From NCBI GenBank assembly GCA_903918755.1, contig CAIXFN010000076.1, positions 62,001-126,000 of the forward strand: DNA of 64,000 nt. The letters are read 5' to 3'. Shown here piece after piece: positions 1 through 64,000 of the stretch. Every line of letters starts with the position of its first letter. The stretch's first letter is position 1. The position numbers and the translations under genes are program-made. Source of the DNA: an uncultured Pedosphaera sp. GTDB lineage: Bacteria > Verrucomicrobiota > Verrucomicrobiia > Limisphaerales > Pedosphaeraceae. The notes below the pieces were generated by a model. It did not search any database. It saw nothing but the letters and a program-made list of their open reading frames with translations, and had not been told where the DNA came from.

Positions 1-187
1 GGTGGCGGTCAAAGGCACTCTTGGTGTACTGGAAGAGGCCGCCCGGCGCGGTTTGGTAGATCTACGCGTCGTGATCCAGCGGCTGAAAACGACCGGTATT
101 TTTCTGGCCCCTGAAATCCTCGATGCGGCGCTCGAACGCGACCGTGTCCGCCGGCAATCGATTCGGCGAAACGAGCCGGAACCGTGA
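1..187 (+). CDS. 3' end of a DUF3368 (PIN-domain-like) protein, truncated by window edge
   Basis: Only the last ~61 codons are present; the frame is open to the window edge, so the true start lies upstream. The visible peptide has the order typical of the DUF3368 C-terminus: a 'KGTLGVL' strand/turn, an 'AARRGLV' helix, a helix ending in 'LKTTGIFL' and a final 'PEILDAALERD' helix. DUF3368 proteins are PIN-like predicted nucleases, usually paired with a small UPF0175 antitoxin encoded just upstream; that partner would be outside the window. A toxin role is family knowledge, not shown here. The GTG at position 2 lies inside the domain and is not a credible start. Confidence 0.75.
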   Translation, partial: VAVKGTLGVLEEAARRGLVDLRVVIQRLKTTGIFLAPEILDAALERDRVRRQSIRRNEPEP

Positions 188-230
188 AGATAATATGCCG
201 GACGGGCAAGGGTCTCACAATTCACGGTTT

Positions 231-656
231 GATCAGTTCCACTCTGTGCTTTCCGTGAACTCCTGTGGCCAATCAATCTCCCGGTTCGCCCTGCGAGTCC
301 AACCTCAGGACACTTAATCCAGTTTTAAGCTCGGTTCGAACGGAATTGAACCTGCCTGCTGCGGTCACCTTGAAACATCGCTTTTTGGCAAATTTTGCGC
401 ATTCTGGCGACCAAATCAATTCCGGGTTTCCGCCCCAAGTCCAACTTCCGGACACTTAATCCAGTTTCGATTCGCGGCGACCGGAATTCACCTTGCCAAT
501 TTTCTTCATGGCTTGACCAGTTCCCCTTTGTGCTCTCTGTGAACTCTTGTGGCCAATCAACCTCCTGGTTCCCACTCCGAGTCCAGGTTAAACAAACTTA
601 ATCCAGTTTCAGGTGATCTCGAACCGAATGGACATTGCCCGATCGCCTGTCCGGCA
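231..656. repeat. three degenerate copies of a 142-bp direct tandem repeat
   Basis: The words 'CTTAATCCAGTTT' recur at 313, 455 and 597, exactly 142 bp apart each time. 'GATCAGTTCC' at 231 matches 'GACCAGTTCC' at 515 (2 x 142), with 'CTGTGAACTC.TGTGGCCAATCAA' following in copies 1 and 3 and a diverged version in copy 2. 'GTCCAAC' precedes the core word in copies 1 and 2 and 'GTCCAGG' in copy 3. Approximate units are 231-372, 373-514 and 515-656. No convincing gene overlaps; the short open frames across it are different in each copy. The flanks 188-230 and 657-706 show nothing recognisable. Confidence 0.75.
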
Positions 657-706
657 TTCTGTCCGGCGTGGCTCAGAGCCAAGATGGCAGCCATCGCGGT
701 GCCGAA

Positions 707-866
707 CGCTGCAGATTTATTGGCTTCGGATGGAGGCTCGATTTAAGGTGGGGGCATGACGAACCAAAACCAGAACGTGCCCACGGAAACGGCCGGCTGG
801 ACTGGCGGGGCAGGTGGCGCCGGTGGGGCCGGGGCGGCGGGGAAGGCCGCAACCGGCAGGCGCTGA
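707..866 (+). pseudogene. truncated duplicate of the 5' end of the AAA+ ATPase gene
   Basis: Positions 707-839 repeat 3493-3622 almost exactly, including the upstream 'TTTAAGGTGGGGGC' and the ATG (756 here, 3542 there). The copied frame encodes the same first residues, MTNQNQNVPTETA, and the Gly/Ala-rich linker, with a few substitutions and one 3-bp length change. It then leaves homology and stops at 864-866 after 36 residues. Directly downstream is decayed hsdM sequence, so this is a duplication or rearrangement scar rather than a functional small gene. The copied translation start may still be used, which would give a short Gly-rich peptide. Confidence 0.75.
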
Positions 867-868
867 TT

Positions 869-1215
869 GGGGTAAATGCGCTGGAATGCGTGATTGGTCT
901 GCCGGAAAAGCTCTTCTTCGGCCAGGCACCGGCTTTCCGGCCACGAACCAGAACCAGCTGGGCAGCGAGCAGATTGCGAAAATTGTGGCGACCTACCAGG
1001 CGTTTAAGACCGTGGATAAATACGCTTACCGGGCCACGTTCGACGAAATCAAAGAGAACGATTTCAATCTGAACATTCCGCGTTATGTGGACACTTTTGA
1101 ACCGGAAAAACCGGTGAACCTCAAGGCCGTACAAAAGGAAATCGACGATCGGGAGAATCAACTGGCCGGTGTGCGCAAGCAGATGGCGGGTTATCTGAAA
1201 GAGCTGGGATTATGA
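869..1215 (+). pseudogene. hsdM: decayed hsdM (type I restriction DNA methyltransferase) C-terminal region
   Basis: Two frames hold recognisable HsdM blocks. From about 872 the peptide 'ALECVIGLPEKLFFG' matches the conserved HsdM segment that precedes GTGIPA. In a second frame from about 934 to the stop at 1213-1215 come 'GTGFPA', then 'NQNQLGSEQIAKIVATY', 'FDEIKENDFNLNIPRYVDT' and a coiled end 'RKQMAGYLKELGL', the usual HsdM tail. Residues between GFPA and NQNQ are missing compared with the family, and the frame change near 925 breaks the gene. The whole N-terminal methylase core with the NPPF motif is absent. I infer a dead type I restriction-modification locus. Confidence 0.8.
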
Positions 1216-1292
1216 ATGAGTTGAAGGTGCAAGAGCAAATTCCTTGCAATAAATGCAATGTCATGCTATTTATTGTGCGCATTATCCGCTAA
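1212..1292 (+). pseudogene. possible start of a lost gene coupled to hsdM (hsdS-like position)
   Basis: An ATG at 1212 overlaps the hsdM stop as ATGA, the usual coupling to the next gene in type I restriction operons. The frame gives MNELKVQEQIP and stops after 26 residues. The beginning resembles the short N-terminus of some HsdS proteins, but this is too little to identify. It may be the abandoned start of hsdS, or chance. Confidence 0.2.
1244..1272 (+). promoter_or_regulatory. candidate promoter of the nucleotidyltransferase cassette
   Basis: TTGCAA at 1244-1249 is followed, after 17 bp, by TATTTA at 1267-1272. A TG at 1264-1265 makes it an extended -10. The expected start of transcription lies ~25 nt before the ATG at 1305. 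Two TGCAAT direct repeats (1245-1250, 1254-1259) lie in or next to the spacer and could be an operator, which is speculative. Confidence 0.4.
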
Positions 1293-1304
1293 ACAAATAT
1301 CAAT

Positions 1305-1910
1305 ATGAGTGATCAAATAACCAAGGAATCGTTGGACCGATCATTCAAACTACTTTCCGGCCGGCTCGATTTGGCGCGGACGGAAGCCGTGCGACTGGTC
1401 ATTTGCGGCGGCTCGGCTTTGATTGCCACTGGTTTGCGGAACCGAACCACCCATGACGCCGACATTGTGGCGTTGATGAATGAGGCGCGAGAACTGGTTA
1501 GCCCAGAGCCACTGCCACCGTTTCTTTTGGAAGCCAGCACGCAAGTGGCGCGCGACCTGGGATTGAGTCCCCGATGGTTGAACAACGGTCCAAGTCAAGA
1601 TGACGGCGGGCTTTTTCAGATGGGTTTACCCGGCGGATTCGCCAGCCGCCTGACCGAATGCATCTTTGGCCCGCGCCTGACGGTCTATTACATCGGTCGA
1701 ATTGACCAGATTCATTTCAAACTTTACGCCGCCGCAGACCAATCGGACCCGACCCATCTGGCCGATCTCCGAGCCTTGAATCCCACCGGCCCCGAATTGG
1801 AAGCGGCCGCCCGCTGGACGATGACCCACGATGTATCAGCAGGCTTTCGCTGGGTGCTGCAAGAACTCCTGAAGCAAATTGGGCATGAATCAATCGCTAA
1901 AAACATTTAA
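1305..1910 (+). CDS. AbiEii/DUF6036-like nucleotidyltransferase, putative toxin
   Basis: A 201-residue protein with the minimal nucleotidyltransferase signature: G35-G36-S37 followed by D51-x-D53 in 'TTHDADIV', and later a 'FKLYAAAD..D.....D' stretch with K139, D148 and D154. This matches the AbiEii-type arrangement of motifs. Such enzymes transfer nucleotides, often to tRNA or protein, and act as toxins in type IV-like toxin-antitoxin or abortive-infection pairs; the substrate here is unknown. The stop codon overlaps the next gene by 26 nt, so the two are translationally coupled. No clear Shine-Dalgarno precedes the ATG. The cassette sits between two sets of hsdM remnants, consistent with a defence-type accessory locus. 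Alternative: a housekeeping-type DUF6036 enzyme of unknown role. Confidence 0.65.
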   Translation: MSDQITKESLDRSFKLLSGRLDLARTEAVRLVICGGSALIATGLRNRTTHDADIVALMNEARELVSPEPLPPFLLEASTQVARDLGLSPRWLNNGPSQDDGGLFQMGLPGGFASRLTECIFGPRLTVYYIGRIDQIHFKLYAAADQSDPTHLADLRALNPTGPELEAAARWTMTHDVSAGFRWVLQELLKQIGHESIAKNI

Positions 1911-2898
1911 GGAAGAATACCGCGATCTGCTGGTGAATTTCCTCTGGCGGCAGTGGTCAGCCTTGGGCGTGGCCGGCCAGGCCAGCGGTGAGGACGTCTG
2001 GAGCGTTGACCCGGAAGCCCTGTTGCTATTCACCTGCACCCTGGGCCGGTACGAACCGCGCCTGTTCGACGAAGTGCTGGACTGGCTGCAGGAGAATGGC
2101 CGGTTCATCAATGTCATGCGGCTCAAACGGATTCTGCGCACAGAACCTTTTGCCGGGGAACGGGCGCTGGCGGCCGTGGCGGGCGTGCTGGCCAAAGGCA
2201 CAGAGGCGATGAAATGGAAGCTGCTCGCCAACTCCGTGGCCCCGGCGGCGACGCCGGAACCCTTTTTCTTCGCGGCCGGGGGCCAGCCGCAACCTGCGCT
2301 GGGCGAGGCCGAGCCGTATTTTGCGCGGTGCGGGTACCGGCGCGGGCCGCTGCGGCTGCGCGGTTATTCCCAAAAATTCCGCCCGGCGCAGCCGACCACC
2401 ATGGCCTTGCAACTCCGCGCTCTGTTGGGCATCAACGTTCGCTGCGAAATCGTGCTTTACCTGCTGACGCATGAGGCGGCGCATCCCGCGCAGATTGCGC
2501 GTGAGGCGTACTATTTTGAGCGCGCCGTGCAGGGCACGCTGGTGGATATGCTCCAGTCCGGCGTGGTAGGACTGCGATTCCAGGGGCGGGAGAAACATTA
2601 CTGGCTCAAGCCGGAGCCGTGGGCGGCGCTCTTGCACCGGTCGCCGGTCTTTCCCCGGTGGGTGACCTGGCCGCCTCTGTTCAGCGCGCTGGAACGGATC
2701 TGGCTGAAAGTGAACGACCCCAGGCTGGAAACACTGGATCCCCTGCTGCAATCCTCCGAACTGCGCCAGCTCATGGCGGACGTGCGACCGGCGTTGGAAC
2801 GGGCACGCTATGACAAGAACCTGGCCGACCCGCGCGAATATCTGGGCGAAAAATATCTGCCCGTGTTTCTGGGCGACGTCATCAAACTGCTTACCTAA
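1885..2898 (+). CDS. winged-helix DNA-binding protein, likely partner/antitoxin of the nucleotidyltransferase
   Basis: A 337-residue protein starting at ATG 1885 (MNQSLKTFKEEYRDLL); an in-frame TTG at 1879 is a poorer start. The first ~120 residues are helical and unrecognised. Around residues 170-240 lies an ArsR/MarR-like winged helix: 'INVRCEIVLYLLT' as helix 1, 'HPAQIAREAYYFERAVQGT' as the recognition region and 'VGLRFQGREKHYWL' as the wing. The 26-nt overlap with the upstream nucleotidyltransferase argues that the two products work together. By analogy with AbiEi/AbiEii it would bind the cassette promoter and neutralise the enzyme, although in classical AbiE operons the antitoxin gene comes first. 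Function is inferred. Confidence 0.6.
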   Translation: MNQSLKTFKEEYRDLLVNFLWRQWSALGVAGQASGEDVWSVDPEALLLFTCTLGRYEPRLFDEVLDWLQENGRFINVMRLKRILRTEPFAGERALAAVAGVLAKGTEAMKWKLLANSVAPAATPEPFFFAAGGQPQPALGEAEPYFARCGYRRGPLRLRGYSQKFRPAQPTTMALQLRALLGINVRCEIVLYLLTHEAAHPAQIAREAYYFERAVQGTLVDMLQSGVVGLRFQGREKHYWLKPEPWAALLHRSPVFPRWVTWPPLFSALERIWLKVNDPRLETLDPLLQSSELRQLMADVRPALERARYDKNLADPREYLGEKYLPVFLGDVIKLLT

Positions 2899-3106
2899 AA
2901 TGTGAACTTGAAGGCAATCCTGCGCGCGGCTGTGGGTGCGGGAAACCATCACCAGCCAATCCGCGAAACGGCCGACGATCAAATCGGTAAACGCACCGGA
3001 ATGATCCTGTGCTGGCCACGGCATGGGGACAGAGTTGGAGCCTCCATATCCCGCTTTGCCCAGAGGCTACGCAGGGCAGACCGCGGGCAGCTACCAAACA
3101 AAGGCA
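2899..3106. other. junction sequence without a recognisable gene
   Basis: An open frame starts at 2902 and runs on into the rhuM fragment, but its first ~85 codons have no family-like pattern. I see no repeat, promoter or RNA here. It is probably scrambled sequence between the cassette and the restriction remnants. Confidence 0.4.
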
Positions 3107-3169
3107 CTGGCCGGCGCGCGCAAGCAGGTGGTTGGTTATCTGAAAGCGCTTGGATTAGGAGCGACCTGA
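3107..3169 (+). pseudogene. hsdM: second hsdM C-terminal fragment
   Basis: The 20-codon frame reads 'LAGARKQVVGYLKALGLGA' and stops at 3167-3169. It aligns residue by residue with the end of the first hsdM remnant ('LAGVRKQMAGYLKELGL', stop at 1213). Only this tail is left. It directly abuts the rhuM fragment, the order found where rhuM lies inside type I restriction operons. Confidence 0.7.
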
Positions 3170-3425
3170 TCATCTACAAATCCGCGGATGGAAAAAGCGC
3201 GGTGAAACTCCGCGTGCAGGACGGCAGCGTGGGGCTGACGCAGGCCGAAATGGGGAAATTGTTTGGGACCACGCCGCAAGGCATAACCCAGGTAATCAAA
3301 GCCATTTACGCCGAAAACGAAATCGTCGAAATGGCAACTTGTAAGGAGCCCTTACAAGTTCGATCCGGGGGCGGCGGAAAGTGGAACGTCGATTGAAAAT
3401 CTGCAATCTGGAGATGATCCTGGGG
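3160..3425 (+). pseudogene. decayed rhuM-family gene
   Basis: From 3160 the frame encodes 'SDLIIYKSADGKSAVKLRV', 'LTQAEMGKLFGTT', 'ITQVIKAIYAENE' and 'ATCKEPLQVR', the conserved N-terminal half of RhuM (virulence RhuM / DNA-binding family). No start codon precedes SDLI; the expected ATG seems deleted. Near 3375 the frame shifts, and 'VERRLKICNLEMIL' (from 3381) continues the family pattern 'V.RKL..YNLDMIL' in another phase. Homology ends near 3425, and most of the family's ~330 residues are missing. The gene is dead. RhuM genes often sit beside hsdM/hsdS. Confidence 0.75.
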
Positions 3426-3492
3426 GAGATGTCAGGGCCTCGTTACCTCGTCGCCTGTAACTTGTTGGGCTGGCGGCTTGGAGGAACCGGAA

Positions 3493-3622
3493 TGCTGCAG
3501 ATTTATTGGCTTCGGATGGGGGCTCGGTTTAAGGTGGGGGCATGACGAACCAAAACCAGAACGTGCCAACGGAAACGGCCGCCGGGACTGGCGGGGCCAG
3601 CGGGGGTGGGGCCGGGGCGGCG
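3493..3622 (+). repeat. source copy of the ATPase 5' duplication
   Basis: This ~130-bp segment spans the upstream region, ATG and first 27 codons of the intact ATPase gene. It matches 707-839 with only scattered substitutions and a 3-bp length difference. The fixed offset is 2786 bp up to the linker. The strong identity outside codons suggests a recent event. Confidence 0.8.
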
Positions 3623-5380
3623 CGGCTGCCTTTGCGCGGGTGGGCGGTGGAGTTTGCGCGGCGGTGGAATAGCGCTACGTATTCGTTGTTTGTCCTGCAC
3701 GGCAATATTTATGACATCTTCCCGGTGCAGAATGGCCGGGACCTGGCGTACGTCCATCTGAAGGCGTACCTGGCCCGGCGCTTTTTTCCGGAGCGGGAAT
3801 ACCTGCTGTTTTATGATATTGGGGACGGGTTGACGTTTGGGTCGGCGGAGATGCAGCAGCGCTTTTTTGAATGGCTGGCGCTTTATGACGAGGTGGAGGG
3901 GACGAATCTGCGGCAGACCGGCCCGCCCCGCGACTTGGTGCGGCTGGCGCCGTTGCTCCGGCGCTTTTTTGCGCGGGTGACGGAAAAACGCGAGGATTGG
4001 AAGGGGATCACGCTGATCATCGATTTCCCGGAGAAATTGATTCCGCCGACGGAGGAATCCGGCGCGACGGTGGAGGAGCGGATGAACCTGGTGACGCTCC
4101 TGAAGTGGGCGGCCTCGCCGGAATTGCGGCAAATGGACGTGGGGGTGCTGCTGGTCACGGAGTCGGCGGCGAAGCTGCACACCGATTTGCTCCAGAATCC
4201 CCACGTGGCGCAGGTTCGGATTGACCTGCCGGATGCGGAGGAACGGTTGCGGTTTTTGCAGTCTGGTTGGGTGGAGGCGATGGCGGGGGGGCGTCCGCTG
4301 GCGGAGTGGAGCGATTTTACGGCCGCGGAACTGGCGCCGCGGCTGGCGGGACTCAATCTGTTGCGGATTCAGCATCTGCTGGCGGAGGCGGCACGCAACG
4401 GGACCCGCCTGACGACGGAACATCTGGCGGCGGGCAAGAAGCGGCTCATTGAGGAATATTGCCAGGGCCTGGTGCGGTTCAAGGATCCCAAACCCGGGGT
4501 GAGCCTGGACCGGGTGGCCACGCATGCCGCGGCCAAGACGAAGCTGCGGGAACTGGCCTGGCTGATCAAGAACGACAAGCGCGATGTGCTGGAGCGGGGC
4601 ATTTTGGTGCCGGGCCGCGTCGGTGTGGGCAAATCCTTCCTGGTGGATTGTTTCGCCAGCGAGTGCGGCTTGCCGGTGATGGAGATCGCAGAATTCCGCT
4701 CCAAGTGGGTGGGCGATACGGAGCGGCAGCAGATGCGAATTTTGATGACCGTCCGGGCTTTGGGTCCGGTTATTGTCGTGGTGGATGAAGCGGACGCGGT
4801 GTTCGGGTCCCGCGAAAGCGGGGATGACGATGGCGGGGTGTCGGGTCGGGTGTTCGCGGCGTTTGCCGCGCATATCGGGGACGCCTCTTTGCGGGGACGG
4901 GAATTGTGGGTGGCGATGACATCGCGGCCGGACTTGCTGGCGATCGACATGAAACGTCAGGGTCGCTTTGGATTGTGCATTCCGCTCTTTCCGGCCCAGG
5001 GGCCGGAGGATGTCTGGGATTTGTTCAGCACGGTGGCCCGATTGAAAAAAATCACCCTCGGGGAAGCGATTCAGGCGTATATCCGGGCCAACCTGGGCGG
5101 GCGGCCCCTCACGGGGAGCGATGTGGAGTCGGTGTTGATCCGGGCCAAGGAACGCGCGGTGCTGGCCAAACGCGATGAGGACGTGCAACTGGCGGATCTG
5201 GAGGAAGCCGTCAATTCGTTCATCGATCCCCTGGACGCCGATTTGCTGCGGTTGCAGGAATTGGAAGCGGTGCTGGCGTGTTCCGACCGACGCTATTTGC
5301 CGGAGGCGTATCGCAGCGCGGAGCGGGGTCCGTTGGTGGAGGAATTCAAACGGATCAAACTGCGCAGCGGAAAGCGATAA
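3542..5380 (+). CDS. tandem AAA+ ATPase with a degenerate first module
   Basis: A 612-residue cytosolic protein. Residues 1-30 are a Gly/Ala-rich linker. Residues ~35-320 look like an AAA+ module that lost its P-loop: 'LFVLHGNIYDIF' occupies the early strand, 'GITLIIDFPEKLI' the Walker B position and 'DVGVLLVTESAAKL' a sensor-1-like strand. Residues ~335-560 are an intact AAA+ module: Walker A G358-R-V-G-V-G-K364-S365, Walker B 'VIVVVDEADAVF' with D415-E416, 'VAMTSRPDLL' as sensor 1 and a basic 'KRQGRFG' arginine-finger region. The substrate is unknown; there is no protease or helicase domain. A partial copy of its 5' end lies at 707-866 beside restriction remnants. It may belong to the accessory region or be a host gene at its edge. 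Confidence 0.8.
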   Translation: MTNQNQNVPTETAAGTGGASGGGAGAARLPLRGWAVEFARRWNSATYSLFVLHGNIYDIFPVQNGRDLAYVHLKAYLARRFFPEREYLLFYDIGDGLTFGSAEMQQRFFEWLALYDEVEGTNLRQTGPPRDLVRLAPLLRRFFARVTEKREDWKGITLIIDFPEKLIPPTEESGATVEERMNLVTLLKWAASPELRQMDVGVLLVTESAAKLHTDLLQNPHVAQVRIDLPDAEERLRFLQSGWVEAMAGGRPLAEWSDFTAAELAPRLAGLNLLRIQHLLAEAARNGTRLTTEHLAAGKKRLIEEYCQGLVRFKDPKPGVSLDRVATHAAAKTKLRELAWLIKNDKRDVLERGILVPGRVGVGKSFLVDCFASECGLPVMEIAEFRSKWVGDTERQQMRILMTVRALGPVIVVVDEADAVFGSRESGDDDGGVSGRVFAAFAAHIGDASLRGRELWVAMTSRPDLLAIDMKRQGRFGLCIPLFPAQGPEDVWDLFSTVARLKKITLGEAIQAYIRANLGGRPLTGSDVESVLIRAKERAVLAKRDEDVQLADLEEAVNSFIDPLDADLLRLQELEAVLACSDRRYLPEAYRSAERGPLVEEFKRIKLRSGKR

Positions 5381-5391
5381 AAAGGGGAGGA

Positions 5392-5467
5392 TGGGGTGGC
5401 CAACGGGATTCGAACCCGCAACAACAAGCTCCACAAGCTTGGACTCTACCATTGAGCTATGACCACC
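5392..5467 (-). tRNA. trnH: tRNA-His (anticodon GTG), CCA encoded
   Basis: On the minus strand, GTGGTCA pairs with TGGCCAC as a 7-bp acceptor stem (one G-T pair). The extra 5' G (position -1, complement of 5467) faces discriminator C, the hallmark of tRNA-His. The T-arm reads GCGGGTTCGAATCCCG. The anticodon stem is CAAGC/GCTTG with loop TTGTGGA, giving anticodon GTG (complement of 5432-5434). The 3' CCA is encoded at 5392-5394. The gene is convergent with the ATPase gene, 11 bp away. Confidence 0.95.
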
Positions 5468-5478
5468 AGCCGGAAACG

Positions 5479-5507
5479 ATCTTAATTTCCCGCGGGTCCG
5501 ACGTCAA
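5479..5507 (-). promoter_or_regulatory. promoter of tRNA-His
   Basis: On the minus strand, TTGACG (complement of 5502-5507) and TAAGAT (complement of 5479-5484) are separated by exactly 17 bp. The start of transcription would fall ~5 nt before the mature 5' end. This is close to the sigma-70 consensus. Confidence 0.7.
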
Positions 5508-5602
5508 GCGATAGTGCAAAGCGTTTTTGGGGCGGATTCCGGCCCGGGCGGAGCCCAGCGGGGAACCTTGCACTTCAGCGTCGGCTGGCTTAAGCATTCC
5601 GC

Positions 5603-6475
5603 GTGGCAGAGGCAGATTTTTCCGATGCGGCGCTGGTCTTGGTGGGGCATGGATCGACGGTGAACGCCGATTCGTCCGCTCCGGTTTACCAGCATGCCGA
5701 TGAGTTCCGCCGGCGCGGCGTGTTTGCGCAGGTGGTGGAGGGCTTTTGGAAGCTGGGACCGGGGATCGCCGGGGTGTTGCGCGGGGTTTTTGCCAGGCGG
5801 GTGTTCATTGTGCCCGTGTTCATCAGCTCAGGATACTTTACCGAACAGGTGATTCCGCGGGAGTTGGGGCTGTGCGCCAACGGGGAGCCGAACTTTGCGC
5901 GGGTGCAACAGCGCGGGGAACAAACCCTTTATTATTGCCAGCCGGTGGGGACGGCCGACCGCATGACGGAAGTGATCCTGGCCCGCGCGCAGGAGGTCGT
6001 GCGGAGGTTTCCCTTCCCGCGGGTGCCGCCGGTGAAGTCCACGGCGCTGTTTATTGCCGGTCACGGCACGGGCAATAACGAGAACTCGCGGCAGGCGATT
6101 GAACGGCAGGTCGAATTGATCCGGGCGCGCCAATTGTATGCCGAGGTCCATCCCGCCTTCATGGAGGAAGATCCCCGCATAGCCCAGTGTTACGCCGTCG
6201 CCCAGGCCAAATACCTGGTGGTGGTGCCGTTCTTCATCAGCGAGGGATTGCACACCTCCACGGACATTCCCGAGTTGTTGGGGGAGGCGCCCCGGTTGAT
6301 CCAGGAGCGGTTGCGCCAGGGCCAGCCGGCGTGGCGGAATCCCACCGAGCGACAGGGCAAGCTGCTCTGGTATGCGGGCAGCGTGGGCAGCGCCCCGGAG
6401 GTGGTGGAAGTCATCTGGGAGCGGGTCCGGCAGGCGGCGGAACCGGGAATTGGGAACGCCAGTGCTGGGTGTTGA
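5603..6475 (+). CDS. CbiX-like (sirohydrochlorin chelatase fold) two-domain protein
   Basis: A 290-residue protein with two CbiX-like halves. The first begins 'LVLVGHGSTVNADS' and the second, near residue 150, 'ALFIAGHGTGNNENS'. Both carry the His of the GHG motif that holds the metal in CbiX/CbiK/SirB chelatases. 'VFIVPVFISSGYFT' and 'LVVVPFFISEGLH' are the paired core strands. CbiX enzymes insert cobalt or iron into sirohydrochlorin for cobalamin or sirohaem. No other tetrapyrrole genes lie nearby, so the substrate is open. The GTG at 5603 is chosen because it puts the GHG motif ~15 residues from the N-terminus, as in the family; there is no ATG further upstream in frame. It is the first gene of a plus-strand run, 72 bp before tyrA. 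Confidence 0.7.
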   Translation: MAEADFSDAALVLVGHGSTVNADSSAPVYQHADEFRRRGVFAQVVEGFWKLGPGIAGVLRGVFARRVFIVPVFISSGYFTEQVIPRELGLCANGEPNFARVQQRGEQTLYYCQPVGTADRMTEVILARAQEVVRRFPFPRVPPVKSTALFIAGHGTGNNENSRQAIERQVELIRARQLYAEVHPAFMEEDPRIAQCYAVAQAKYLVVVPFFISEGLHTSTDIPELLGEAPRLIQERLRQGQPAWRNPTERQGKLLWYAGSVGSAPEVVEVIWERVRQAAEPGIGNASAGC

Positions 6476-6547
6476 CCGTTTCCACGATAGTGGAAATTTG
6501 TATTTTCCCGCTTCCATCCCACCGCGCGTTTGCCTTAAGGTTGACCG

Positions 6548-7426
6548 ATGCACTGGCAGAAAATCGCATTGATCGGCGTGGGTTTGCTTGGTGGCTCGCT
6601 GGGGCTGGCCATCAAGCAACGCAAGCTCGCCGTCAAAGTGGATGGCCATGTGCGGCGCACCGTCAGTATCGGGGAATGCGAGCGAATGGGAGTGGTGGAC
6701 CATGCCACGCGCGATGTGGGCATGGCGGTCAAGAATGCGGATCTGGTTATCCTCTGCACGCCGCTGGGCAAAATGAAGGAACTCACCCGCGAATTCCTCC
6801 CGCAGCTTAAAAAGGGCGCGATTGTCACCGATGTGGGCAGTGTGAAAGGCAGCGTGGTCGAGGAGTTGGAGCCGTTGATCACCGCCGCCGGCGGGCATTT
6901 TGTGGGGAGCCATCCCATGGCCGGGGGCGAAAAGACCGGGGTTTCCGCGGCGCGCGCCGATTTATTCCAAGGGGCGATTTGCCTGGTGACTCCCACGCCG
7001 CGGTCCAACGCCGAGGCCGTCCAGAAGCTGGAAGAATTCTGGCGTGACCTTGGCTGCATCGGGGTGCGCATCAGTCCGAGCCAGCATGACGATCTCGTGA
7101 GCCGGTCCAGTCACTTGCCGCACGTGGTGGCGGCGGAATTGGCCAATTACGTTCTGAGCCCGGCGCATCCGAAGGAGCAGGCGCTGGTGTGCGCGAACGG
7201 TTTCCGGGACACGACCCGAATTGCCTCAGGTTCGCCCGAGATGTGGCGGGATATCGCCCTGGCGAACCGGAAGAATCTGAGCCGGGTCTTGGGCGTGTTC
7301 ATCGAGGACATGGTGGAATTCCGCCTGGCGCTCGACAATGGTGACGCGAAGCAGATCGAGGAATTTTTTGAAAATGCGAAAGCGCGTCGTGATCAATGGA
7401 CCAGTGCGGGAGATTCCGCCGAATGA
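6548..7426 (+). CDS. tyrA: prephenate dehydrogenase
   Basis: A 292-residue enzyme of the TyrA type, converting prephenate to 4-hydroxyphenylpyruvate with NAD(P) in tyrosine synthesis (cyclohexadienyl use is also possible). The N-terminal Rossmann motif is 'IGVGLLGGSLGLA' at residues ~9-21. 'VILCTPLGKM' and 'VTDVGSVKG' follow as NAD-contact strands, then 'GSHPMAGGEKTGV' and the catalytic-domain helix 'SRSSHLPHVVAAELA' with the conserved His. There is no C-terminal ACT domain, so no regulatory domain for tyrosine is visible. It is followed by aroA after 54 bp and cmk, a common aromatic-amino-acid arrangement that supports the call. Confidence 0.9.
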   Translation: MHWQKIALIGVGLLGGSLGLAIKQRKLAVKVDGHVRRTVSIGECERMGVVDHATRDVGMAVKNADLVILCTPLGKMKELTREFLPQLKKGAIVTDVGSVKGSVVEELEPLITAAGGHFVGSHPMAGGEKTGVSAARADLFQGAICLVTPTPRSNAEAVQKLEEFWRDLGCIGVRISPSQHDDLVSRSSHLPHVVAAELANYVLSPAHPKEQALVCANGFRDTTRIASGSPEMWRDIALANRKNLSRVLGVFIEDMVEFRLALDNGDAKQIEEFFENAKARRDQWTSAGDSAE

Positions 7427-7480
7427 TCCGGCGGCGGTTCCGGTCGGTGACCGGATCGGCCCCCTCCAGCCAATTCTTGC

Positions 7481-8818
7481 ATGTCCCTGCCTGAACTCAT
7501 TGAAATAGTTCCCCCCACCCAACCGGTCAGTGCCGGCATCACGGTGCCGGGCTCGAAGAGCATCACGAACCGGGCGCTCGTGCTCGCGGCCCTCGCGGCG
7601 GGCGAGACCACGTTGACCGGGGCGCTGTGGAGCGAAGACACCCAGGTGATGGTGGACTGCCTCCGACAACTCGGTTTCGCCGTGACTGTGCAACCGGATC
7701 CGGCGGAAGCGGGTAATTGCACGATTGTGGTCGGCGGTTTGGGCGGTACCATTCCCCGCGGTGGAACGGAAGCCGCGCCCCTGGAATTGTTCGTGGGCAA
7801 TGCCGGCACGGCAGCGCGGTTCCTGGCCGCGTTTGTTTGCCTGGGGCAGGGAGTCTACCGGCTGCACGGCGTTCCCCGGATGCATGAGCGTCCCCAAGCG
7901 GCGTTGTTCGCCGCCTTGCGCGAGCTGGGCTATCAATTGGATTCCGCGAACGATAAGTTGCCGGTGGTGATCCATGGGACTGGACCGCGGCCACAGTCGG
8001 CGGGTTGCACCGTGAGCGTGGCGGAGAGTTCCCAATTTGCCTCGGCCATTCTTTTGGCAGGCAGCGTGGGTGGCTGGAAAATCAACGGGCTGACCGGCAC
8101 CGGCGAGGCGGCCGAATTGCCATACGTGGCCATGACCGAAAAGCTGGTGGCTGAATTTGGCCGGCAGCCGGGACGCTTTGCGATTGAGGCGGACAGTTCC
8201 AGCGGGAGCTATTTTCAGGCGGCGGACTGGATTTTGCGGCGCAATGCGGGCGCCGAAGCTTCGCGGGTGCGGGTGAACAACTGGCCGGTCACGCGGCTGC
8301 AAATCGATTCGGATTTCAGCACTTGCCTGGATCGGTTCGATGCCGCCCGGACGGCCGGTGAGGCCGAATTGGTCATTTCCCGCCGGGATGAATTGGGGGA
8401 CAGCATCATGACCGCGATAGTGCTCGCGCCGCTGGTGGGTGTGCCGGTCCGGTTTGTGCACCTGGGCCGGTTGCGGGTGCAGGAATCCGACCGCGTGCTG
8501 GCGCTCCATGATGAATTGACCAAATGCGGCGCGCGGGTCCAGTTGGCCGACGGCGGGGAAACGCTCGTGATCTCCCCGGGGGCGAGCTTGCACGGGGCGG
8601 AGATCGAGACGTATAATGATCACCGGCTGGCCATGTGCTTCGCAATTCTGGGATTGCATGTCCCGGGCGTTAAAATCAAGAATCCCGCGTGCGTCAAAAA
8701 GACCTTTCCCAATTTTTTCCAAAAGCTCGCCACGCCAACGCCGGCCGGGCTGGGCGTGGCGATTCGGGATGGCCACTCCGGACGGCTGTTGCCGGTCGCG
8801 GAATTGGCGGCGGAATAA
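7481..8818 (+). CDS. aroA: 3-phosphoshikimate 1-carboxyvinyltransferase (EPSP synthase)
   Basis: A 445-residue cytosolic enzyme joining shikimate-3-phosphate and phosphoenolpyruvate, step six of the shikimate pathway. The motif 'PGSKSITNRALVLAAL' at residues ~24-39 binds substrate. 'FVGNAGTAARFL' near residue 105 is the PEP-site loop in which GTA A/T R is conserved. 'RVQESDRV' and 'DHRLAMCFAILG' near the C-terminus complete the family pattern. Length is normal (~430-450). It lies in the same strand and spacing as tyrA and cmk, so the three are probably co-transcribed. Confidence 0.95.
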   Translation: MSLPELIEIVPPTQPVSAGITVPGSKSITNRALVLAALAAGETTLTGALWSEDTQVMVDCLRQLGFAVTVQPDPAEAGNCTIVVGGLGGTIPRGGTEAAPLELFVGNAGTAARFLAAFVCLGQGVYRLHGVPRMHERPQAALFAALRELGYQLDSANDKLPVVIHGTGPRPQSAGCTVSVAESSQFASAILLAGSVGGWKINGLTGTGEAAELPYVAMTEKLVAEFGRQPGRFAIEADSSSGSYFQAADWILRRNAGAEASRVRVNNWPVTRLQIDSDFSTCLDRFDAARTAGEAELVISRRDELGDSIMTAIVLAPLVGVPVRFVHLGRLRVQESDRVLALHDELTKCGARVQLADGGETLVISPGASLHGAEIETYNDHRLAMCFAILGLHVPGVKIKNPACVKKTFPNFFQKLATPTPAGLGVAIRDGHSGRLLPVAELAAE

Positions 8819-8857
8819 CGGCGCAGTGAAATTTTCGGAGTCCCATCCCCCCATCCC

Positions 8858-9520
8858 ATGAATCCGAGCAAGCACCCCATCGTCATCGCCCTCGACGGCA
8901 CCAGTGCCAGCGGCAAGAGCACCACGGCCAAGCTGGTGGCCAAGGCGCTGTCCGCCATTTACGTGGACACCGGGGCGATGTATCGCACCCTGGCCTGGCA
9001 TTGCCTCCAAAAGGGCGTGGATATCCATGATGAGAAGGCAGTGGGCGCACTGTGCCGCAAGTGGAAGACCACGCTGGAATGTGTGGATAACCAGGTGCGG
9101 CTGCTGGTGGACGGCTATTACCCGGAACAGGAAATCCGGACGGCGACGACCAGTGCCGCCGTGCCCGCCGTGGCGGCCGTCCCCAAGGTGCGGGATTGGA
9201 TGAAGAAACGGCAGCGGGAATGTCTGCAATTCGGGGACCTTGTGATGGAAGGCCGGGACATCGGCACGAACGTGTTTCCCGAAACGGATTTCAAATTCTA
9301 CCTGGATGCCTCGCTGGATGAGCGGGCGAAACGCCGCGCCGCGGAAGGCGTGGAGGAAAATCTGGCCGCGCGGGATCAACGGGACAGCCAGCGGGCCAGC
9401 GCACCGCTGATGATCGCCCTGGGCGCCATGGTTATCAACAACTCGGGGCTCACCCGGGAAGCGACCAGCCAGTTGATCATCGATGAAGTCCACCGGCGCA
9501 AGGGCGCCGGCGGCCGTTAA
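8858..9520 (+). CDS. cmk: cytidylate kinase
   Basis: A 220-residue nucleoside monophosphate kinase that phosphorylates CMP and dCMP. The P-loop is 'DGTSASGKSTTAKLVA' at residues ~13-28. 'YVDTGAMYRTLAW' is the canonical CMP-binding segment, and 'VMEGRDIGTNVFPETDFKFYLDAS' carries the family's GRDIGT motif and the LID lead-in. 'RDQRDSQRASAPL' holds the Arg/Asp set typical of Cmk. It starts 39 bp after aroA; aroA-cmk adjacency is widespread in bacteria. No rpsA follows here. Confidence 0.93.
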   Translation: MNPSKHPIVIALDGTSASGKSTTAKLVAKALSAIYVDTGAMYRTLAWHCLQKGVDIHDEKAVGALCRKWKTTLECVDNQVRLLVDGYYPEQEIRTATTSAAVPAVAAVPKVRDWMKKRQRECLQFGDLVMEGRDIGTNVFPETDFKFYLDASLDERAKRRAAEGVEENLAARDQRDSQRASAPLMIALGAMVINNSGLTREATSQLIIDEVHRRKGAGGR

Positions 9521-9589
9521 GTCGGCGGTTGTCGGTAATTTAGGGGACTCGCCAGCCGGCCCATTCCGTGGTTTATTGAACCAGTAACC

Positions 9590-10489
9590 ATGAAACATCT
9601 TCTTTTCAGGCCAGTTCAGACCCAAGAGGAACGGGCGGGCGGCGCAGCGGGATTTACTTTGATCGAATTGCTGGTGGTGATCGCCATCATTGCCATTCTC
9701 GCGGGAATGCTTTTGCCGGTGCTCGCCAAGGCCAAGCAGCGCGCGCAGGCAATTGTCTGTGTGAACAACACCAAGCAAATCACCGCGGCGTGGATCATGT
9801 ACGCGCAAGACAACAACGACCGGTGCGTCAACAATTACGGAGTGGATCAGACGCAGGCCGAAATCGCCAGCCGCACCTACCGGACTTGGTGCGTGGACAA
9901 CATGTCCTGGGATCTGAACGAATCGAACACTAACTACACCGAACTACGGCTCGGCTTGCTGGGGTCATATACGAGCGGCACCGTGGGTTCCTACAAATGC
10001 CCGGCGGATATCGAACTGACCACGGCACAGCGCAACGCGGGCTGGACCGCCCGCTGCCGCAGCCTGTCCATGAATGCCTTCCTCGGCCTGTTTTCGCCCG
10101 ATCCCAACGACACGGCCGCGACGGGGCACAACGAATTTGCCAGTGGCTTCCGGCAGTTTTTGAAAATCAGCCAGATTCCCACGCCCACTGATATTTTCGT
10201 GCTGCTCGACGAACATCCGGACAGCATCAATGACGGTTACTACCTCATCTCCGGCGGCAGTTTCAATGGCATCGGTGCCCCGTGGGATTGGAGCGACCTG
10301 CCGGCTTCCTTCCATAATGGTGCGGGGGGAATCTCCTTTGCGGATGGTCATTCCGTGGTACACAAATGGGTGAGCTCCTCCACCAAGCGGCCGGTGACCA
10401 AGCAGGGATTCGGGGGGATGAGTGTCACCACCGGCCAGCAGCAGGACTTCCAGTGGCTGGCCCAGCGCACATCCATCAAGTTTCAATGA
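9590..10489 (+). CDS. type II secretion-like pseudopilin with H-X9-DG C-terminus
   Basis: A 299-residue precursor. After a 21-residue basic leader the prepilin peptidase site is [10 protein letters not shown], with Glu at +5 and a ~20-residue hydrophobic helix ending '[14 protein letters not shown]'. The C-terminus carries '[16 protein letters not shown]', an exact H-X9-DG motif, which defines a pseudopilin-associated family expanded in Planctomycetes and Verrucomicrobia (TIGR04294-like). The middle 'DFYAP'-type region with 'KCPADIE' also fits. These proteins are exported to the envelope; their biological role is not settled and genomes hold dozens. No secretion-system genes are adjacent. Confidence 0.9.
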
Positions 10490-10493
10490 TTGA

Positions 10494-10519
10494 CCCCTGC
10501 CCCTGGAAAGGGGCAGGGG
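10494..10519. terminator. perfect hairpin between convergent pseudopilin and rtcB
   Basis: CCCCTGCCCC (10494-10503) pairs with GGGGCAGGGG (10510-10519) around a 6-nt loop. It starts 5 bp after the pseudopilin stop and ends 10 bp before the rtcB stop, so it could serve both strands. Neither side has a T-run, so it is not a classic intrinsic terminator. Confidence 0.5.
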
Positions 10520-10528
10520 CCAGTGGCA

Positions 10529-12055
10529 TCAAGCGGCCCCACCGAGGCTGGCGTCGGAATCCTTGATCACAAAACGGGCGCGCAGTCGCGCCACTTCCGT
10601 GGCGAGTCCGGCGAGCCGGACGGAGTTCAGAACCTCGTTGAAGTCCTTATACGCCGCCGGGGCCTCGTCTTTCGGATACTGGCGGCAGTTCGTCAGGATA
10701 TCGTGAGCCGTGAATTCCGCATCCACGGTGGTTTGATCCAATTCACGAATGGCGGCCTTGCGGCCCCGGGCACGGCCTGCGCCGTGATTGACGCTGAAGC
10801 AGCTTTTCTCCGCGCCCGCATCCGCCACCATCACGCATGAACCCGCGGTCGGATTGCCCGGTAACAGGATCGGGTGCCCGGTTTCATAATACGGGGTATC
10901 CTTGAGTGCGAAATGCCCCGCCGGCACCGCGCGCGTGGCCCCTTTGCGATGCACCCAGCACTCCTGTTGTCCGACCAGCTCGCGCCGGGCGATATTATGG
11001 CTGATGAAATACACCAGCGCGCCACGGGTACCGGGAATGACCTCCTGAAACGCTTCCAGCACCAATGCGTTGATCAACAGGTGATTCACCGTGGCAAAGT
11101 TCGCGCCGAGCGCCATGTCGTCGAGGTAGTTATCCGCTTCCGGGGTGCCGAGCGGGGCGTACACGAGCTCCCGGTCGCCGCCCGGGAGCGGGATATCCCA
11201 CTGGGCGAAATGGTGTTGCAAGGTGCGGAACTGGTCCGTGGCCAGATGGTGACCAAACCCGCGGGAACCGCAATGGGAGAGGAACGCGACCCCGCCATCA
11301 CGGAGACCGAAGACCGCGGCCGCCCGGCGGGCGCGATCGTTATCCGCCACCTGCACGGCTTCGCACTCGCCAAAATGATTGCCCCCGCCATAGGAACCCA
11401 ATTGCCGAACCTTGTCGGCGAACTTCGGGAATTTGCCGTCGCTGGTGAGCCGATCCAACCGGGCGACCAGATCTTCCCGTTCCTGATTATGTCCCACGTG
11501 GAAAGCGTCCTCGCAACGCAAGGCCCATTCCGGGGGAATACCCAATTCCCGGCACACGCCGGCGGAAGCGCCTTCCGTGACCACCCGGCGACCGGTTTCC
11601 TCGGTCACCGGACGGCTTTGCTTCACATTTCGTTGGCCTTTACCCGCGCCGGTCGGAGTCCGTGCCGTGATGGCATCGATCAGAGCGCGGCGGACGGTCT
11701 TGTTCGCCACCGCGTCCGCGGGCAGATCCAGTTGCAAGAGGCTCATCGAGCATTTGATATCTACCCCGACCGGGCCCGGGTAAACGTGCGTCGGCGAAAC
11801 CAGCACACAACCCACCGGGGCGCCGTAACCAGCGTGGGCGTCGGGGTTCAGGACCAGGTCGGTCACACCGGGGCCACCGCGGGAATTGAGCGCCTGTTCG
11901 AGGCAGCGCGCATCAAAGCCATCGCGGATCGCGGCGGTACCGATGACGGTGATCGGTTTGCCGCGGTTCCCGGGAGCGGGGAGAAAGCCGGTGGCTTCGC
12001 CGGTCGGCTGGATGGCGGGTTTGGTAGCGGCGTCATTGATCGGATTGTTTTGCAT
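10529..12055 (-). CDS. rtcB: RtcB-type RNA ligase
   Basis: A 508-residue GTP- and manganese-dependent ligase that joins RNA 2',3'-cyclic-phosphate (or 3'-P) to 5'-OH ends. Metal and guanylylation motifs are visible: 'NPDAHAGYGAPVG', 'GPVGVDIKCSM' with C102, 'GSYGGGNHFGE', 'SHCGSRGFGHH' and 'VNHGAGRARGRKA', whose His is the guanylate-accepting one in the family. The usual DIGCGM is DIKCSM here, and the usual 'SxSHGAGR' is 'SVNHGAGR', so this belongs to a divergent subgroup. Start ATG at 12055 has no strong Shine-Dalgarno. It is divergent from rtcR and has a sigma-54 promoter 35-50 bp upstream, so RtcR very probably controls it. Confidence 0.9.
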   Translation of the reverse strand: MQNNPINDAATKPAIQPTGEATGFLPAPGNRGKPITVIGTAAIRDGFDARCLEQALNSRGGPGVTDLVLNPDAHAGYGAPVGCVLVSPTHVYPGPVGVDIKCSMSLLQLDLPADAVANKTVRRALIDAITARTPTGAGKGQRNVKQSRPVTEETGRRVVTEGASAGVCRELGIPPEWALRCEDAFHVGHNQEREDLVARLDRLTSDGKFPKFADKVRQLGSYGGGNHFGECEAVQVADNDRARRAAAVFGLRDGGVAFLSHCGSRGFGHHLATDQFRTLQHHFAQWDIPLPGGDRELVYAPLGTPEADNYLDDMALGANFATVNHLLINALVLEAFQEVIPGTRGALVYFISHNIARRELVGQQECWVHRKGATRAVPAGHFALKDTPYYETGHPILLPGNPTAGSCVMVADAGAEKSCFSVNHGAGRARGRKAAIRELDQTTVDAEFTAHDILTNCRQYPKDEAPAAYKDFNEVLNSVRLAGLATEVARLRARFVIKDSDASLGGAA

Positions 12056-12089
12056 AAAGAGAAACTTGGTTTTCGTTACTGGAGCTGAC

Positions 12090-12106
12090 TAGCAGCCGGT
12101 GTGCCA
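12090..12106 (-). promoter_or_regulatory. sigma-54 promoter of rtcB
   Basis: Minus-strand TGGCAC (complement of 12101-12106), then N5 and CTGCTA, giving the required GG-N10-GC spacing (GG and GC at the -24 and -12 elements). The predicted start of transcription is ~25 nt before the rtcB ATG. The divergent neighbour encodes the sigma-54 activator RtcR. Confidence 0.75.
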
Positions 12107-12241
12107 GCGGGTGATTGCGGCGTGGCGACCAGGTTTTCCGCCAATGAAATCAGGCCAAAGCAGTGGTTTGGACGGTGATGTGGATCGGGATTGCCCACAA
12201 CCGATGATTAGCGTATCGTCTAAAGCACAAGCGGATAAGCT

Positions 12242-13843
12242 ATGAATTCCAAGAAGCGGGTTATCATTGGACTCCTGGGGAGCGTGCTGGATGCCGGGTT
12301 TCGCGAGGACCGGTGGCAGAAGTGGCGTCCCACGGTTTCGCTCTGTCAGCAGGCGGATTGGCCGGTGGATCGTTTTGAACTGCTGTATGATCCGCAATTT
12401 CAAGACACCGCCAAGGTCGTCATGGCCGACATGGTCCGGCGGTCCCCGGGCACGGAAGTGCGGGGAACCGCGCGGGCATTGGCGGATCCCTGGGATTTTG
12501 AGGAAGTTTATGCGGCGCTGCACGAATTCGCGCGGGGCTACCCGTTTCAGCCGGACACGGAGGATTACCTGGTGCACATCACGACCGGGACGCACGTGCA
12601 GCAAATCTGCCTCTTTTTGCTGACGGAATCGCGGCATTTTCCGGCGCGGCTGGTGCAGAGCTCTCCGGCGGACCCCCGCCGCCGCGGTTCGGGCGGGCGC
12701 CACACGGTCATTGATCTGGACCTTTCCAAGTACGACCGGCTTGCGGCGCGCTTTGGCACGGAAAAGCGGGATGCCAGCATGGTGCTGAAATCCGGCATCG
12801 CCACGCGCAACCCGGCGTTCAATCGCCTGATTGACCAAATCGAGTTGGTGGCGATTGAGGCGCGTGACCCGATCCTGCTGACCGGTCCCACCGGTGCGGG
12901 AAAATCCCAATTGGCGCGGCGGATCTATGAATTGAAGAAGTCCCGGCACCAAATCACGGGCCCTTTCGTGGAGGTGAATTGCGCGACCTTGCGCGGGGAC
13001 GCGGCGTTGTCCGCACTGTTCGGGCATGTGAAAGGGGCGTTCACGGGAGCGGTCAAGGAACGGGCCGGACTCTTGCGCATGGCGCATGAGGGTCTGCTCT
13101 TCCTGGATGAAATTGGCGAACTGGGATTGGACGAGCAGGCAATGCTCTTGCGCGCGGTGGAAGAAAAGCGGTTCCAGCCTTTCGGCGGCGATGCGGAAGT
13201 CAGCAGCAATTTCCAATTGATCGCGGGCACCAATCGATCCCTGGCGGAGGCCGTGCAGGAGGGCCGCTTTCGGGCGGACCTGCTGGCGCGGATCGATCTC
13301 TGGACGTTTCAACTGCCCGGTTTGCGGGAGCGACCCGAGGATGTGGCGCCCAACCTCGACTACGAGTTGGAACAATTCACCGCGCGCCAGGGGCGGCGGG
13401 TGACCATGAGCGCGGAAGTGCGGCGGGAGTTTCTGGAGTTTGCCCAGTCACCCGCGGCGTTGTGGAGCGCCAATTTTCGCGACCTGAACGCCTGCGTGAC
13501 GCGACTGGGCACTTTATCCCCCGGGGGACGGGTGACTCCGGAGGTGTTGCGGGAGGAAATGGGCCGGTTGCAGGCCGGTTGGACCCCGCGGGGCGGCAAA
13601 GGGGAAACCACGGATATCCTGGGCAGCGTGATGAGTGAGGAGGCGCGGGCGGGGATCGACCTGTTCGACCAGGTGCAACTTGCCTTTGTAATCCGCACCT
13701 GTCGGGATTCCGCCACGCTCTCGGAAGCGGGTCGCAAGTTATTCGCGGCCACGCGGGGGCAACGCAAGACCGCAAATGACGCCGACCGGTTGCGCAAGTA
13801 CCTCGCCCGGTTCGGGCTGGAATGGGGGATGGTGAAAGGCTGA
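12242..13843 (+). CDS. rtcR: sigma-54-dependent activator RtcR with N-terminal CARF-like domain
   Basis: A 533-residue transcription activator. Residues 1-~180 are the RtcR N-terminal domain ('IIGLLGSVLDAG', 'YDPQFQDTAKVV', 'YLVHITTGTHVQQICLF'), which has a CARF-like fold thought to sense a cyclic or terminal-phosphate nucleotide ligand. Residues ~190-430 are the AAA+ sigma-54-contact domain: Walker A 'GPTGAGKSQLA', 'FGHVKGAFTGAVKERAGLL' containing the GAFTGA loop, and Walker B 'GLLFLDEIGELG'. The C-terminus (~470-533) is a Fis-like or winged helix ('TLSEAGRKLF', 'ANDADRLRKYLARFGL'). It is divergent from rtcB, as in many bacteria, and no rtcA gene lies beside it. Sigma-54 activation of rtcB is inferred from the promoter at 12090-12106. 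Confidence 0.92.
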   Translation: MNSKKRVIIGLLGSVLDAGFREDRWQKWRPTVSLCQQADWPVDRFELLYDPQFQDTAKVVMADMVRRSPGTEVRGTARALADPWDFEEVYAALHEFARGYPFQPDTEDYLVHITTGTHVQQICLFLLTESRHFPARLVQSSPADPRRRGSGGRHTVIDLDLSKYDRLAARFGTEKRDASMVLKSGIATRNPAFNRLIDQIELVAIEARDPILLTGPTGAGKSQLARRIYELKKSRHQITGPFVEVNCATLRGDAALSALFGHVKGAFTGAVKERAGLLRMAHEGLLFLDEIGELGLDEQAMLLRAVEEKRFQPFGGDAEVSSNFQLIAGTNRSLAEAVQEGRFRADLLARIDLWTFQLPGLRERPEDVAPNLDYELEQFTARQGRRVTMSAEVRREFLEFAQSPAALWSANFRDLNACVTRLGTLSPGGRVTPEVLREEMGRLQAGWTPRGGKGETTDILGSVMSEEARAGIDLFDQVQLAFVIRTCRDSATLSEAGRKLFAATRGQRKTANDADRLRKYLARFGLEWGMVKG

Positions 13844-13870
13844 GTCCGCGCCCGGGAGGGGCGCGGACTC
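13842..13870. terminator. 12-bp perfect hairpin overlapping the rtcR stop
   Basis: GAGTCCGCGCCC (13842-13853) pairs with GGGCGCGGACTC (13859-13870) around a 5-nt loop. It begins inside the rtcR stop codon and lies 17 bp from the stop of the convergent secreted-protein gene. There is no T-tract on either strand. Confidence 0.55.
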
Positions 13871-13887
13871 AAGCAGCAGCAGCCGGC

Positions 13888-16200
13888 TTAATAGGAAATG
13901 ATGCGATAGAATTTCCGCGGACCACTTAGCGGCACGGTATAAGGGGAGGTCGTGGAGTAATCAATCTGCCAGGGACCGGTGAGGCTGGTCGCTTCTTCGA
14001 GCGTGCCGGAAGGCCAGGACAACTGCAACTGGCCCCCAGGCAGCAACAGGTAGGTCAGGCTGACCGATTCGCCGGCCAGGAATTCCACCTCAGCGATTTG
14101 GGCGCTGTTGGCGGTGAGATTGTTCTTCACATTCGTATAGGTCAGGCGGTAGGTCAGGTACGCAGTGGCATTGACGAAACCGACCTCCTGGTTGAAGAGG
14201 TTGATCGGGTCGAGTGCCTGGCCAGTGTTGTTGCGGTCATCCGGAAGGGTGAGCGTGCCGCTAACGATTGGAGTGAAGGTGCTGCCATCTTGCGAGCCTT
14301 CCAGCAGGAAATCCGCCGGATCACGTTCGGGAGAATCATTGGCGGTATAGAAGCGCAGGCCCGTCACGGTGGAACTGCCCAGAGAGGGGGTGACCATGGC
14401 ACCCACCGGACCGACAAACGGAGGGAAGCCGGTGCCATTACCAAAGTTGAGGTATTTCTGGGTCGTGCCGTCAATAATGTTGCCCACAGTTTCGGCGACC
14501 GGGGTGCTGCCATTGACCTGGCTGGTGGGATCACCGGGCACGGTGACGGGGGAGCGGGAGGTCACGACGTTGAGTCGCGCCACGCTGCTGGTCACGGAGC
14601 CGAGGGCGTTGCTTGCGATGACGCGGTAAAAGCCGTAATCACCCAGGCTGGCGGGGCTGACGGTCAGATTAGTCGTAGCGGAGCCGGAAATGCTGTTGGC
14701 ATCGGTGAGATTGCCAAAGGTAAGATTATCGGAAGATTTTTGCCAGAAAGTGCTGAGCGGTGGGGTGCCGGAAACCAGGGTGGACAAGATGACCGCAGTG
14801 GCGGCCTGGGCGTTGAGCGAAACCGGCTGCAGTCCGATCACCGGCGGCACGGCCCCGCCGGTGCCACTCATCGCGAAGAAGGCGGCGACCCCGGAGGAGG
14901 TGTTGCCCGCATCCCAGGAAAGGCTCACATTGGTAACGGGACTCGTGGTGTCGGCGAGGGTGATGTCCAGGGAGTAGAGGCGGGGATTGCCGCTGCTGAC
15001 GCCATCAAATATGCCGGAGGTGGCGTCGACGCGGCCGTTGGCCGTCACCGCCACCGGAGTATTGAAGTACCAGTCCGGTACCGAGACGACGCCGGTTTCG
15101 AGCGTGCCATCGAGATGACTGACGCCGTAATCCACCAGAATGGGTCCATGTCCCGCCGCCGCGAGGAAGGAGAGGGCGGCGTAAGTGGCGTTGGTGGCGG
15201 GAACGAAGTTGGCGGAGATGGTGGCGTCCACATAACCTACATTGTTCGTGCGGTAACTGGGGGCCATTTTATATTGATGATCCAAGGCGGAGGCACTGGC
15301 CACGGTGGAACCAGCCGCGGGCAGACCGGTGGCCGTCGCGGCGGTATCAAAACCGGCCGCGTACCAAACGTAGGCGGTGTTGGCGGTGCCGTTGTCCATG
15401 GTGGCGGTGGTATAGGCCCCGGCCGGGGGCAAATGCTGGGCCCCGGCCTCAATGATCACATCCTGGTTATAGCCGGAGACCGCGATGGGCGAATACGCGC
15501 CGCCGGAGAGCCCGCTGACGGCGAAGATGCAAGCGTGGCCGCCGGAGACGCGGTTAAAAGTAATGCTGGTGACGGGGCTGGCGGGATGGGCGAGGGAGAC
15601 ATCCGCGGAGTAAAGGCGGGGATTGCCGGAGTTGACGCTGTCGAAGCCCAGGCTTACGGCATTGACCCGGCCGTTGGCCGTGTAAGCGACGGAAGCGCCA
15701 CCAAACCAGTCGGAGGCGGTGAAGTTGCCGGTGTCCGTGGTGCCGTCCAAGTGATGGACCACAAAGGCCACATTCGCCGAGCCATTCCCGGAAGCGACGA
15801 GGAAGGAGAGCCCGGTGTAGGCAACCGGGGTCACGGCCGCAAACGTGCCGGTCGTGACCGAGGAATCAATCAGGATGACGTCGTTGGTTTTGTAACTGGG
15901 CGCCATGCGGTAGCTGTGCGTGCTCGAGGCGGCACTATTGAAAGAACTCCCGGCCGCGGGAAGCCCGGTGGCGGGTGCGGAAGTATAATAGCCCACTTCG
16001 TAGAAGGTGGCCCCGGTGTTGGAGGGCCCGTTGTCCACGGTGGCGGTGGTTGCTGGAAGGGGACGTTCTACAACCATATCCTGGTTGTAGCTGGCCTGGG
16101 TCAGCCGGATGGGCGCGAAATCGGCGGATGCCGCATAAGCCAGCAACATGGTTCCGGCAATTAGCGGGTAGGTACGGGCTCGGATATTTGGATTATTCAT
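13888..16200 (-). CDS. secreted protein with two tandem ~220-residue modules, Ig-like domain and C-terminal Verrucomicrobial module
   Basis: A 770-residue protein with a signal peptide (MNNPNIRARTYPLIAGTMLL... cleaved near ADFAP). Two tandem modules follow: the first begins 'ASYNQDMVVERPLP' and the second 'VSGYNQDVIIEAGAQ'. They share 'SYRMAPSYKTNDVI' / 'QYKMAPSYRTNNVG', 'HHLDGTTDTG' / 'SHLDGTLETG' and 'SGNPRLYS'. Around residues 455-545 is an Ig-like domain ('YGFYRVIASNALGSVTSS'), then a discoidin-like region ('RDPADFLLEGSQDGSTF'). The end, 'LQLSWPSGTLEEATSLTGPW...FYRI', is a short module common at Verrucomicrobial protein ends. It may be a surface or adhesive protein; function unknown. It is separated by 274 bp from the upstream operon, and I see nothing recognisable in that gap. 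Confidence 0.75.
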   Translation of the reverse strand: MNNPNIRARTYPLIAGTMLLAYAASADFAPIRLTQASYNQDMVVERPLPATTATVDNGPSNTGATFYEVGYYTSAPATGLPAAGSSFNSAASSTHSYRMAPSYKTNDVILIDSSVTTGTFAAVTPVAYTGLSFLVASGNGSANVAFVVHHLDGTTDTGNFTASDWFGGASVAYTANGRVNAVSLGFDSVNSGNPRLYSADVSLAHPASPVTSITFNRVSGGHACIFAVSGLSGGAYSPIAVSGYNQDVIIEAGAQHLPPAGAYTTATMDNGTANTAYVWYAAGFDTAATATGLPAAGSTVASASALDHQYKMAPSYRTNNVGYVDATISANFVPATNATYAALSFLAAAGHGPILVDYGVSHLDGTLETGVVSVPDWYFNTPVAVTANGRVDATSGIFDGVSSGNPRLYSLDITLADTTSPVTNVSLSWDAGNTSSGVAAFFAMSGTGGAVPPVIGLQPVSLNAQAATAVILSTLVSGTPPLSTFWQKSSDNLTFGNLTDANSISGSATTNLTVSPASLGDYGFYRVIASNALGSVTSSVARLNVVTSRSPVTVPGDPTSQVNGSTPVAETVGNIIDGTTQKYLNFGNGTGFPPFVGPVGAMVTPSLGSSTVTGLRFYTANDSPERDPADFLLEGSQDGSTFTPIVSGTLTLPDDRNNTGQALDPINLFNQEVGFVNATAYLTYRLTYTNVKNNLTANSAQIAEVEFLAGESVSLTYLLLPGGQLQLSWPSGTLEEATSLTGPWQIDYSTTSPYTVPLSGPRKFYRIISY

Positions 16201-16474
16201 AGCTCACTGGCGGTTCCCGGATCGAGTTATGGGCGGCCCAATACCGGAATCGTCTGCGGCAAAAACTGATCGGGTTTTGACCTCGGTGGGGAATTGGCCG
16301 GGTCGGGTCGCAACAATCTTGAGGGTTTACACTTCCGGAAAGGAAGGGTCAACTGGAAACCAGTTCGCCAACGGCCAATGCGGAACCGGGAAGCAGGCCC
16401 GCCGCCGCACTCACCCTCCGTTTCTATCAGGGATAGCAAGCCGGTTGTGAAGAAAGCAACCGGAGGATGCGAAA

Positions 16475-18286
16475 TTATTTCAAGCCCGAAGCGGGCACAA
16501 AGCGTTCATCGGTGAGGGTTTTCAAAAAGGCGACAAGGGCCTGCTGGTCAGCCGGGCTAAGGTTTAAGCCCCCTTCCGGATGTTTGGCCAGATTCGGATC
16601 CAGTGTGGGACTGCGGGTGACGCCAGTGCAATAGTGCGCCACGACCGCCGCCAGCGTGGGGAAACGTCCGTCATGCATATACGGGGCGGTCACCGCGACA
16701 TTGCGCAGGGAGGGCACTGCGAATTTTCCCCGGTCCCCGTCGCGCTGCGTGGCGATGGCCCGGCCGGAGTCCTTGGGAGCGGCATCCAATCCGTTATTGG
16801 CAAACGCCTGACTTTGAAACAGGGGCCCGCCATGGCAGTGGAAACAATCCGCCCCAAACTGGCCATGGCGCGGGTCGTACTCGGTGTGAAACAACGCGAA
16901 GCCGTGCTGCTCCTCCGGGGACAACTGGGTTTCGCCGGCGATGACGCGGTCAAACTTGGAATGGTGCGAAACCTGGACCAGGAGGAATTGCTCCAACGCG
17001 CGGGCGAGGCGGTCCGCGGTGATCGCGGGGGTGCCAAATGCCCGGCGGAAAAGCTCCGGATATTCCGGCGCGCGGTTCAATTTGGCGACGACATTCGTCA
17101 GGCTTTCATGCATCTCCAGGGGATTTTGGATAGGCTGCAGCACCTGCTCACGGAGTGAGGGGGCGCGGCCATCCCAGAAGAACGATGACTTCCAGGCGAG
17201 ATTCAACAAGGGCATGGCGCTGCGGGCGCCGCTTTGGCCTTCCGCGCCAATACTGACGGCGCGGCCATCGGTGAACGCCTTGGCGGGCTCATGGCAACTG
17301 GCGCAGGATTGGAAGTCGATGGCCGAGAGGCGTGCCTCGTTAAAAAGGCGCCGTCCGAGCGCCACGCCTTCTTCCGTCAGGGGATTGTCGCGCGGCAAGG
17401 CCGGGCGCGGGAAAAAGGCCGAGATGGTCAGGCGATACGGATGGGCATCAGGGGCCATGACGATGGTGCTTAATGCTTCAGCGGGGGCGGGAACGGCGTC
17501 CACGGGAGTAATCGAAGTGCCGGCGGTTTGAACCAATCGAAAGGCTGAGACGACATTTTCCCGCAACTGATCGGCCAGGAAGTCATTGGTGCGGGAATGC
17601 GTGGAACAGTTTTCGGCGGAAAGGTGGAGGGGCCAGGGTTGGGAAAACACCTCCTGGAAGTCCCAAACCAAACGTAATTTGGCCAAAGTCCCCGCGGGGG
17701 CGGGAAGGGGAACTTCCACGCGCATCAATTGGCGGTCGGTAGCCAGGTGGAAGGAATACCCGCCGGTCTGGCCGTCCGGTTGCCGCCAATTCCCCTCCAG
17801 GGCCAGAAAAACGTAGCCACCCTGCCAGCCCCAATGCAGGCCGTTGACGCTCGGGTGGAGAGGGTGGTTCGGAGGGTAGTCATTCGGACTACGGTGGTTG
17901 ACTTCCGGAGGCAGGCCGAGGGAAAACCGGAGTCGATCCCACGGGCCAGCCGGGGTGGCAGGGACAGTGAACCCCAGTCGTCCCTCGCGCGCCGACAGAT
18001 AGGCGAAGAAATTGGTGGCTTCCCACCAGGAACCGTCCGACCGCCGGAGACCCACCCCCGAGACGAGGCAATCCAGCCGGGTCACCGAAATGACCTGGCC
18101 CGCTGAAGTAACATTCGTCAGCGCATCCAGCACCAGGGGTTGGCTGCGGAATTCGGGCTGGATCTCCACCCGCAGCGGGACTTCCCCGGGGGAACGGAGC
18201 GTGGAGAGGAACATGGCCAGGGCCAGCAGGCTGCGCCGAAAGGACAGCCCAAACGGAAGGCCTGGTGAGGTGTGCGCCGAGGTCAT
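16475..18286 (-). CDS. MbnP-like domain fused to a dihaem MbnH/MauG-family peroxidase
   Basis: A 603-residue exported protein (signal peptide with 'LLALAMFLS'). Residues ~36-255 resemble MbnP: 'PLRVEIQPEF', 'NPDY..HPLHPSVNGLHWGWQGGYVFLALEG' in pieces around 135-165, and 'LRLVWDFQEVF'. The H-x-W-x-W-Q-x-G-Y stretch is the family hallmark. Residues ~285-600 are a bacterial cytochrome-c-peroxidase/MauG module with two haem motifs, C328-ASC-H332 and C481-FHC-H485, plus 'NLAWKSSFFWDGRA', 'NPLEMHESL' and 'VAVTAPYMHDGRF'. In methanobactin operons MbnH is known to oxidise a Trp of MbnP to kynurenine, creating a copper site; here substrate and enzyme are joined in one chain. It lies 18 bp behind the YHYH gene. 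The copper role is inferred. Confidence 0.75.
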   Translation of the reverse strand: MTSAHTSPGLPFGLSFRRSLLALAMFLSTLRSPGEVPLRVEIQPEFRSQPLVLDALTNVTSAGQVISVTRLDCLVSGVGLRRSDGSWWEATNFFAYLSAREGRLGFTVPATPAGPWDRLRFSLGLPPEVNHRSPNDYPPNHPLHPSVNGLHWGWQGGYVFLALEGNWRQPDGQTGGYSFHLATDRQLMRVEVPLPAPAGTLAKLRLVWDFQEVFSQPWPLHLSAENCSTHSRTNDFLADQLRENVVSAFRLVQTAGTSITPVDAVPAPAEALSTIVMAPDAHPYRLTISAFFPRPALPRDNPLTEEGVALGRRLFNEARLSAIDFQSCASCHEPAKAFTDGRAVSIGAEGQSGARSAMPLLNLAWKSSFFWDGRAPSLREQVLQPIQNPLEMHESLTNVVAKLNRAPEYPELFRRAFGTPAITADRLARALEQFLLVQVSHHSKFDRVIAGETQLSPEEQHGFALFHTEYDPRHGQFGADCFHCHGGPLFQSQAFANNGLDAAPKDSGRAIATQRDGDRGKFAVPSLRNVAVTAPYMHDGRFPTLAAVVAHYCTGVTRSPTLDPNLAKHPEGGLNLSPADQQALVAFLKTLTDERFVPASGLK

Positions 18287-18304
18287 GCGATTTTGCAGGC
18301 TCGC

Positions 18305-20134
18305 TCAGTTGACCACAAAACCATTCGGAAGGCTGTAACTGACCGTTTGCGTGGGATTGTTGGGCGGACCGGGAAATGCCACCGTCACCGTCTGGGGTCC
18401 CGGAGTTGCGCCCGCGGGAATCGTGATGCGCGTGGTGACCACGGTCTGGCTGACGTGCGCGCTGACGGAGCCGGTGAGGGAACCAACCGTCACGGAATTG
18501 ATGGGAGCATTCTGCGGCGGGAGCGGCGGGACGGCATTGGGGTCGAGGTTGATGGTCAGGGTAAGAGTGTTGCCATGGAGGCCGGTGGGTGGGGATACAC
18601 TGAGAATACCACCGTTGCCACCGCCACCACCACCGCCGGTGGTCGAACCGGTGTCATAGGTCGCCAGGCCGGTGAGGGCCACGCGGTAGAATTGCCGGCC
18701 GGTGTTGGCGAGGTTGCTGCTGGTGAGGCTGGCCTGGTTGTTCGTGGCGGCCACCGCGGTGGCGTTCGTGGTCCAAGCGCTGAGGTTGGTGGTGGATTCC
18801 ACCCGATAGGTGCCGCCTTCAACCGCGCTCCAGGTCAGCGTGACGGTGGTGTCGCTGCGCCGGGGTGAATGCAGGACCAAAGCCGAGTTGGCCGCACCGA
18901 GAAAATTTGTGGTGACCGTCTCGGTGATCGTGGTTACTGAACCACCAGTGACGTTGCCATTCAAGGCCCGGCCCACGTGGTAGGGGAAGAGGGGAGTGCC
19001 GGTGGGATCGATGGTGATAAAATAGGCGTAGGTGCCATTCGGATAATCCGGGGTGATCCCGAAGCGGCCGTTGTGGGTGTCGAGATCGAAATCCACGCCG
19101 ACTTGATAAAGCTGGCCGGTGGCCGGGTTGGTCAGGTCGCCCTGGTAATCATTGTCCTCAATGTAGCGTCCGAAAGGATAGCTCGGGGAGACGGCGGTGC
19201 CAGATTGGAAAACCGACGAACCGTAGAAGCGGGCGGCCCAGAGCGGGAGGGTGTTGCGACCGGCGGCGGTCAGGTTCACGGTGCCGTGCTGGCCGTCACG
19301 CGGGACGAATCCGCCAATCATCCGGCGCACCGGGCTCGCCGGGTTGGTGGGATTGGAATAGGCATAAGGGCCATAGACCGGGTAACCATCGGCGGCCCAA
19401 CCAAGGATGGGCGAGTGGCTGGGATGGAGGTTGTTGGTGTTCTCGCTGTAACTTTGCGTCGCCGCATCGAAGAGCACATTGTCGCCCAGTTGATAGCGCA
19501 GCGCGACCGGATTGGCGTGATAATGATGCGAGCCGGTGTTTTGCTGATGGGCGAAACCGGGGTCAAAGGTTTTGCCCTCGTTGACCCAGGCGTCGCGATT
19601 CCAACTCCCGGTGCCTTGGGCGTCGGCGGAACCATTCCAGTAAAAGGCGTCGCGGCAATCGTACATGGCGACCCCGTCCACAAAATAGCCGATCACCCCC
19701 AAGCCCGTCAGGTTGGTGGTGGTGGCCGCCACCGGCGCGCGGGGAAAGCGCCAGGTGGCATACTGGTTTACCGGGAAATTGGGAAACAAAGTGGTATGCG
19801 CGGCATCGTTGTACCAGGGGCCCATGACGTGGGTGGCGAGTCCGCTGGAGCGGACGTACACCCAATTGGCGGAGGAGTCGATCTCGGACACGCCGGAATA
19901 GGCGGGCTGGGCCTGGGTCTGGCTGCCATTGCTCCAGGTGGTGGCGGAGCTGCGGGCGGCGCGGGCAGCGTCATTGGTGTAAACGCGCGCGTAGGCACCG
20001 GAATAGGTGGTCAGCCACGACGTGATGAGCGGATCGGCCGCCTGGACGGGGTGCAGCGGGGACAGGGTGAGGGTGACGAGAGCCAGCGCAGTGACGACGC
20101 TGGCGCAAGCGCCGGAGGTGCAGCTAGTTTTCAT
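18305..20134 (-). CDS. secreted YHYH-domain protein
   Basis: A 609-residue protein when started at ATG 20134 (MKTSCTSGACASVV, a clear signal peptide ending near VQAAD); an upstream in-frame ATG at 20173 would add 13 unlikely residues. The YHYH domain covers ~40-400: 'ATWRFPRAP', 'VIGYFVDGVAMYDCRDAFYW', 'TGSHHYHANPVALRYQ' near residue 200 (the YHYH motif is HHYH here), 'SPILGWAADGYPVYGPYAY' and 'YEDNDYQGDLT'-like 'IEDNDYQGDLTN'. A ~60-residue Verrucomicrobial module ('TYRVESTTNLSAW...QFYRV') and an IPT/TIG-like C-terminal domain follow. YHYH proteins are thought to bind metal, but none has a firm function that I know. Coupling to the MbnP-MbnH fusion 18 bp downstream suggests a shared copper-linked job. 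Confidence 0.8.
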   Translation of the reverse strand: MKTSCTSGACASVVTALALVTLTLSPLHPVQAADPLITSWLTTYSGAYARVYTNDAARAARSSATTWSNGSQTQAQPAYSGVSEIDSSANWVYVRSSGLATHVMGPWYNDAAHTTLFPNFPVNQYATWRFPRAPVAATTTNLTGLGVIGYFVDGVAMYDCRDAFYWNGSADAQGTGSWNRDAWVNEGKTFDPGFAHQQNTGSHHYHANPVALRYQLGDNVLFDAATQSYSENTNNLHPSHSPILGWAADGYPVYGPYAYSNPTNPASPVRRMIGGFVPRDGQHGTVNLTAAGRNTLPLWAARFYGSSVFQSGTAVSPSYPFGRYIEDNDYQGDLTNPATGQLYQVGVDFDLDTHNGRFGITPDYPNGTYAYFITIDPTGTPLFPYHVGRALNGNVTGGSVTTITETVTTNFLGAANSALVLHSPRRSDTTVTLTWSAVEGGTYRVESTTNLSAWTTNATAVAATNNQASLTSSNLANTGRQFYRVALTGLATYDTGSTTGGGGGGGNGGILSVSPPTGLHGNTLTLTINLDPNAVPPLPPQNAPINSVTVGSLTGSVSAHVSQTVVTTRITIPAGATPGPQTVTVAFPGPPNNPTQTVSYSLPNGFVVN

Positions 20135-20711
20135 AAGCGTTTTAAGTTTGCAGCAATCTGCAGCGCTCAACAAACCACTTCCGTGTTAAGCCTTCATTTG
20201 CGACGCCACTGGAATTGTTAAGGGATTGTAAAATAGTTCGCCCTTCTCGCGACGAAAGCAGCGGTGCTGAGAGCTTGGCAGGCCCGGGTGGAACTCTGCG
20301 CATTGAAAAAAAGGCCGGGCAAAAGAGAAAAGATTTTCAATAATCGGGAGAATCTGATGCCGGAAGCAATCAGGCCGCAACCGCTCTCGGCACCGATCAT
20401 AATTTGCTCTGGAACCACCCGGAAAACTTGAAAAACTCCGATAGCTTAGGAAGGCAAGCTGGGAGGATGGGGCCTTCTGATCGATTTTAGAAATTAGGCA
20501 GGTAGGTCGCGGGCGGATTGTAATGGGAGATTGCCGCCGTCAAAAGGGATGCTGGTCGCGGACCGAAACGGCGTACATAGGCAGTATCATGACAAATACT
20601 TTGATCATGTTAATAACATTAACCCCGAATAATGTGTTGACTTTACAATCTGGATTCTTAAGACTCGCTCCGAGTCGTCCCAATTTCAGCTTTGCCGCAC
20701 CAAACTTTTCT
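20135..20711. other. 577-bp divergent intergenic region
   Basis: This lies between the divergent YHYH and GEVED-protein genes, so it should hold two promoters. A TTGACT at 20637 lies ~70 bp before the GEVED start, but no good -10 follows at proper spacing. The stretch 20585-20700 is noticeably AT-richer than its surroundings. I could not identify an RNA or operator. Confidence 0.3.
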
Positions 20712-23700
20712 ATGAAAAATGTCCGTGCTTTCCAGCGGGTCATCCTGTGTTCGCTAATCATTCTGAGCGGGTTGTCCCCCGCCCGGGCTCAGCAATTGAT
20801 CTATGATTTCGGCGATGCGCCGACGAATTACCCCACCCTGTTGTCAGCGGGGGGAGCCCGCCACAAAGTCGCCGGCCAGCTTTATTTGGGGTTGATGGCG
20901 GATGTCGAGACCAACGGCCAGCCGACGCTGCTGGCGAATGGGGACGATCTGGCCGGGTTGGCCGACGAGGACGGCGTCAGATTCCTGACCCCGATTGTTC
21001 CGGGAGCACTGGCACGGGTGAATGTGCTGGTTACTGGTCATGGCCGCCTGGATGCCTGGCTGGATTTCAACCGCAATTTTGTCTGGGAAGGCCCGGAAAA
21101 GATCTTCAACAGCATCCCGGTCAGCAACGGGGTGAACGCGCTTTCGTTTCCGGTGCCGACCAATGCAGTTTATGGCCGGACTTATGCCCGGTTCCGCTTG
21201 AGCACTGCCGGAGGATTGGGAACTGGTGGGCCGGCAGCCGATGGGGAAGTGGAGGATTATGTGGTTAACATTGTTCACACCAACGCGCTGCCTCATTTGG
21301 GAACGACGATCAGTTTAAGTTCGCCGGCCATCACGGTTGGCGATGCGGTGGTGGTCACCCTGAGTGTGACGAATTCAGGTGGTGACGCACTGGGGGTAGT
21401 GGTGACCAACCGTTCCGATGCCGGCTTGGTCAGCGACGCCGGGGTAATGGTGAATGCGGCGTGCGACAATAGCGGTCCGGCGATGTGGAGTGTGGATTCG
21501 GCCAACAACCAGTGGATATCGCTCGGCTCCCTGCCGGCGGGGTGCTCCGTTTCGCTGGTCAGTACGGTGCGGGTGGATTCCGCCTCCTTTAATTCCCTGG
21601 CCGGCGCGAATGAGTTGCTGACCTATTCTTCCCATTACGATGTCAGCACCTCCACGGTGGATTTTGTCATCACGAATTTTGTCCCCTCCTTTTCCACCAC
21701 CGTCTCCAATGTGGTCGTTAAAACCAAAATGGACTTCGGTGACGCTCCCGACACTTATTCCACCACCTTGTCGCACAATGGCGCGCGGCACCGTATCACC
21801 GCGCAGAATTTTCTTGGTCACTATGTTGATCCCGAAAACGATGGCGTGCCCAGCGTGCCAGCCAATGCGGATGATCTGATCGGCGCCCATGATGATGAGG
21901 ATGGCATCACCTTTACAACGGCCATCACGCCCGGCGGCCGGGCGACCAATTCCGTTTACACCACCGGGGGCGGCAAATTGGATGCGTGGGTGGATTTCAA
22001 CCATAACGGCATCTTCGACGCCAGCGAACAGGTTTATTTTTCCGTCCCGGTCCCCAACGGGAGCACCAATCTTTCGTTCGCGGTTCCGCCTGGCGCACTA
22101 ACCGGCGCAACTTACGCCCGGTTCCGGTTGAGCACCGCCGGTGGTTTGTCCCCGGCTGGCTATGCACCGGACGGCGAGGTGGAAGACTATTGGGTTACGA
22201 TCGGAAATACCGCCACGCCGGACATTTCGGTGACCATGGTTCCCAGCACCTTTGCGACCACGTGTACCAGCAACCTGGATTTCACCATCACGGTGGCGAA
22301 TAACGGCCCCGGCAATGCCAACGGTATCCTGATTTCCTTGCTGTTGCCAAATTTTCATCTGGTTCAGACGACCGGTCCCGGAACCTTTACGAACACGGCC
22401 GGTGGGGCGTCGCTTTACCTTGCCAGCCTGCCACCCAATGGGACGGTCATGTATGTGGCACGCTCTTTCTTTGATGTTTTTGAGCACGATCTCGTGCCCC
22501 CGGGGGATTTAAACACCGCAGCGAATACTGTGACGGTGATTGCCACCGCGATGGTATCGACAGGGCAACCGGATTCGGCTCCTGCCAATAACTTCGTCTC
22601 GATTCCCTTGACGGTCACCAACCTGTTGGACTATGGTGATGCCCCCACCCACCTGGTTCCTTGGAATTATCCCACCTTGCTCATCGACAACGGCGCCCGG
22701 CATGCGAAATCGACAAACCATCTGGGCGCCCTGATCGATTATGAAGCCAACGGCGCGCCAAGTTTGAACGCGGATGGCGACGATCTGGCCGGACTGAACG
22801 ACGAGGATGGCGCGTTTTGGAGCACCTTGACTCGCGGCGTTGCGGGTTCCGTGACGGTGGCACCCAATGCCAATGGTTTCGTCAACGTGTGGCTCGATTT
22901 AAACGGAGACGGCGATTGGTCCGATCCGGGTGAACACGTGATCGTGGATGCATTCGTCCCCGGTGGCGGGCCGACGACGCTGACGTTTCCCCTGCCCGCG
23001 ACGGGTTACACGGGGATTACCTATGGCCGTGTCCGCTACTGCAGCTATCGTGGACTTAATTTCGATGGTTATGCCAGGAACGGAGAGGTGATTGATCGAA
23101 AGCTGAATCTATTGGCCCCGCTGAAAAGCACCTCGGCGAATGGCAAGTCGCTTTCCATTGCCGGCCGGGGCCAGGCGTTGCTTTCAGTGAATGGCAATGC
23201 GGTAACGGTTTCAAATCTGGGATCCAGCGGTCAGGATGGTGCCTATATGCACGTCGAGGACTGCGGCGACCTCCCCAAGACCAATGCTTGCTGGTACACC
23301 AACGCTCTCCAGAACGTGGACGTGGATCTTGGTGGCATGGACACGAGCTCCGATGGGAGTGGCATTTACCTGCGCTCCCGAGGCTATCATGGTACCAACC
23401 AGACGCTGGCCGTCCTGGGCGGCATCCGCATTTGGCGCACCAACGGCGTGCTGACTTTTAACAGCACTCTGCCGGTGATCGAGCCGCCAGACGCACTGCC
23501 GTCCGCCACACCGACGCCGTTCCCGATGCGGGTCCAGGTGTATGGCCCCAATGGTTTTGTGGGCAAGACCACCTTCGACGTATCCGCTTCGGGCAGTTTT
23601 ACCGGCACGGGCAATCCGATTCACTTCAATGCCACGGCGTATGGCCGGCCCGCATTGGCGGTGATGTTCAGTTCCGCGATGAGCCTGACCATTGCGAATC

Positions 23701-24251
23701 ATACCCTGACTGGCACCACCTTCCGGTTCTCGCCCGCGGATTATGCGCAGGCGCGTGACCGGGGATCGCTGGATTTCTCCGCGGACGAACTTCGGGGCGG
23801 ACTCGACGACAACAACTCGGTGGCCGACACCACGCGGCTCACCGTAAACGGCGGCACATTCTCGCTCAACAACACAGTCCTGCGCAATGAATACCTGGCC
23901 TCGGCCTTTGAAAGTGTGATCGTCAGCGGCTACACTCCGGCCGGTTCATTCACGGTAACTAAGAGTTCGCTAGGCGGGGCTGAGGTGGGTGATGATTTTG
24001 CCATAACTGACCATCTGCAAAACGTTCCGTTGATGTTACAAACCATTGGCAATGGCGTTCAATTCAGTGTCCCGGGAGTACTGGGGGCGGAATATCAACT
24101 CCAGAGTAGTTTGACCGTGTCGGGTGGCTTCACGGATTTGATCGCAGCTCCGATGGTCTCCGCGACGGGTAACGCTTCTTTGCCGGTGGGTACCGTGAAC
24201 AACATCAAGATCGAGCACGAAGGCTTCTACCGCGTGAACATTGTTTACTGA
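20712..24251 (+). CDS. large secreted protein with three GEVED domains
   Basis: Started at ATG 20712 this is 1179 residues with a signal peptide (MKNVRAFQRVILCSLIIL...ARAQ). The frame stays open upstream to 20523, but that part has no signal-peptide character. Two clear GEVED domains start 'YDFGDAPTNYPTLL' and 'MDFGDAPDTYSTTL', contain 'DEDGV/I.F' and 'LDAWLDFN', and end 'DGEVEDYVV' / 'DGEVEDYWV'. A third, 'LDYGDAPTH...NGEVIDRKL', is diverged at its end. DUF11-like repeats ('SLSVTNSGGDALGVVV', 'TITVANNGPGNANGI') separate them. The last ~400 residues are unassigned, rich in small residues, and end 'FYRVNIVY'. Probably an extracellular or surface protein; partners unknown. Confidence 0.8.
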   Translation: MKNVRAFQRVILCSLIILSGLSPARAQQLIYDFGDAPTNYPTLLSAGGARHKVAGQLYLGLMADVETNGQPTLLANGDDLAGLADEDGVRFLTPIVPGALARVNVLVTGHGRLDAWLDFNRNFVWEGPEKIFNSIPVSNGVNALSFPVPTNAVYGRTYARFRLSTAGGLGTGGPAADGEVEDYVVNIVHTNALPHLGTTISLSSPAITVGDAVVVTLSVTNSGGDALGVVVTNRSDAGLVSDAGVMVNAACDNSGPAMWSVDSANNQWISLGSLPAGCSVSLVSTVRVDSASFNSLAGANELLTYSSHYDVSTSTVDFVITNFVPSFSTTVSNVVVKTKMDFGDAPDTYSTTLSHNGARHRITAQNFLGHYVDPENDGVPSVPANADDLIGAHDDEDGITFTTAITPGGRATNSVYTTGGGKLDAWVDFNHNGIFDASEQVYFSVPVPNGSTNLSFAVPPGALTGATYARFRLSTAGGLSPAGYAPDGEVEDYWVTIGNTATPDISVTMVPSTFATTCTSNLDFTITVANNGPGNANGILISLLLPNFHLVQTTGPGTFTNTAGGASLYLASLPPNGTVMYVARSFFDVFEHDLVPPGDLNTAANTVTVIATAMVSTGQPDSAPANNFVSIPLTVTNLLDYGDAPTHLVPWNYPTLLIDNGARHAKSTNHLGALIDYEANGAPSLNADGDDLAGLNDEDGAFWSTLTRGVAGSVTVAPNANGFVNVWLDLNGDGDWSDPGEHVIVDAFVPGGGPTTLTFPLPATGYTGITYGRVRYCSYRGLNFDGYARNGEVIDRKLNLLAPLKSTSANGKSLSIAGRGQALLSVNGNAVTVSNLGSSGQDGAYMHVEDCGDLPKTNACWYTNALQNVDVDLGGMDTSSDGSGIYLRSRGYHGTNQTLAVLGGIRIWRTNGVLTFNSTLPVIEPPDALPSATPTPFPMRVQVYGPNGFVGKTTFDVSASGSFTGTGNPIHFNATAYGRPALAVMFSSAMSLTIANHTLTGTTFRFSPADYAQARDRGSLDFSADELRGGLDDNNSVADTTRLTVNGGTFSLNNTVLRNEYLASAFESVIVSGYTPAGSFTVTKSSLGGAEVGDDFAITDHLQNVPLMLQTIGNGVQFSVPGVLGAEYQLQSSLTVSGGFTDLIAAPMVSATGNASLPVGTVNNIKIEHEGFYRVNIVY

Positions 24252-24285
24252 TGCTTCCGGCGGGCGGGTGCCGAGCGCCCAAAGA

Positions 24286-24317
24286 GCACTGCCGATGGGG
24301 AATGTTTTTGGCAGTGC
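24286..24317. terminator. 8-bp hairpin between convergent GEVED and ABC permease genes
   Basis: GCACTGCC (24286-24293) pairs with GGCAGTGC (24310-24317) across a 16-nt loop that contains TTTTT. It is placed between the two convergent stops. The large loop makes this weaker than the other hairpins. Confidence 0.35.
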
Positions 24318-24352
24318 GGTGGGAGAGCAGGTTGGACAACTCGCCGGACGCT

Positions 24353-25147
24353 TTACGTTGCGAGACGGGGATACAAGCGCGCGGCGATTAAGACCAACAA
24401 GATCGTCGTCAGGAGCATTACCGTATAGTCGAGCGGCAGGCCGAAGCTACTCGCGCCACCGGCCAGCATGCAGGTGCGCAGGGCATCCACGACGTAGGTC
24501 AGCGGATTCAGGTGCGAAATGGCTTGCAGCCAGCCGGGCATGATGGCGGTCGGATAAATCGCGTTGCTCGCAAAAAACAGGGGCATGGTGAGAACCTGGC
24601 CGACGCCCATGAAACGTTCGCGCGTTTTCACGATGCACGCGATCAGGAGCGAAAAGGTGGAAAACAACGTCGCGGCCAGCACGACAATCACCACCACGTT
24701 CAGCAGCGCGAGCGGACTCCAGTTCAACTTCACGCCCAGCAGGAGGGAGAGAGCGTAAACGATGGCCGCCTGCGAGAGCGTGCGGATGCCTGCGGAAACG
24801 CCCTTGCCGAGGACCAGTGCCGCGCGCGGCGTCGGGCTAACGAGGAACTTTTGCACGATGCCAAGATCGCGTTCCCAGATGACGTTGATGCCGAAAAAAA
24901 TGGCCACGAAGAGAACGCTTTGGGCCAGGATGCCGGGAGCAATGAAGTCCAGGTAGGGAACCTTGCTGGTGGGCATCGCCCCGCCACGGGAGAATACCTG
25001 GCCGAAAATCAGCAGCCAGAGGGCCGGTTGCAGGGCCCGGGTGACGAGTTCCGTGAAATCGTGCCGCAGCTTCCGCAACTCAAATTCAGTGATGACGAAT
25101 GTCTTCTCAATGAAGCGGGTCACGGGAAGGAAAAAGGCAGCGGCCAT
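24353..25147 (-). CDS. ABC-2 type transporter permease (DrrB-like)
   Basis: A 264-residue integral membrane protein with about six hydrophobic segments ('LWLLIFGQVFSRGG', 'GILAQSVLFVAIFFGINVI', 'ALLNVVVIVVLAATLFSTFSLLIA', 'MLLTTILLVLIAARLY'). The loop 'WERDLGIVQKFLVSPTPRAALVLGK' (read in two pieces) is the conserved amphipathic region of ABC-2 exporters, and 'NPLTYVVDALRTCML' is the usual C-terminal motif. It pairs with the ATPase gene whose stop lies 3 bp upstream. Such pairs export hydrophobic drugs or lipids; the substrate here cannot be read from sequence. Confidence 0.85.
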   Translation of the reverse strand: MAAAFFLPVTRFIEKTFVITEFELRKLRHDFTELVTRALQPALWLLIFGQVFSRGGAMPTSKVPYLDFIAPGILAQSVLFVAIFFGINVIWERDLGIVQKFLVSPTPRAALVLGKGVSAGIRTLSQAAIVYALSLLLGVKLNWSPLALLNVVVIVVLAATLFSTFSLLIACIVKTRERFMGVGQVLTMPLFFASNAIYPTAIMPGWLQAISHLNPLTYVVDALRTCMLAGGASSFGLPLDYTVMLLTTILLVLIAARLYPRLAT

Positions 25148-25150
25148 AAG

Positions 25151-25951
25151 CTAGCCCAAGCGCCCGGCGGTGGCGCGTTCGGCGGCCACCGCCCGGAGGT
25201 TGTTGCCGGATTCCACGGCAGTGCCGGCATAGTGGACGAAGACATCATTTAGCGAGTGACCCGGCCCCAGGGAGGCTTCGAGTTCGCGGCAGGTGCCGAG
25301 CGCATCCAGCTTGCCGAGGTGCAGGATCGCGATGCGATCACAATGGGCTTCCGCCTCTTCCAGGTAGTGGGTGGTGAAAAAGAGCGTGGTGCCAAAATTG
25401 GCGCGCAGATCCATCAGATGTTTCCAGACCGCATCACGCGCGATTGGGTCCAGGCCGACGGTTGGCTCATCGAGAAACAGCACCTTGGGTCGGTGCAACG
25501 TGGACTGGGCGATCTCCAACCGGCGCACCATGCCGCCGGAATATTCGCCCACCAACCGTGGCGCGTCCGCGGTGAGGTTCATGAATTCCAATGCCTCGGC
25601 AATGCGCGCCTTCACCTCACGATGCGGCAAATCGTAAAGTTTGGCGAAAATAAGGAGGTTCTCGTAGCCGGTCAGCGAACCGTCCACCGAAACGGCCTGG
25701 GGCACATAGCCGATGGCGCGGCGCACGTCGACCGCGTGGGTGGCGATGGAGAAACCAGCCACGCGCGCTTCGCCTGAAGTGGGTGGCAACAGCGTGGTGA
25801 GCATCTTGATGATGGTGGTCTTACCCGCGCCGTTGGATCCCAGCAAACCGAAAACCTCCCCGGTGTTGACGGCCAGCGTCAAGGCATCCACGGCGGTGAA
25901 GGCGCCGAAACGGCGGGTCAGGTCTTTGATTGCCAGGACAACTTCACTCAT
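25151..25951 (-). CDS. ABC transporter ATP-binding protein (DrrA-like)
   Basis: A 266-residue nucleotide-binding subunit. Walker A 'GLLGSNGAGKTTIIKML', Q-loop 'IGYVPQAVSVDGSLTG', signature 'YSGGMVRRLEIAQ', Walker B 'VLFLDEPTVGLDP' and H-loop 'FFTTHYLEEAEAHC' are all intact, so it should hydrolyse ATP. A C-terminal extension 'GTCRELEASLGPGHSLNDVFVHYAG' is typical of the DrrA/CcmA-type family. It is transcribed away from the TetR gene and the YbhF operon, so the repressor between them might control both. The start at 25951 lacks a good Shine-Dalgarno. Confidence 0.88.
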   Translation of the reverse strand: MSEVVLAIKDLTRRFGAFTAVDALTLAVNTGEVFGLLGSNGAGKTTIIKMLTTLLPPTSGEARVAGFSIATHAVDVRRAIGYVPQAVSVDGSLTGYENLLIFAKLYDLPHREVKARIAEALEFMNLTADAPRLVGEYSGGMVRRLEIAQSTLHRPKVLFLDEPTVGLDPIARDAVWKHLMDLRANFGTTLFFTTHYLEEAEAHCDRIAILHLGKLDALGTCRELEASLGPGHSLNDVFVHYAGTAVESGNNLRAVAAERATAGRLG

Positions 25952-26390
25952 GATTTGACCGGAGGATCATGTTTCCCTAACCAGGGCAACGCTTGGGCGG
26001 AAAGAAAGATCCTCCTGGAACCATATTGCTTGTTGACGCGGTTCCGGTGGGCATAAAGAGAATTCCACCCTGGCGGAGGAGCCCAAGGAGCGAGACACCG
26101 ATGTTTGAACTCCGGAACTGGGAATGGCTCTTTCAGCGAGGGAAGGTCCGCACGCTCCCGCCGCACGAACTCGAGAGAACTGGCGGTATACCAACTAGCG
26201 TCCATCTTCTGGAGCAGATCCGGCTTGAGTAGTTTCGTTCCCATAGGGCAAAAATTGGTTTGTGCAATGCTCACCGTGAGCGAACAACAAAATGTCGGTT
26301 TTTGCAAAGTTCAACAAGGAGGTGAACCCCCCATGCTTCGGGGCACCCGAGTCAGAATTGTCGGGGCGGTGGCCAGCGCGGAAGCACGGC
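25952..26390. other. intergenic region between divergent exporter loci
   Basis: An 8-bp inverted repeat GGAGGATC (25961-25968) / GATCCTCC (26008-26015) sits just upstream of the DrrA-like start. A perfect Shine-Dalgarno AAGGAGGTG at 26316-26324 precedes an ATG at 26333 that is in frame with the TetR gene. No independent gene was recognised. Confidence 0.4.
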
Positions 26391-26420
26391 TTGACAATAG
26401 AGTCATACGTACGTATGATT
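26391..26420 (+). promoter_or_regulatory. strong promoter with palindromic operator for the TetR gene
   Basis: TTGACA (26391-26396) and TATGAT (26414-26419) are exactly 17 bp apart. The spacer and -10 carry the palindrome TCATACGTACGTATGA (26403-26418), extending to a near-perfect 20 bp (26401-26420). Binding here would block RNA polymerase, as expected for TetR autoregulation. Confidence 0.75.
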
Positions 26421-26425
26421 ACGAG

Positions 26426-27124
26426 GTGAAGGCGCAGAAAATCGCGAAACCAGGCGGGGACCGGGAGACGGCGGAAAGGCTGCTGGATACGGCGGAGCGT
26501 TTGTTTGCCGAGCATGGCTTTGATGGCGTGGGCATGCGGGCGCTGGCGGACGTCGCGGGCGTGAATCTGGGCGCGGCCACCTACCATTTTGGAACGAAGG
26601 AAAAACTTTACAGCGAAACGTTTCTGCGGCGATTTCGTCCGGTCGGCGCGGCGCGCCTGGAATTGCTGCGCGGGGCCGAGGCGGCGGCCAACGGCAAGGC
26701 TTTGTCGGTGGAAACCATCGTGGAATGCCTGGTGCGCCCGCCGTTTCTGAGCGTGCTGGAGCACCATGACTTTCCGGTGCTGCTGGCCCGCAATCTCTTC
26801 ATGCCGCCGCCGTTCATGCGGACAATTCTGGAAAAAGAGATGCGACCCAGTTTGGAACCCTTTTTTGCCGCGCTGGCGAAGTCACTTCCCAAACTGCGGC
26901 CCGACATCCTACAAATGCGCCTGCTTTTTTCGGGGGGCGCGTTGTTGATGTTCGCGGGGCAAGCCGGGCAGATGTTGCGGCAGACCGCCGGCGATGCCCA
27001 GTTGATGGAGTTTGCGCTGAAGGAATTGGTACACTTCATCGCCGCCGGGTTGCAAAGTGAATCGGCCGCACCAAAGGAAATCAAAATGCCCACGCCCTTT
27101 CCGTTGCAACGGCCCAGGGTATGA
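26426..27124 (+). CDS. TetR/AcrR-family repressor (CecR-like C-terminal domain)
   Basis: A 232-residue regulator. The helix-turn-helix is 'GVGMRALADVAGVNLGAATYH' (read in two parts) followed by 'FGTKEKLYSETF', the classical TetR pattern. The C-terminal ligand domain resembles CecR/YbiH ('LSVETIVECLVRPPF', 'RNLFMPPPFMRTIL'). The GTG at 26426 is preferred: it lies 7 nt after the -10, giving a leaderless mRNA and a normal 12-residue arm before helix 1. The alternative ATG 26333 has a perfect Shine-Dalgarno but would put the promoter inside the gene. The gene order TetR, HlyD-like, double ATPase and two permeases copies the E. coli ybiH-ybhGFSR locus, so it probably represses this exporter. Confidence 0.85.
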   Translation: MKAQKIAKPGGDRETAERLLDTAERLFAEHGFDGVGMRALADVAGVNLGAATYHFGTKEKLYSETFLRRFRPVGAARLELLRGAEAAANGKALSVETIVECLVRPPFLSVLEHHDFPVLLARNLFMPPPFMRTILEKEMRPSLEPFFAALAKSLPKLRPDILQMRLLFSGGALLMFAGQAGQMLRQTAGDAQLMEFALKELVHFIAAGLQSESAAPKEIKMPTPFPLQRPRV

Positions 27125-27197
27125 GGCCAACCGCTCCAAAAATTTGTCCGGCCAGAAGCTGAGGCCAGATCACTCCAATCATTGATCAAAGTTGAAC

Positions 27198-28181
27198 ATG
27201 AAAAAGAAAATCCTCATCGCCAGTGTGCTGCTCGTGATTTCCACGGGCCTGATCTGGTGGTATCAAATGAATCACCGGACGGGCGCGGGCGGTTTGACGC
27301 TTTATGGCAATGTGGACATCCGGCAGGTTGACCTGGGATTCCGCGTCAGTGGCAAGCTGGCCAAGCTGGTTTATGACGAAGGCGACCAGGTCAAGGCGGG
27401 TGCGGTGATGGCAAATTTGGATGACGAACCGCAGCGTAACCAGGTGGCAAGCGTGAAGGCGCAGGTGGAATCACTCCAGGCGTTACTACGCTTGCGAGAA
27501 GCCGGCAATCGTCCGCAGGAAATTGCCCAAGCCCGGGCACTGGTGACGGAGCGGGAAATAACGGCCAACAATGCGGAGAAATTCTTCCAAAGGTTGGAAG
27601 AAATGCTGGCGGTCAAAGGCGTTTCGCGGCAAGACCGGGACAATGCCGAGGCCACCTATCGTGAAGCCGAGGCGCGACTCAAGTCCGCCCGGGAGAATCG
27701 CGCGCTGTTGGAAGCGGGCTTTCGGGCCGAAGACATCGCGCAAGCCAAGGCCAATCTGCAACAAGCCCAGGCGGCGCTCGCCACCGCCGAGTTGCAGGTG
27801 AAGGATAGTGTTTTGACCGCGCCTTCCGATGGTGTCATCCTCACCCGCGCCCAGGAAGTTGGAGCGATTTTGCAGGCCGGAACGCCGGTTTTTACGCTCT
27901 CGCTGGTGAACCCGGTCTGGGTTCGCGCCTACGTCAACGAACCGGACCTGGGCCGCATTCATCCCGGTCTGAAGGTGCAAGTTTTCACTGATTTGGCCAA
28001 GGACCAACATTACGATGGGAAAATCGGCTTCATTTCGCCCACGGCGGAATTCACTCCCAAGACCGTCGAGACGGCGGACTTGCGAACCGCCCTCGTCTAT
28101 CGCCTGCGCATCGTGGTGGAGAATCCGGGCGATGGTTTGCGCCAGGGAATGCCGGTGACTGTTAAAATTCCGCTGAACTGA
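27198..28181 (+). CDS. ybhG: YbhG-like membrane fusion (HlyD-family) protein
   Basis: A 327-residue periplasmic adaptor with an N-terminal membrane anchor or signal (KKKILIASVLLVISTGLIWW). 'GNVDIRQVDLGFRVSGKL' and 'YDEGDQVKAGAVMANLD' form the lipoyl half, a coiled-coil hairpin spans ~75-205 ('ANLQQAQAALATAELQVKDS'), and 'LTAPSDGVILTRAQEVGAI' closes the second lipoyl half before the beta-barrel. The start ATG 27198 is preferred over TTG 27192. It links the inner-membrane ABC exporter to the outer-membrane factor encoded at the end of this operon. It is 73 bp behind the TetR gene. Confidence 0.88.
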   Translation: MKKKILIASVLLVISTGLIWWYQMNHRTGAGGLTLYGNVDIRQVDLGFRVSGKLAKLVYDEGDQVKAGAVMANLDDEPQRNQVASVKAQVESLQALLRLREAGNRPQEIAQARALVTEREITANNAEKFFQRLEEMLAVKGVSRQDRDNAEATYREAEARLKSARENRALLEAGFRAEDIAQAKANLQQAQAALATAELQVKDSVLTAPSDGVILTRAQEVGAILQAGTPVFTLSLVNPVWVRAYVNEPDLGRIHPGLKVQVFTDLAKDQHYDGKIGFISPTAEFTPKTVETADLRTALVYRLRIVVENPGDGLRQGMPVTVKIPLN

Positions 28182-28201
28182 CGGCAGTTCCTAAAATCAC
28201 G

Positions 28202-29932
28202 ATGAGCGACGCCCTCGTCATCCTCAAAGCGGTCCGGAAAGTGTTCCCCGGCGCGAAACAGCCTGCGTTGGCGGATTTGTCCGCGGACTTGGGCGCGGGG
28301 CGCATCACCGGATTGGTCGGGCCGGATGGCGCCGGCAAGACCACGCTCATGCGTTTGATGGCCGGATTGCTGGCCCCGACCTCCGGCGCGATTCGCGTGG
28401 GCGGATTTGATCCGATGGAAGACGCGGGCAAAGTGCGCGATTTCATCGGCTATATGCCGCAAAAGTTCGGCCTCTACGAAGACTTATCCGTGCAGGAAAA
28501 TCTGGATTTGCACGCCGATTTGCGCGGCGTGCTGGGTGCGGAACGCGTGACCACGTTCAAGCGCCTGCTCGAATTCACCGATCTGGCGCGGTTCACCGCG
28601 CGTTTGGCGGGAAAGCTATCCGGCGGCATGAAGCAAAAGCTCGGGCTGGCCTGCGCGCTGCTCGGGAATCCCCGGCTGCTCTTGCTGGACGAACCGAGTG
28701 TCGGCGTGGATCCCATTTCGCGGCGTGAGCTCTGGAAGATGGTGCACGAGCTCATCGGCCAGGGCATGGCCGTGGTCTGGAGCACCGCCTATCTGGACGA
28801 AGCCGAATTGTGCGATGAAGTGCTGTTGATGAACGAGGGACGGCTGATTTTTTCCGGGCGTCCGGCGGATTTAACCAAACGGATGCACGACCGCAGTTTC
28901 CAAATCCGCCGCTTGACTGGCAACCGCCGTCAACTGCTCGCCCGCGCGTTGCGCCGGCCGGAAGTCATGGACGGCGTGATCCAAGGTCGTAATGTCCGGA
29001 TCGTGCTGCGGGCCGGCGCCGCACGTCCGAATTTGCAAGAACTTGATGCCGGACCCGAGGCCGAACTCGTGCCAGTGGCGCCGCGCTTTGAGGACGCCTT
29101 CATCGAAGCACTGGGCGGCGGACCGGGTGGCGAGTCGGTTCTGGCGGAGCGCATGAAACCGATTCCGGGCGACCACGACACGGTCGTGGAGGCGGTGGAA
29201 CTGACCAAGAAGTTTGGCAGTTTCGTGGCCACGGAGCAGGTCAATTTCGCCGTGAAACGCGGGGAAATTTACGGGCTGCTGGGGCCGAACGGCGCGGGGA
29301 AATCCACCACTTTCCGCATGATGTGCGGCTTGATCGCGCCGACCTCCGGTAGGGCGCGGGTGATGGGCATTGATCTGAAAACGAGCGCCAGCCAGGCGCG
29401 GCAACAGCTCGGCTACATGGCGCAGAAATTCTCCCTCTATGGCAATCTCTCCATCAAACAAAATTTGAATTTTTTCTCCGGAGCTTACGGGTTGAAAGGG
29501 GAACGGCAAAAAAGCGCCGTGGCGGAAATGGTGGAGGTCTTCAAGCTGCAACCGTTCCTCGACATGACGCCGGTCACGCTGCCGCTGGGTTTCAAGCAGC
29601 GGCTTGCGCTGGCCTGTGCGGTAATGCACGAGCCGGCGATTCTGTTTCTCGACGAGCCTACTTCCGGCGTCGACCCGGTGACGCGCCGGGAGTTTTGGAC
29701 GCACATCAACGGCGTCGTGGAAAAGGGCGTCACGGTCATGGTGACCACGCACTTCATGGATGAGGCGGAGTACTGCGACCGCATTGCCTTGGTATTCCGC
29801 GGCAAGATCATCGCCGCCGGAACGCCGGATCAACTCAAGGAACGGGTCGCGACCCCGGAGAATCCGGACCCGACGATGGAAGACGCCTTCATTTCCCTGG
29901 TGCAGCAACAGTCCACTGAGATCACGACATGA
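28202..29932 (+). CDS. ybhF: YbhF-like ABC transporter with two ATP-binding domains
   Basis: A 576-residue protein with duplicated nucleotide-binding domains. Domain 1 has Walker A 'GPDGAGKTTLMRLM', signature 'LSGGMKQKLGLACALL' and Walker B 'LLLLDEPSVGVDP'. Domain 2 (from ~320) has 'GPNGAGKSTTFRMM', Walker B 'ILFLDEPTSGVDP' and H-loop 'MVTTHFMDEAEYC', but its signature reads 'LPLGFKQRLALACAV' instead of LSGG, as in other YbhF proteins. The ends are short linkers. Its stop overlaps the next start as ATGA, so the permease is translated with it. It energises the paired permeases. Confidence 0.92.
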   Translation: MSDALVILKAVRKVFPGAKQPALADLSADLGAGRITGLVGPDGAGKTTLMRLMAGLLAPTSGAIRVGGFDPMEDAGKVRDFIGYMPQKFGLYEDLSVQENLDLHADLRGVLGAERVTTFKRLLEFTDLARFTARLAGKLSGGMKQKLGLACALLGNPRLLLLDEPSVGVDPISRRELWKMVHELIGQGMAVVWSTAYLDEAELCDEVLLMNEGRLIFSGRPADLTKRMHDRSFQIRRLTGNRRQLLARALRRPEVMDGVIQGRNVRIVLRAGAARPNLQELDAGPEAELVPVAPRFEDAFIEALGGGPGGESVLAERMKPIPGDHDTVVEAVELTKKFGSFVATEQVNFAVKRGEIYGLLGPNGAGKSTTFRMMCGLIAPTSGRARVMGIDLKTSASQARQQLGYMAQKFSLYGNLSIKQNLNFFSGAYGLKGERQKSAVAEMVEVFKLQPFLDMTPVTLPLGFKQRLALACAVMHEPAILFLDEPTSGVDPVTRREFWTHINGVVEKGVTVMVTTHFMDEAEYCDRIALVFRGKIIAAGTPDQLKERVATPENPDPTMEDAFISLVQQQSTEITT

Positions 29933-31059
29933 GCGCGCCGCTATCGTTCCGCCGTTTGCGCGCCCTTTGCCGGAAGGAGACCTGGCAAATCCTGCGGGAT
30001 CCGAGCAGCATTCTCATCGCGTTTGTGCTGCCGGTGGTGCTGCTGTTGATATTCGGTTATGGCATCAACCTCGACTCGAACACCGTGAAAATCGGATTGG
30101 TGCTGGAAGACAAAAGCCCGGAGGCCCGCCACTTCGCGGACAATCTGTACGGCTCGCCCTATTTGCTAGTCACCACCGGAGAAACACGGGCGGAAATGGA
30201 AAAGGCAATGACCGAAGGGCGGGTGCGGGGTTTTGTGGTGGTGCCCGTGGATTTCACGGAAAAGCTCCAACGACCAGGCGACACCGCGCCACTGCTGGTG
30301 GTGGCCGATGGTTCGGAGCCGAACACCGCCAGTTTCGTGCAAAACTATGTGGCCGGCGCCTGGAGCGGCTGGATGCGGCAGCGCGCCGCCGAACGCGGGG
30401 TCACCCCGGCGGCCGGCATCAGCATTGAAGCGCGCTTCTGGTTTAATCCGGCCGCCAAAAGTCGCAACTATCTGATTCCGGGTTCGATCACCGTTATCAT
30501 GACGGTCATTGGCGCGTTGCTAACCTCGCTTGTGGTGGCGCGTGAATGGGAACGCGGCACGATGGAGGCATTGCTGGCCTCGCCAGTCACCCGGGCGGAA
30601 TTATTGCTGAGCAAGGTGCTGCCGTATTATGCGCTGGGGATCATCTCGCTGGCTTTGTGCGTCGGGGTGGCAGTCTGGATCATGCACGTGCCGTATCATG
30701 GTTCGCTGCTGGCCTTGTGGGTCATCGGATCACTGTTTCTGGCCAGCAGCCTGGGGCTCGGTCTGCTCATGTCCACGTTATTGCGGAACCAGTTTGACGC
30801 GGCGCAGGCGGCGCTGAACGCGGCCTTTCTGCCCGCGATGATGCTTTCCGGGTTTATTTTTGAAATCCGCAGCATGCCGGCCGTCATTCGCGGCGTCACC
30901 TACCTGATGCCGGCCCGTTATTTTGTGACGGCGATGCAAACGCTTTTCCAGGCTGGCGATGTGTGGCCGATTCTGTGGCGCAGCGGGGGCGCACTCGCAC
31001 TGGCGGCCGTTTTCTTCATCGGTCTGACGGCGCGCAAAACCCGCCGCCGATTGGAATAA
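29929..31059 (+). CDS. ybhS: ABC-2 permease (YbhS-like)
   Basis: A 376-residue inner-membrane subunit. It has one N-terminal helix ('SILIAFVLPVVLLLIFGYGI'), a ~150-residue periplasmic domain, and a C-terminal bundle of about five helices ('SITVIMTVIGALLTSLVVA', 'ALGIISLALCVGVAVWIM', 'LFLASSLGLGLLMSTLL'). The conserved 'AREWERGTMEALLASPVTRAELLLSK' region is read in pieces at ~200. This ABC2_membrane_3 layout matches YbhS/YhhJ exporters. It overlaps ybhF by 4 bp and lies 2 bp before ybhR, so the pair forms a heterodimeric channel. Confidence 0.9.
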   Translation: MSAPLSFRRLRALCRKETWQILRDPSSILIAFVLPVVLLLIFGYGINLDSNTVKIGLVLEDKSPEARHFADNLYGSPYLLVTTGETRAEMEKAMTEGRVRGFVVVPVDFTEKLQRPGDTAPLLVVADGSEPNTASFVQNYVAGAWSGWMRQRAAERGVTPAAGISIEARFWFNPAAKSRNYLIPGSITVIMTVIGALLTSLVVAREWERGTMEALLASPVTRAELLLSKVLPYYALGIISLALCVGVAVWIMHVPYHGSLLALWVIGSLFLASSLGLGLLMSTLLRNQFDAAQAALNAAFLPAMMLSGFIFEIRSMPAVIRGVTYLMPARYFVTAMQTLFQAGDVWPILWRSGGALALAAVFFIGLTARKTRRRLE

Positions 31060-31061
31060 AC

Positions 31062-32168
31062 ATGTTTTCGCGCATTCTAACCCTCGTCATCAAGGAACTC
31101 CAGGCGCTGCTGCGGGACCGGCAAAGCCGCGCGCTTCTGATCATGCCCGTGGTGCTGCAACTGGCGCTGTTTCCCTTCGCGGCGACGTTGGAAGTCAAAA
31201 ACAACACGCTGGCGGTCTTCAATGAGGACAGCGGTCGGGAGTCCACCGAATTGATGCAACGATTAGCGCGGGCGAAAGCCTTCACCGAATTGCTCACGTT
31301 GCATAGTGAAGCCGAGCTGCGCCACGCCATTGACAATCAGCAGGCGTTGATCGCCCTCCGCTTTCCGCCGGGATTTTCCCGCGACATCGTGGCCGGCCGG
31401 CCGGCAAAACTGCAGGCCATCCTCGATGGCCGCCGTTCCAACAGCGGCCAGATTGCCCTCGGTTACATCCAACAAATCATCAATACCTACACGGGTGAAA
31501 GGTTGGCCGCCGGACAAAAAAAGGCCCCTTCCCAATTGGTGGTCCGGACTTGGTTCAACCCCAATCTCGATTATGTCTGGCACATCCTTCCCAGCCTGGT
31601 CGCCATCATCACCACCTTAACGACGCTGATTGTCACCTCGCTCTCGGTGGCCCGCGAGCGCGAACAGGGAACCTTCGACCAATTGCTCGTTTCACCACTG
31701 ACTCCGGGCATGATTATGGTGGGCAAAACCATTCCGGCGATGCTGGTGGCCATGACGCAGGGAACTGTCATTTTAATGGGAGCCGTCTTTCTCTATCGCA
31801 TCCCCTTCCAGGGGTCGCTGCTGCTGCTCTACGGGAGCATGATTCTATACATTTTGGCGCTAGCGGGCTTTGGCTTGTTGATCTCCTCCGTCTGCGCCAC
31901 GCAGCAACAGGCCTTTCTCGGCGTGTTCAGCTTTGTGATGCCCGCCATCCTGCTTTCCGGCTACACCTCGCCGATGGATAACATGCCACTGTGGCTGCAA
32001 TATTTGGACTGGATCAACCCACTGAGTCATTTCATCATCATTGTGAAGGGGATTTTCCTCAAAGACGCCGGCTTCGTTACGTTGCTGCCGAATCTATTCC
32101 CTCTGCTGGTCATAGCGGTTGCCACCTTGGGAGTCGCCGACTGGATGTTTCGTCGGCGTTTGGGATGA
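31062..32168 (+). CDS. ybhR: ABC-2 permease (YbhR-like)
   Basis: A 368-residue homologue of the preceding permease, starting at ATG 31062 (MFSRILTLVIKELQALL), 2 bp after its stop. The open frame extends upstream but that part overlaps ybhS. The topology is the same: one N-terminal helix ('ALLIMPVVLQLALFPFAATL'), a periplasmic domain, then five helices beginning 'LPSLVAIITTLTTLIVTSLSV'. 'REREQGTFDQLLVSPLTPGMIMVGK' is the coupling region (pieces). 'INPLSHFIIIVKGIFLK' near the end is the typical last motif. It completes the export complex. Confidence 0.9.
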   Translation: MFSRILTLVIKELQALLRDRQSRALLIMPVVLQLALFPFAATLEVKNNTLAVFNEDSGRESTELMQRLARAKAFTELLTLHSEAELRHAIDNQQALIALRFPPGFSRDIVAGRPAKLQAILDGRRSNSGQIALGYIQQIINTYTGERLAAGQKKAPSQLVVRTWFNPNLDYVWHILPSLVAIITTLTTLIVTSLSVAREREQGTFDQLLVSPLTPGMIMVGKTIPAMLVAMTQGTVILMGAVFLYRIPFQGSLLLLYGSMILYILALAGFGLLISSVCATQQQAFLGVFSFVMPAILLSGYTSPMDNMPLWLQYLDWINPLSHFIIIVKGIFLKDAGFVTLLPNLFPLLVIAVATLGVADWMFRRRLG

Positions 32169-32202
32169 AAATGCGCGCGAGGATTCAACCGAGAATAAAT
32201 TC

Positions 32203-33633
32203 ATGAAAGCAAGCCTTCTTCTCCTATGCGCAGCCCTTGCCATGCTCGCGGGCGGTTGCCGGGTCGGTCCGGATTATCACTCGCCCAAAACCGACGTGCC
32301 CGGTCAGTGGGGCGCCCCACTCGCGGGTGGGGTGACGAACCGCGAAGCTTCCCCCGGCGGCTGGTGGAAAAATTTTCAGGAACCGGAACTCGATTCGTTG
32401 ATCGAACGGGCCGTGAAAACCAATCTCGACCTGCGCCTCGCGGAGGCGCGTGTGCGCCAGGCCCGGGCGCAGCAGGGATATGCCGAGGCCGACTTCGGGC
32501 CGAAGGTGAATGCCGCCGGCACGTACGCGCGGCAAAAGCAAAGTAAGAATCAACCCATTCTCGGAGCCATTCCCATCCCGCCCAACGTGCCGTTTGAGAA
32601 CAATTTCTACCAGGCCGGTTTCGATGCCTCCTGGGAGATTGATATTTTCGGGGGCAAACGCCGCGCGGCGGAAGCCGCCGCCGCCGAAGTGTCCGCCATG
32701 GAGGAGAGTCGCCAAGGCGTGCTGGTGACCCTGCTTTCCGAAGTGGCACGAAATTATTTCCTGATGCGCGGCTCGCAGGCGCAACTGGGCATCGCCCGGC
32801 AGCAGGTCAAAGCCCAGGCGGAGACCGTCGCCATCACCCAAAGTCGGATGGATCACGGAGCCGCGACGGAATTGGATGTGCAACGCGCGGAGGCTTTGAT
32901 CGATACGCTGCAAGCGCAGATTCCCCCGCTGGAAAGTGCCATCGAAACCTCCGTGCATCGGCTCGGCGTTTTGCTCCACCTGCCGCCGGATGCGCTGCGA
33001 CAGGAATTGTCGGTGACCGCCGCCATGCCGGCCTTGCCGCCCGAAGTGCCCGTCGGTTTGCCGTCGGATTTGTTGCGGCGGCGGCCCGATGTGCAAGGCG
33101 CGGAGCGCCGCCTCGCGGCGGAAACCGCCCGCATCGGCCAGACCAAGGCCGACTTGTTTCCGAAATTCTCCCTGACCGGTTCCGCCGGTCTGACGAGCGT
33201 GAGCACCAGCGATTTCTTTGCGCCCAGCAGCCGCACTTTTGCCATCGGTCCGACCGTGCAATGGCGGATATTTGATGCCGGCCGGGTTCGTGCCAACGTG
33301 CGCGCCCAAACCGCCGTCCGCGACCAAGCTTTCCTGACTTTTGAAGCAACCGTCCTGCAAGCGCTGGAGGACACGGAAAATTCCCTCGTTGCTTACGCCA
33401 AGGAACAAGAGCACCGGCAATGGCTGGACAAGGCTGCAACCGCCAACCAGAAGGCCGTGAACCTGGCCCGCCAACTTTATGAAAAGGGGCTGGGCAACTA
33501 TCTCAACCTGTTGGATGCGCAACGCACCTTATACACCGCGCAAACGCAACTGGTGCAGAGCCAAACCGCGGTGACCGTGAATCTGGTCGCGTTATACAAA
33601 GCGCTCGGGGGCGGCTGGGAAGAAAAGCGCTGA
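32203..33633 (+). CDS. NodT/TolC-family outer-membrane efflux lipoprotein
   Basis: A 476-residue protein starting at ATG 32203 with signal peptide and lipobox 'LAGG-C19'. 'RVGPDYHSP' follows, the standard start of RND/NodT outer-membrane factors. 'ARVRQARAQQGYAEADFGP', 'GFDASWEIDIFGGKRR', 'SEVARNYFLMRGSQAQL', 'RPDVQGAERRLAAETARIGQ' and 'YEKGLGNYLNLLDAQRTLY' are conserved in both outer_membrane efflux repeats. Two such repeats make a trimeric channel-tunnel. It is 34 bp after ybhR, completing a tripartite exporter; E. coli uses unlinked TolC instead. Confidence 0.92.
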   Translation: MKASLLLLCAALAMLAGGCRVGPDYHSPKTDVPGQWGAPLAGGVTNREASPGGWWKNFQEPELDSLIERAVKTNLDLRLAEARVRQARAQQGYAEADFGPKVNAAGTYARQKQSKNQPILGAIPIPPNVPFENNFYQAGFDASWEIDIFGGKRRAAEAAAAEVSAMEESRQGVLVTLLSEVARNYFLMRGSQAQLGIARQQVKAQAETVAITQSRMDHGAATELDVQRAEALIDTLQAQIPPLESAIETSVHRLGVLLHLPPDALRQELSVTAAMPALPPEVPVGLPSDLLRRRPDVQGAERRLAAETARIGQTKADLFPKFSLTGSAGLTSVSTSDFFAPSSRTFAIGPTVQWRIFDAGRVRANVRAQTAVRDQAFLTFEATVLQALEDTENSLVAYAKEQEHRQWLDKAATANQKAVNLARQLYEKGLGNYLNLLDAQRTLYTAQTQLVQSQTAVTVNLVALYKALGGGWEEKR

Positions 33634-33636
33634 TGG

Positions 33637-33680
33637 TCCCGGCCAGGTGAACCGGAAATATTCGCGCTTCCCGGCCGGGA
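33637..33680. terminator. weak hairpin between convergent efflux and kinase genes
   Basis: TCCCGGCC (33637-33644) pairs with GGCCGGGA (33673-33680) with a 28-nt loop, just after the efflux gene stop. There is no T-tract. The long loop makes this uncertain. Confidence 0.25.
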
Positions 33681-33692
33681 GGTTGAGGGGGG

Positions 33693-36101
33693 TTACTGCG
33701 GCATCCGCGTGGCGAAATCGATTTTCACGGTGGCGTCGAGGGGGGCGGCAGGGGCGACGACGGAGGAGGGAAGGGCGGCGGCGGGATGGCCCTGCCACCA
33801 GGCGATGCGGGCGGCCATGTTCCAATCGGTGGCGTGGGGACTAGTCAGGAGCAGGGCGTGGAGTTCCACGGCGGATTGCGGGCGGAGATTGGGCTCCTTC
33901 TCCAGGCAGCGGAGCAGGGTTTCCTCGAGTTCCGGACTGACCGGATTAGTGGTGCGGCGACTGGGTGGGATGACGGCCTCAGTCAGGTGTTTTTCGAAGA
34001 GCTCGATAACGGAGTCGGAATCGAAAACGTATTGGCCGGTGAGGAGGAAATAGCCGAGGGCGCCGACGGAGTAGATGTCGCCCCGGGGATCGCTACGGTC
34101 GGTATGTTTGATGGCCTCGGGAGGCATGAAGCTGGGGGTGCCCTCCAGGCCGTTGCCGACCTGGGTGTGGATGCGTTTTTTCGTGCCATCGCGGTATTCG
34201 CGCACGAGACCAAAATCCAGCACCTTGATGCAATCGGGAACACCGCCGCGGTGGCACAAAAAGATGTTGGCGGGCTTGATGTCGCGGTGAACCAGGCCCA
34301 GGGCATGGGCTTCGGCGAGAGCGTCGCAGACATTGGTCAGAATGTGAATGACGCGGCCTTCGGGCAGGAGCCCGTAGCGGGCCACCAACTCGTGGAGGTT
34401 CATGCCGCGCAAGTATTCCATGGCGTAATAGAAGACGCCTTCCGGGGTGTGGCCGTAGTCGAAGACCTGGATGGTATTCGGATGCGTGAGCTGGCAGGTG
34501 AGGCAGACTTCGCGTTCGAAACGTTTCAGGGCCTCCGAGTCGGCGCGGTCAGGCAGGAGTAGTTTGACGGCGGTGTCGCGGCGCATGAGGGCGTGACGGG
34601 CGCGGTAAACGACCCCCATGCCGCCTTCGCCGATTTTTTCCTCAAGGGTGTACTGGCCGAGTTGTTTCAACTTGAGTTCCACCTCGGTCAGGCGTTTCCG
34701 CCAGGTGACGTTGGCGTAGCTAAAGACAAACATGGCGGTGGAGCAGAAGACAAGGAGCAGGAACAGAAAGACAAAGATCAGTTTGATAACCTTGAGGGAG
34801 CGGTAGGCCTCGGTGGCGTCGATCTGCGTCGCGACGCCGAAGCCATAATGCGGCAGCCAGCGCCAGGCGCCCACCACCTGGGTGCCCCGGTAATCCCGGG
34901 TGGGTTCCAATTCCTCGCCTTCGGAGCCGGCCACCGCGCTGGCGACGATGAAGGTGAGGGGCTTGCTGCCGTCCACCTCCGCGGCGCCCGGGTCATGCAA
35001 GCGGAGATTGAGTGCGGAGGTGGTGTTGGTGGCATCCAGGAGGCCGAGGGCACGCAATTGGTCATCGAAGCGGCTGCGGGAGATCAGGAGACCGCGCTGG
35101 TCGAAGGCGTAGGTTTCGCCGGATTCACCAGAACTGGCCACGGAGAGAATGCGGGAGAATTCGAGGTTGGGATTGATCACCAGGGCGAGGGCTCCGACAA
35201 TTTTGCCGGCGGCATCGCGGATGGGCGCCGCGACTTGCATGAGCGTGAGATCGCCGCGCCGGCCGCGGGGCGGCCCGCCGGATTGACCCAGACTCCGGCC
35301 CGGAGGGCCATTGGTGTCGCCCGGCCCGGGGAATCCGTCGGGCGGCGGCGGGCCACCGTTCGGTCCGGCCCCGGGGTTTTCTCCCGGCGGCAGGCCTTCC
35401 GGCCGGGGAAAACCGGCGAAGGCAAAGTCATTGGAGCCGTCGCGATTGGGGGGGCCTTCCAAGGTGGGGAGATCGAAACGGCGAAAACCATTGGTGCGGC
35501 CGCGACCCTGACCGGCGGTGTCCCCGGAAAATCCATTCCGATTCCGGCCGCCCCGGCGGTTGGGGCGGTTGGGGGGCGGTTCCGGGCGGTAGGGAGTGAT
35601 GATGACGGCCTGGCCGGAGGCAAACAATGCGGCGAACTTGTTGGTATGGGCTTCCACCACCGGGAGGCCGACGAGCCAGGGGCCGCCCTGGCCCACGTTG
35701 GCAGTGATATAAAAGTTGGTATTGGCCTGACGCACCAATTGGGCGGCGTCATAGCCGGCTTGTTTCAAGCGGGGATCCAGGTAGCGGCCGAATTCACTGA
35801 AGCCGTTGCGGGAACCACCGGCGCCGAAACCGACGCGATTGGTGGCCGCGTGTTCCAGGATGGCGGTGCTCAGCTTGCGGACCTGGGGTTCCTCGGCGAG
35901 CATTTCCGCGAGCCGGATCTGGTTGGTCATCCAGAATTCGAGGGCGGTGACATTGGCGGTGAGGGTGGCCTGCAACTCAGCGTGCAATTGCAGTTCGACC
36001 GTCTGCCGCAGCCGCTCGTTGCCCCACCAGCCCACCACGGCCACCAGTCCGGCAATCAGCAGGGGCAAAATCCAAATTGGCTGTTTAAAACGGCGGGTCA
36101 T
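33693..36101 (-). CDS. membrane Ser/Thr protein kinase with extracytoplasmic sensor domain
   Basis: An 802-residue protein if started at MTRRFKQPIW (36101); the open frame begins earlier, but the preceding residues are basic and unlike a leader. A first membrane segment ('WILPLLIAGLVAVVGWW') leads to a ~430-residue periplasmic, Cache-like region ('ILSVASSGESGETYAFDQRGLLI'). This holds a Gly/Pro/Arg-rich insertion at ~185-290. A second membrane segment ('IKLIFVFLFLLLVFCSTAMF') is followed by a PknB-type kinase: glycine loop 'IGEGGMGVVYRA', Lys in 'TAVKLLL', catalytic loop 'HRDIKPANIFL', 'LDFGLV' and 'GTPSFMPPE'. All key residues are present. It starts 34 bp after the hydrolase stop, so the two are probably co-transcribed. 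Confidence 0.88.
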   Translation of the reverse strand: MTRRFKQPIWILPLLIAGLVAVVGWWGNERLRQTVELQLHAELQATLTANVTALEFWMTNQIRLAEMLAEEPQVRKLSTAILEHAATNRVGFGAGGSRNGFSEFGRYLDPRLKQAGYDAAQLVRQANTNFYITANVGQGGPWLVGLPVVEAHTNKFAALFASGQAVIITPYRPEPPPNRPNRRGGRNRNGFSGDTAGQGRGRTNGFRRFDLPTLEGPPNRDGSNDFAFAGFPRPEGLPPGENPGAGPNGGPPPPDGFPGPGDTNGPPGRSLGQSGGPPRGRRGDLTLMQVAAPIRDAAGKIVGALALVINPNLEFSRILSVASSGESGETYAFDQRGLLISRSRFDDQLRALGLLDATNTTSALNLRLHDPGAAEVDGSKPLTFIVASAVAGSEGEELEPTRDYRGTQVVGAWRWLPHYGFGVATQIDATEAYRSLKVIKLIFVFLFLLLVFCSTAMFVFSYANVTWRKRLTEVELKLKQLGQYTLEEKIGEGGMGVVYRARHALMRRDTAVKLLLPDRADSEALKRFEREVCLTCQLTHPNTIQVFDYGHTPEGVFYYAMEYLRGMNLHELVARYGLLPEGRVIHILTNVCDALAEAHALGLVHRDIKPANIFLCHRGGVPDCIKVLDFGLVREYRDGTKKRIHTQVGNGLEGTPSFMPPEAIKHTDRSDPRGDIYSVGALGYFLLTGQYVFDSDSVIELFEKHLTEAVIPPSRRTTNPVSPELEETLLRCLEKEPNLRPQSAVELHALLLTSPHATDWNMAARIAWWQGHPAAALPSSVVAPAAPLDATVKIDFATRMPQ

Positions 36102-36135
36102 GCAATCGGAAGGGTGGCAACCAGATGAAGGGGAA

Positions 36136-37260
36136 TCACTTCGCCGACTCCCGCAGTAATTCCGCCAGGTAATCCTGCCAGAGGGCGGCGATGGTGTGGG
36201 AGCCATGGCCGCGGGTTTGGTCACTGAGCGGCAGGAGCGCGGCCCGGCCGTGTTTCACGCGTTTGATCTCGCGTTCCAGGATACCCAACTCGGGCGGGTT
36301 GATCAGGTCATCCGCGGAGTTTACGGCCATCAAGGGGGCGGTGATTTTCTCCAGGTAGGGGCCGGGATCGTAATCGCGCGAAGCGGCGAGGGCGTACATG
36401 ACATCATTGGCATCCAGGGCTTTCAGGGAAGCGTCCACGGCGGCGTCAAACATGCGATCGGCATCGGCCCGCGTGGGGGCTTCTTTCTGGCGGAGGACCG
36501 GATTACTGGCCATGAAATAGAGGACTTCGGCGGCGATGCGGAGGCCACGGGGTTGCTGGTGGTATTCGCCGTCCTGCCATTCCGAATCCGTGCGAATGGC
36601 GTCGATGATCATGCGCCGCCAGGCGCGGTTGCGCCCGGAAATCTGGGTAGGGAGACTGGCCAGGGGGAGCAGGGCATCCATGAATTCGGGGTGGGTGCCG
36701 CCCCAGAGCCAGGTATGCATACCGCCCATAGAGGTGCCCATCACCAAACGCAAGTGCGTGATATGCAGGCCCTCGGTTAGGAGTCGGTATTGGGCGGCAA
36801 CCATGTCCCGGTAACCGTATTGCGGGAAATGGGCGTGCAAACCGTCGCTGGGTTTGCTGGATTGGCCGTGGCCGAGGTTGTCCGGTAACACGATGAAATA
36901 GCGGGTGGCGTCGAGCAGTTGTCCGGGGCCGAACAAGGCGCCGGCAAATTCCGCGCGGATGAAATTACCGCCCTGGCCGGTGGTGCCGTGCAGGATCAGG
37001 ACGGCGTTGGTGACCACGCCCCGCGCATCCCGCAGCGGAGTGCCGACGGTGCGAAAGTGCATTCGCAATTCGGGTAATTTTTCCCCGGTTTGGAACGAGA
37101 AATCGTGAATCACGAAGTCCGCCTGCTTTGGCGTGGGATATTCCGCGGCGCGCGTGGGGACGGGGGACAGGAGCAAAAAGCCGCAGCCCAGGAGATGAAC
37201 TCCCACGGTCCGGAGCCAGGAGCAACCGGGGAACGGGACGCCGCCAGCGTTACGCTTCAT
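36136..37260 (-). CDS. exported alpha/beta hydrolase of the homoserine O-acetyltransferase (MetX-like) family
   Basis: A 374-residue protein with an N-terminal signal peptide ('VGVHLLGCGFLLLS', cut near TRAAE), unlike cytosolic MetX. 'AVLILHGTTGQGGNF' holds the oxyanion region, 'LVMGTSMGGMHTWLWGG' the Ser nucleophile, 'MAVNSADDLINPPE' the Asp and 'RGHGSHTIA' the His. The family includes homoserine and serine acyltransferases but also plain hydrolases. Export makes a methionine-pathway role unlikely, since acetyl-CoA is cytosolic. It precedes the Ser/Thr kinase on the same strand. Substrate unknown. Confidence 0.8.
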   Translation of the reverse strand: MKRNAGGVPFPGCSWLRTVGVHLLGCGFLLLSPVPTRAAEYPTPKQADFVIHDFSFQTGEKLPELRMHFRTVGTPLRDARGVVTNAVLILHGTTGQGGNFIRAEFAGALFGPGQLLDATRYFIVLPDNLGHGQSSKPSDGLHAHFPQYGYRDMVAAQYRLLTEGLHITHLRLVMGTSMGGMHTWLWGGTHPEFMDALLPLASLPTQISGRNRAWRRMIIDAIRTDSEWQDGEYHQQPRGLRIAAEVLYFMASNPVLRQKEAPTRADADRMFDAAVDASLKALDANDVMYALAASRDYDPGPYLEKITAPLMAVNSADDLINPPELGILEREIKRVKHGRAALLPLSDQTRGHGSHTIAALWQDYLAELLRESAK

Positions 37261-37322
37261 GGCGTCAGGTTAGGGCATCCGGGGCGGGTTGGAAAGCGGG
37301 ATGTCGGCGGGACGCCGCGAGG

Positions 37323-37350
37323 TTGACGCCGTTGTCGATTTGGGTAGAGT
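37323..37350 (+). promoter_or_regulatory. candidate promoter of the TIGR03067-like gene
   Basis: TTGACG (37323-37328) and TAGAGT (37345-37350) are separated by 16 bp. Transcription would start ~12 nt before the ATG at 37369. The -10 is a moderate match only. Confidence 0.4.
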
Positions 37351-37368
37351 TGGGCAACCAAATTCCTT

Positions 37369-37854
37369 ATGAAACTCATCCGGGGTAACTTACATAAATT
37401 CCGGCTGGCCGTCTGGCTGGCGCTGGTCACACTGACGTTGGTTACCGCGCGGGCGGGTGACCCGGAAGCCGCCAAAAAGGACCAGGCGGCCATCCAGGGG
37501 AAATGGATTTTGACGGCCGGCTCCCGGGACGGGACGATGTTTACCCCGGAATTCATTGTCAACTCCACGCGGGTGGCCAAGGGGGATGAGGTCACGGTGA
37601 TCATTCGCGGCCAGCTCATGATGAAGGCGAAATTCACGCTGGACCCGACGCAGAAGCCCAAGACGATTGACTATGAAGTCAGCGGCGGTCCCTACACGGG
37701 CGCCACCCAATTGGGCATTTATGAAATTGACGGGGACAAGGTGAAATTCTGCTTTTCCACCCCGGGCTCAAAACGGCCGACGACGTTTGTCACCAAGGCG
37801 AGTGACGGCCATACCCTTTCCTGCTGGACGCGGGAGACGCCCCCGGCCAAATAA
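37369..37854 (+). CDS. small secreted TIGR03067-like protein
   Basis: A 161-residue protein with a signal peptide ('WLALVTLTLVTARAG'). 'DQAAIQGKWILTAGSRDG', 'FTLDPTQKPKTIDYEV', 'GIYEIDGDKVKFCFSTPG' and 'RPTTFVTK' fit the TIGR03067 family, found mostly in Planctomycetes and Verrucomicrobia with the core order 'L.G.W', 'P.k.iD', 'giY.ldgD.l..c'. It probably forms a small beta-barrel; no function is established. It stands alone between two minus-strand operons. Confidence 0.8.
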   Translation: MKLIRGNLHKFRLAVWLALVTLTLVTARAGDPEAAKKDQAAIQGKWILTAGSRDGTMFTPEFIVNSTRVAKGDEVTVIIRGQLMMKAKFTLDPTQKPKTIDYEVSGGPYTGATQLGIYEIDGDKVKFCFSTPGSKRPTTFVTKASDGHTLSCWTRETPPAK

Positions 37855-37878
37855 GGGCGCGGGGACGGGCGGCGGCGG

Positions 37879-38607
37879 CTAGAGGGAGCCGTCGGTCTTG
37901 GGTTGGGAGCCCTTGGAATTCATGTACCGAACCACCGCCTCGGTGCGGGTGCTGACGTGTAATTTCTCAAAAACGTGTTTCAGGTGGCTGCAGACGGTAT
38001 CGATGCTGATTTCCAGTTTGTCGGCAATCAGTTTGTTGGAGAAGCCCTGGGACAACAGCACCAGGATTTGTTCCTCGCGAACGGAGAGGCGCACGGATTC
38101 ATCCCGGGTTTTGGCCTTGAGCCGGAAGGATTCGATGACCCGGCGGGCAATCTGGCTGGTCATGGGGGCGCCGCCGCCCAGCACATCGAGCAGGGCGGCC
38201 CGCAAATCGGCGGGTTTCGTGCGTTTCAAGAGATAACCGTCGGCGCCCGCTTCGAGCGCGAGAAAGACCAGTTCCTGGTCATCCATGGCGGTGAGAATCA
38301 CGATCTGGGAACCGGGCAGCAGGGCTTTCAAGCGCACGGTACATTCGATGCCCGACATGCGGGGCAGAAAGATGTCCATGAGGATGACGTCCGGTTGGTC
38401 CGCGGGGATGACGCGCACCGCCTCCTCGCCGGTGCCACAGGCGCAGACGCAAGTGAAATCCGGAAATGAATTGATGAGTTGAACCCAGCTTTCGCGGACT
38501 TTGGGTTGATCCTCGACCAGGGCGACGCGGATGGGCGGCCGGGCGGCGGAACGGGCTTGCCCGCGAAGGGGGGCCGACTTGGCAGATTTAACACTTGGTG
38601 GGGTCAT
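37879..38607 (-). CDS. NarL/FixJ-family response regulator
   Basis: A 242-residue regulator. The receiver domain (~25-145) has 'ALVEDQPKVRESW' with the acidic pocket, the phosphoacceptor Asp in 'DVILMDIFLPRMSGIEC' and 'IVILTAMDDQELV' with the Thr switch. The C-terminal LuxR helix-turn-helix (~175-235) reads 'LSVREEQILVLLSQGFSNKLIA' in pieces, then 'ISIDTVCSHLKHVFEKL'. It overlaps the histidine kinase gene by 20 bp, so the two form a coupled two-component system. Targets unknown. Confidence 0.92.
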   Translation of the reverse strand: MTPPSVKSAKSAPLRGQARSAARPPIRVALVEDQPKVRESWVQLINSFPDFTCVCACGTGEEAVRVIPADQPDVILMDIFLPRMSGIECTVRLKALLPGSQIVILTAMDDQELVFLALEAGADGYLLKRTKPADLRAALLDVLGGGAPMTSQIARRVIESFRLKAKTRDESVRLSVREEQILVLLSQGFSNKLIADKLEISIDTVCSHLKHVFEKLHVSTRTEAVVRYMNSKGSQPKTDGSL

Positions 38608-40129
38608 GGAGCGAACTCTGGGCGATCACAGATTTAGGTTTGGGCGCCGCGGTGGGCGGGTGAGCTGACGCGGGGCGGCTGGGTCCCCCCCACGAGCGGC
38701 GCTGCCGGTGGGTGAGGGGGACCAAAAATTCAATGCGGCAACCCCGGACGGGTTGACTGGTCAGCACGCAGGTGCCTCCCAATTCGCGCATGCGTTGCGA
38801 CAGGTTGGCGAGGCCATTGCGGCCGGGTTTTACAGCGGCCGGGTCAAACCCGCGGCCGTTGTCCTGGACGATGACGAGCAAGCGATTGCCCTGGCGGCGG
38901 ATCTGCAGATTCAACTCGGTGGCGGCGGAATACTTGACCGCGTTGTTAAGTGTTTCCTTGATGGCCAGCAACAGGTTGCGGCGCAAGGGCAGGTCAAACT
39001 CCGTGGCGGACATCTCCGGGTCCACCTCAAGGCGGCATTCGATCGTGGTTCGCTGGAGGAATTGCTGGGCGTAGCCGCATACGTAAGAGGCGAAGTCACG
39101 CAAGGTGTCGCGCTGGGGATTCACCGCCCAGAGCACTTCATCCATGGCCCCGAGCACCTCGCGGGCTTCCTCGCAAATCTGGTCAATCTGGACACGGGTG
39201 CGGGAATCGTCCGGGAGGCCGTTTTTGGCAACTTCGCCGTGGAGCACGAGTTGGGTGACGCGGGAGCCGAGATCGTCGTGGATATCGCGGGCGATGCGGG
39301 AGCGCTCCCGTTGGAGCAGCCAGCGTTCCTCCCGGTGGAACGCGAGCTGGGTCATCAGGCGGAAACTGATGAGGATAACGGCCCCGCACAGCGAAAGGAT
39401 GCCGATCTGAAACCAGCCGGTCTGCCAGAAATGGAGGTGGATGGGTTGGAGCGCGGGCATGACGTTGATGTTTTGCGGAGTCTTCCACCAAGGCGGGGAG
39501 CCGAAAGCGGCGCGGATGGTGGCCGCGGGCCATTGGCGTCGGGGCTCGGTCAATTTTTCCCAACCCGAGGTGCCTTCGGGCACAATGCGCCAGTCCTCGT
39601 CAGACTTGAGTTCCACCGTGGTGCCATCTGCGAACTCGAGGCGCAGACCCAGGAGCAGACCGGCAAAGCTGAATGAATTGAAGGCCTGCACGGCCAGGAC
39701 GTGCCGTCCCGGGATGAGGAGGGGGGTCAAATCGTAAAGAAACAATTCGCGCCATTCGGCGCCGCGACCGAGTTCCCGGCCATCAAGAAACAGAATGAAC
39801 TCGTTATCCGCAGTGATGCGAAGCTTGGCCCGGGTGATGGCATTGGATTGGGGCAGGTCAAAGGAGCGCCACAACTGGCAGCTCTGACCGTCAAAGGTAT
39901 TGGAGGCCCAAATCCAGGAGCCCAGGCCATTGGTGGCGTTGTAAAGATAGAGGGAGGCGCGGGCGAGGCTGGTGTCCGAGTTGGTGCCCTCCTGCGCGGT
40001 CACGGTGGGGGTGACGCCGGGCATCCGCAGGAGCAGGAGGAGAGCCAGGACCCCGGCGGGGGCCGGGGAAGGAAAGTGCGGAAGCAAACGCCGGAAACCG
40101 GGCGGAAAGGCGCGCATTGGCAGTGGCAT
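38588..40129 (-). CDS. membrane histidine kinase (HisKA_3) with a carbohydrate-binding-like sensor domain
   Basis: A 513-residue sensor. A signal/membrane segment ('GVLALLLLLRMPG') precedes a ~200-residue extracytoplasmic domain. Its pattern 'FDGQSCQLWRSFDLP', 'AKLRITADNEFILFLDGREL', 'YDLTPLLIPGRHVLAVQAFN' resembles the N-terminal beta-sandwich of alpha-L-rhamnosidase or beta-galactosidase-type proteins. A membrane helix follows ('WFQIGILSLCGAVILISFRL'), then 'RSRIARDIHDDLGSRVTQL', the HisKA_3 box with the phospho-His, and a HATPase with 'LLLAIKETLNNAVKYS' and 'VQDNGRGFD'. It is coupled to the NarL-type regulator. A sugar or polysaccharide signal is inferred from the sensor fold. Confidence 0.85.
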   Translation of the reverse strand: MPLPMRAFPPGFRRLLPHFPSPAPAGVLALLLLLRMPGVTPTVTAQEGTNSDTSLARASLYLYNATNGLGSWIWASNTFDGQSCQLWRSFDLPQSNAITRAKLRITADNEFILFLDGRELGRGAEWRELFLYDLTPLLIPGRHVLAVQAFNSFSFAGLLLGLRLEFADGTTVELKSDEDWRIVPEGTSGWEKLTEPRRQWPAATIRAAFGSPPWWKTPQNINVMPALQPIHLHFWQTGWFQIGILSLCGAVILISFRLMTQLAFHREERWLLQRERSRIARDIHDDLGSRVTQLVLHGEVAKNGLPDDSRTRVQIDQICEEAREVLGAMDEVLWAVNPQRDTLRDFASYVCGYAQQFLQRTTIECRLEVDPEMSATEFDLPLRRNLLLAIKETLNNAVKYSAATELNLQIRRQGNRLLVIVQDNGRGFDPAAVKPGRNGLANLSQRMRELGGTCVLTSQPVRGCRIEFLVPLTHRQRRSWGGPSRPASAHPPTAAPKPKSVIAQSSLHDPTKC

Positions 40130-40188
40130 AGGCTGGAAAATTAGCGCCCTTTGCCGGGTAAGCCAAGGCGCGGCAGTGGCAATCCAAG

Positions 40189-40223
40189 AAAAAGGCGCCC
40201 GGAAATTTCCATTTCCGGGCGCC
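40189..40223 (-). terminator. intrinsic terminator of the Ig-repeat protein gene
   Basis: GGCGCCCGGAAAT (40194-40206) pairs with ATTTCCGGGCGCC (40211-40223), a 13-bp stem with a 4-nt loop. On the minus strand it is followed by TTTTTCTT (complement of 40186-40193). This is the only textbook Rho-independent terminator I found here. Confidence 0.85.
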
Positions 40224-40256
40224 CCGTGGAGCAGCGGCTTGCGCCGGGCTGCCGGA

Positions 40257-43200
40257 TTACGGAATCCGCAGGCTATAGAACAGGGCCGCCGAAGTGGCCG
40301 TGATCGGGACCGCGTTGGAGAAGGCGCCCGAGCTGTCGAAGACGCCGGTGCTGTTCGTGGACCAAGCCGCGAGCGGGTTGTTGAGGTTGGTCGTGGAGAG
40401 CCAGGTATAGCCGGCGCCGGGGGTGCCGCCGGTGCCTGCCAGGATCAGGTTGCCGTTGGCCGCATAGGGGGCGTTGATGGTCGGATGGGGCGCCGGGGTG
40501 GCGACGCCGAACAAGTCGATTTCGCCGTAGCCCGAGTAACCGTTTTCGCCCGTCGGATTGGTGAAGTTGACCCGGAGCTGGCTAACGCTGGAGGCCAGGA
40601 ACGGAGCGGACGCCGGGGTGATGGTGACGCGGACCGCGGACTGCACCGTGCCGGGCAGGGAGGGGTTGTAGTTCACACTGCCGAGGGTGACAAACGTCCC
40701 GGGGTTGGCGGCCGTGGAGTAGGAGATGGTATAATGTTGTTGATCGCGGCCACCGTCGCTCCAGCCGCCGTAGATCACAATGTTGCTGAGGCTGTAACCG
40801 TTGGCGTTGGCCGGGAGGGTGTAAGTGACAGACTGGCCACCGGCTCCGGTGCCGCAGGTTACCATGCTCGGGCTGCCGAGGCCGGGAGGATTGATGTTGC
40901 CGAACTTGCCATCCGTGAGCACGGCGACCTTGCCCGAACCCGAGTCGGCACTGAAGTTGCCGGTGCCGACCGCGCTGGGAGCCAGGCCGCTGATCAGACT
41001 GCCCGCCGAGACCTTCCAGGTGGGCGAGAAGGTATCGATGCCAGTCCCGGTCTGGGTGGCAATCGAAGTGACGAGGCTGTTGGCCGGCGCGGGGGCGGGA
41101 TTGACGGTCAAAGGCCGGGGCGTGGTGGTGGCCACTCCGAGGGCATTCGAAGCAATCAAGCTGTAACCCGGCGTGGCGCTGTCAGAGAGTTGCAGATTCG
41201 ACAGCGTCAGTGTGGGGCCATTGGCACCGGGGACATTCACCGGGCCGGTGCCCGTGTCCTTCTGCCATTGATAGGAGATCGGGGAATTGCCGGCAATGAC
41301 AGCGACGTAGGTCACGGAGCTGCCGACGACATCTGCGGCCGTAATCGGGAGGGTGTCCACGGAGACCACGGGCGGGATGGTGATGGCAGCGGAGGGAGTG
41401 CCGAATACCGCCAATTCCGCATAGCCCTGATAACCATTTTCACCGGCGGGAGTGGAGAAGTCGAACTTGATCCGGTTGACATTGGAGACGAATGCGCCAC
41501 CCGCCGAGGCAAACAGCGTCACACGGTCGGTGGTGGGCACACTGCCCGGCAGCGTGGGATTATAACTCGCACTGGTCAACTGGATGAATACGGTGGGATT
41601 GGCCGCCGTGGAATAAGAAACGGTGTAGGACTGCTTGTCGCGGCCGCCGTCGCTCCAGCCACCGTAGGTGACAATGTTGGTGAGATCGTAGCCACTGGCC
41701 GAACCGGTCAGGGTATAGGTGATGGTTTTGCCCACGCCGCCACTGCCCGCGGTGGCCATGGTGGAGTTATTGCCGCTACCCACGAAGCCAAACTGGCCGT
41801 CCGTGAGGACCGGCAGACCACCGGCGCCTTCGAGCGCAAAATTGCCGGTGCTCTGGCCGGTGGGAAGCTGGCCGGCGATGAGGCTGCCGGGGGTGATGGT
41901 CCAGGTGGGGGTGAAGGTGGAGCCACTGCCGGTCTGGTTGGCGGGGGCGGCGATGATGCCATTGCCATCCGGCGCGGGCAGCGGATTCACGACAAAGGAA
42001 CTGGCGCTGCTGGTGGCGGAACCGGAGGAGTTTACGGCCTGAAGGCTGTAGCCGGGGCTGGCGGTGTCACTCAACTGGAGGTTGGTGAGCGTAAGAGTCG
42101 TGTTGGTGGCGCCGGGGATGGGAACTGGGCCGCTGCCACGATCGACGCGCCATTGGTAGGTCAGCGGGGTGGAACTGCCGAACGCGGCGACGAAGGTGAC
42201 CGAACTGCCGACCACATCCGAGCCCGTGACCGGAATGGTGTTTTGGGAGACGACGGGAGCGGGGGCTGAGCGCACGCCGAAAACTTCGATTTCCGAATAA
42301 CCGGCGAACCCGTTTTCCACGCCCTGATCCAGCACGCTGAAATCAAATTTGAGGGCGGCGACGTTCTTGGCCATGGCCGAGCCATCCGGGGCCACGATGG
42401 TGGCGCGGGTGGCGGACTGAGCGCTGGCGGGATTGGTGGGGTTGAAATTGACGCTGACCAACTGGTTGAAATTGGTGGGGCTGGCCACGGTGGAATAAAG
42501 CACCGCGTAGCGCTGCTGATCACGACCGGCATCGCTCCAACCACCGAAAACGGTGATGTTGGTGAGGTCATAGCCGGTGGAGGAGGCTGGCAGGGTGTAA
42601 GTGATGGTGCTGCCAGCGCCGCTGCCGACCGTGCCGCAGGTGACGAGGTCAAGGCTGCCGTTGCCGGCGGGAACGAACGCACCCGCCGAGCCATCGGTCA
42701 GGACGGGAGGCGTCCCCGAGGCGCCCAGGCTGAAGCTGCCCACGCCGACACTGCTGGGGGAGAGACCGGAGATCAGGTTGGTGGCGGGAAGGCTCCAGGT
42801 CGGGGTAAAGAACGTGGCCCCGCCGAAGCCCAGTTGGGTGGCAACGTAAACATCGACGTTGTTGGTGGGGGTGGGCGTATCATTGACGTAAAAGGTGCTG
42901 CCGCTGCTGTAAGTGATGCCCAGGGCATTCGAGGCCACCAGATAATAGGTGCCCGAGTCAGTCAGTTGCAGGTTGCTCAAGGTCAAGGTGGCATTGGTGG
43001 CATTGGGAATGTTTACGGCACCAGAGCCCGTATCGGCCTGCCATTGGAAGCTCAGGGGGCGGGTGCCATCCATGAGGGCGGTGAAAGTAATCGAGCTGCC
43101 GACCATATCCGAGCCAGTCGTGGGGAGGATGTCGCGGACCAGGATTGGGGCGCCTTCCGTGGCGGTGATCAGGACCGGGGCGCTGGTGGAGGAGCCGAGG

Positions 43201-44051
43201 CTGTTAGTGACGACCACCTGGTATTGGACACCCAGACCGGGGCTAAAAGCGGAGGTGTTGACGGCGTAAGTCGCCGCGGTGGCGCCGGGGATGGCGGTAA
43301 ACGTGCTGCCGGTGCCGTTGTCCGACCACCATTGGTAGTGGAAGGGAGCCAGGCCGGCCGGGTCTTCGGACAGAGTTACCGTGGTGCCGATGAACACGTT
43401 GGTGCCCGGACTGGCCGTCACCGGAAGGGCGGAGGCGAGGTTGGGGGTCGGCGTGGCATCCAGGCGGACGTTGTCAAAAATGATCTGGGTCCCGTAATCC
43501 CCTTCGAGGAGAACGGTCAGGTGCCCGCTGACATGCTGGCCCGTGGTGAACACCAGGGTGCTATCGGCAAAGGTGCCCTGGACCAAAACGCTGGAATCCA
43601 CCGTGGTGGTGGCCAGGATTTTGCCGAAGGCGTTCACCCCGTTCACGAGCGCAATCTGGCCCACGCCACCCGGGGTGACGAGGCTGGCGCCGATGGCGAC
43701 GGTCAGGGTATAGGTGGTGTTCGATTGGAGCAGTCCCAGATCCTGCCAGCAATAGCCGGGGTGGGACAAACCGATGACAAAGCAATTGGTGCCATCCGCG
43801 GGCGCGGGGAGGGAGTTGGTGTCACCCGTAGTGCCTAAAAAGTCCGTGTCCGTGGAATTGAGGGTGTAGAAGCCACCGTTGCCGGAGGCGACCCAGTTGG
43901 TGCCGACGCCGCCAGTAGTGCCATCCGCGAGGATTTCCTTCTCAAAGGAGAAGTCGGGAATAATGACAGGGGTGGCGGTGGCCACGCGACAAAGGGCGCC
44001 CAGGAGAAGCGCGGCGGCCAGCCGGCGGAGCCCGGTATTGGTTAATTTCAT
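40257..44051 (-). CDS. 1264-residue secreted Ig/discoidin-like repeat protein
   Basis: A signal peptide (KLTNTGLRRLAAALLLGALC) is followed by an N-terminal domain ('IIPDFSFEKEILADG', 'CFVIGLSHPGYCWQDLG', 'TQIIFDNVRLDAT'), probably a beta-sandwich. An Ig-like domain and then three repeats of [Ig-like ~90 residues + ~190-residue module] come next. Each module starts 'PT.....GF..TPTW....LISGL.PS', has 'VLTDG..G', 'ITYTLPAS..GYDLTNI', 'YGGWSD.GRD.Q.Y' and ends 'ENG..GY.EI.VFG'. Ig domains read 'TLSNLQLSDSATPGYSLIASNALG'. A short C-terminal Verrucomicrobial module ends 'FYSLRIP'. Likely a surface or matrix protein; it has a strong terminator. Confidence 0.8.
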   Translation of the reverse strand: MKLTNTGLRRLAAALLLGALCRVATATPVIIPDFSFEKEILADGTTGGVGTNWVASGNGGFYTLNSTDTDFLGTTGDTNSLPAPADGTNCFVIGLSHPGYCWQDLGLLQSNTTYTLTVAIGASLVTPGGVGQIALVNGVNAFGKILATTTVDSSVLVQGTFADSTLVFTTGQHVSGHLTVLLEGDYGTQIIFDNVRLDATPTPNLASALPVTASPGTNVFIGTTVTLSEDPAGLAPFHYQWWSDNGTGSTFTAIPGATAATYAVNTSAFSPGLGVQYQVVVTNSLGSSTSAPVLITATEGAPILVRDILPTTGSDMVGSSITFTALMDGTRPLSFQWQADTGSGAVNIPNATNATLTLSNLQLTDSGTYYLVASNALGITYSSGSTFYVNDTPTPTNNVDVYVATQLGFGGATFFTPTWSLPATNLISGLSPSSVGVGSFSLGASGTPPVLTDGSAGAFVPAGNGSLDLVTCGTVGSGAGSTITYTLPASSTGYDLTNITVFGGWSDAGRDQQRYAVLYSTVASPTNFNQLVSVNFNPTNPASAQSATRATIVAPDGSAMAKNVAALKFDFSVLDQGVENGFAGYSEIEVFGVRSAPAPVVSQNTIPVTGSDVVGSSVTFVAAFGSSTPLTYQWRVDRGSGPVPIPGATNTTLTLTNLQLSDTASPGYSLQAVNSSGSATSSASSFVVNPLPAPDGNGIIAAPANQTGSGSTFTPTWTITPGSLIAGQLPTGQSTGNFALEGAGGLPVLTDGQFGFVGSGNNSTMATAGSGGVGKTITYTLTGSASGYDLTNIVTYGGWSDGGRDKQSYTVSYSTAANPTVFIQLTSASYNPTLPGSVPTTDRVTLFASAGGAFVSNVNRIKFDFSTPAGENGYQGYAELAVFGTPSAAITIPPVVSVDTLPITAADVVGSSVTYVAVIAGNSPISYQWQKDTGTGPVNVPGANGPTLTLSNLQLSDSATPGYSLIASNALGVATTTPRPLTVNPAPAPANSLVTSIATQTGTGIDTFSPTWKVSAGSLISGLAPSAVGTGNFSADSGSGKVAVLTDGKFGNINPPGLGSPSMVTCGTGAGGQSVTYTLPANANGYSLSNIVIYGGWSDGGRDQQHYTISYSTAANPGTFVTLGSVNYNPSLPGTVQSAVRVTITPASAPFLASSVSQLRVNFTNPTGENGYSGYGEIDLFGVATPAPHPTINAPYAANGNLILAGTGGTPGAGYTWLSTTNLNNPLAAWSTNSTGVFDSSGAFSNAVPITATSAALFYSLRIP

Positions 44052-44276
44052 ATATTAGGTGTTGCAATTGGTGCAGCGCGGCACGCGATCGAAAAGCAGT
44101 CGATGACGCGCTCCGAACGGGCAGCCAGTTTGTGATTCGTGGTCCATCCTAAGCCAACCCGGGCAAGAGTCGATACCCGAAATTGGTGAACCGCCCATCA
44201 CCGAAACAGGGGAGGGTGGGCGCGGGCGGCGTGGTGCGGGGCGGACGGGCGGGGGCGGTTCATTTCGTTTGCGCGG

Positions 44277-44296
44277 GAGGCGCGCCGGCGCGCCTC
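44277..44296. repeat. perfect 20-bp GC-rich palindrome
   Basis: GAGGCGCGCC followed directly by its reverse complement GGCGCGCCTC, with no loop. It is followed by GAAAAA on the plus strand. It could be a protein-binding site or part of a hairpin; it lies ~230 bp upstream of the Ig-repeat gene. Confidence 0.5.
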
Positions 44297-44428
44297 GAAA
44301 AATCTCAGCCCGAATAGTAGACGACCGGGTTGTCGCTCCGGTTGGGACCCACTCTCAGTGCTTGAGGATGTGTTGGGGGCATGGTTCCGGCGGCGTCGCG
44401 GGTGACGCTTTGCCCCCGGCTGAGGAAG

Positions 44429-44447
44429 GGCGGGCTTGCCGCCCGCC
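44429..44447 (-). terminator. hairpin downstream of pyk
   Basis: GGCGGGC (44429-44435) pairs with GCCCGCC (44441-44447) around 5 nt, ~50 bp beyond the pyk stop. In the minus direction it is followed by CTTCCTC, a poor T-tract. Confidence 0.4.
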
Positions 44448-44496
44448 GGGAAGGAAGATTTGGGGGCGCGCGGCCCGGCTAGCGCCCTCGTTTTCC

Positions 44497-45903
44497 CTAT
44501 TTTACCTCGCGGACCTGGACGGCATCGACCACCTGGTCACCCCCGGTGATGGAACTGACGATGACGACGTGGCTGCCTTTGCGGATCAGCCGGCGATGGA
44601 GGAGCAATTGGAGGGCGGAGGCGATGTTCTTGTCCAAATCCAGCGGATCGAAGGGCATGACGAGCGGGGTGACGCCCCAATTCAGGGTGAGTTCCTCGGC
44701 CACGTCCTGACTTTCGCCAATGGCATAGATCATGGAGTACTTGGGCCGCAGCCAGGAGATGGAGCGGGTCATGCTGCCCCGCCGGATGAGCAAGACGATG
44801 GCGGTGGCGCGGAGTTGGTTGGCGATGACCACGGCCCCTTGGGCAATTTTTTCCCGGGGGTCGAACATTTCGGCATGTTCCGAGTAATGCGCCCCGCCGC
44901 TGGCCTCAATGCGGCAGGCAATCCGGTCAAACACCTCGATGCATTTTAAAGGGTATTTACCCACGGTGGTTTCACCGCTCAGCATGATGGCATCGGCCTG
45001 CTCATACACCGCGTTCGCCACATCGGTGACTTCGGCGCGGGTGGGCATGGGCATCTGGATCATGCTCTCGAGCATGTGGGTGGCGACGATGACCGGGCGG
45101 CCAATGCGCAGACAGGCCTTGACGATCTTGCGCTGGATGATGGGCAATTCCTCATAGGGCACCTCGATGCCGAGATCGCCGCGGGCCACCATGATACCGT
45201 CCGCCTGGCGGATGATGGACTCGAGGTTGCGAACCGCTTCCTGGTCTTCAATCTTGGCGATTAGGAGCGGGGGGCGCGGGGAGTCCTGCACGAGTTTGCG
45301 CAATTCGCGGATATCCTTGGCCGCCCGCACGAAGGAGAGGGCGATGTAATCGACGCCCAGTTCGAGGCCAAGTTGGACATCCGCAATATCCTTCTCGGTG
45401 AGGGGGGGGAGGCTGACTTTGACGCCGGGGAGGTTGATATGGCGGCGGCTGCCGAGGCTGCCCTCGGTGAGGACTTCGCATTCCACCTTGTTGCCGGCCT
45501 TGGCCAGGACCTTCATCTGGATGGCGCCGTTATCCACCAGCACCACGTCGCCCACGCTGATATCGTTGATGAAGTCGGCGTAATTGACGTCCACGGAGTT
45601 GATTTCCTCGCTCCGGGCGCCCCGGACGGTGAAAGTGAATTTCTGGCCCGGGAGCAATTTGAGCGCCGCCGGCAGATCGCCGGTGCGGATGGCGGGGCCC
45701 TGGGTATCCATCAAAATACCGATGAGGCGCTCCCGGGCGACCGCGGCGGCCCGGATGTCCGCCACCACCCGCCGCACCCAGTCATGCGGGGCGTGGGACA
45801 TGTTGAGGCGAACAATGTTCAGGCCGGCGTCAATGAGCCGCCCGATCATTTCGGGCGAATCCGTGGCCGGACCCAGCGTGGCGATGATTTTGGTTTTTCT
45901 CAT
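44497..45903 (-). CDS. pyk: pyruvate kinase
   Basis: A 468-residue glycolytic enzyme making pyruvate and ATP from phosphoenolpyruvate and ADP. The N-terminus 'RKTKIIATLGPATDSPEMI', 'AGLNIVRLNMSHAPHDWV', 'MDTQGPAIRTG', 'IAKIEDQEAV', 'GIMVARGDLGIEVPYEEL', and 'VIVATHMLESMI' are the family's substrate, metal and ADP-site segments. 'AVYEQADAIMLSGETTVGKYP' (in pieces) continues the barrel. The canonical 'RLNFSHG' is 'RLNMSHA' and 'ATQMLESM' is 'ATHMLESM' here, both conservative. Length is typical. It lies 87 bp downstream of the hybrid histidine kinase gene on the same strand. Confidence 0.96.
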   Translation of the reverse strand: MRKTKIIATLGPATDSPEMIGRLIDAGLNIVRLNMSHAPHDWVRRVVADIRAAAVARERLIGILMDTQGPAIRTGDLPAALKLLPGQKFTFTVRGARSEEINSVDVNYADFINDISVGDVVLVDNGAIQMKVLAKAGNKVECEVLTEGSLGSRRHINLPGVKVSLPPLTEKDIADVQLGLELGVDYIALSFVRAAKDIRELRKLVQDSPRPPLLIAKIEDQEAVRNLESIIRQADGIMVARGDLGIEVPYEELPIIQRKIVKACLRIGRPVIVATHMLESMIQMPMPTRAEVTDVANAVYEQADAIMLSGETTVGKYPLKCIEVFDRIACRIEASGGAHYSEHAEMFDPREKIAQGAVVIANQLRATAIVLLIRRGSMTRSISWLRPKYSMIYAIGESQDVAEELTLNWGVTPLVMPFDPLDLDKNIASALQLLLHRRLIRKGSHVVIVSSITGGDQVVDAVQVREVK

Positions 45904-45990
45904 GGGGAGTGGCGGGGGCGGGAGCCGCCGAGAGACGGTAAATAAAACGGCTGCGCCAAGTAAAGCCGGGAATCGCGGCGCCGGGCCTTT

Positions 45991-48900
45991 TCAGATGGTT
46001 GACGGAGTGTTTCCGGTCGTGCCCATCGCCGGTGCCGGCAGGGAAGCCATGGCCAGCCGGAGAGCGTTCGCCAAGCTGGTGGAATCGAAGGGCTTTTCCA
46101 AAATCTGCCGGATCCCGAGCCGGGCAAGTTCAGCGGGATCGATGGGGTTTTGATAGCCGGTGGCGAGCAGGATGGGCAGGGCCGGGCGGAGGTCGCGGAT
46201 GCGGCGGGCGAGTTCGGTGCCGGTCATTTGGGGCATCGTGAAATCGGTCAGGACGATATCAAAGGAATCCGGGGTTTCGCGGAAGGCGTTCCAGGCGCGC
46301 AGGGGACTGTTGAAAGCGGTGACGGAGAACCCGAGGCGGGCGAGCAGTTTGGCCGTGACCAGGGTGATGGCGGGTTCGTCATCCACGAGCAGCAGACGCT
46401 GGTGGCCCGTCACTGGGGGCAGGGGGACCCGGTCCGGGAGCGGCGCAGTCGGGCAGGGAGGGGACGCGGGCAAATGGATCGTGAACCGGGTGCCGATTCC
46501 CGGTTGACTGGCCACGGTAATCTGGCCCTCATGACTGCGCACGATGCCGTGCACCACCGCCAGGCCGAGGCCGGTGCCTTCCCCCGCGGGTTTGGTGGTG
46601 AAGAAGGGCTCGAAGATGCGTTCGACCGTGGCCGGGTCCATCCCCTGGCCGGTGTCGGCCACGATGATGCGGGCGTAGCGACCCGAAGGAAGTCCGGCGG
46701 GAACCCCGGCGGCGGGTGCTTCAACGGAGACGAAGCACAAATTAATTTCGAGGCGGCCGGCCTGGCCGCGCATGGCATAGGCGGCATTGGCGCAAAGATT
46801 GATCAGGACCTGGTGGATTTCCGTTTCATTGGCCAGGACAACCTCATTGGTCGTTTGGAATTCGGTGTGGATTTCAATGGTCGCGGGCAGGGTGGGGCGG
46901 ACCAATTGGAGGACCTCGAGCATGACCGCTTCCAGGCGGAGGGGGCGGCGCTCCGAGGGGGCGCCGCGGCTGAAGGAAAGGATCAGGCGCACCAAATCCC
47001 GGGCGCGGGTGCTGGCTTTTAAGATCGCGGCGACGTTCTCCGCCATTCCCGGATGCCGGGAGGCGAGCGGGCCGAGCAACTCGGCGTTGCCCATGATGGC
47101 GGCCAGGACGTTGTTGAAGTCATGGGCGACGCCCCCCGCGAGGCGGCCGATTGCCTCCATTTTCTGGGATTGGCGAAGTTGCAATTCCAGTTGGGAACGG
47201 AGTTGTTCATCCTGTTTGCGCAGGGTAAGGTCCGCCGCAACAAACAAGTAGCCCGTGGTCTTGCCTTCGCCGTTGGTGAGGCAACTGGTGGTCACCAGCA
47301 CGGGGACCTGGTGGCCATCACGGCAACGGTAGGACCACTCCTGCTCGTCGGTTCGGCCCACGCCGGTGCGGGCGGTGAGGAGGGCAAAGCAACTGGCGGG
47401 CGGCGTGGGTAAATCGGGAGGCAGCGATTGGGCCCGGCGCTCCAGTTCAACCGGGTCATGCAGTTTTTCGACCAAGGGCTGGCCCAGCAATTCGCCGGCG
47501 GGGTAGCCCAACATTTTTTCGGCGGCGCGGTTCATGCTCAGGATGCAGCCTTGCGAGGAAGTGGAAAGGATGGAAAAACTGGCGGCATCCAAAATTTCCT
47601 TTTGAAACGCACCCAAGCTGCGCAGGGCGTCGTCCGTGTGTTTGCGTTCGATGGCAATCCGGGCGAGGGAACTGGCCAACTCCACCACTTCAAGGTCCTC
47701 TTCGCCGGGGGTTCGGGGCTCCCGCGAATAAACCGCAAAGGTGCCAAGCGGCTCATTGGTATGCGCCAACAACGGGGTGGACCAACAGGCACCCAATTGG
47801 AATTTTGCGGCGATTTCGCGAAAATCCGCCCAGAGGGGATCCCGGGCGATATCGGTGACGATGACCGGCTGCCGCCGGGCCACCGCCGTGCCACAGGAGC
47901 CGACGCCTTCGCCGCTGCGCAGGCCATCGATCAGACCGTTGTATTCCTCCGGCAGACTAGGGGCGGCCCCGTGGCGGAGAGTTTTTCCATCCGGGTCCAG
48001 GAGCAGCACGGAGCAGAGCATTCCGGGGGACTGGGATTCGATGAACCGCGTCAGGCGGGTGAGGATCTCCGGGAGCGGCGAGCCGGTGGCCAGGAGCTCG
48101 AGCACTTCCCGTTGCCCCCGCTGCAAGGCCTCGGCCCGGTGTCGTTGCGAGACGTCGCGGGCGATGCTCTCGACCTGGTCGGGCTTGCTGCCGCGGCGCA
48201 TCAAATGGCTGCTGATTTCCACCCAAAACCGGTTGCCGGAGGCACTGATGAGTTCCAGTTCCTGGGGCCGGGTCGAGCGGCCGGAACAAACCTGCTGCCA
48301 CCATTCGCGGTAGTCGGGGATTTGCTCCGGGGGGATCAGGTCGGCCAGGGAGCGGATGCGCAATTGCGGGAGCTTGAAGCCGGTGAGCTTTTCCCCTGCC
48401 AGATTCATGGAGACGAACCGGCCGTCGATTTCCTGGGTGAAAACCAGATCGCTGGCGTTGTCGAAAATGACTTGGTATTGCCGTTTAAGATTCAATTCCC
48501 GCCAGAATCCCCGGGTTCCCCAGGCCAGCGACAAGACGATGACGCCCCCCAATAGGGGAAGCAAATGGCGCGGGGAAAACCAGTTGGCGGCGCGCGTCAC
48601 CTGGATGTCGCCGGGTCCGGACAAGCCAAGGATTATGGATTTGGGATCCTGGTCTTCGTCGATCTCGAGATCGCAGACACCGGTCAAGCGGAGCTGGCAA
48701 CCTGGCTCCAGACTTTTCAACAAAGCGCGCGGGGGTTCGCCGGAAAGCTGGGCGCGGAAGAGATTCGAGGTGCCGCCGGCAAGCGACTGCAGCAAGAGTT
48801 CGATCGAATCACCCCGGTTGATGCATTCAACCAATTCTCCTTCCACCCGGACCAGGCGCGCATCCCAGTCCCAAGAAGGCGTGTTCGTAAAATTAACGAG

Positions 48901-49866
48901 GTCGGGGGCGGGTCGGGGGCCCGAACCGAGTTTGCGGATACGGGAGTGGCGCAACTTCGGACTGGCCCGGCCAATGGCCGGAAAGCCCAGCACTTCCACG
49001 CGGTCACCCGGTTGGAGGTGTTCCGGTGGGTCGGCGAGTTCGATATGGGCGGCACCGGTGGCATCTTGAATCACGAGCAAATTGGTAGCCTCGTTCAAGG
49101 TCACCACGCCGGCCACCTTGATTTGGTGACCGAAGTGGCGAGTGCCGCTGTAGTTGAGGGCGTAGGCGAGTGGTTGGGTGGCGGCGGCGAAGGGTTCGGG
49201 CGAGGCTGGTTCCAGCACCCGGATGCCGGCCAGGTTCTGGATGAAAATGCGATAGCCCACCAATTGTTGGCGGGCGTTAAAACGGGTGCCGCAAACACCC
49301 TGCAGCCGGACGCGGGCGTCGATGAGATGGGTTGGCAGCGGGCCGGCAAAATCGGGGATAAAGGCCAGTAGTTGTTCGGAGACGGAGAATTGCAGGCGCA
49401 GGTGGCCATTCGCCAAGGCCAGGCTGCTGATCACGGCGTCCATTTGGATCCATTGCGAATCCTGCCGACCGCCGCGCAAGTCGTCCATGGTAACCAGCCT
49501 GGGGGGCGGGGGCGGTTGCCCGGGCAAAAGGCTGACTTGCCGGACGACGACAATGGGGGCGAAGCCGCTGCCGATGGCGTGGCCGGTCACGGCAACTGTG
49601 TCGCCAAACTGAGGGCGGACCGGCAGCGGCGTCAGGTCGATAAACACGCCGCCAGTTTCGTCGGCCAGGAACGCAGTATCCCAGGCAGGATCGGCGTAGG
49701 TGATGTAGCCTTGGAGGCGCGCCGCATTGCTCCAAGTTTGCGGGCCAGGCACAAAAGTGAGCACTTGCTGCGCATTCGTCAGCCCGGCCGAGAACGCGAC
49801 CGGTGCGGGGGATATGACCGCGCAGCCGAGGGCAAGCAAGAGAATCCAATGGAGCCTTTTTTCCAT
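45991..49866 (-). CDS. 1291-residue hybrid histidine kinase (PAS-GAF-PAS-HisKA-HATPase-REC)
   Basis: A signal peptide ([18 protein letters not shown]) leads into ~400 periplasmic residues with three OB-fold-like repeats ('[20 protein letters not shown]', '[20 protein letters not shown]', '[15 protein letters not shown]'). One membrane helix at ~430-450 ('[16 protein letters not shown]') follows. Then come PAS ('[20 protein letters not shown]'), GAF ('[18 protein letters not shown]'; '[20 protein letters not shown]'), PAS ('[20 protein letters not shown]'), HisKA with H915 in '[17 protein letters not shown]', an HATPase ('[12 protein letters not shown]', '[13 protein letters not shown]') and a receiver with Asp1208 in '[15 protein letters not shown]'. 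No output domain is present, so a phosphorelay partner is likely elsewhere. Confidence 0.9.
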
Positions 49867-50248
49867 GGTTATAGTTGGCCAAGTCCGCCCCCCTGAGATG
49901 AAACGCCCTTGGTTAATGGTTCAAACGATCAGAAATAGGGAGCGAGTCAAAATTGCACTATTTTCGCGGAGGGTCATTCACAAACATGATTGGGCTTTGT
50001 CCAGACCGTGGCAAGCGCAAATCGAGGAGATCCCGCTGGAAGCAAGGAAAGCCCCATCGGCTTCTACCGTGAGCGCGCGAATGGGCGGCGCGGGAGAAAA
50101 GTCCAGGTTGGCGTAGCCGGACGCACCAGTTCAGATGGGCGCCCGCGACTGCCCACCTATGGCCGACGCTTCCAGGATTTTCGCTAGCCTGACTGTGCCC
50201 GGGCAACTTAGTGATCCTACCATCGTCCGCTGCCGCATGGGCGGGGCG
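49867..50248. other. 382-bp intergenic region with no recognised feature
   Basis: It lies between the amidase stop and the hybrid kinase start, both on the minus strand. I saw no hairpin, repeat or clear promoter. It should contain the kinase promoter. Confidence 0.3.
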
Positions 50249-51343
50249 TTAAAACCGGCGTAAGGGAGTCGCGTGGGAAAAGCCGGGAGCACAGGAGCCC
50301 GGAGCCATCAGCCGGCGGGCTTCGTTGATCACGTAATCCCATTGGAAGGCCGGGCCGGGATCGTTCTTGTTGGTCTGGACGTGAAAATGTCCGAGCACCC
50401 CGCCATAAGCCTCCAATTGGTCCTTGGGCAATTTGACGGTGATGAGTTCCCCTTTGTCGTTCACGGGGTAGGCGCATTTGATTTTCGGAAACACGGTGCA
50501 CAGGGTGGCGGTGAGCCGCGCCAGCGCCGCGTATTGCTCCGGAGTGAAATCATACTGGGTCAATTCCTCCCCCTGAGTGACACCATGAACGGGGTCCGGT
50601 CGGGCCGGATGGCCCACGAATCCCTGGGTGCGGATTCCGCCGTCGCCCACATTTGGAGGCAGGGTGATGATCGTGGTGCCATTGGTTTTTCGATACCAGA
50701 CGTTAAACGGGTCGCGTTCCCGCGCGCTGTAGGCACCCATATTGGCAATTTCAATTCCCACGGAGCGATCATTGGAGGTGGTGGCGTGCCAGGCGCGCTC
50801 TTTCAAATCCAGCGTCTGGTAAATGGTGCCATCCAGGTCGAGCATGAAATGGACGCTCAAATCCCGTTGGTCCTGCAACACCCGGAAGCACGTCCGGCTG
50901 ACGCCGCAAACATCAAAATGAATGACAAATTGGTCCACCACGCTTTGCAACAAGGGCAGGTCCCAACCACCGCCGCGCACCTGCTCAATCTGGGCGGGGG
51001 TCAGTCCCTTGGCCCGGAGCCCATAGCGGTTGGGCGTCCGCAACTCACGGGATGCCTTCTGGGAGGCTTCCCAACTGGACTCCTCATAGGGTCCGAAGCG
51101 CCGTTCCACCCGGTAGGCATCGTAGCCGCCTGGATCCAGCCAGAGCACCACCGGAGTTCCGGTGTGAAAGAATTTGCCCGCCACCACAATTTCATCCCCT
51201 TTACGACCGGCCGGGGTTCCGGACCGGGGGTAGGTGGCGCAGCCGGTCAGGGCCACCAGCAATCCCAGGGTAAGCACCCGGCCGAGTTGGGAAAAGTAGC
51301 GTTCGATCTGGCAGGGCCCGGCATTCTCGCAGCACATACTCAT
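50249..51343 (-). CDS. lipoprotein N-acetylmuramoyl-L-alanine amidase (Amidase_2 / PGRP-like)
   Basis: A 364-residue protein from MSMCCENAG (51343); the longer open frame upstream lacks leader features and runs into the divergent gene's region. 'VLTLGLLVALTGC' gives lipobox Cys35. The Amidase_2 fold shows zinc-ligand candidates: His in 'VVDQFVIHFDVCGVSR', His in 'RAWHATTSNDRSVGIEIAN', and 'LGHFHVQTNKNDPGPAFQWD' near the C-terminus. 'VHFMLDLDGTIYQTLDL' is the family's central hairpin. It probably cleaves the MurNAc-L-Ala bond of peptidoglycan from the periplasmic side. Divergent from the DUF1080 protein by 142 bp. Confidence 0.85.
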   Translation of the reverse strand: MSMCCENAGPCQIERYFSQLGRVLTLGLLVALTGCATYPRSGTPAGRKGDEIVVAGKFFHTGTPVVLWLDPGGYDAYRVERRFGPYEESSWEASQKASRELRTPNRYGLRAKGLTPAQIEQVRGGGWDLPLLQSVVDQFVIHFDVCGVSRTCFRVLQDQRDLSVHFMLDLDGTIYQTLDLKERAWHATTSNDRSVGIEIANMGAYSARERDPFNVWYRKTNGTTIITLPPNVGDGGIRTQGFVGHPARPDPVHGVTQGEELTQYDFTPEQYAALARLTATLCTVFPKIKCAYPVNDKGELITVKLPKDQLEAYGGVLGHFHVQTNKNDPGPAFQWDYVINEARRLMAPGSCAPGFSHATPLRRF

Positions 51344-51485
51344 TACGGCATCATCCGTATCCGCTTGTTCCCCGTCAAGTCCGCGCCGTGGACCGGGCGA
51401 ATCCGTGCGCAATCCGGGTAAGAAGTTCGCCAAGGAAGGGCCGGACAAGGCAACCGCAATCCGCTGCAATGGGCCGGTACCGCTT

Positions 51486-54400
51486 ATGAATCCGAATCCA
51501 ATTCCCCCCACCTTTCCGTGCCGACGGATCGCCGGCAACGGTCCCTTCGCAGCGCTGTTGCGACGACTCACCGGCCTCATCATCTGGCTGGGGCTGCTCG
51601 CCGGTCCGCCGGTGGGGCGCGCGGCCGGGGAGGAGGAGGGTTTCGTGCCTATTTTCAATGGTCACGACCTGACCGGCTGGGATGGCAAACCCGGTTGGTG
51701 GCGGGTGGAGGAAGGGGCGATCACCGCCGAGAGTACGCCCCAAAAGCCCTGCACCAAGCACAACTACCTGATCTGGCGCGACGGTCAGCCCGCCGATTTT
51801 GAATTGCGGCTCCGGTTTCGATTGGTGGGCGGGAATTCCGGCATCCAGTTTCGGAGCCGCGAAGTCCCGGATTGGGATACCAGCGGCTATCAGGCGGACA
51901 TGGACGCGGAAGATACTTACACCGGCGGCGTGTATGAACACACGCGCGGGGTTATCGCGCCCCGTGGTCAGCGCGTGTTAATCGCTCCGGACGGGAAACG
52001 GGAGATCACCAACCTGGGCGACCCCGGGGAGTTGCGGAAGCACTGGAAGTTGACCGAATGGAATGATTACCGGGTGATTGCCCGGGGGGCCGAAATTACG
52101 CTCTATATCAATGGAGTGATGACGGCCCAGACGGTGGATCGGCAAAAAGATCAGGCCGCCAGCCGGGGTATTCTGGCCTTTCAAATGCACCCCGGACCGC
52201 CGATGAAAGTGCAGTTCAAGGACATCCGGCTGAAGACTTTAACGAACAGTCCCGTCCTTCCCGCGGCACCGCGCGAACCGGGGGCCACGGCGGCTGAACA
52301 GATCAAGATTGCCAAGGATTTTAAAATTGAGCTGCTCTATTCCCCGCCCAAAACCCAGGGATCCTGGGTGAGCATGTGCGTGGATCCAAAAGGGCGGCTC
52401 ATCTTCTGCGACCAATATGATCTGGGACTTTACCGGGTCACGCCGCCGCCGCTGGGCGGAGCGGCGAGCGACACTAAGGTGGAGAAAATCAAAGCGGACT
52501 TGAGCGGTGCCCAGGGATTGGTCTGGGCCTTCGACAGTCTTTACGCGCTGGTGAGCAAAAACGGGAAATTCAACAGCGGGTTGTATCGGGTGCGGAGCAG
52601 CCGGGGCGATGATGAACTGGATCAAGTGGAGTTGTTGCGCCCACTGGAAGGCGGTGGCGATCACGGCTGGCATGCCCTGCTGGCGGATCCGGAAGGCAAG
52701 TCTATTTATGTGGTCGCAGGCAATGCGACCCGGGTGCGGAAACCAGAGCATTCGCGGGTCCCACCGATTTGGAGTGAGGATCACTTACTGCCCCGCCTGC
52801 CGGACGCGCGGGGATTCATGACCGACGTCCTGGCGCCGGGTGGTTGTTTCTACCGGGTGGATCCCGAGGGAAAAGACTGGGAGCTCATCTCCAATGGCTT
52901 CCGCAATCCCTATGATGCCGCCTTCAACCGCCAGGGGGAGTTGATCACCTTTGATGCGGACATGGAGTATGACATGAACACCCCGTGGTATCGCCCCACC
53001 CGGCTCTGTCTCGTGACCAGCGGGAGCGAATTCGGCTGGCGGAATGGGGCGGGCAAGTGGCCAGCCTGGTATGCGGACAGCTTGCCGGCTTTTCATGATG
53101 TAGGTCCCGGCTCGCCCGTTGGAATGACTTTCGGGTATGGCGCGCGGTTCCCGGCGCGCTACCAGGAGGCGTTGTTCCTGCCGGACTGGAGTTATGGCCG
53201 GATACTCGTGGCCCACCTGCAACCCGCCGGTGCCAGCTACCGTGCGGAAACCGAACTGTTACTCAGCGGCGCCCCCCTGCCCACGACCGATATTTTGGTG
53301 AATCCAAAGGATGGCGCGCTGTATTTCGTCACCGGCGGATGGCGGATCCAGAGCGGGCTTTACCGCGTGACTTACACGGGAACGGAATCGACCGCGCCGG
53401 CAGTGACCGTTGATACGGAGGCGGAATTACGCGCCCTCCGGCGGCGCTTGGAAGCTTTTCACGGCCATACCGATCCCGCGGCGGTGCCGGCGGTCTGGCC
53501 GTACCTGGGCCATCCGGATCGCTACATCCGGTTTGCCGCCCGGGTGGCCCTGGAGTGGCAGGCTCCCGCGCAATGGCGCGAGCGGGCCCTGGCGGAAACC
53601 CAGGTGCCGGCTTCTTTAACGGCGTTGCTGGCCCTGGTGCGGGTCAGCGCGCGCGACCAATTTCACCGCCAGCCCGGCGATCCCGTGCCCGAGACCAATT
53701 TGCAGGGACGGGTGCTGGCCGCCCTGGAACGTCTGGATTGGGAACGGCTGACGCCTGCCCAGCAGGTTGAATTAATCCGGGCTTATGACGTGACCTTCAC
53801 GCGCCTGGGCCAACCGGAGATAGGGAATCGGGAGCGTTTGGCCGCCCGATTGGCACCCCATTTTCCCGCGGCCACCCGGGAGTTGAATGCCGGGCTGTGC
53901 GAATTGCTGGCCTACCTGCAGTCGCCGACACTGGCGGCCAAAGCCGTGGCGCTCGTGGAGCGGTCGCCCACGCAGGAAGAACAGATTGAGTATGTGAAAT
54001 CACTACGACTTTTGCGGACCGGCTGGACGCCTGAACTGCGCCAGCGTTATTTCCAGTGGTTTGTGAAAGCCGGGAGCTATCGCGGGGGGGCCAGCTTTGC
54101 CGGGTTCCTGCAAATGATCAAAAAAGACGCGCTCGGCACGCTTACGGAGGAAGAGAAAGCACCGCTACAAGCCATACTGGCAGCCCGGTCCACCGGCTTA
54201 TCCCCCTTGCAAGCCATGCAACAGGGACTGTCCGGTCATGCCTTCGTCAAGGAATGGCAGGTCAGTGATCTGGCGCCGCTGGCGGAGAAGGGCTTGCATG
54301 ACCGGGGCTATGAGCGGGGGCGGCAATTGTTCGGTGGTCTCGGCTGCTTCGCCTGCCATCGTTTTGCCAATGAGGGCGGTGCCGTGGGGCCCGATCTCAC

Positions 54401-54761
54401 CAGCGCGGCGGGGCGCTTCAGTGCCCGGGATCTGCTGGAGTCGATCATCGAACCCAGCAAAACCATCAGCGATCTGTACGCCGCCATCAACATTAGCCTG
54501 GACGACGGTGATATCCTCACGGGCCGGATCGTGTATCTCGGCACGGATACCGTGCAGGTAAACACCGATCTGTTGAACCCGGGGGAAAGCACCACGGTGA
54601 ATCGCAAGCATATCAAGTCCATCACCACCTCGCCGGTTTCGCCCATGCCCGTCGGGCTCTTGAACCTGCTCTCGGAAGGTGAGGTGATGGATCTGCTGGC
54701 CTACATTCTCTCCGGCGGCAACGCGGCGAACCCCATGTTTACGGAAGCCACGGCCCATTGA
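51486..54761 (+). CDS. DUF1080 + sorbosone-dehydrogenase-like propeller + cytochrome-c fusion
   Basis: A 1091-residue exported protein starting at ATG 51486 (MNPNPIPPTF; membrane/signal 'LTGLIIWLGLLAGPP'). Residues ~50-260 are DUF1080, a concanavalin-like fold that includes 3-keto-disaccharide hydrolases: 'FVPIFNGHDLTGWDG', 'FELRLRFRLVGGNSGIQFRS', 'WNDYRVIARGAEITLYING'. Residues ~270-640 form a PVC-type propeller like L-sorbosone dehydrogenase: 'IELLYSPPKTQGSWVSMCVD', 'GLVWAFDSLYALV', 'GFRNPYDAAFNRQGELITFD'. A helical stretch follows, then a haem domain with C954-FAC-H958 and 'GPDLTSAAGRFSARDLLESI' (TIGR02603-like). The set suggests oxidation or cleavage of keto-sugars coupled to electron transfer. 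The exact substrate is unknown. Confidence 0.88.
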   Translation: MNPNPIPPTFPCRRIAGNGPFAALLRRLTGLIIWLGLLAGPPVGRAAGEEEGFVPIFNGHDLTGWDGKPGWWRVEEGAITAESTPQKPCTKHNYLIWRDGQPADFELRLRFRLVGGNSGIQFRSREVPDWDTSGYQADMDAEDTYTGGVYEHTRGVIAPRGQRVLIAPDGKREITNLGDPGELRKHWKLTEWNDYRVIARGAEITLYINGVMTAQTVDRQKDQAASRGILAFQMHPGPPMKVQFKDIRLKTLTNSPVLPAAPREPGATAAEQIKIAKDFKIELLYSPPKTQGSWVSMCVDPKGRLIFCDQYDLGLYRVTPPPLGGAASDTKVEKIKADLSGAQGLVWAFDSLYALVSKNGKFNSGLYRVRSSRGDDELDQVELLRPLEGGGDHGWHALLADPEGKSIYVVAGNATRVRKPEHSRVPPIWSEDHLLPRLPDARGFMTDVLAPGGCFYRVDPEGKDWELISNGFRNPYDAAFNRQGELITFDADMEYDMNTPWYRPTRLCLVTSGSEFGWRNGAGKWPAWYADSLPAFHDVGPGSPVGMTFGYGARFPARYQEALFLPDWSYGRILVAHLQPAGASYRAETELLLSGAPLPTTDILVNPKDGALYFVTGGWRIQSGLYRVTYTGTESTAPAVTVDTEAELRALRRRLEAFHGHTDPAAVPAVWPYLGHPDRYIRFAARVALEWQAPAQWRERALAETQVPASLTALLALVRVSARDQFHRQPGDPVPETNLQGRVLAALERLDWERLTPAQQVELIRAYDVTFTRLGQPEIGNRERLAARLAPHFPAATRELNAGLCELLAYLQSPTLAAKAVALVERSPTQEEQIEYVKSLRLLRTGWTPELRQRYFQWFVKAGSYRGGASFAGFLQMIKKDALGTLTEEEKAPLQAILAARSTGLSPLQAMQQGLSGHAFVKEWQVSDLAPLAEKGLHDRGYERGRQLFGGLGCFACHRFANEGGAVGPDLTSAAGRFSARDLLESIIEPSKTISDLYAAINISLDDGDILTGRIVYLGTDTVQVNTDLLNPGESTTVNRKHIKSITTSPVSPMPVGLLNLLSEGEVMDLLAYILSGGNAANPMFTEATAH

Positions 54762-54762
54762 T

Positions 54763-54792
54763 GCCTCCGGTCCCGTTGGTTGGACCGGAGGC
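54763..54792. terminator. 11-bp hairpin exactly between convergent stops
   Basis: GCCTCCGGTCC (54763-54773) pairs with GGACCGGAGGC (54782-54792) around 8 nt. It fills the whole 31-bp gap between the stops of the DUF1080 and cyclase genes. No T-tract. Confidence 0.55.
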
Positions 54793-57700
54793 TCACGCGA
54801 GCATGCCCAGCCGCTGAAATATGGCGTCGGCTTCGCCCAGTTTGGCTTTCGCCGCAGCGAGCGCGCCCGCTTGACGGTCCAACTCCGCGACGAGGCGGAG
54901 GGTTCGGGCGCGCTCCCCTTCCGCACCGATTTGATCGAACAGCCGGAGGGCTTCCGCAAAACAGGTGGCCGGATCATGCGCCCGCGGGGGACCGGCGGGT
55001 GCGGCCGCGCTGGCCTGGCCGCAAATCCGCCAGGCGCCCGCGAGTTCCAGCGCGCTTTCGGCCGCCTGCGCCAATTGCAAAGCCTTGCCGGCGAAGGTCA
55101 GCGCCTCGGCGACCTTTCCTTGTTTCAGGCAGGCTTCTGCCAACAGGCTGTGGGTTTCGGCCAGGAACGAACGGCCGGTGTTGGCCTCGGCCACGACCTG
55201 GCGCAAGTCCAATTCCGCCGCTGGCAATTGATTGAGTCCCAGCCACGCGCCCGCCAGGTTGGTGCGGTAGATGAGTTCACTCTCCCGGGCGCCAATCTGG
55301 CGGGCCATGGCGAGCGCCTGTTGATACAAATCCACGGCCGCCGCGTAGTCGCCCCGGGCCCGCGCCGTCTCCCCCCGGTTGCTCCACATGGAGGCGGCAT
55401 TGCGCAGGTCCCCCGTCGATTCCCAAATTTCCCGACCGCGTTGGAAATAGTCGTCCGCTTCCCGGAAATGGCCCAACTGAAGGTGGGCCACGCCATGCAG
55501 CTTGAAGCTGCGGGCCAGACCGGCGTTGTCGCCGGATTGCCGACACAACGCTTCTGTTCTTCCGGCCAGAGCCAGAACCGCGGGGGCGTCCGCCAACCGG
55601 TAATAGGCCCACCCTTTGAGATGCAGAGCCTTGATTTGTTCCTCCGCCCCGCCGGCCGCTTGGGCCAGAGCGAGGGCCTGGTCGGCGGCGGCAATGGCAT
55701 CCCGGTTGGCTCCCTGGCGTTCCCGCAGAAAGGACAGCGCGTTCCAGGCGCGCGCCTGGGCGATGCCGTCAAGGAGCACCTCCCCCAGTCGGCGTACCTC
55801 CTCGGCGTGCGCGATGGCTTCCGGGAAGCGCGCCAGCGCGCCCAGACACTCCGCCAAAGCCAGATGCCAATCCAGACGCCGCGGACGGAAGGCGGCGGCT
55901 TCAGTGCCGTCCGGGGGCAGCAGCCCCAGGGCCCGGGTGTAGAGTTCGGCGGCGATCTCCGGAGTGTGGCTGGCGGTGGCTTCCCGACCGGCCCGCGCGT
56001 ACCAATCCGCCGCTGCCTGCGGATTTTCCCCTTTTTCGAGATGGCCCCCCACCAGCGCGGCAGTTTCGCCCACCCGGTCGCCCGCCGCCGCCATCAACCA
56101 ATCTGCCACCTGGCCGTGCAGTTGGCGCCGACGTTTCTTCAACACGGTTTCGTAGGCCACATTCCGGAATAGTTCATGGGTGAACGCAAATTCCGTGGCC
56201 CCCAGCATGCTCGAGGTGGGGCGGCGGACGATAATTTGTTTGGCGACCAGCGAATCCAGGGCGCCGCCGATTTCTTTCCGGGTCAGCGCGCTGGCCCCGG
56301 TGGCGGGCTGGCCGGGCCCGGATTCACCGACGGGGTTCAACGGCGCGAGCGCGGTGTTCCAAAAGATGCGTCCCACCACCGAGGCCCGTTGGGCGAGTTC
56401 CCGTTCCTGGTTGGAAAGACTGTCCAGGCGCGCCTGCAGGACGCCGGTCAGGGTGGCCGGGAGCATGGTTTCCGCCAACCGTTGCGGTTCCACCTCCCAA
56501 TGGTCGGGTCCGGGAATGATGGCCCCCTGTTCGATGAACATCTTCAAGGCTTCCTCCACGTAGAACGGATTGCCCTCGGCCAGAACGACCACCCGCTCCA
56601 GGAGTTGGGCCGGAATTTCTGCGGCTTTGCAAAGTACCTGCTGCACCATTTCCCGGCTGTCCACCGGGCGCAGGGGGCCGAGTTGCATCCGGGTATGGTG
56701 GGAAAACCGATCCCCCCAATCCGGGCGGCGCTCATCCAGGGCGGGGCGGGCCAGGCAGACGATCAGCAGCGGGGCGCCCGGGCAGGCGCGCGCGATATGC
56801 AGGAGCAAATCCAGGGAACCGTCGTCGCTCCACTGGAGGTCATCCAGGATTACCAACGTGGGCGGGGCTGGCTGCCCCGGAGGGGTGCCGGGCGGTTGCG
56901 TGACCGCGGCAAAGAACTGCCCGGCGCAGTGAAAGGCCCGCTGGCGCATCTGCTCGGGATCATGCAACAGCCCCTGCAAGTGGGGACTTTGGGAAAAATC
57001 CAGGCGCAGCAATTGGCCGATGAAATGGGCCACCTTTGGCGTCCGGGTTTCCGCCGTTTCCGCCGGACCGCCTTGCGGCATGAACGAGGCCACGCCGGAT
57101 TCCAGTTTCGTCCGGGCAATCATCAATGTGTCCGTGTCCTGGATATCAAACCGCGCCGCCAGCAAATCGCGCATCAGCGCAAAGCTGGAACCGCGCATTT
57201 CCGCCGTGGCCCGCCCGCTGAAGAGTTGCACGCCCCCCGGGAGGGACTGCGCCCATTGTTGAAATTCGTGCACCAGGCGGGTCTTGCCCAACCCGGCCTC
57301 CGCCACCAACGTGACCACCTCGGGTTCGCGCCGCTCGCTCACGCGCCGGAGGATTTCCTGCAACTGGTTCAGCTCCAGCATGCGGCCGATCAATTCCGTC
57401 TTCACCCCCGCAACGCCGCGGACGTGCTGCGCCTCCTGGCGCGGCCGGGCCCGGGCGACCACATAAGCCCGGATCGGTTCCGTCTTGCCCTTCACGGAAA
57501 TAGGGGCGCAGGCGTGCATTTCGAACAGGCCTTCCACATGCCGGAAAGTGTCATGCGAGATCAGGACGCCGCCGCTGGGGGCGTGGCTCTGCAGCCGGCT
57601 GGCCACGTTCAAAGTCTCGCCGGTGGCCCGGAATTCCCCTTCCCGCCCCACGGGTTGGATCACCACGGGGCCGGTGTTGATGGCAATGCGCATCGGGAGC

Positions 57701-58185
57701 GGCTTCTGCTGGCCCCGGAGGGCGAGGTCGCGCAAGGAGGCCTGCACGGCGAGCGCCGCCCGGATCGCATGAGCGGGGCTGTCCTCCTGGGCCTGCTTCA
57801 CCCCGAAGAGCGCAACCAGGGCGTCGCCGATGTATTTTTCCAGCGACCCGCCCTGGGCTTCAATGAGTGGAGTGATCCGGGACCATAGGGACCCCATGTA
57901 GTCATGCACTTCCTCCGGATCGCGTTGGTCCGAAAAAGCCGTAAACCCTTCAAAATCGGCAAACAGCACGGTGACCAGCCGGCGCTCATGAACCGTGGCC
58001 CCGCGGTTGAGTTCCTCCGGCGCGTTGGTCGCAGGTGAAATCGTCCCGCCACAGGCCGGGCAGGCGGCGGCCTCCGGGGGCAGCACGGCGCCACAGTGCC
58101 GGCACCCTGCCAGCATTTCCGCACCGCACGCGCCGCAATAGCGCGCCCGCGGCCGGTTGGCCGATCCGCAATGCTTACAGTCCAT
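54793..58185 (-). CDS. zinc-ribbon / class III nucleotidyl cyclase / AAA ATPase / TPR protein
   Basis: A 1130-residue cytosolic protein. Residues 1-50 hold a double zinc ribbon with CxxC pairs ('CKHCGSANRPRARYCGACG', 'CRHCGAV', 'CPACGG'). Residues ~65-245 form a class III cyclase: metal Asps in 'TVLFADFEGFTAFSD' and 'KYIGDALVALFG', the base-recognising Lys of 'LEKYIGD', and Asn/Arg of 'ETLNVASRLQSHA', so the active site looks complete. An ATPase with P-loop 'VAEAGLGKTRLVHEFQ' (~residue 290-305) and Walker B 'TLVILDDLQWSDDGSLD' follows, as in AcyC/LuxR-like STAND proteins. The C-terminal ~450 residues are TPR-like helices. It could be a regulated cyclic-nucleotide synthase; the ligand is unknown. 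Confidence 0.88.
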   Translation of the reverse strand: MDCKHCGSANRPRARYCGACGAEMLAGCRHCGAVLPPEAAACPACGGTISPATNAPEELNRGATVHERRLVTVLFADFEGFTAFSDQRDPEEVHDYMGSLWSRITPLIEAQGGSLEKYIGDALVALFGVKQAQEDSPAHAIRAALAVQASLRDLALRGQQKPLPMRIAINTGPVVIQPVGREGEFRATGETLNVASRLQSHAPSGGVLISHDTFRHVEGLFEMHACAPISVKGKTEPIRAYVVARARPRQEAQHVRGVAGVKTELIGRMLELNQLQEILRRVSERREPEVVTLVAEAGLGKTRLVHEFQQWAQSLPGGVQLFSGRATAEMRGSSFALMRDLLAARFDIQDTDTLMIARTKLESGVASFMPQGGPAETAETRTPKVAHFIGQLLRLDFSQSPHLQGLLHDPEQMRQRAFHCAGQFFAAVTQPPGTPPGQPAPPTLVILDDLQWSDDGSLDLLLHIARACPGAPLLIVCLARPALDERRPDWGDRFSHHTRMQLGPLRPVDSREMVQQVLCKAAEIPAQLLERVVVLAEGNPFYVEEALKMFIEQGAIIPGPDHWEVEPQRLAETMLPATLTGVLQARLDSLSNQERELAQRASVVGRIFWNTALAPLNPVGESGPGQPATGASALTRKEIGGALDSLVAKQIIVRRPTSSMLGATEFAFTHELFRNVAYETVLKKRRRQLHGQVADWLMAAAGDRVGETAALVGGHLEKGENPQAAADWYARAGREATASHTPEIAAELYTRALGLLPPDGTEAAAFRPRRLDWHLALAECLGALARFPEAIAHAEEVRRLGEVLLDGIAQARAWNALSFLRERQGANRDAIAAADQALALAQAAGGAEEQIKALHLKGWAYYRLADAPAVLALAGRTEALCRQSGDNAGLARSFKLHGVAHLQLGHFREADDYFQRGREIWESTGDLRNAASMWSNRGETARARGDYAAAVDLYQQALAMARQIGARESELIYRTNLAGAWLGLNQLPAAELDLRQVVAEANTGRSFLAETHSLLAEACLKQGKVAEALTFAGKALQLAQAAESALELAGAWRICGQASAAAPAGPPRAHDPATCFAEALRLFDQIGAEGERARTLRLVAELDRQAGALAAAKAKLGEADAIFQRLGMLA

Positions 58186-58444
58186 AGTGGTGGCGCGACG
58201 GGCGAAGGCTTTTGGAACTGACCGTCATCCCGTTGTCCGTGATCCCAGGTTGCATGCCGCTTATGTAACACCCGCTCCGCCGGAAAGGAAATGACAAGCC
58301 GCGGCGGTGCGGGAACATGATTCCCGCACTGGCGGGACGGTTGAGGATTGACGAAGGCCCGCGGGACGGGGAAATTCAACGGCAACGCGGACGATACGCC
58401 CGCGCCCCGTATCCGGCGGGTTTCCCAATTCTACAAGCAAGCAT

Positions 58445-61400
58445 ATGAACATCGTGAAACAGATGGCAAAACGGTCCACGGCGACCGCGACCGCGCTGGC
58501 GCTGGCAACGTCCCTCCTCGCCGCTTTCGCGGACGAGCCCAAAACCGTCCCCGCCAGCCCGGCGGCAGCCAAGAAGGAGTCCAAGACCGAGAAGTGGGAC
58601 GTCATGAAGCCGCCCGGTATTGAAACGGCGAAAACGGCGACCATCGACGTGACCGCCGGCACCTGGATGAATGTGGATGTGTCGCCGGACGGCACGCTGC
58701 TGGCCTTCGATTTGTTGGGGGATTTATATGTGATGCCGGTCGCGGGCGGGGAAGCCCGGGCGGTGACCAGCGGGCTGGCGTGGGACATGCAGCCGCGGTT
58801 CAGCCCCGATGGCCATTGGCTCGCCTTTACGAGTGATCGAGCCGGGGGCGATAACATCTGGGTGATCCGGGCGGATGCCCAGGCCGGACAAAGCGCCCAG
58901 GAGAGTGGCTTGCGCCAGATTACCCAGGAGTCTTTCCGGTTGCTGAATTCCCCGGCCTGGACGCCGGATGGGAAGTACATTGTGGCCCACAAACATTTCT
59001 CGTCCCGCCGCTCGCTGGGTTCCGGAGAAATGTGGCTCTATTCGGTGGCGGGAGTGGACGGCGGCGCCAGTGATGGACTGCAAATGACCGTGAAGCCGAA
59101 TGAGCAAAAGGATGTGGGGGAGCCGGCCTTTTCGCCGGACGGACGCTACCTGTATTACTCCTGGGATGCCACTCCGGGCGGTGCATTTGAATATAACAAG
59201 GATAGCAATGGCCAGATTTACATCATTTCGCGGCTGGACCGCGTGAAGGGGGAAACCGAAAGCTGGGTGACGGGGGCCGGCGGGGCCGTGCGGCCCACCC
59301 CCTCGCCGGACGGCAAACGGCTCGCGTTTGTGCGCCGCGACCGTTTCAAAACCTGCCTGTACGTGCAAGACATCGAAACCGGTGAGGTCCGCCAGTTGAA
59401 CGACAATCTGGAACGGGACATGCAGGAGACCTGGGCGATTCATGGCGTTTATCCCACCATGGCGTGGCTGCCCAATTCCCAGGCCATCATTTATTACGCC
59501 AAGGGCGGCATCCATCGCCTCGATCTGGCCACCAAGGCCGTCAGCGACATCCCCTTCCACGTCAAAGGTGACCGCCAGATCATGCCGGCGGTGCGTGTGC
59601 CCATCGAAGTGGCGCCGGCGGAATTTGCGGTGAAGATGCTGCGCGGAGTCACGGTTTCGCCCAAGGGGGACGCCGTCGCCTATTCCGCGTTGGGTCATCT
59701 CTACGTCCGCGCGCTGCCCGCGGGGCAGCCGCGGCGGGTGACGACCGACAGCCGGCATTTTGAATTCATGCCCGCATGGTCGCGGGACAGCGCTTCGCTG
59801 GTCTATGTGGCTTGGGACGATGAGGAACTCGGCAGCCTGCGGGTGGTCAGCGCCGGCGGGGGCGAGGGCCGGGTGGTCACGACCAAGCCCGGACACTATG
59901 TGGATCCCGTGTTTTCCCCCGACGGTTCCAAAATTGTTTACGGCAAGATCACCGGCGGTCACCTGCTCGCGGGCATCCATTCGCGGGACCCCGGGGTGTA
60001 CTGGGTGCCGGCCACGGGCGGCGAAGGCCAGCGCATTACGCAAAAGGGGACCAATCCGCAATTTGGGGCGGACAATGACCGGGTGTTCCTGGTCACCAGT
60101 GAGCCGGACAAGGAAAATGACAATCTCAAACTTTTCAGCGTCAATCTGAACGGCACCGAGGAGCGCAACCATCTGGCCAGCGCGAACGGCACGGAAGTGC
60201 GGGTTTCCCCGGATGGCACCTGGGTGGCCTGGGCGGAACGGTTCAATGTCTATATGACCCCGCTGGTGATGATCGGCCGTTCTTTGGACGTTGGCCCCAA
60301 ATCTGGCAGCGTGCCGATCTACAAGGTGACCAGCGAGGCGGGCGCCAATCTTTCCTGGTCGGGCAACAGCCAGAACCTGCATTGGTCGCTCGGGCCGGAG
60401 TTGTTCACGCAAAGCGTGGCCGAGGCGCTGGCCAAGGCCGACCAAAAGGCCGCCGACAAACGCAAGGAGCAACTTGCCAAGAGCACTCCCAAACCTGCGG
60501 AAGCCAAGGCGGGCGACCAAGCCGGCAAGGAACCGGAAAAGGCGGAGAAGAAGGAAGACGCCAAGCCGGTGGGCTTGAATATTGCATTCAAGCAGAAGGC
60601 GGATCTGCCGGAGGGCGTCCTGGCGCTGGTGGGTGGACGGGTCATCACCATGCGGGGCGATGAAGTGATCGAAGGGGGTGTGGTTCTCCTCCAGCAGAAT
60701 CGGATTGTGGCGGTGGGCGCGGGCGACAGCGTGAAAATTCCGGACGGCGCCATCGTGCTGGACTGCTCCGGCAAGACCCTGATGCCCGGACTGATCGACG
60801 TGCACGCGCACGGTGCGCAAGGCCAGGACGGCATCACGCCGCAGCAAAATTGGGGGCGGTACGCGGACCTGGCCTTTGGGGTGACCACGGTGCACGATCC
60901 CTCCAATGATTCCGAGAGCATCTTCGGCGCCAGCGAAATGCAACGGGCGGGCCTGATTGTGCAACCCCGCACCTTTTCCACCGGCACCATCCTTTACGGC
61001 GCGGCCGGTTCGTTCAAGGCGCAGATCGACAGTCTGGAAGATGCCCTATTCCACCTGAAGCGGATGAAAGCGGTGGGCGCCTTCAGTGTGAAATCCTACA
61101 ACCAACCGCGGCGCGAGCAGCGCCAGCAGGTCATCGAAGCCGCCCGGCAACTGGGCATGATGGTGGTTCCCGAAGGCGGATCGCTGCTCGAACACAACCT
61201 GACCATGGTGGCCGACGGTCACACCGGCGTGGAACATTCGCTGCCCGTCGAGCGGATTTATCCGGATGTGGCCCAATTCTGGGGCGCCAGCGCCACCGGT
61301 TACACGCCCACGTTGATCGTCGGCTACGGCGGCCTGGATGGGGAACATTATTGGTATCAGCACATGGACACGTGGAAACATGCCAAATTGCTGAACTTCA

Positions 61401-61960
61401 CGCCCCGGCAGGTGATTGATCCGCGGTCCCGCCGCCGGCCCATGGCCAGCGACGAGGACTACAACATCCTGCGCAGTTCCTCCATCTGCAAGACGCTGTT
61501 TGACGCCGGTACGACGGTACATCTGGGTGCCCACGGCCAATTGGCCGGTTTGGGTTCGCAGTGGGAACTCTGGCTCATCGCGCAAAGCGGGATGCGCCCC
61601 ATTGATGCGCTGAAATGCGGCACCATTAACGGCGCCAAGTACCTGGGACTCGATCACGACATCGGTTCCCTGGAGCCGGGCAAACTGGCCGATGTGCTGG
61701 TGCTGGACCGTAACCCGTTGGAGGACATCCACAATTCGGACTCGGTGAAATACACGATCCTGAATGGGCGCGTTTACGACGCGATGACGATGAACGAAGT
61801 CGGCGCCCGAAAAAAAGAACGCCGTCCTTTCTTCTTCGAGCGTCTGCAGTCCTCGCTGGCCGTCACCAAAGAAATGGCCGGTTGCGCCGGCTGTGGTCTT
61901 CCTGGTTGCGGTCTGGCGGGTGCGGGAGCCGACGTGCCGGAACCGCGTCAGTATCGCTAA
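58445..61960 (+). CDS. exported TolB-like propeller fused to an amidohydrolase, with Cys-rich tail
   Basis: A 1171-residue protein with a signal peptide ('ATALALATSLLAAFAD'). Residues ~60-620 form PD40/TolB-like propeller blades ('VSPDGTLLAFDLLGDLYVMP', 'QPRFSPDGHWLAFTSDRAGG', 'PAFSPDGRYLYYSWD', 'VFSPDGSKIVYGKITGG'). A charged Lys/Ala/Glu linker lies at ~655-715. The amidohydrolase domain (~725-1120) has the metal-binding H-x-H of 'MPGLIDVHAHGAQG', 'SVKSYNQPRREQ', 'TGVEHSLPVER' and 'TVHLGAHGQLAGLG', and ends 'GSLEPGKLADVLVLDRNPLE'. The last ~35 residues contain 'CAGCGLPGCGLAG'. Family members hydrolyse cyclic amides or peptides; the natural substrate is unknown. Confidence 0.88.
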   Translation: MNIVKQMAKRSTATATALALATSLLAAFADEPKTVPASPAAAKKESKTEKWDVMKPPGIETAKTATIDVTAGTWMNVDVSPDGTLLAFDLLGDLYVMPVAGGEARAVTSGLAWDMQPRFSPDGHWLAFTSDRAGGDNIWVIRADAQAGQSAQESGLRQITQESFRLLNSPAWTPDGKYIVAHKHFSSRRSLGSGEMWLYSVAGVDGGASDGLQMTVKPNEQKDVGEPAFSPDGRYLYYSWDATPGGAFEYNKDSNGQIYIISRLDRVKGETESWVTGAGGAVRPTPSPDGKRLAFVRRDRFKTCLYVQDIETGEVRQLNDNLERDMQETWAIHGVYPTMAWLPNSQAIIYYAKGGIHRLDLATKAVSDIPFHVKGDRQIMPAVRVPIEVAPAEFAVKMLRGVTVSPKGDAVAYSALGHLYVRALPAGQPRRVTTDSRHFEFMPAWSRDSASLVYVAWDDEELGSLRVVSAGGGEGRVVTTKPGHYVDPVFSPDGSKIVYGKITGGHLLAGIHSRDPGVYWVPATGGEGQRITQKGTNPQFGADNDRVFLVTSEPDKENDNLKLFSVNLNGTEERNHLASANGTEVRVSPDGTWVAWAERFNVYMTPLVMIGRSLDVGPKSGSVPIYKVTSEAGANLSWSGNSQNLHWSLGPELFTQSVAEALAKADQKAADKRKEQLAKSTPKPAEAKAGDQAGKEPEKAEKKEDAKPVGLNIAFKQKADLPEGVLALVGGRVITMRGDEVIEGGVVLLQQNRIVAVGAGDSVKIPDGAIVLDCSGKTLMPGLIDVHAHGAQGQDGITPQQNWGRYADLAFGVTTVHDPSNDSESIFGASEMQRAGLIVQPRTFSTGTILYGAAGSFKAQIDSLEDALFHLKRMKAVGAFSVKSYNQPRREQRQQVIEAARQLGMMVVPEGGSLLEHNLTMVADGHTGVEHSLPVERIYPDVAQFWGASATGYTPTLIVGYGGLDGEHYWYQHMDTWKHAKLLNFTPRQVIDPRSRRRPMASDEDYNILRSSSICKTLFDAGTTVHLGAHGQLAGLGSQWELWLIAQSGMRPIDALKCGTINGAKYLGLDHDIGSLEPGKLADVLVLDRNPLEDIHNSDSVKYTILNGRVYDAMTMNEVGARKKERRPFFFERLQSSLAVTKEMAGCAGCGLPGCGLAGAGADVPEPRQYR

Positions 61961-62453
61961 GAGCGGGTCGGGGCACCCGCGGTTCGGATTGATCCCGGGT
62001 GCCCAGTCGGCTACGAATCGACCGCTGCGCGGAGGATCGGGGCGGACTGACGATTCGCCTCGTTGGGCCACCTTGCTGGCCGCCAGGTCGAGGGCCTTTT
62101 CCAAAATCAGGCGTTGATTGGGGGAGAGCTCGCGCAGTTCGACCCGGACAGAGGTTCGCTTCGGATCCTTTTTGTTGCAGCGTCTGCGATTCATCGATGA
62201 GACTGTTCGATCATGGGTGAGGCGCGTCGGGGTGAAGTTGGTCAATGCTTGCAATCAAGGCTGAACGTCCTATCATAAAAATTCATAGGGAACGGTTGTT
62301 TTATGCGATTGATTCTGGGAACTGCAGCCGCGGGCGGGGTAAAGGTGCCGATCAGGGGGTGGATGTCTATCTGCCGGCCTGATGGTGGTATTTGTATTTG
62401 TCTTTCCATGCCGGTTCCCCCTCGCCTCCGCACCCCTCCGGAATCCGTTTTCC
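61961..62453. other. 493-bp intergenic region, no confirmed gene
   Basis: A minus-strand open frame (from 62194, MNRRRCNKKDP...) crosses it and continues antisense into the amidohydrolase gene. Its first ~78 residues look protein-like ('ELSPNQRLILEKALDLAAS') but the frame has no family match I can name. Apart from the hairpin at 61971-62004, nothing else stands out. Confidence 0.3.
61971..62004 (+). terminator. hairpin after the amidohydrolase gene
   Basis: GGGCACCCG (61971-61979) pairs with CGGGTGCCC (61996-62004) around 16 nt, 10 bp after the stop. There is no T-tract. Confidence 0.4.
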
Positions 62454-64000
62454 ATGACTTCGCGATCTGAATCCAACGGCTCGGAATTGGCCGCCCCGTG
62501 GCCCGAGTCAGCGGCGCACCTTTCGGTCGCCATCTTGAATGCGATTCCTTCGCCGGTGGCTTTGATCGGGGTTGATGGAATCATTTTCGCCACCAATGAC
62601 GATTGGGCGCGACTTTCCACTCAGCAACTACCCGCCGGATGTGCGACGCTGATCGGTAAGCATTTTCAAACCGCCGGGGAGCAGGTGACCGCGGAATTCG
62701 CCGCAACCGCCGGAGCCGTGGCCCGGGGGTTGGCGGCGGTTTTGCAGGGAACCGCGCCCGAATTCTCCCTGGAATACCCCGGGCGTAATGGGGGGCGATC
62801 GGAGAGGTATCAGTTGGTGATTACACCGCTGAAAGAGAGCCGGGGCATGGGGGCAATGGTGACCCTGACCAAGGTCACGGGACCGTCCCTGGCCGAGGAA
62901 CCGTATCGGGCGATATTTGAGCAGGTGGAGGAAGGGTTGTTCCGGTGCACGCCGGACGGAAAGTTCCTGATGGTGAACCCGGCTTGCGCCCGCCTGCACG
63001 GTTATGACTCAGCGGAGGAGATGCTCCGCGGTTCGGCCGGACTGACCCGCGGGGAGGGGCCGCCTTCCCCCGACATTCTGGAGTTTCTCCGGCGGCTGTG
63101 GGAAAAGGGTTCGGTCGCAGGGTTTGAATGCCAGACCTGCCGACGGGATGGTCGGCGCTTTTGGGTCGCCATTGGCGCCCGGGCCGGGTTCGCGGCGGAC
63201 GGCATACCCGGTTATTTCGATGGCTCCATCCAGGACATCACGGATCGGCGGCGCACCCGCCAAGCGTTGTTGGCCAGCGAAGGCCGTTATGAGGATCTGG
63301 TGGAGATCGCCCACGATCTGGTGTGGACCGTGGATCCCGATGGGACGATTATTTTTGTCAATCAATCCTGCCGGCGCATTCTGGGGTACGAACCGGAGGA
63401 GATGGTGGGCCGGAGTTTCGTCGATTTCCTGCCGCCGGGCGAAGTTGAGCGGGCAGAAGCCGCCTTTGCGGCTGCCTTGCTCACGAACAATGCCGAATTG
63501 AGCTATCTCACCTGCATTAGTCGCAAGGATGGCCGGGTGGTGACCGTGAGTGCGAATTCTCGGGTCATGCGGGATCCGACGGGCCGGGTCATTGGAGCGA
63601 CCAGCAACGCGCGGGACATGACGGAGAGCCTGCGCGCCCAGGCGGTTCTGCGGGAGTCGGAGGCCCGGTTCCGCAGCTTGTTTGAAGAGGCCGCGGTGGG
63701 AATGTGTTTGCTGGGGGCGGACGGAAGTTTCCTGCGGGTGAACGATCGCCTGGGGGAAATCCTGGGCTATCCAACCGCCGGGTTGCTCGCCTTGAGTTGT
63801 TTGGCGGTCACGCATCCCGACGATCGCGCCCAAACGGAAACTGGAATCCGGGAGATTTGGGCCGGGCAGCGCACAACGTTCGGCATCGAGAATCGTTTTC
63901 TCCGTCAGGATGGCGTGGCCATCTGGTGCAAAGTCAAACTTTCCCTGCTGCCCGGCACCGGCGACACGCCGGCGGGTTTTGTGGGTGTGATTGACGAAAT
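62454..64000 (+). CDS. multi-PAS sensor protein, truncated by window edge
   Basis: From ATG 62454 the frame is open to the window end (515 codons). No signal peptide or membrane segment is visible, so it is probably cytosolic. At least four PAS-type modules follow one another: 'AILNAIPSPVALIGVDGIIF', then 'IFEQVEEGLFRCTPDGKFLM', 'LVEIAHDLVWTVDPDGTIIF' with 'YEPEEMVGRSFVDFLPPGE', and 'FRSLFEEAAVGMCLLGADGS' with 'VTHPDDRAQTETGIREIW'. PAC-like ends 'GYFDGSIQDITDR' and 'GATSNARDMTES' separate them. The output domain (histidine kinase or GGDEF) lies beyond the window. Downstream partners are not visible. Confidence 0.88.
   Translation, partial: MTSRSESNGSELAAPWPESAAHLSVAILNAIPSPVALIGVDGIIFATNDDWARLSTQQLPAGCATLIGKHFQTAGEQVTAEFAATAGAVARGLAAVLQGTAPEFSLEYPGRNGGRSERYQLVITPLKESRGMGAMVTLTKVTGPSLAEEPYRAIFEQVEEGLFRCTPDGKFLMVNPACARLHGYDSAEEMLRGSAGLTRGEGPPSPDILEFLRRLWEKGSVAGFECQTCRRDGRRFWVAIGARAGFAADGIPGYFDGSIQDITDRRRTRQALLASEGRYEDLVEIAHDLVWTVDPDGTIIFVNQSCRRILGYEPEEMVGRSFVDFLPPGEVERAEAAFAAALLTNNAELSYLTCISRKDGRVVTVSANSRVMRDPTGRVIGATSNARDMTESLRAQAVLRESEARFRSLFEEAAVGMCLLGADGSFLRVNDRLGEILGYPTAGLLALSCLAVTHPDDRAQTETGIREIWAGQRTTFGIENRFLRQDGVAIWCKVKLSLLPGTGDTPAGFVGVIDE

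Follow-up and report, generated by a model that had tools for sequence, protein, structure and literature searches.

A fused MbnP-MbnH protein in Verrucomicrobiota and the linkage of its gene to YHYH-domain or galactose-oxidase genes

Introduction

In the MbnP/MbnH pair, a tryptophan of MbnP is oxidized to kynurenine by the di-haem partner MbnH, creating a Cu(I) site. The first Trp of the MbnP WxW motif is the one converted, and the copper ligands of the solved MbnP are His and Met. MauG, a related di-haem protein, modifies another protein. For CorA/MopE, too, a Cu(I) site with a Trp oxidized to kynurenine is described, together with a co-transcribed di-haem peroxidase-like gene, the role of whose product is offered as a suggestion (PMC3912023). 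The same paper gives H64 and H114 as CorA ligands together with Kyn62, in a Kyn-x-His arrangement, and mentions that growth persisted after knock-out of a corresponding di-haem gene in another methanotroph, where in the authors' opinion copper may still be bound (PMC3912023). The 2013 methanobactin paper states that the sequence of MbnP bears no marked similarity to those of MopE and CorA (PMC3621798).

We analyzed a 64,000-nt stretch of DNA from an uncultured Pedosphaera sp. (hereafter the window), in which one gene had been predicted to join MbnP-like and MbnH/MauG-like domains. The encoded protein has in common with the Methylosinus trichosporium pair (7l6g, 6e1c) both families and folds, the first Trp of WxW, an aligned His, two c-haems and the Tyr at MauG position 294. 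It is one chain whereas the pair is encoded by two genes; its MbnP half has two Cys instead of the four of the four-Cys MbnP type; and it neighbors YHYH or galactose-oxidase genes, whereas the pair neighbors methanobactin genes. The di-haem fold and the Tyr at 294 are also common to MauG, as presumably are a Trp and a Glu near the haems, but MauG acts without a fused substrate domain, whereas in the fusion one is attached in cis. W199, which lies next to a haem in MauG, seems unconserved, since by spacing A479 would stand at this place in the fusion. CorA/CorB and MopE/SACCP of methanotrophs are also encoded by two genes in contrast to the single chain, and the residue at +2 after Kyn62 of CorA is His, whereas W154 is found at +2 after W152 in the fusion.

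A single ORF for two domains

The fusion gene is a single uninterrupted ORF that carries an MbnP domain and an MbnH/MauG-type di-haem domain (Table 1), which bears out the predicted joining of the two in one polypeptide. The family match of both halves, originally read by eye, was borne out by Pfam searches. The N-terminal half matched MbnP (PF20243) with 83.2 bits against a cut-off of 27 (E 2.8e-23, residues 37-220), and the C-terminal half matched CCP_MauG (PF03150) with 184 bits against 25.6 (E 3.3e-54, best stretch 306-453). Scores for the two NCBIfam equivalogs stayed below their cut-offs, at 219.5 against 362.85 bits (E 5.8e-65) for MbnH (TIGR04039) and 37.2 against 140 bits (E 2e-9) for the MbnP with four Cys and WxW (TIGR04052); the four-Cys motif of the latter is absent from the translation, which has 2 Cys in residues 30-250.

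Table 1. Features of the fusion gene and the adjoining YHYH-domain gene in the window
Feature	Position	Strand	Basis
MbnP-MbnH fusion gene, 603 aa	16475..18286	-	ORF, Pfam, homologues
N-terminal segment, likely signal peptide, residues 1-35	18182..18286	-	By eye; helix 13-29 in the model
MbnP domain, residues 37-220 (Pfam), fold match 34-254	17627..18178	-	PF20243; 7l6g
H151-W152-G153-W154-Q155, predicted kynurenine site W152	17822..17836	-	Alignment to the MbnP WxW, first Trp
H180, candidate Cu ligand	17747..17749	-	Alignment to the HVG His of solved MbnP
H230 (in THS), second candidate ligand	17597..17599	-	48/48 fused proteins; frequent in unfused MbnPs
Interdomain linker, about residues 250-296	17399..17539	-	Alignment of 48 fused proteins
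MbnH/MauG-type di-haem domain, about residues 297-598	16493..17398	-	Pfam, sequence and structure matches
First haem motif C328-x-x-C331-H332	17291..17305	-	48/48 fused proteins
W371, likely inter-haem Trp	17174..17176	-	48/48 fused proteins
Second haem motif C481-x-x-C484-H485	16832..16846	-	48/48 fused proteins
Y552, at MauG chain position 294 in the alignment	16631..16633	-	Present in 46/46 rows with a residue
YHYH-domain gene, 622 aa (longest ORF; first in-frame ATG 20134)	18305..20173	-	PF14240, E 1.5e-36
YHYH domain, residues 140-391	19001..19756	-	Pfam PF14240

By sequence, the closest solved relative of the C-terminal half was MbnH 6e1c (E 2.5e-44). The N-terminal half alone gave a weak match to MbnP 7l6g (E 0.44); a profile of 24 N-terminal domains reached E 3.3e-4, with WxW paired to W152/W154 and the HVG His to H180. 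Both CxxCH haem motifs were found where the original prediction had put them, at H332 and H485. It had also placed an H-x-W-x-W-Q motif near residue 150; the Trp motif is present there, but the actual letters are H-W-x-W-Q, one residue off. Y552 aligned with a Tyr of MbnH and with MauG position 294, the residue altered in the Y294H entry 3orv and presumably the Tyr ligand of the low-spin haem. We take W371 to be the equivalent of MauG W93.

Predicted structure

An AlphaFold2 model of the whole chain, built from 71 alignment rows, had a pLDDT of 92.2 and a pTM of 0.89. Superposition by VIA-align gave Z 35.9 over 306 aligned residues (1.9 Å) with MbnH 6e1c, and for model residues 34-254 Z 17.7 over 206 aligned residues (rmsd 3.0 Å) with MbnP 7l6g_D. 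The di-haem fold was also matched to MauG, with Z values of 28.5-31.4. In structural alignments with 20 bacterial di-haem peroxidase entries the first aligned model residue was 151-154, with the exceptions of 3o5c (from residue 289) and 9qdt (from 68). Because the aligned ranges begin there, the W152 stretch appears to take the place of the N-terminus of the peroxidases, as judged by the first aligned residue only. The N-terminal segment of these peroxidases packs on the C-terminal haem domain, against the face that in MauG contacts the substrate. The position of the W152 stretch is no more than suggestive in this respect.

Residues conserved among fused proteins

Conservation was counted in 48 distinct fused proteins after identical proteins had been merged. 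Loci L001 and L112-L140 were excluded as repeats of loci already counted, whereas G234:C27 and G240:C5 each have a separate second locus, which was included (L045 and L016); L045 and G234:C27 seem to be one record, and so do L055 and G339:C61. Three proteins have gaps or X at some sites, owing to a contig edge (L051), an assembly gap (L052) or a frame break (L022).

W152 and H180 were present in 47/47 rows covering them and H151 in 46/47, and W154 was found in 45/47 with Pro in the other two. H230 and D235 were kept in all 48 proteins, as were both haem motifs (C328/C331/H332 and C481/C484/H485), W365, W371 and E391; Y552 was kept in each of the 46 readable rows. The linker (residues 250-296) varied from 30 to 53 residues in length, and was 38-42 residues long in 38 of the 48. 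The invariance of W152, together with the loss of W154 in two rows, fits a first Trp that would be the converted one, as in MbnP.

Spread and origin of the fusion

In a sample of 387 genomes of the phylum, MbnP was detected in 22 genomes at 26 loci (27 search rows, of which one second piece in G108 was dropped). At 24 of the 26 loci both domains lie in an intact single ORF; of the other two, G108 has a frame break, and in G121 a DDE-type transposase gene apparently interrupts the fusion gene (L149:4731-8546). An assembly chimaera was ruled out for the window gene by the same two-domain chain in homologues, and chance or chimaeric assembly is excluded by the intact ORFs at these 24 loci. We concluded that MbnP usually occurs as a fusion in the phylum as sampled, and that the layout is not peculiar to the Pedosphaera genome.

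In a second collection (genome_contigs), considered for its best 80 loci only, 25 loci had both domains in one ORF, including one truncated by the edge of its contig (L051) and another that contains an assembly gap (L052). By their titles, 24 of these were of Verrucomicrobiota type and one was only "bacterium". Separate neighboring ORFs were found at 52 loci (titles: 50 Bacteroidota, 1 Sumerlaeota and 1 Phycisphaerales), and three loci showed the haem domain only (L057, L070 and L111). Split pairs outside Bacteroidota are hardly sampled by these best 80 loci. Where the two are split neighbors, in other phyla, their order is unchanged and the genes frequently share a few bases. Many split loci, mostly of Bacteroidota (L066, L067, L072-L074, L076, L079, L081 and others), have two MauG-like genes after MbnP, and the two take different positions in the haem-domain tree.

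In a quick tree built from 134 haem domains, all 48 fused rows and four others fell into one clade (SH-aLRT 97). The four are L023, which is cut at a contig end and starts inside the MbnP domain, L057, which lies near a contig start, the MbnH-only gene L025 and the split pair L061. The fused/unfused state changed five times on this tree, with at least three changes forced by starred branches. The simplest account would be one fusion event followed by a few losses or splits. At L061, YHYH, MbnP and MbnH are three close genes, and an ATGA overlap offers a possible start for MbnH, which would then have a signal-like N-terminus of its own. An apparent triple fusion of MbnP, MbnH and YHYH (L052, 1646 aa) was rejected: 33 unknown residues of an assembly gap bridge what are separate genes, and the YHYH portion begins with a signal-like sequence of its own.

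YHYH-domain genes next to the fusion

In the window a YHYH-domain gene lies directly upstream of the fusion gene, with a gap of 18 bp. A YHYH match was found within 8 kb of MbnP at 17 of the 26 loci, on the same strand at 14 and on the opposite strand at three; about 0.02 such loci would be expected by chance, assuming 4 Mb genomes and an even spread. To relate proximity to match length, 85 YHYH rows were reduced to 79 places by dropping five second pieces and G122 (below cut-off). Places beside MbnP made up 17/22 of the matches longer than 650 bases, 2/30 of those of 450-650 bases and 0/27 of shorter ones. As proximity depends on match length, the MbnP link is confined to one YHYH subfamily. 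HMM searches of the available flanks of the split MbnP/MbnH pairs of Bacteroidota found no YHYH match, and the linkage is therefore not general.

Residues H209, H217, H219 and H253 of the YHYH protein were invariant in 14 aligned sequences (window included), and H209, H217 and H219 also in a wider set of 16. Sequence searches up to E 1 gave no solved relative, and the predicted model was of low confidence (pLDDT 47.6, pTM 0.43). We scanned 10 of the 17 YHYH-linked loci, partly picked for long frames, for fused domains. The YHYH protein was fused to a sulfatase at six (G223, G234:C27, G378, G277, G381 and G319) and was without one at four (the window, G018, G169 and G307). YHYH-sulfatase fusions in either order were seen at L045:438-3479, L152:8301-11444, L154-L158 and L160, of which L045 and L155 seem to be one gene, and L160 (G240:C1) is without an MbnP match nearby.

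Galactose-oxidase genes and other neighbors

A galactose-oxidase domain (PF09118) lies within 8 kb of MbnP at 7/26 loci. The domain occurred in seven of the 387 genomes, once each, and all seven copies are 2.4-2.5 kb from the MbnP match on the same strand (about 0.002 expected by chance, assuming 4 Mb genomes and an even spread). YHYH and PF09118 were found together at 0/26 loci, and neither was present within 8 kb at two (G140 and G234:C58).

Six complete galactose-oxidase proteins were 2406-2951 aa in length; five more are cut at sequence ends. By the longest-ORF rule their ORFs start at or near the fusion stop, with a 4-base overlap at 7 of the 11 loci, a 1-base overlap at one and a distance of 19 bases at two; the start at L040 is ambiguous. 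PKD- or Ig-like, lectin or PA14 domains were detected in the 5/11 proteins scanned, and so was a MauG/RoxA-like part, with weak to moderate matches. Conserved in 11/11 proteins are the Cys, Tyr, Tyr-His and His positions, which we take to be the galactose oxidase active site and which were aligned with solved galactose oxidases in L038.

When the fusions on the tree were labelled by partner (11 galactose oxidase, 26 YHYH, and 11 without either, a group that includes short contigs), the galactose-oxidase label required 2 changes compared to 10.1 in shuffles, and the YHYH label 9 compared to 16.1. Partner gene and fusion lineage travel together. Since the galactose-oxidase-linked fusions are essentially one clade, the 7/7 linkage does not represent seven independent events.

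Two-component regulator genes, seen in passing, adjoin at four loci (L044, scanned for the kinase only; L045, scanned for the regulator only; L049 and L153), which is consistent with copper control. A large gene with DUF7133, HEAT and cytochrome c domains lies close to the fusion at L044:3868-7446, and a gene of similar size at L049:4392-8154. Downstream of the fusion in the window, on the same strand, is a 770-aa protein with an Ig-like domain (13888-16200); a stretch that has no Pfam family occurs in it twice, at a spacing of about 212 aa. An RtcB RNA ligase gene (-) is found beside a divergent RtcR-type sigma-54 activator gene (+) at 10529-13843.

Discussion

The best explanation that we can offer is that the fusion is an exported, self-maturing kynurenine-copper protein that supplies copper to co-encoded secreted proteins; we regard it as evenly poised between right and wrong. 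After export, the di-haem C-terminal domain would react with peroxide and reach a high-valent state, in which it would convert W152 in the MbnP half, probably that of its own chain, to kynurenine. The kynurenine would complete a Cu(I) site with nearby histidines, the candidates being H180 and H230. The matured protein would bind copper outside the cytoplasm and hand it to the co-encoded secreted protein, which may be the galactose-oxidase-type enzyme in one clade and the YHYH protein elsewhere, including the window. Self-modification is plausible from the sequences, because W152, the candidate His, the haem motifs and the Tyr typical of MauG are conserved and the linker is near-constant in length. 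The strongest functional clue is the partner genes, which lie beyond the gene that the original prediction dealt with; their linkage suggests that the site of the fusion serves copper supply to a secreted oxidase. Weighing against this explanation are the two missed equivalog cut-offs and the missing four-Cys motif, the lack of an obvious counterpart of MauG W199 (by spacing), the confinement of galactose-oxidase linkage to essentially one clade, the 3/17 YHYH genes on the other strand and the 2/26 loci with neither partner, and the MbnH-only gene (L025) and split pair (L061) within the fused clade. The growth of the methanotroph knock-out reported in the CorA paper (PMC3912023) also belongs here.

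W152 could instead be modified only in trans, or the fusion could serve to fix a 1:1 stoichiometry under one export signal, the protein otherwise working as the split pair does. The conserved order and frequent small overlaps of the split genes in other phyla agree with this, and the ATGA overlap and signal-like MbnH start of L061 indicate that a fusion needs little. The near-constant linker and the pTM of the whole-chain model suggest one fixed domain arrangement, however, and we consider modification in trans or a stoichiometric role possible but rather unlikely. The tight gene linkage could also mean that the MauG-like domain oxidizes the galactose oxidase or the YHYH protein, much as MauG acts on another protein, with the MbnP domain as a docking or copper-sensing part. 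But an invariant W152 would be needless in a mere docking domain, and the Tyr-Cys link of galactose oxidase needs copper and oxygen alone, so that oxidation of the neighbors seems improbable to us. Lastly, the domain fusion and the di-haem peroxidase fold would suit a fusion that is the enzyme itself, a peroxidase with a permanent kynurenine-copper redox site and extracellular substrates; copper supply, however, better explains why the gene is linked to one for a copper enzyme and, at four loci, to two-component regulator genes, and we give such an enzyme little credence.

Returning to copper supply by a self-maturing fusion, a more specific version would make it a dedicated copper-insertion factor that loads the co-encoded oxidase, and the long-form YHYH domain an enzyme not described before, which would depend on copper and attack sulfated polysaccharides. 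The latter part follows from the same logic, the invariant histidines and the sulfatase fusion in several genomes. We hold this version to be unlikely.

What seems to be new here is the MbnP-MbnH fusion layout and its linkage to YHYH or galactose-oxidase genes; both domain families are known. The literature matches listed contain no mention of a fused MbnP-MbnH, although the primary MbnP/MbnH papers may mention fusions; in the literature passages MbnPH denotes the genes, and a fused protein is unmentioned there. Domain databases may list the architecture automatically. Judged by title, none of the literature matches listed links the fusion to galactose oxidase or long-form YHYH, and no title among them is on the YHYH domain.

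With enzyme and substrate in one chain, the fusion is a convenient system for the study of Trp-to-kynurenine oxidation. Copper hand-over becomes directly testable, because the fusion is tied to a well-understood galactose-oxidase-type enzyme by close, mostly overlapping ORFs. The YHYH domain (PF14240) would gain a functional hypothesis, if the proposal is true, and the recurrence of the fusion across one phylum together with its partner genes hints at a dedicated copper-loading device.
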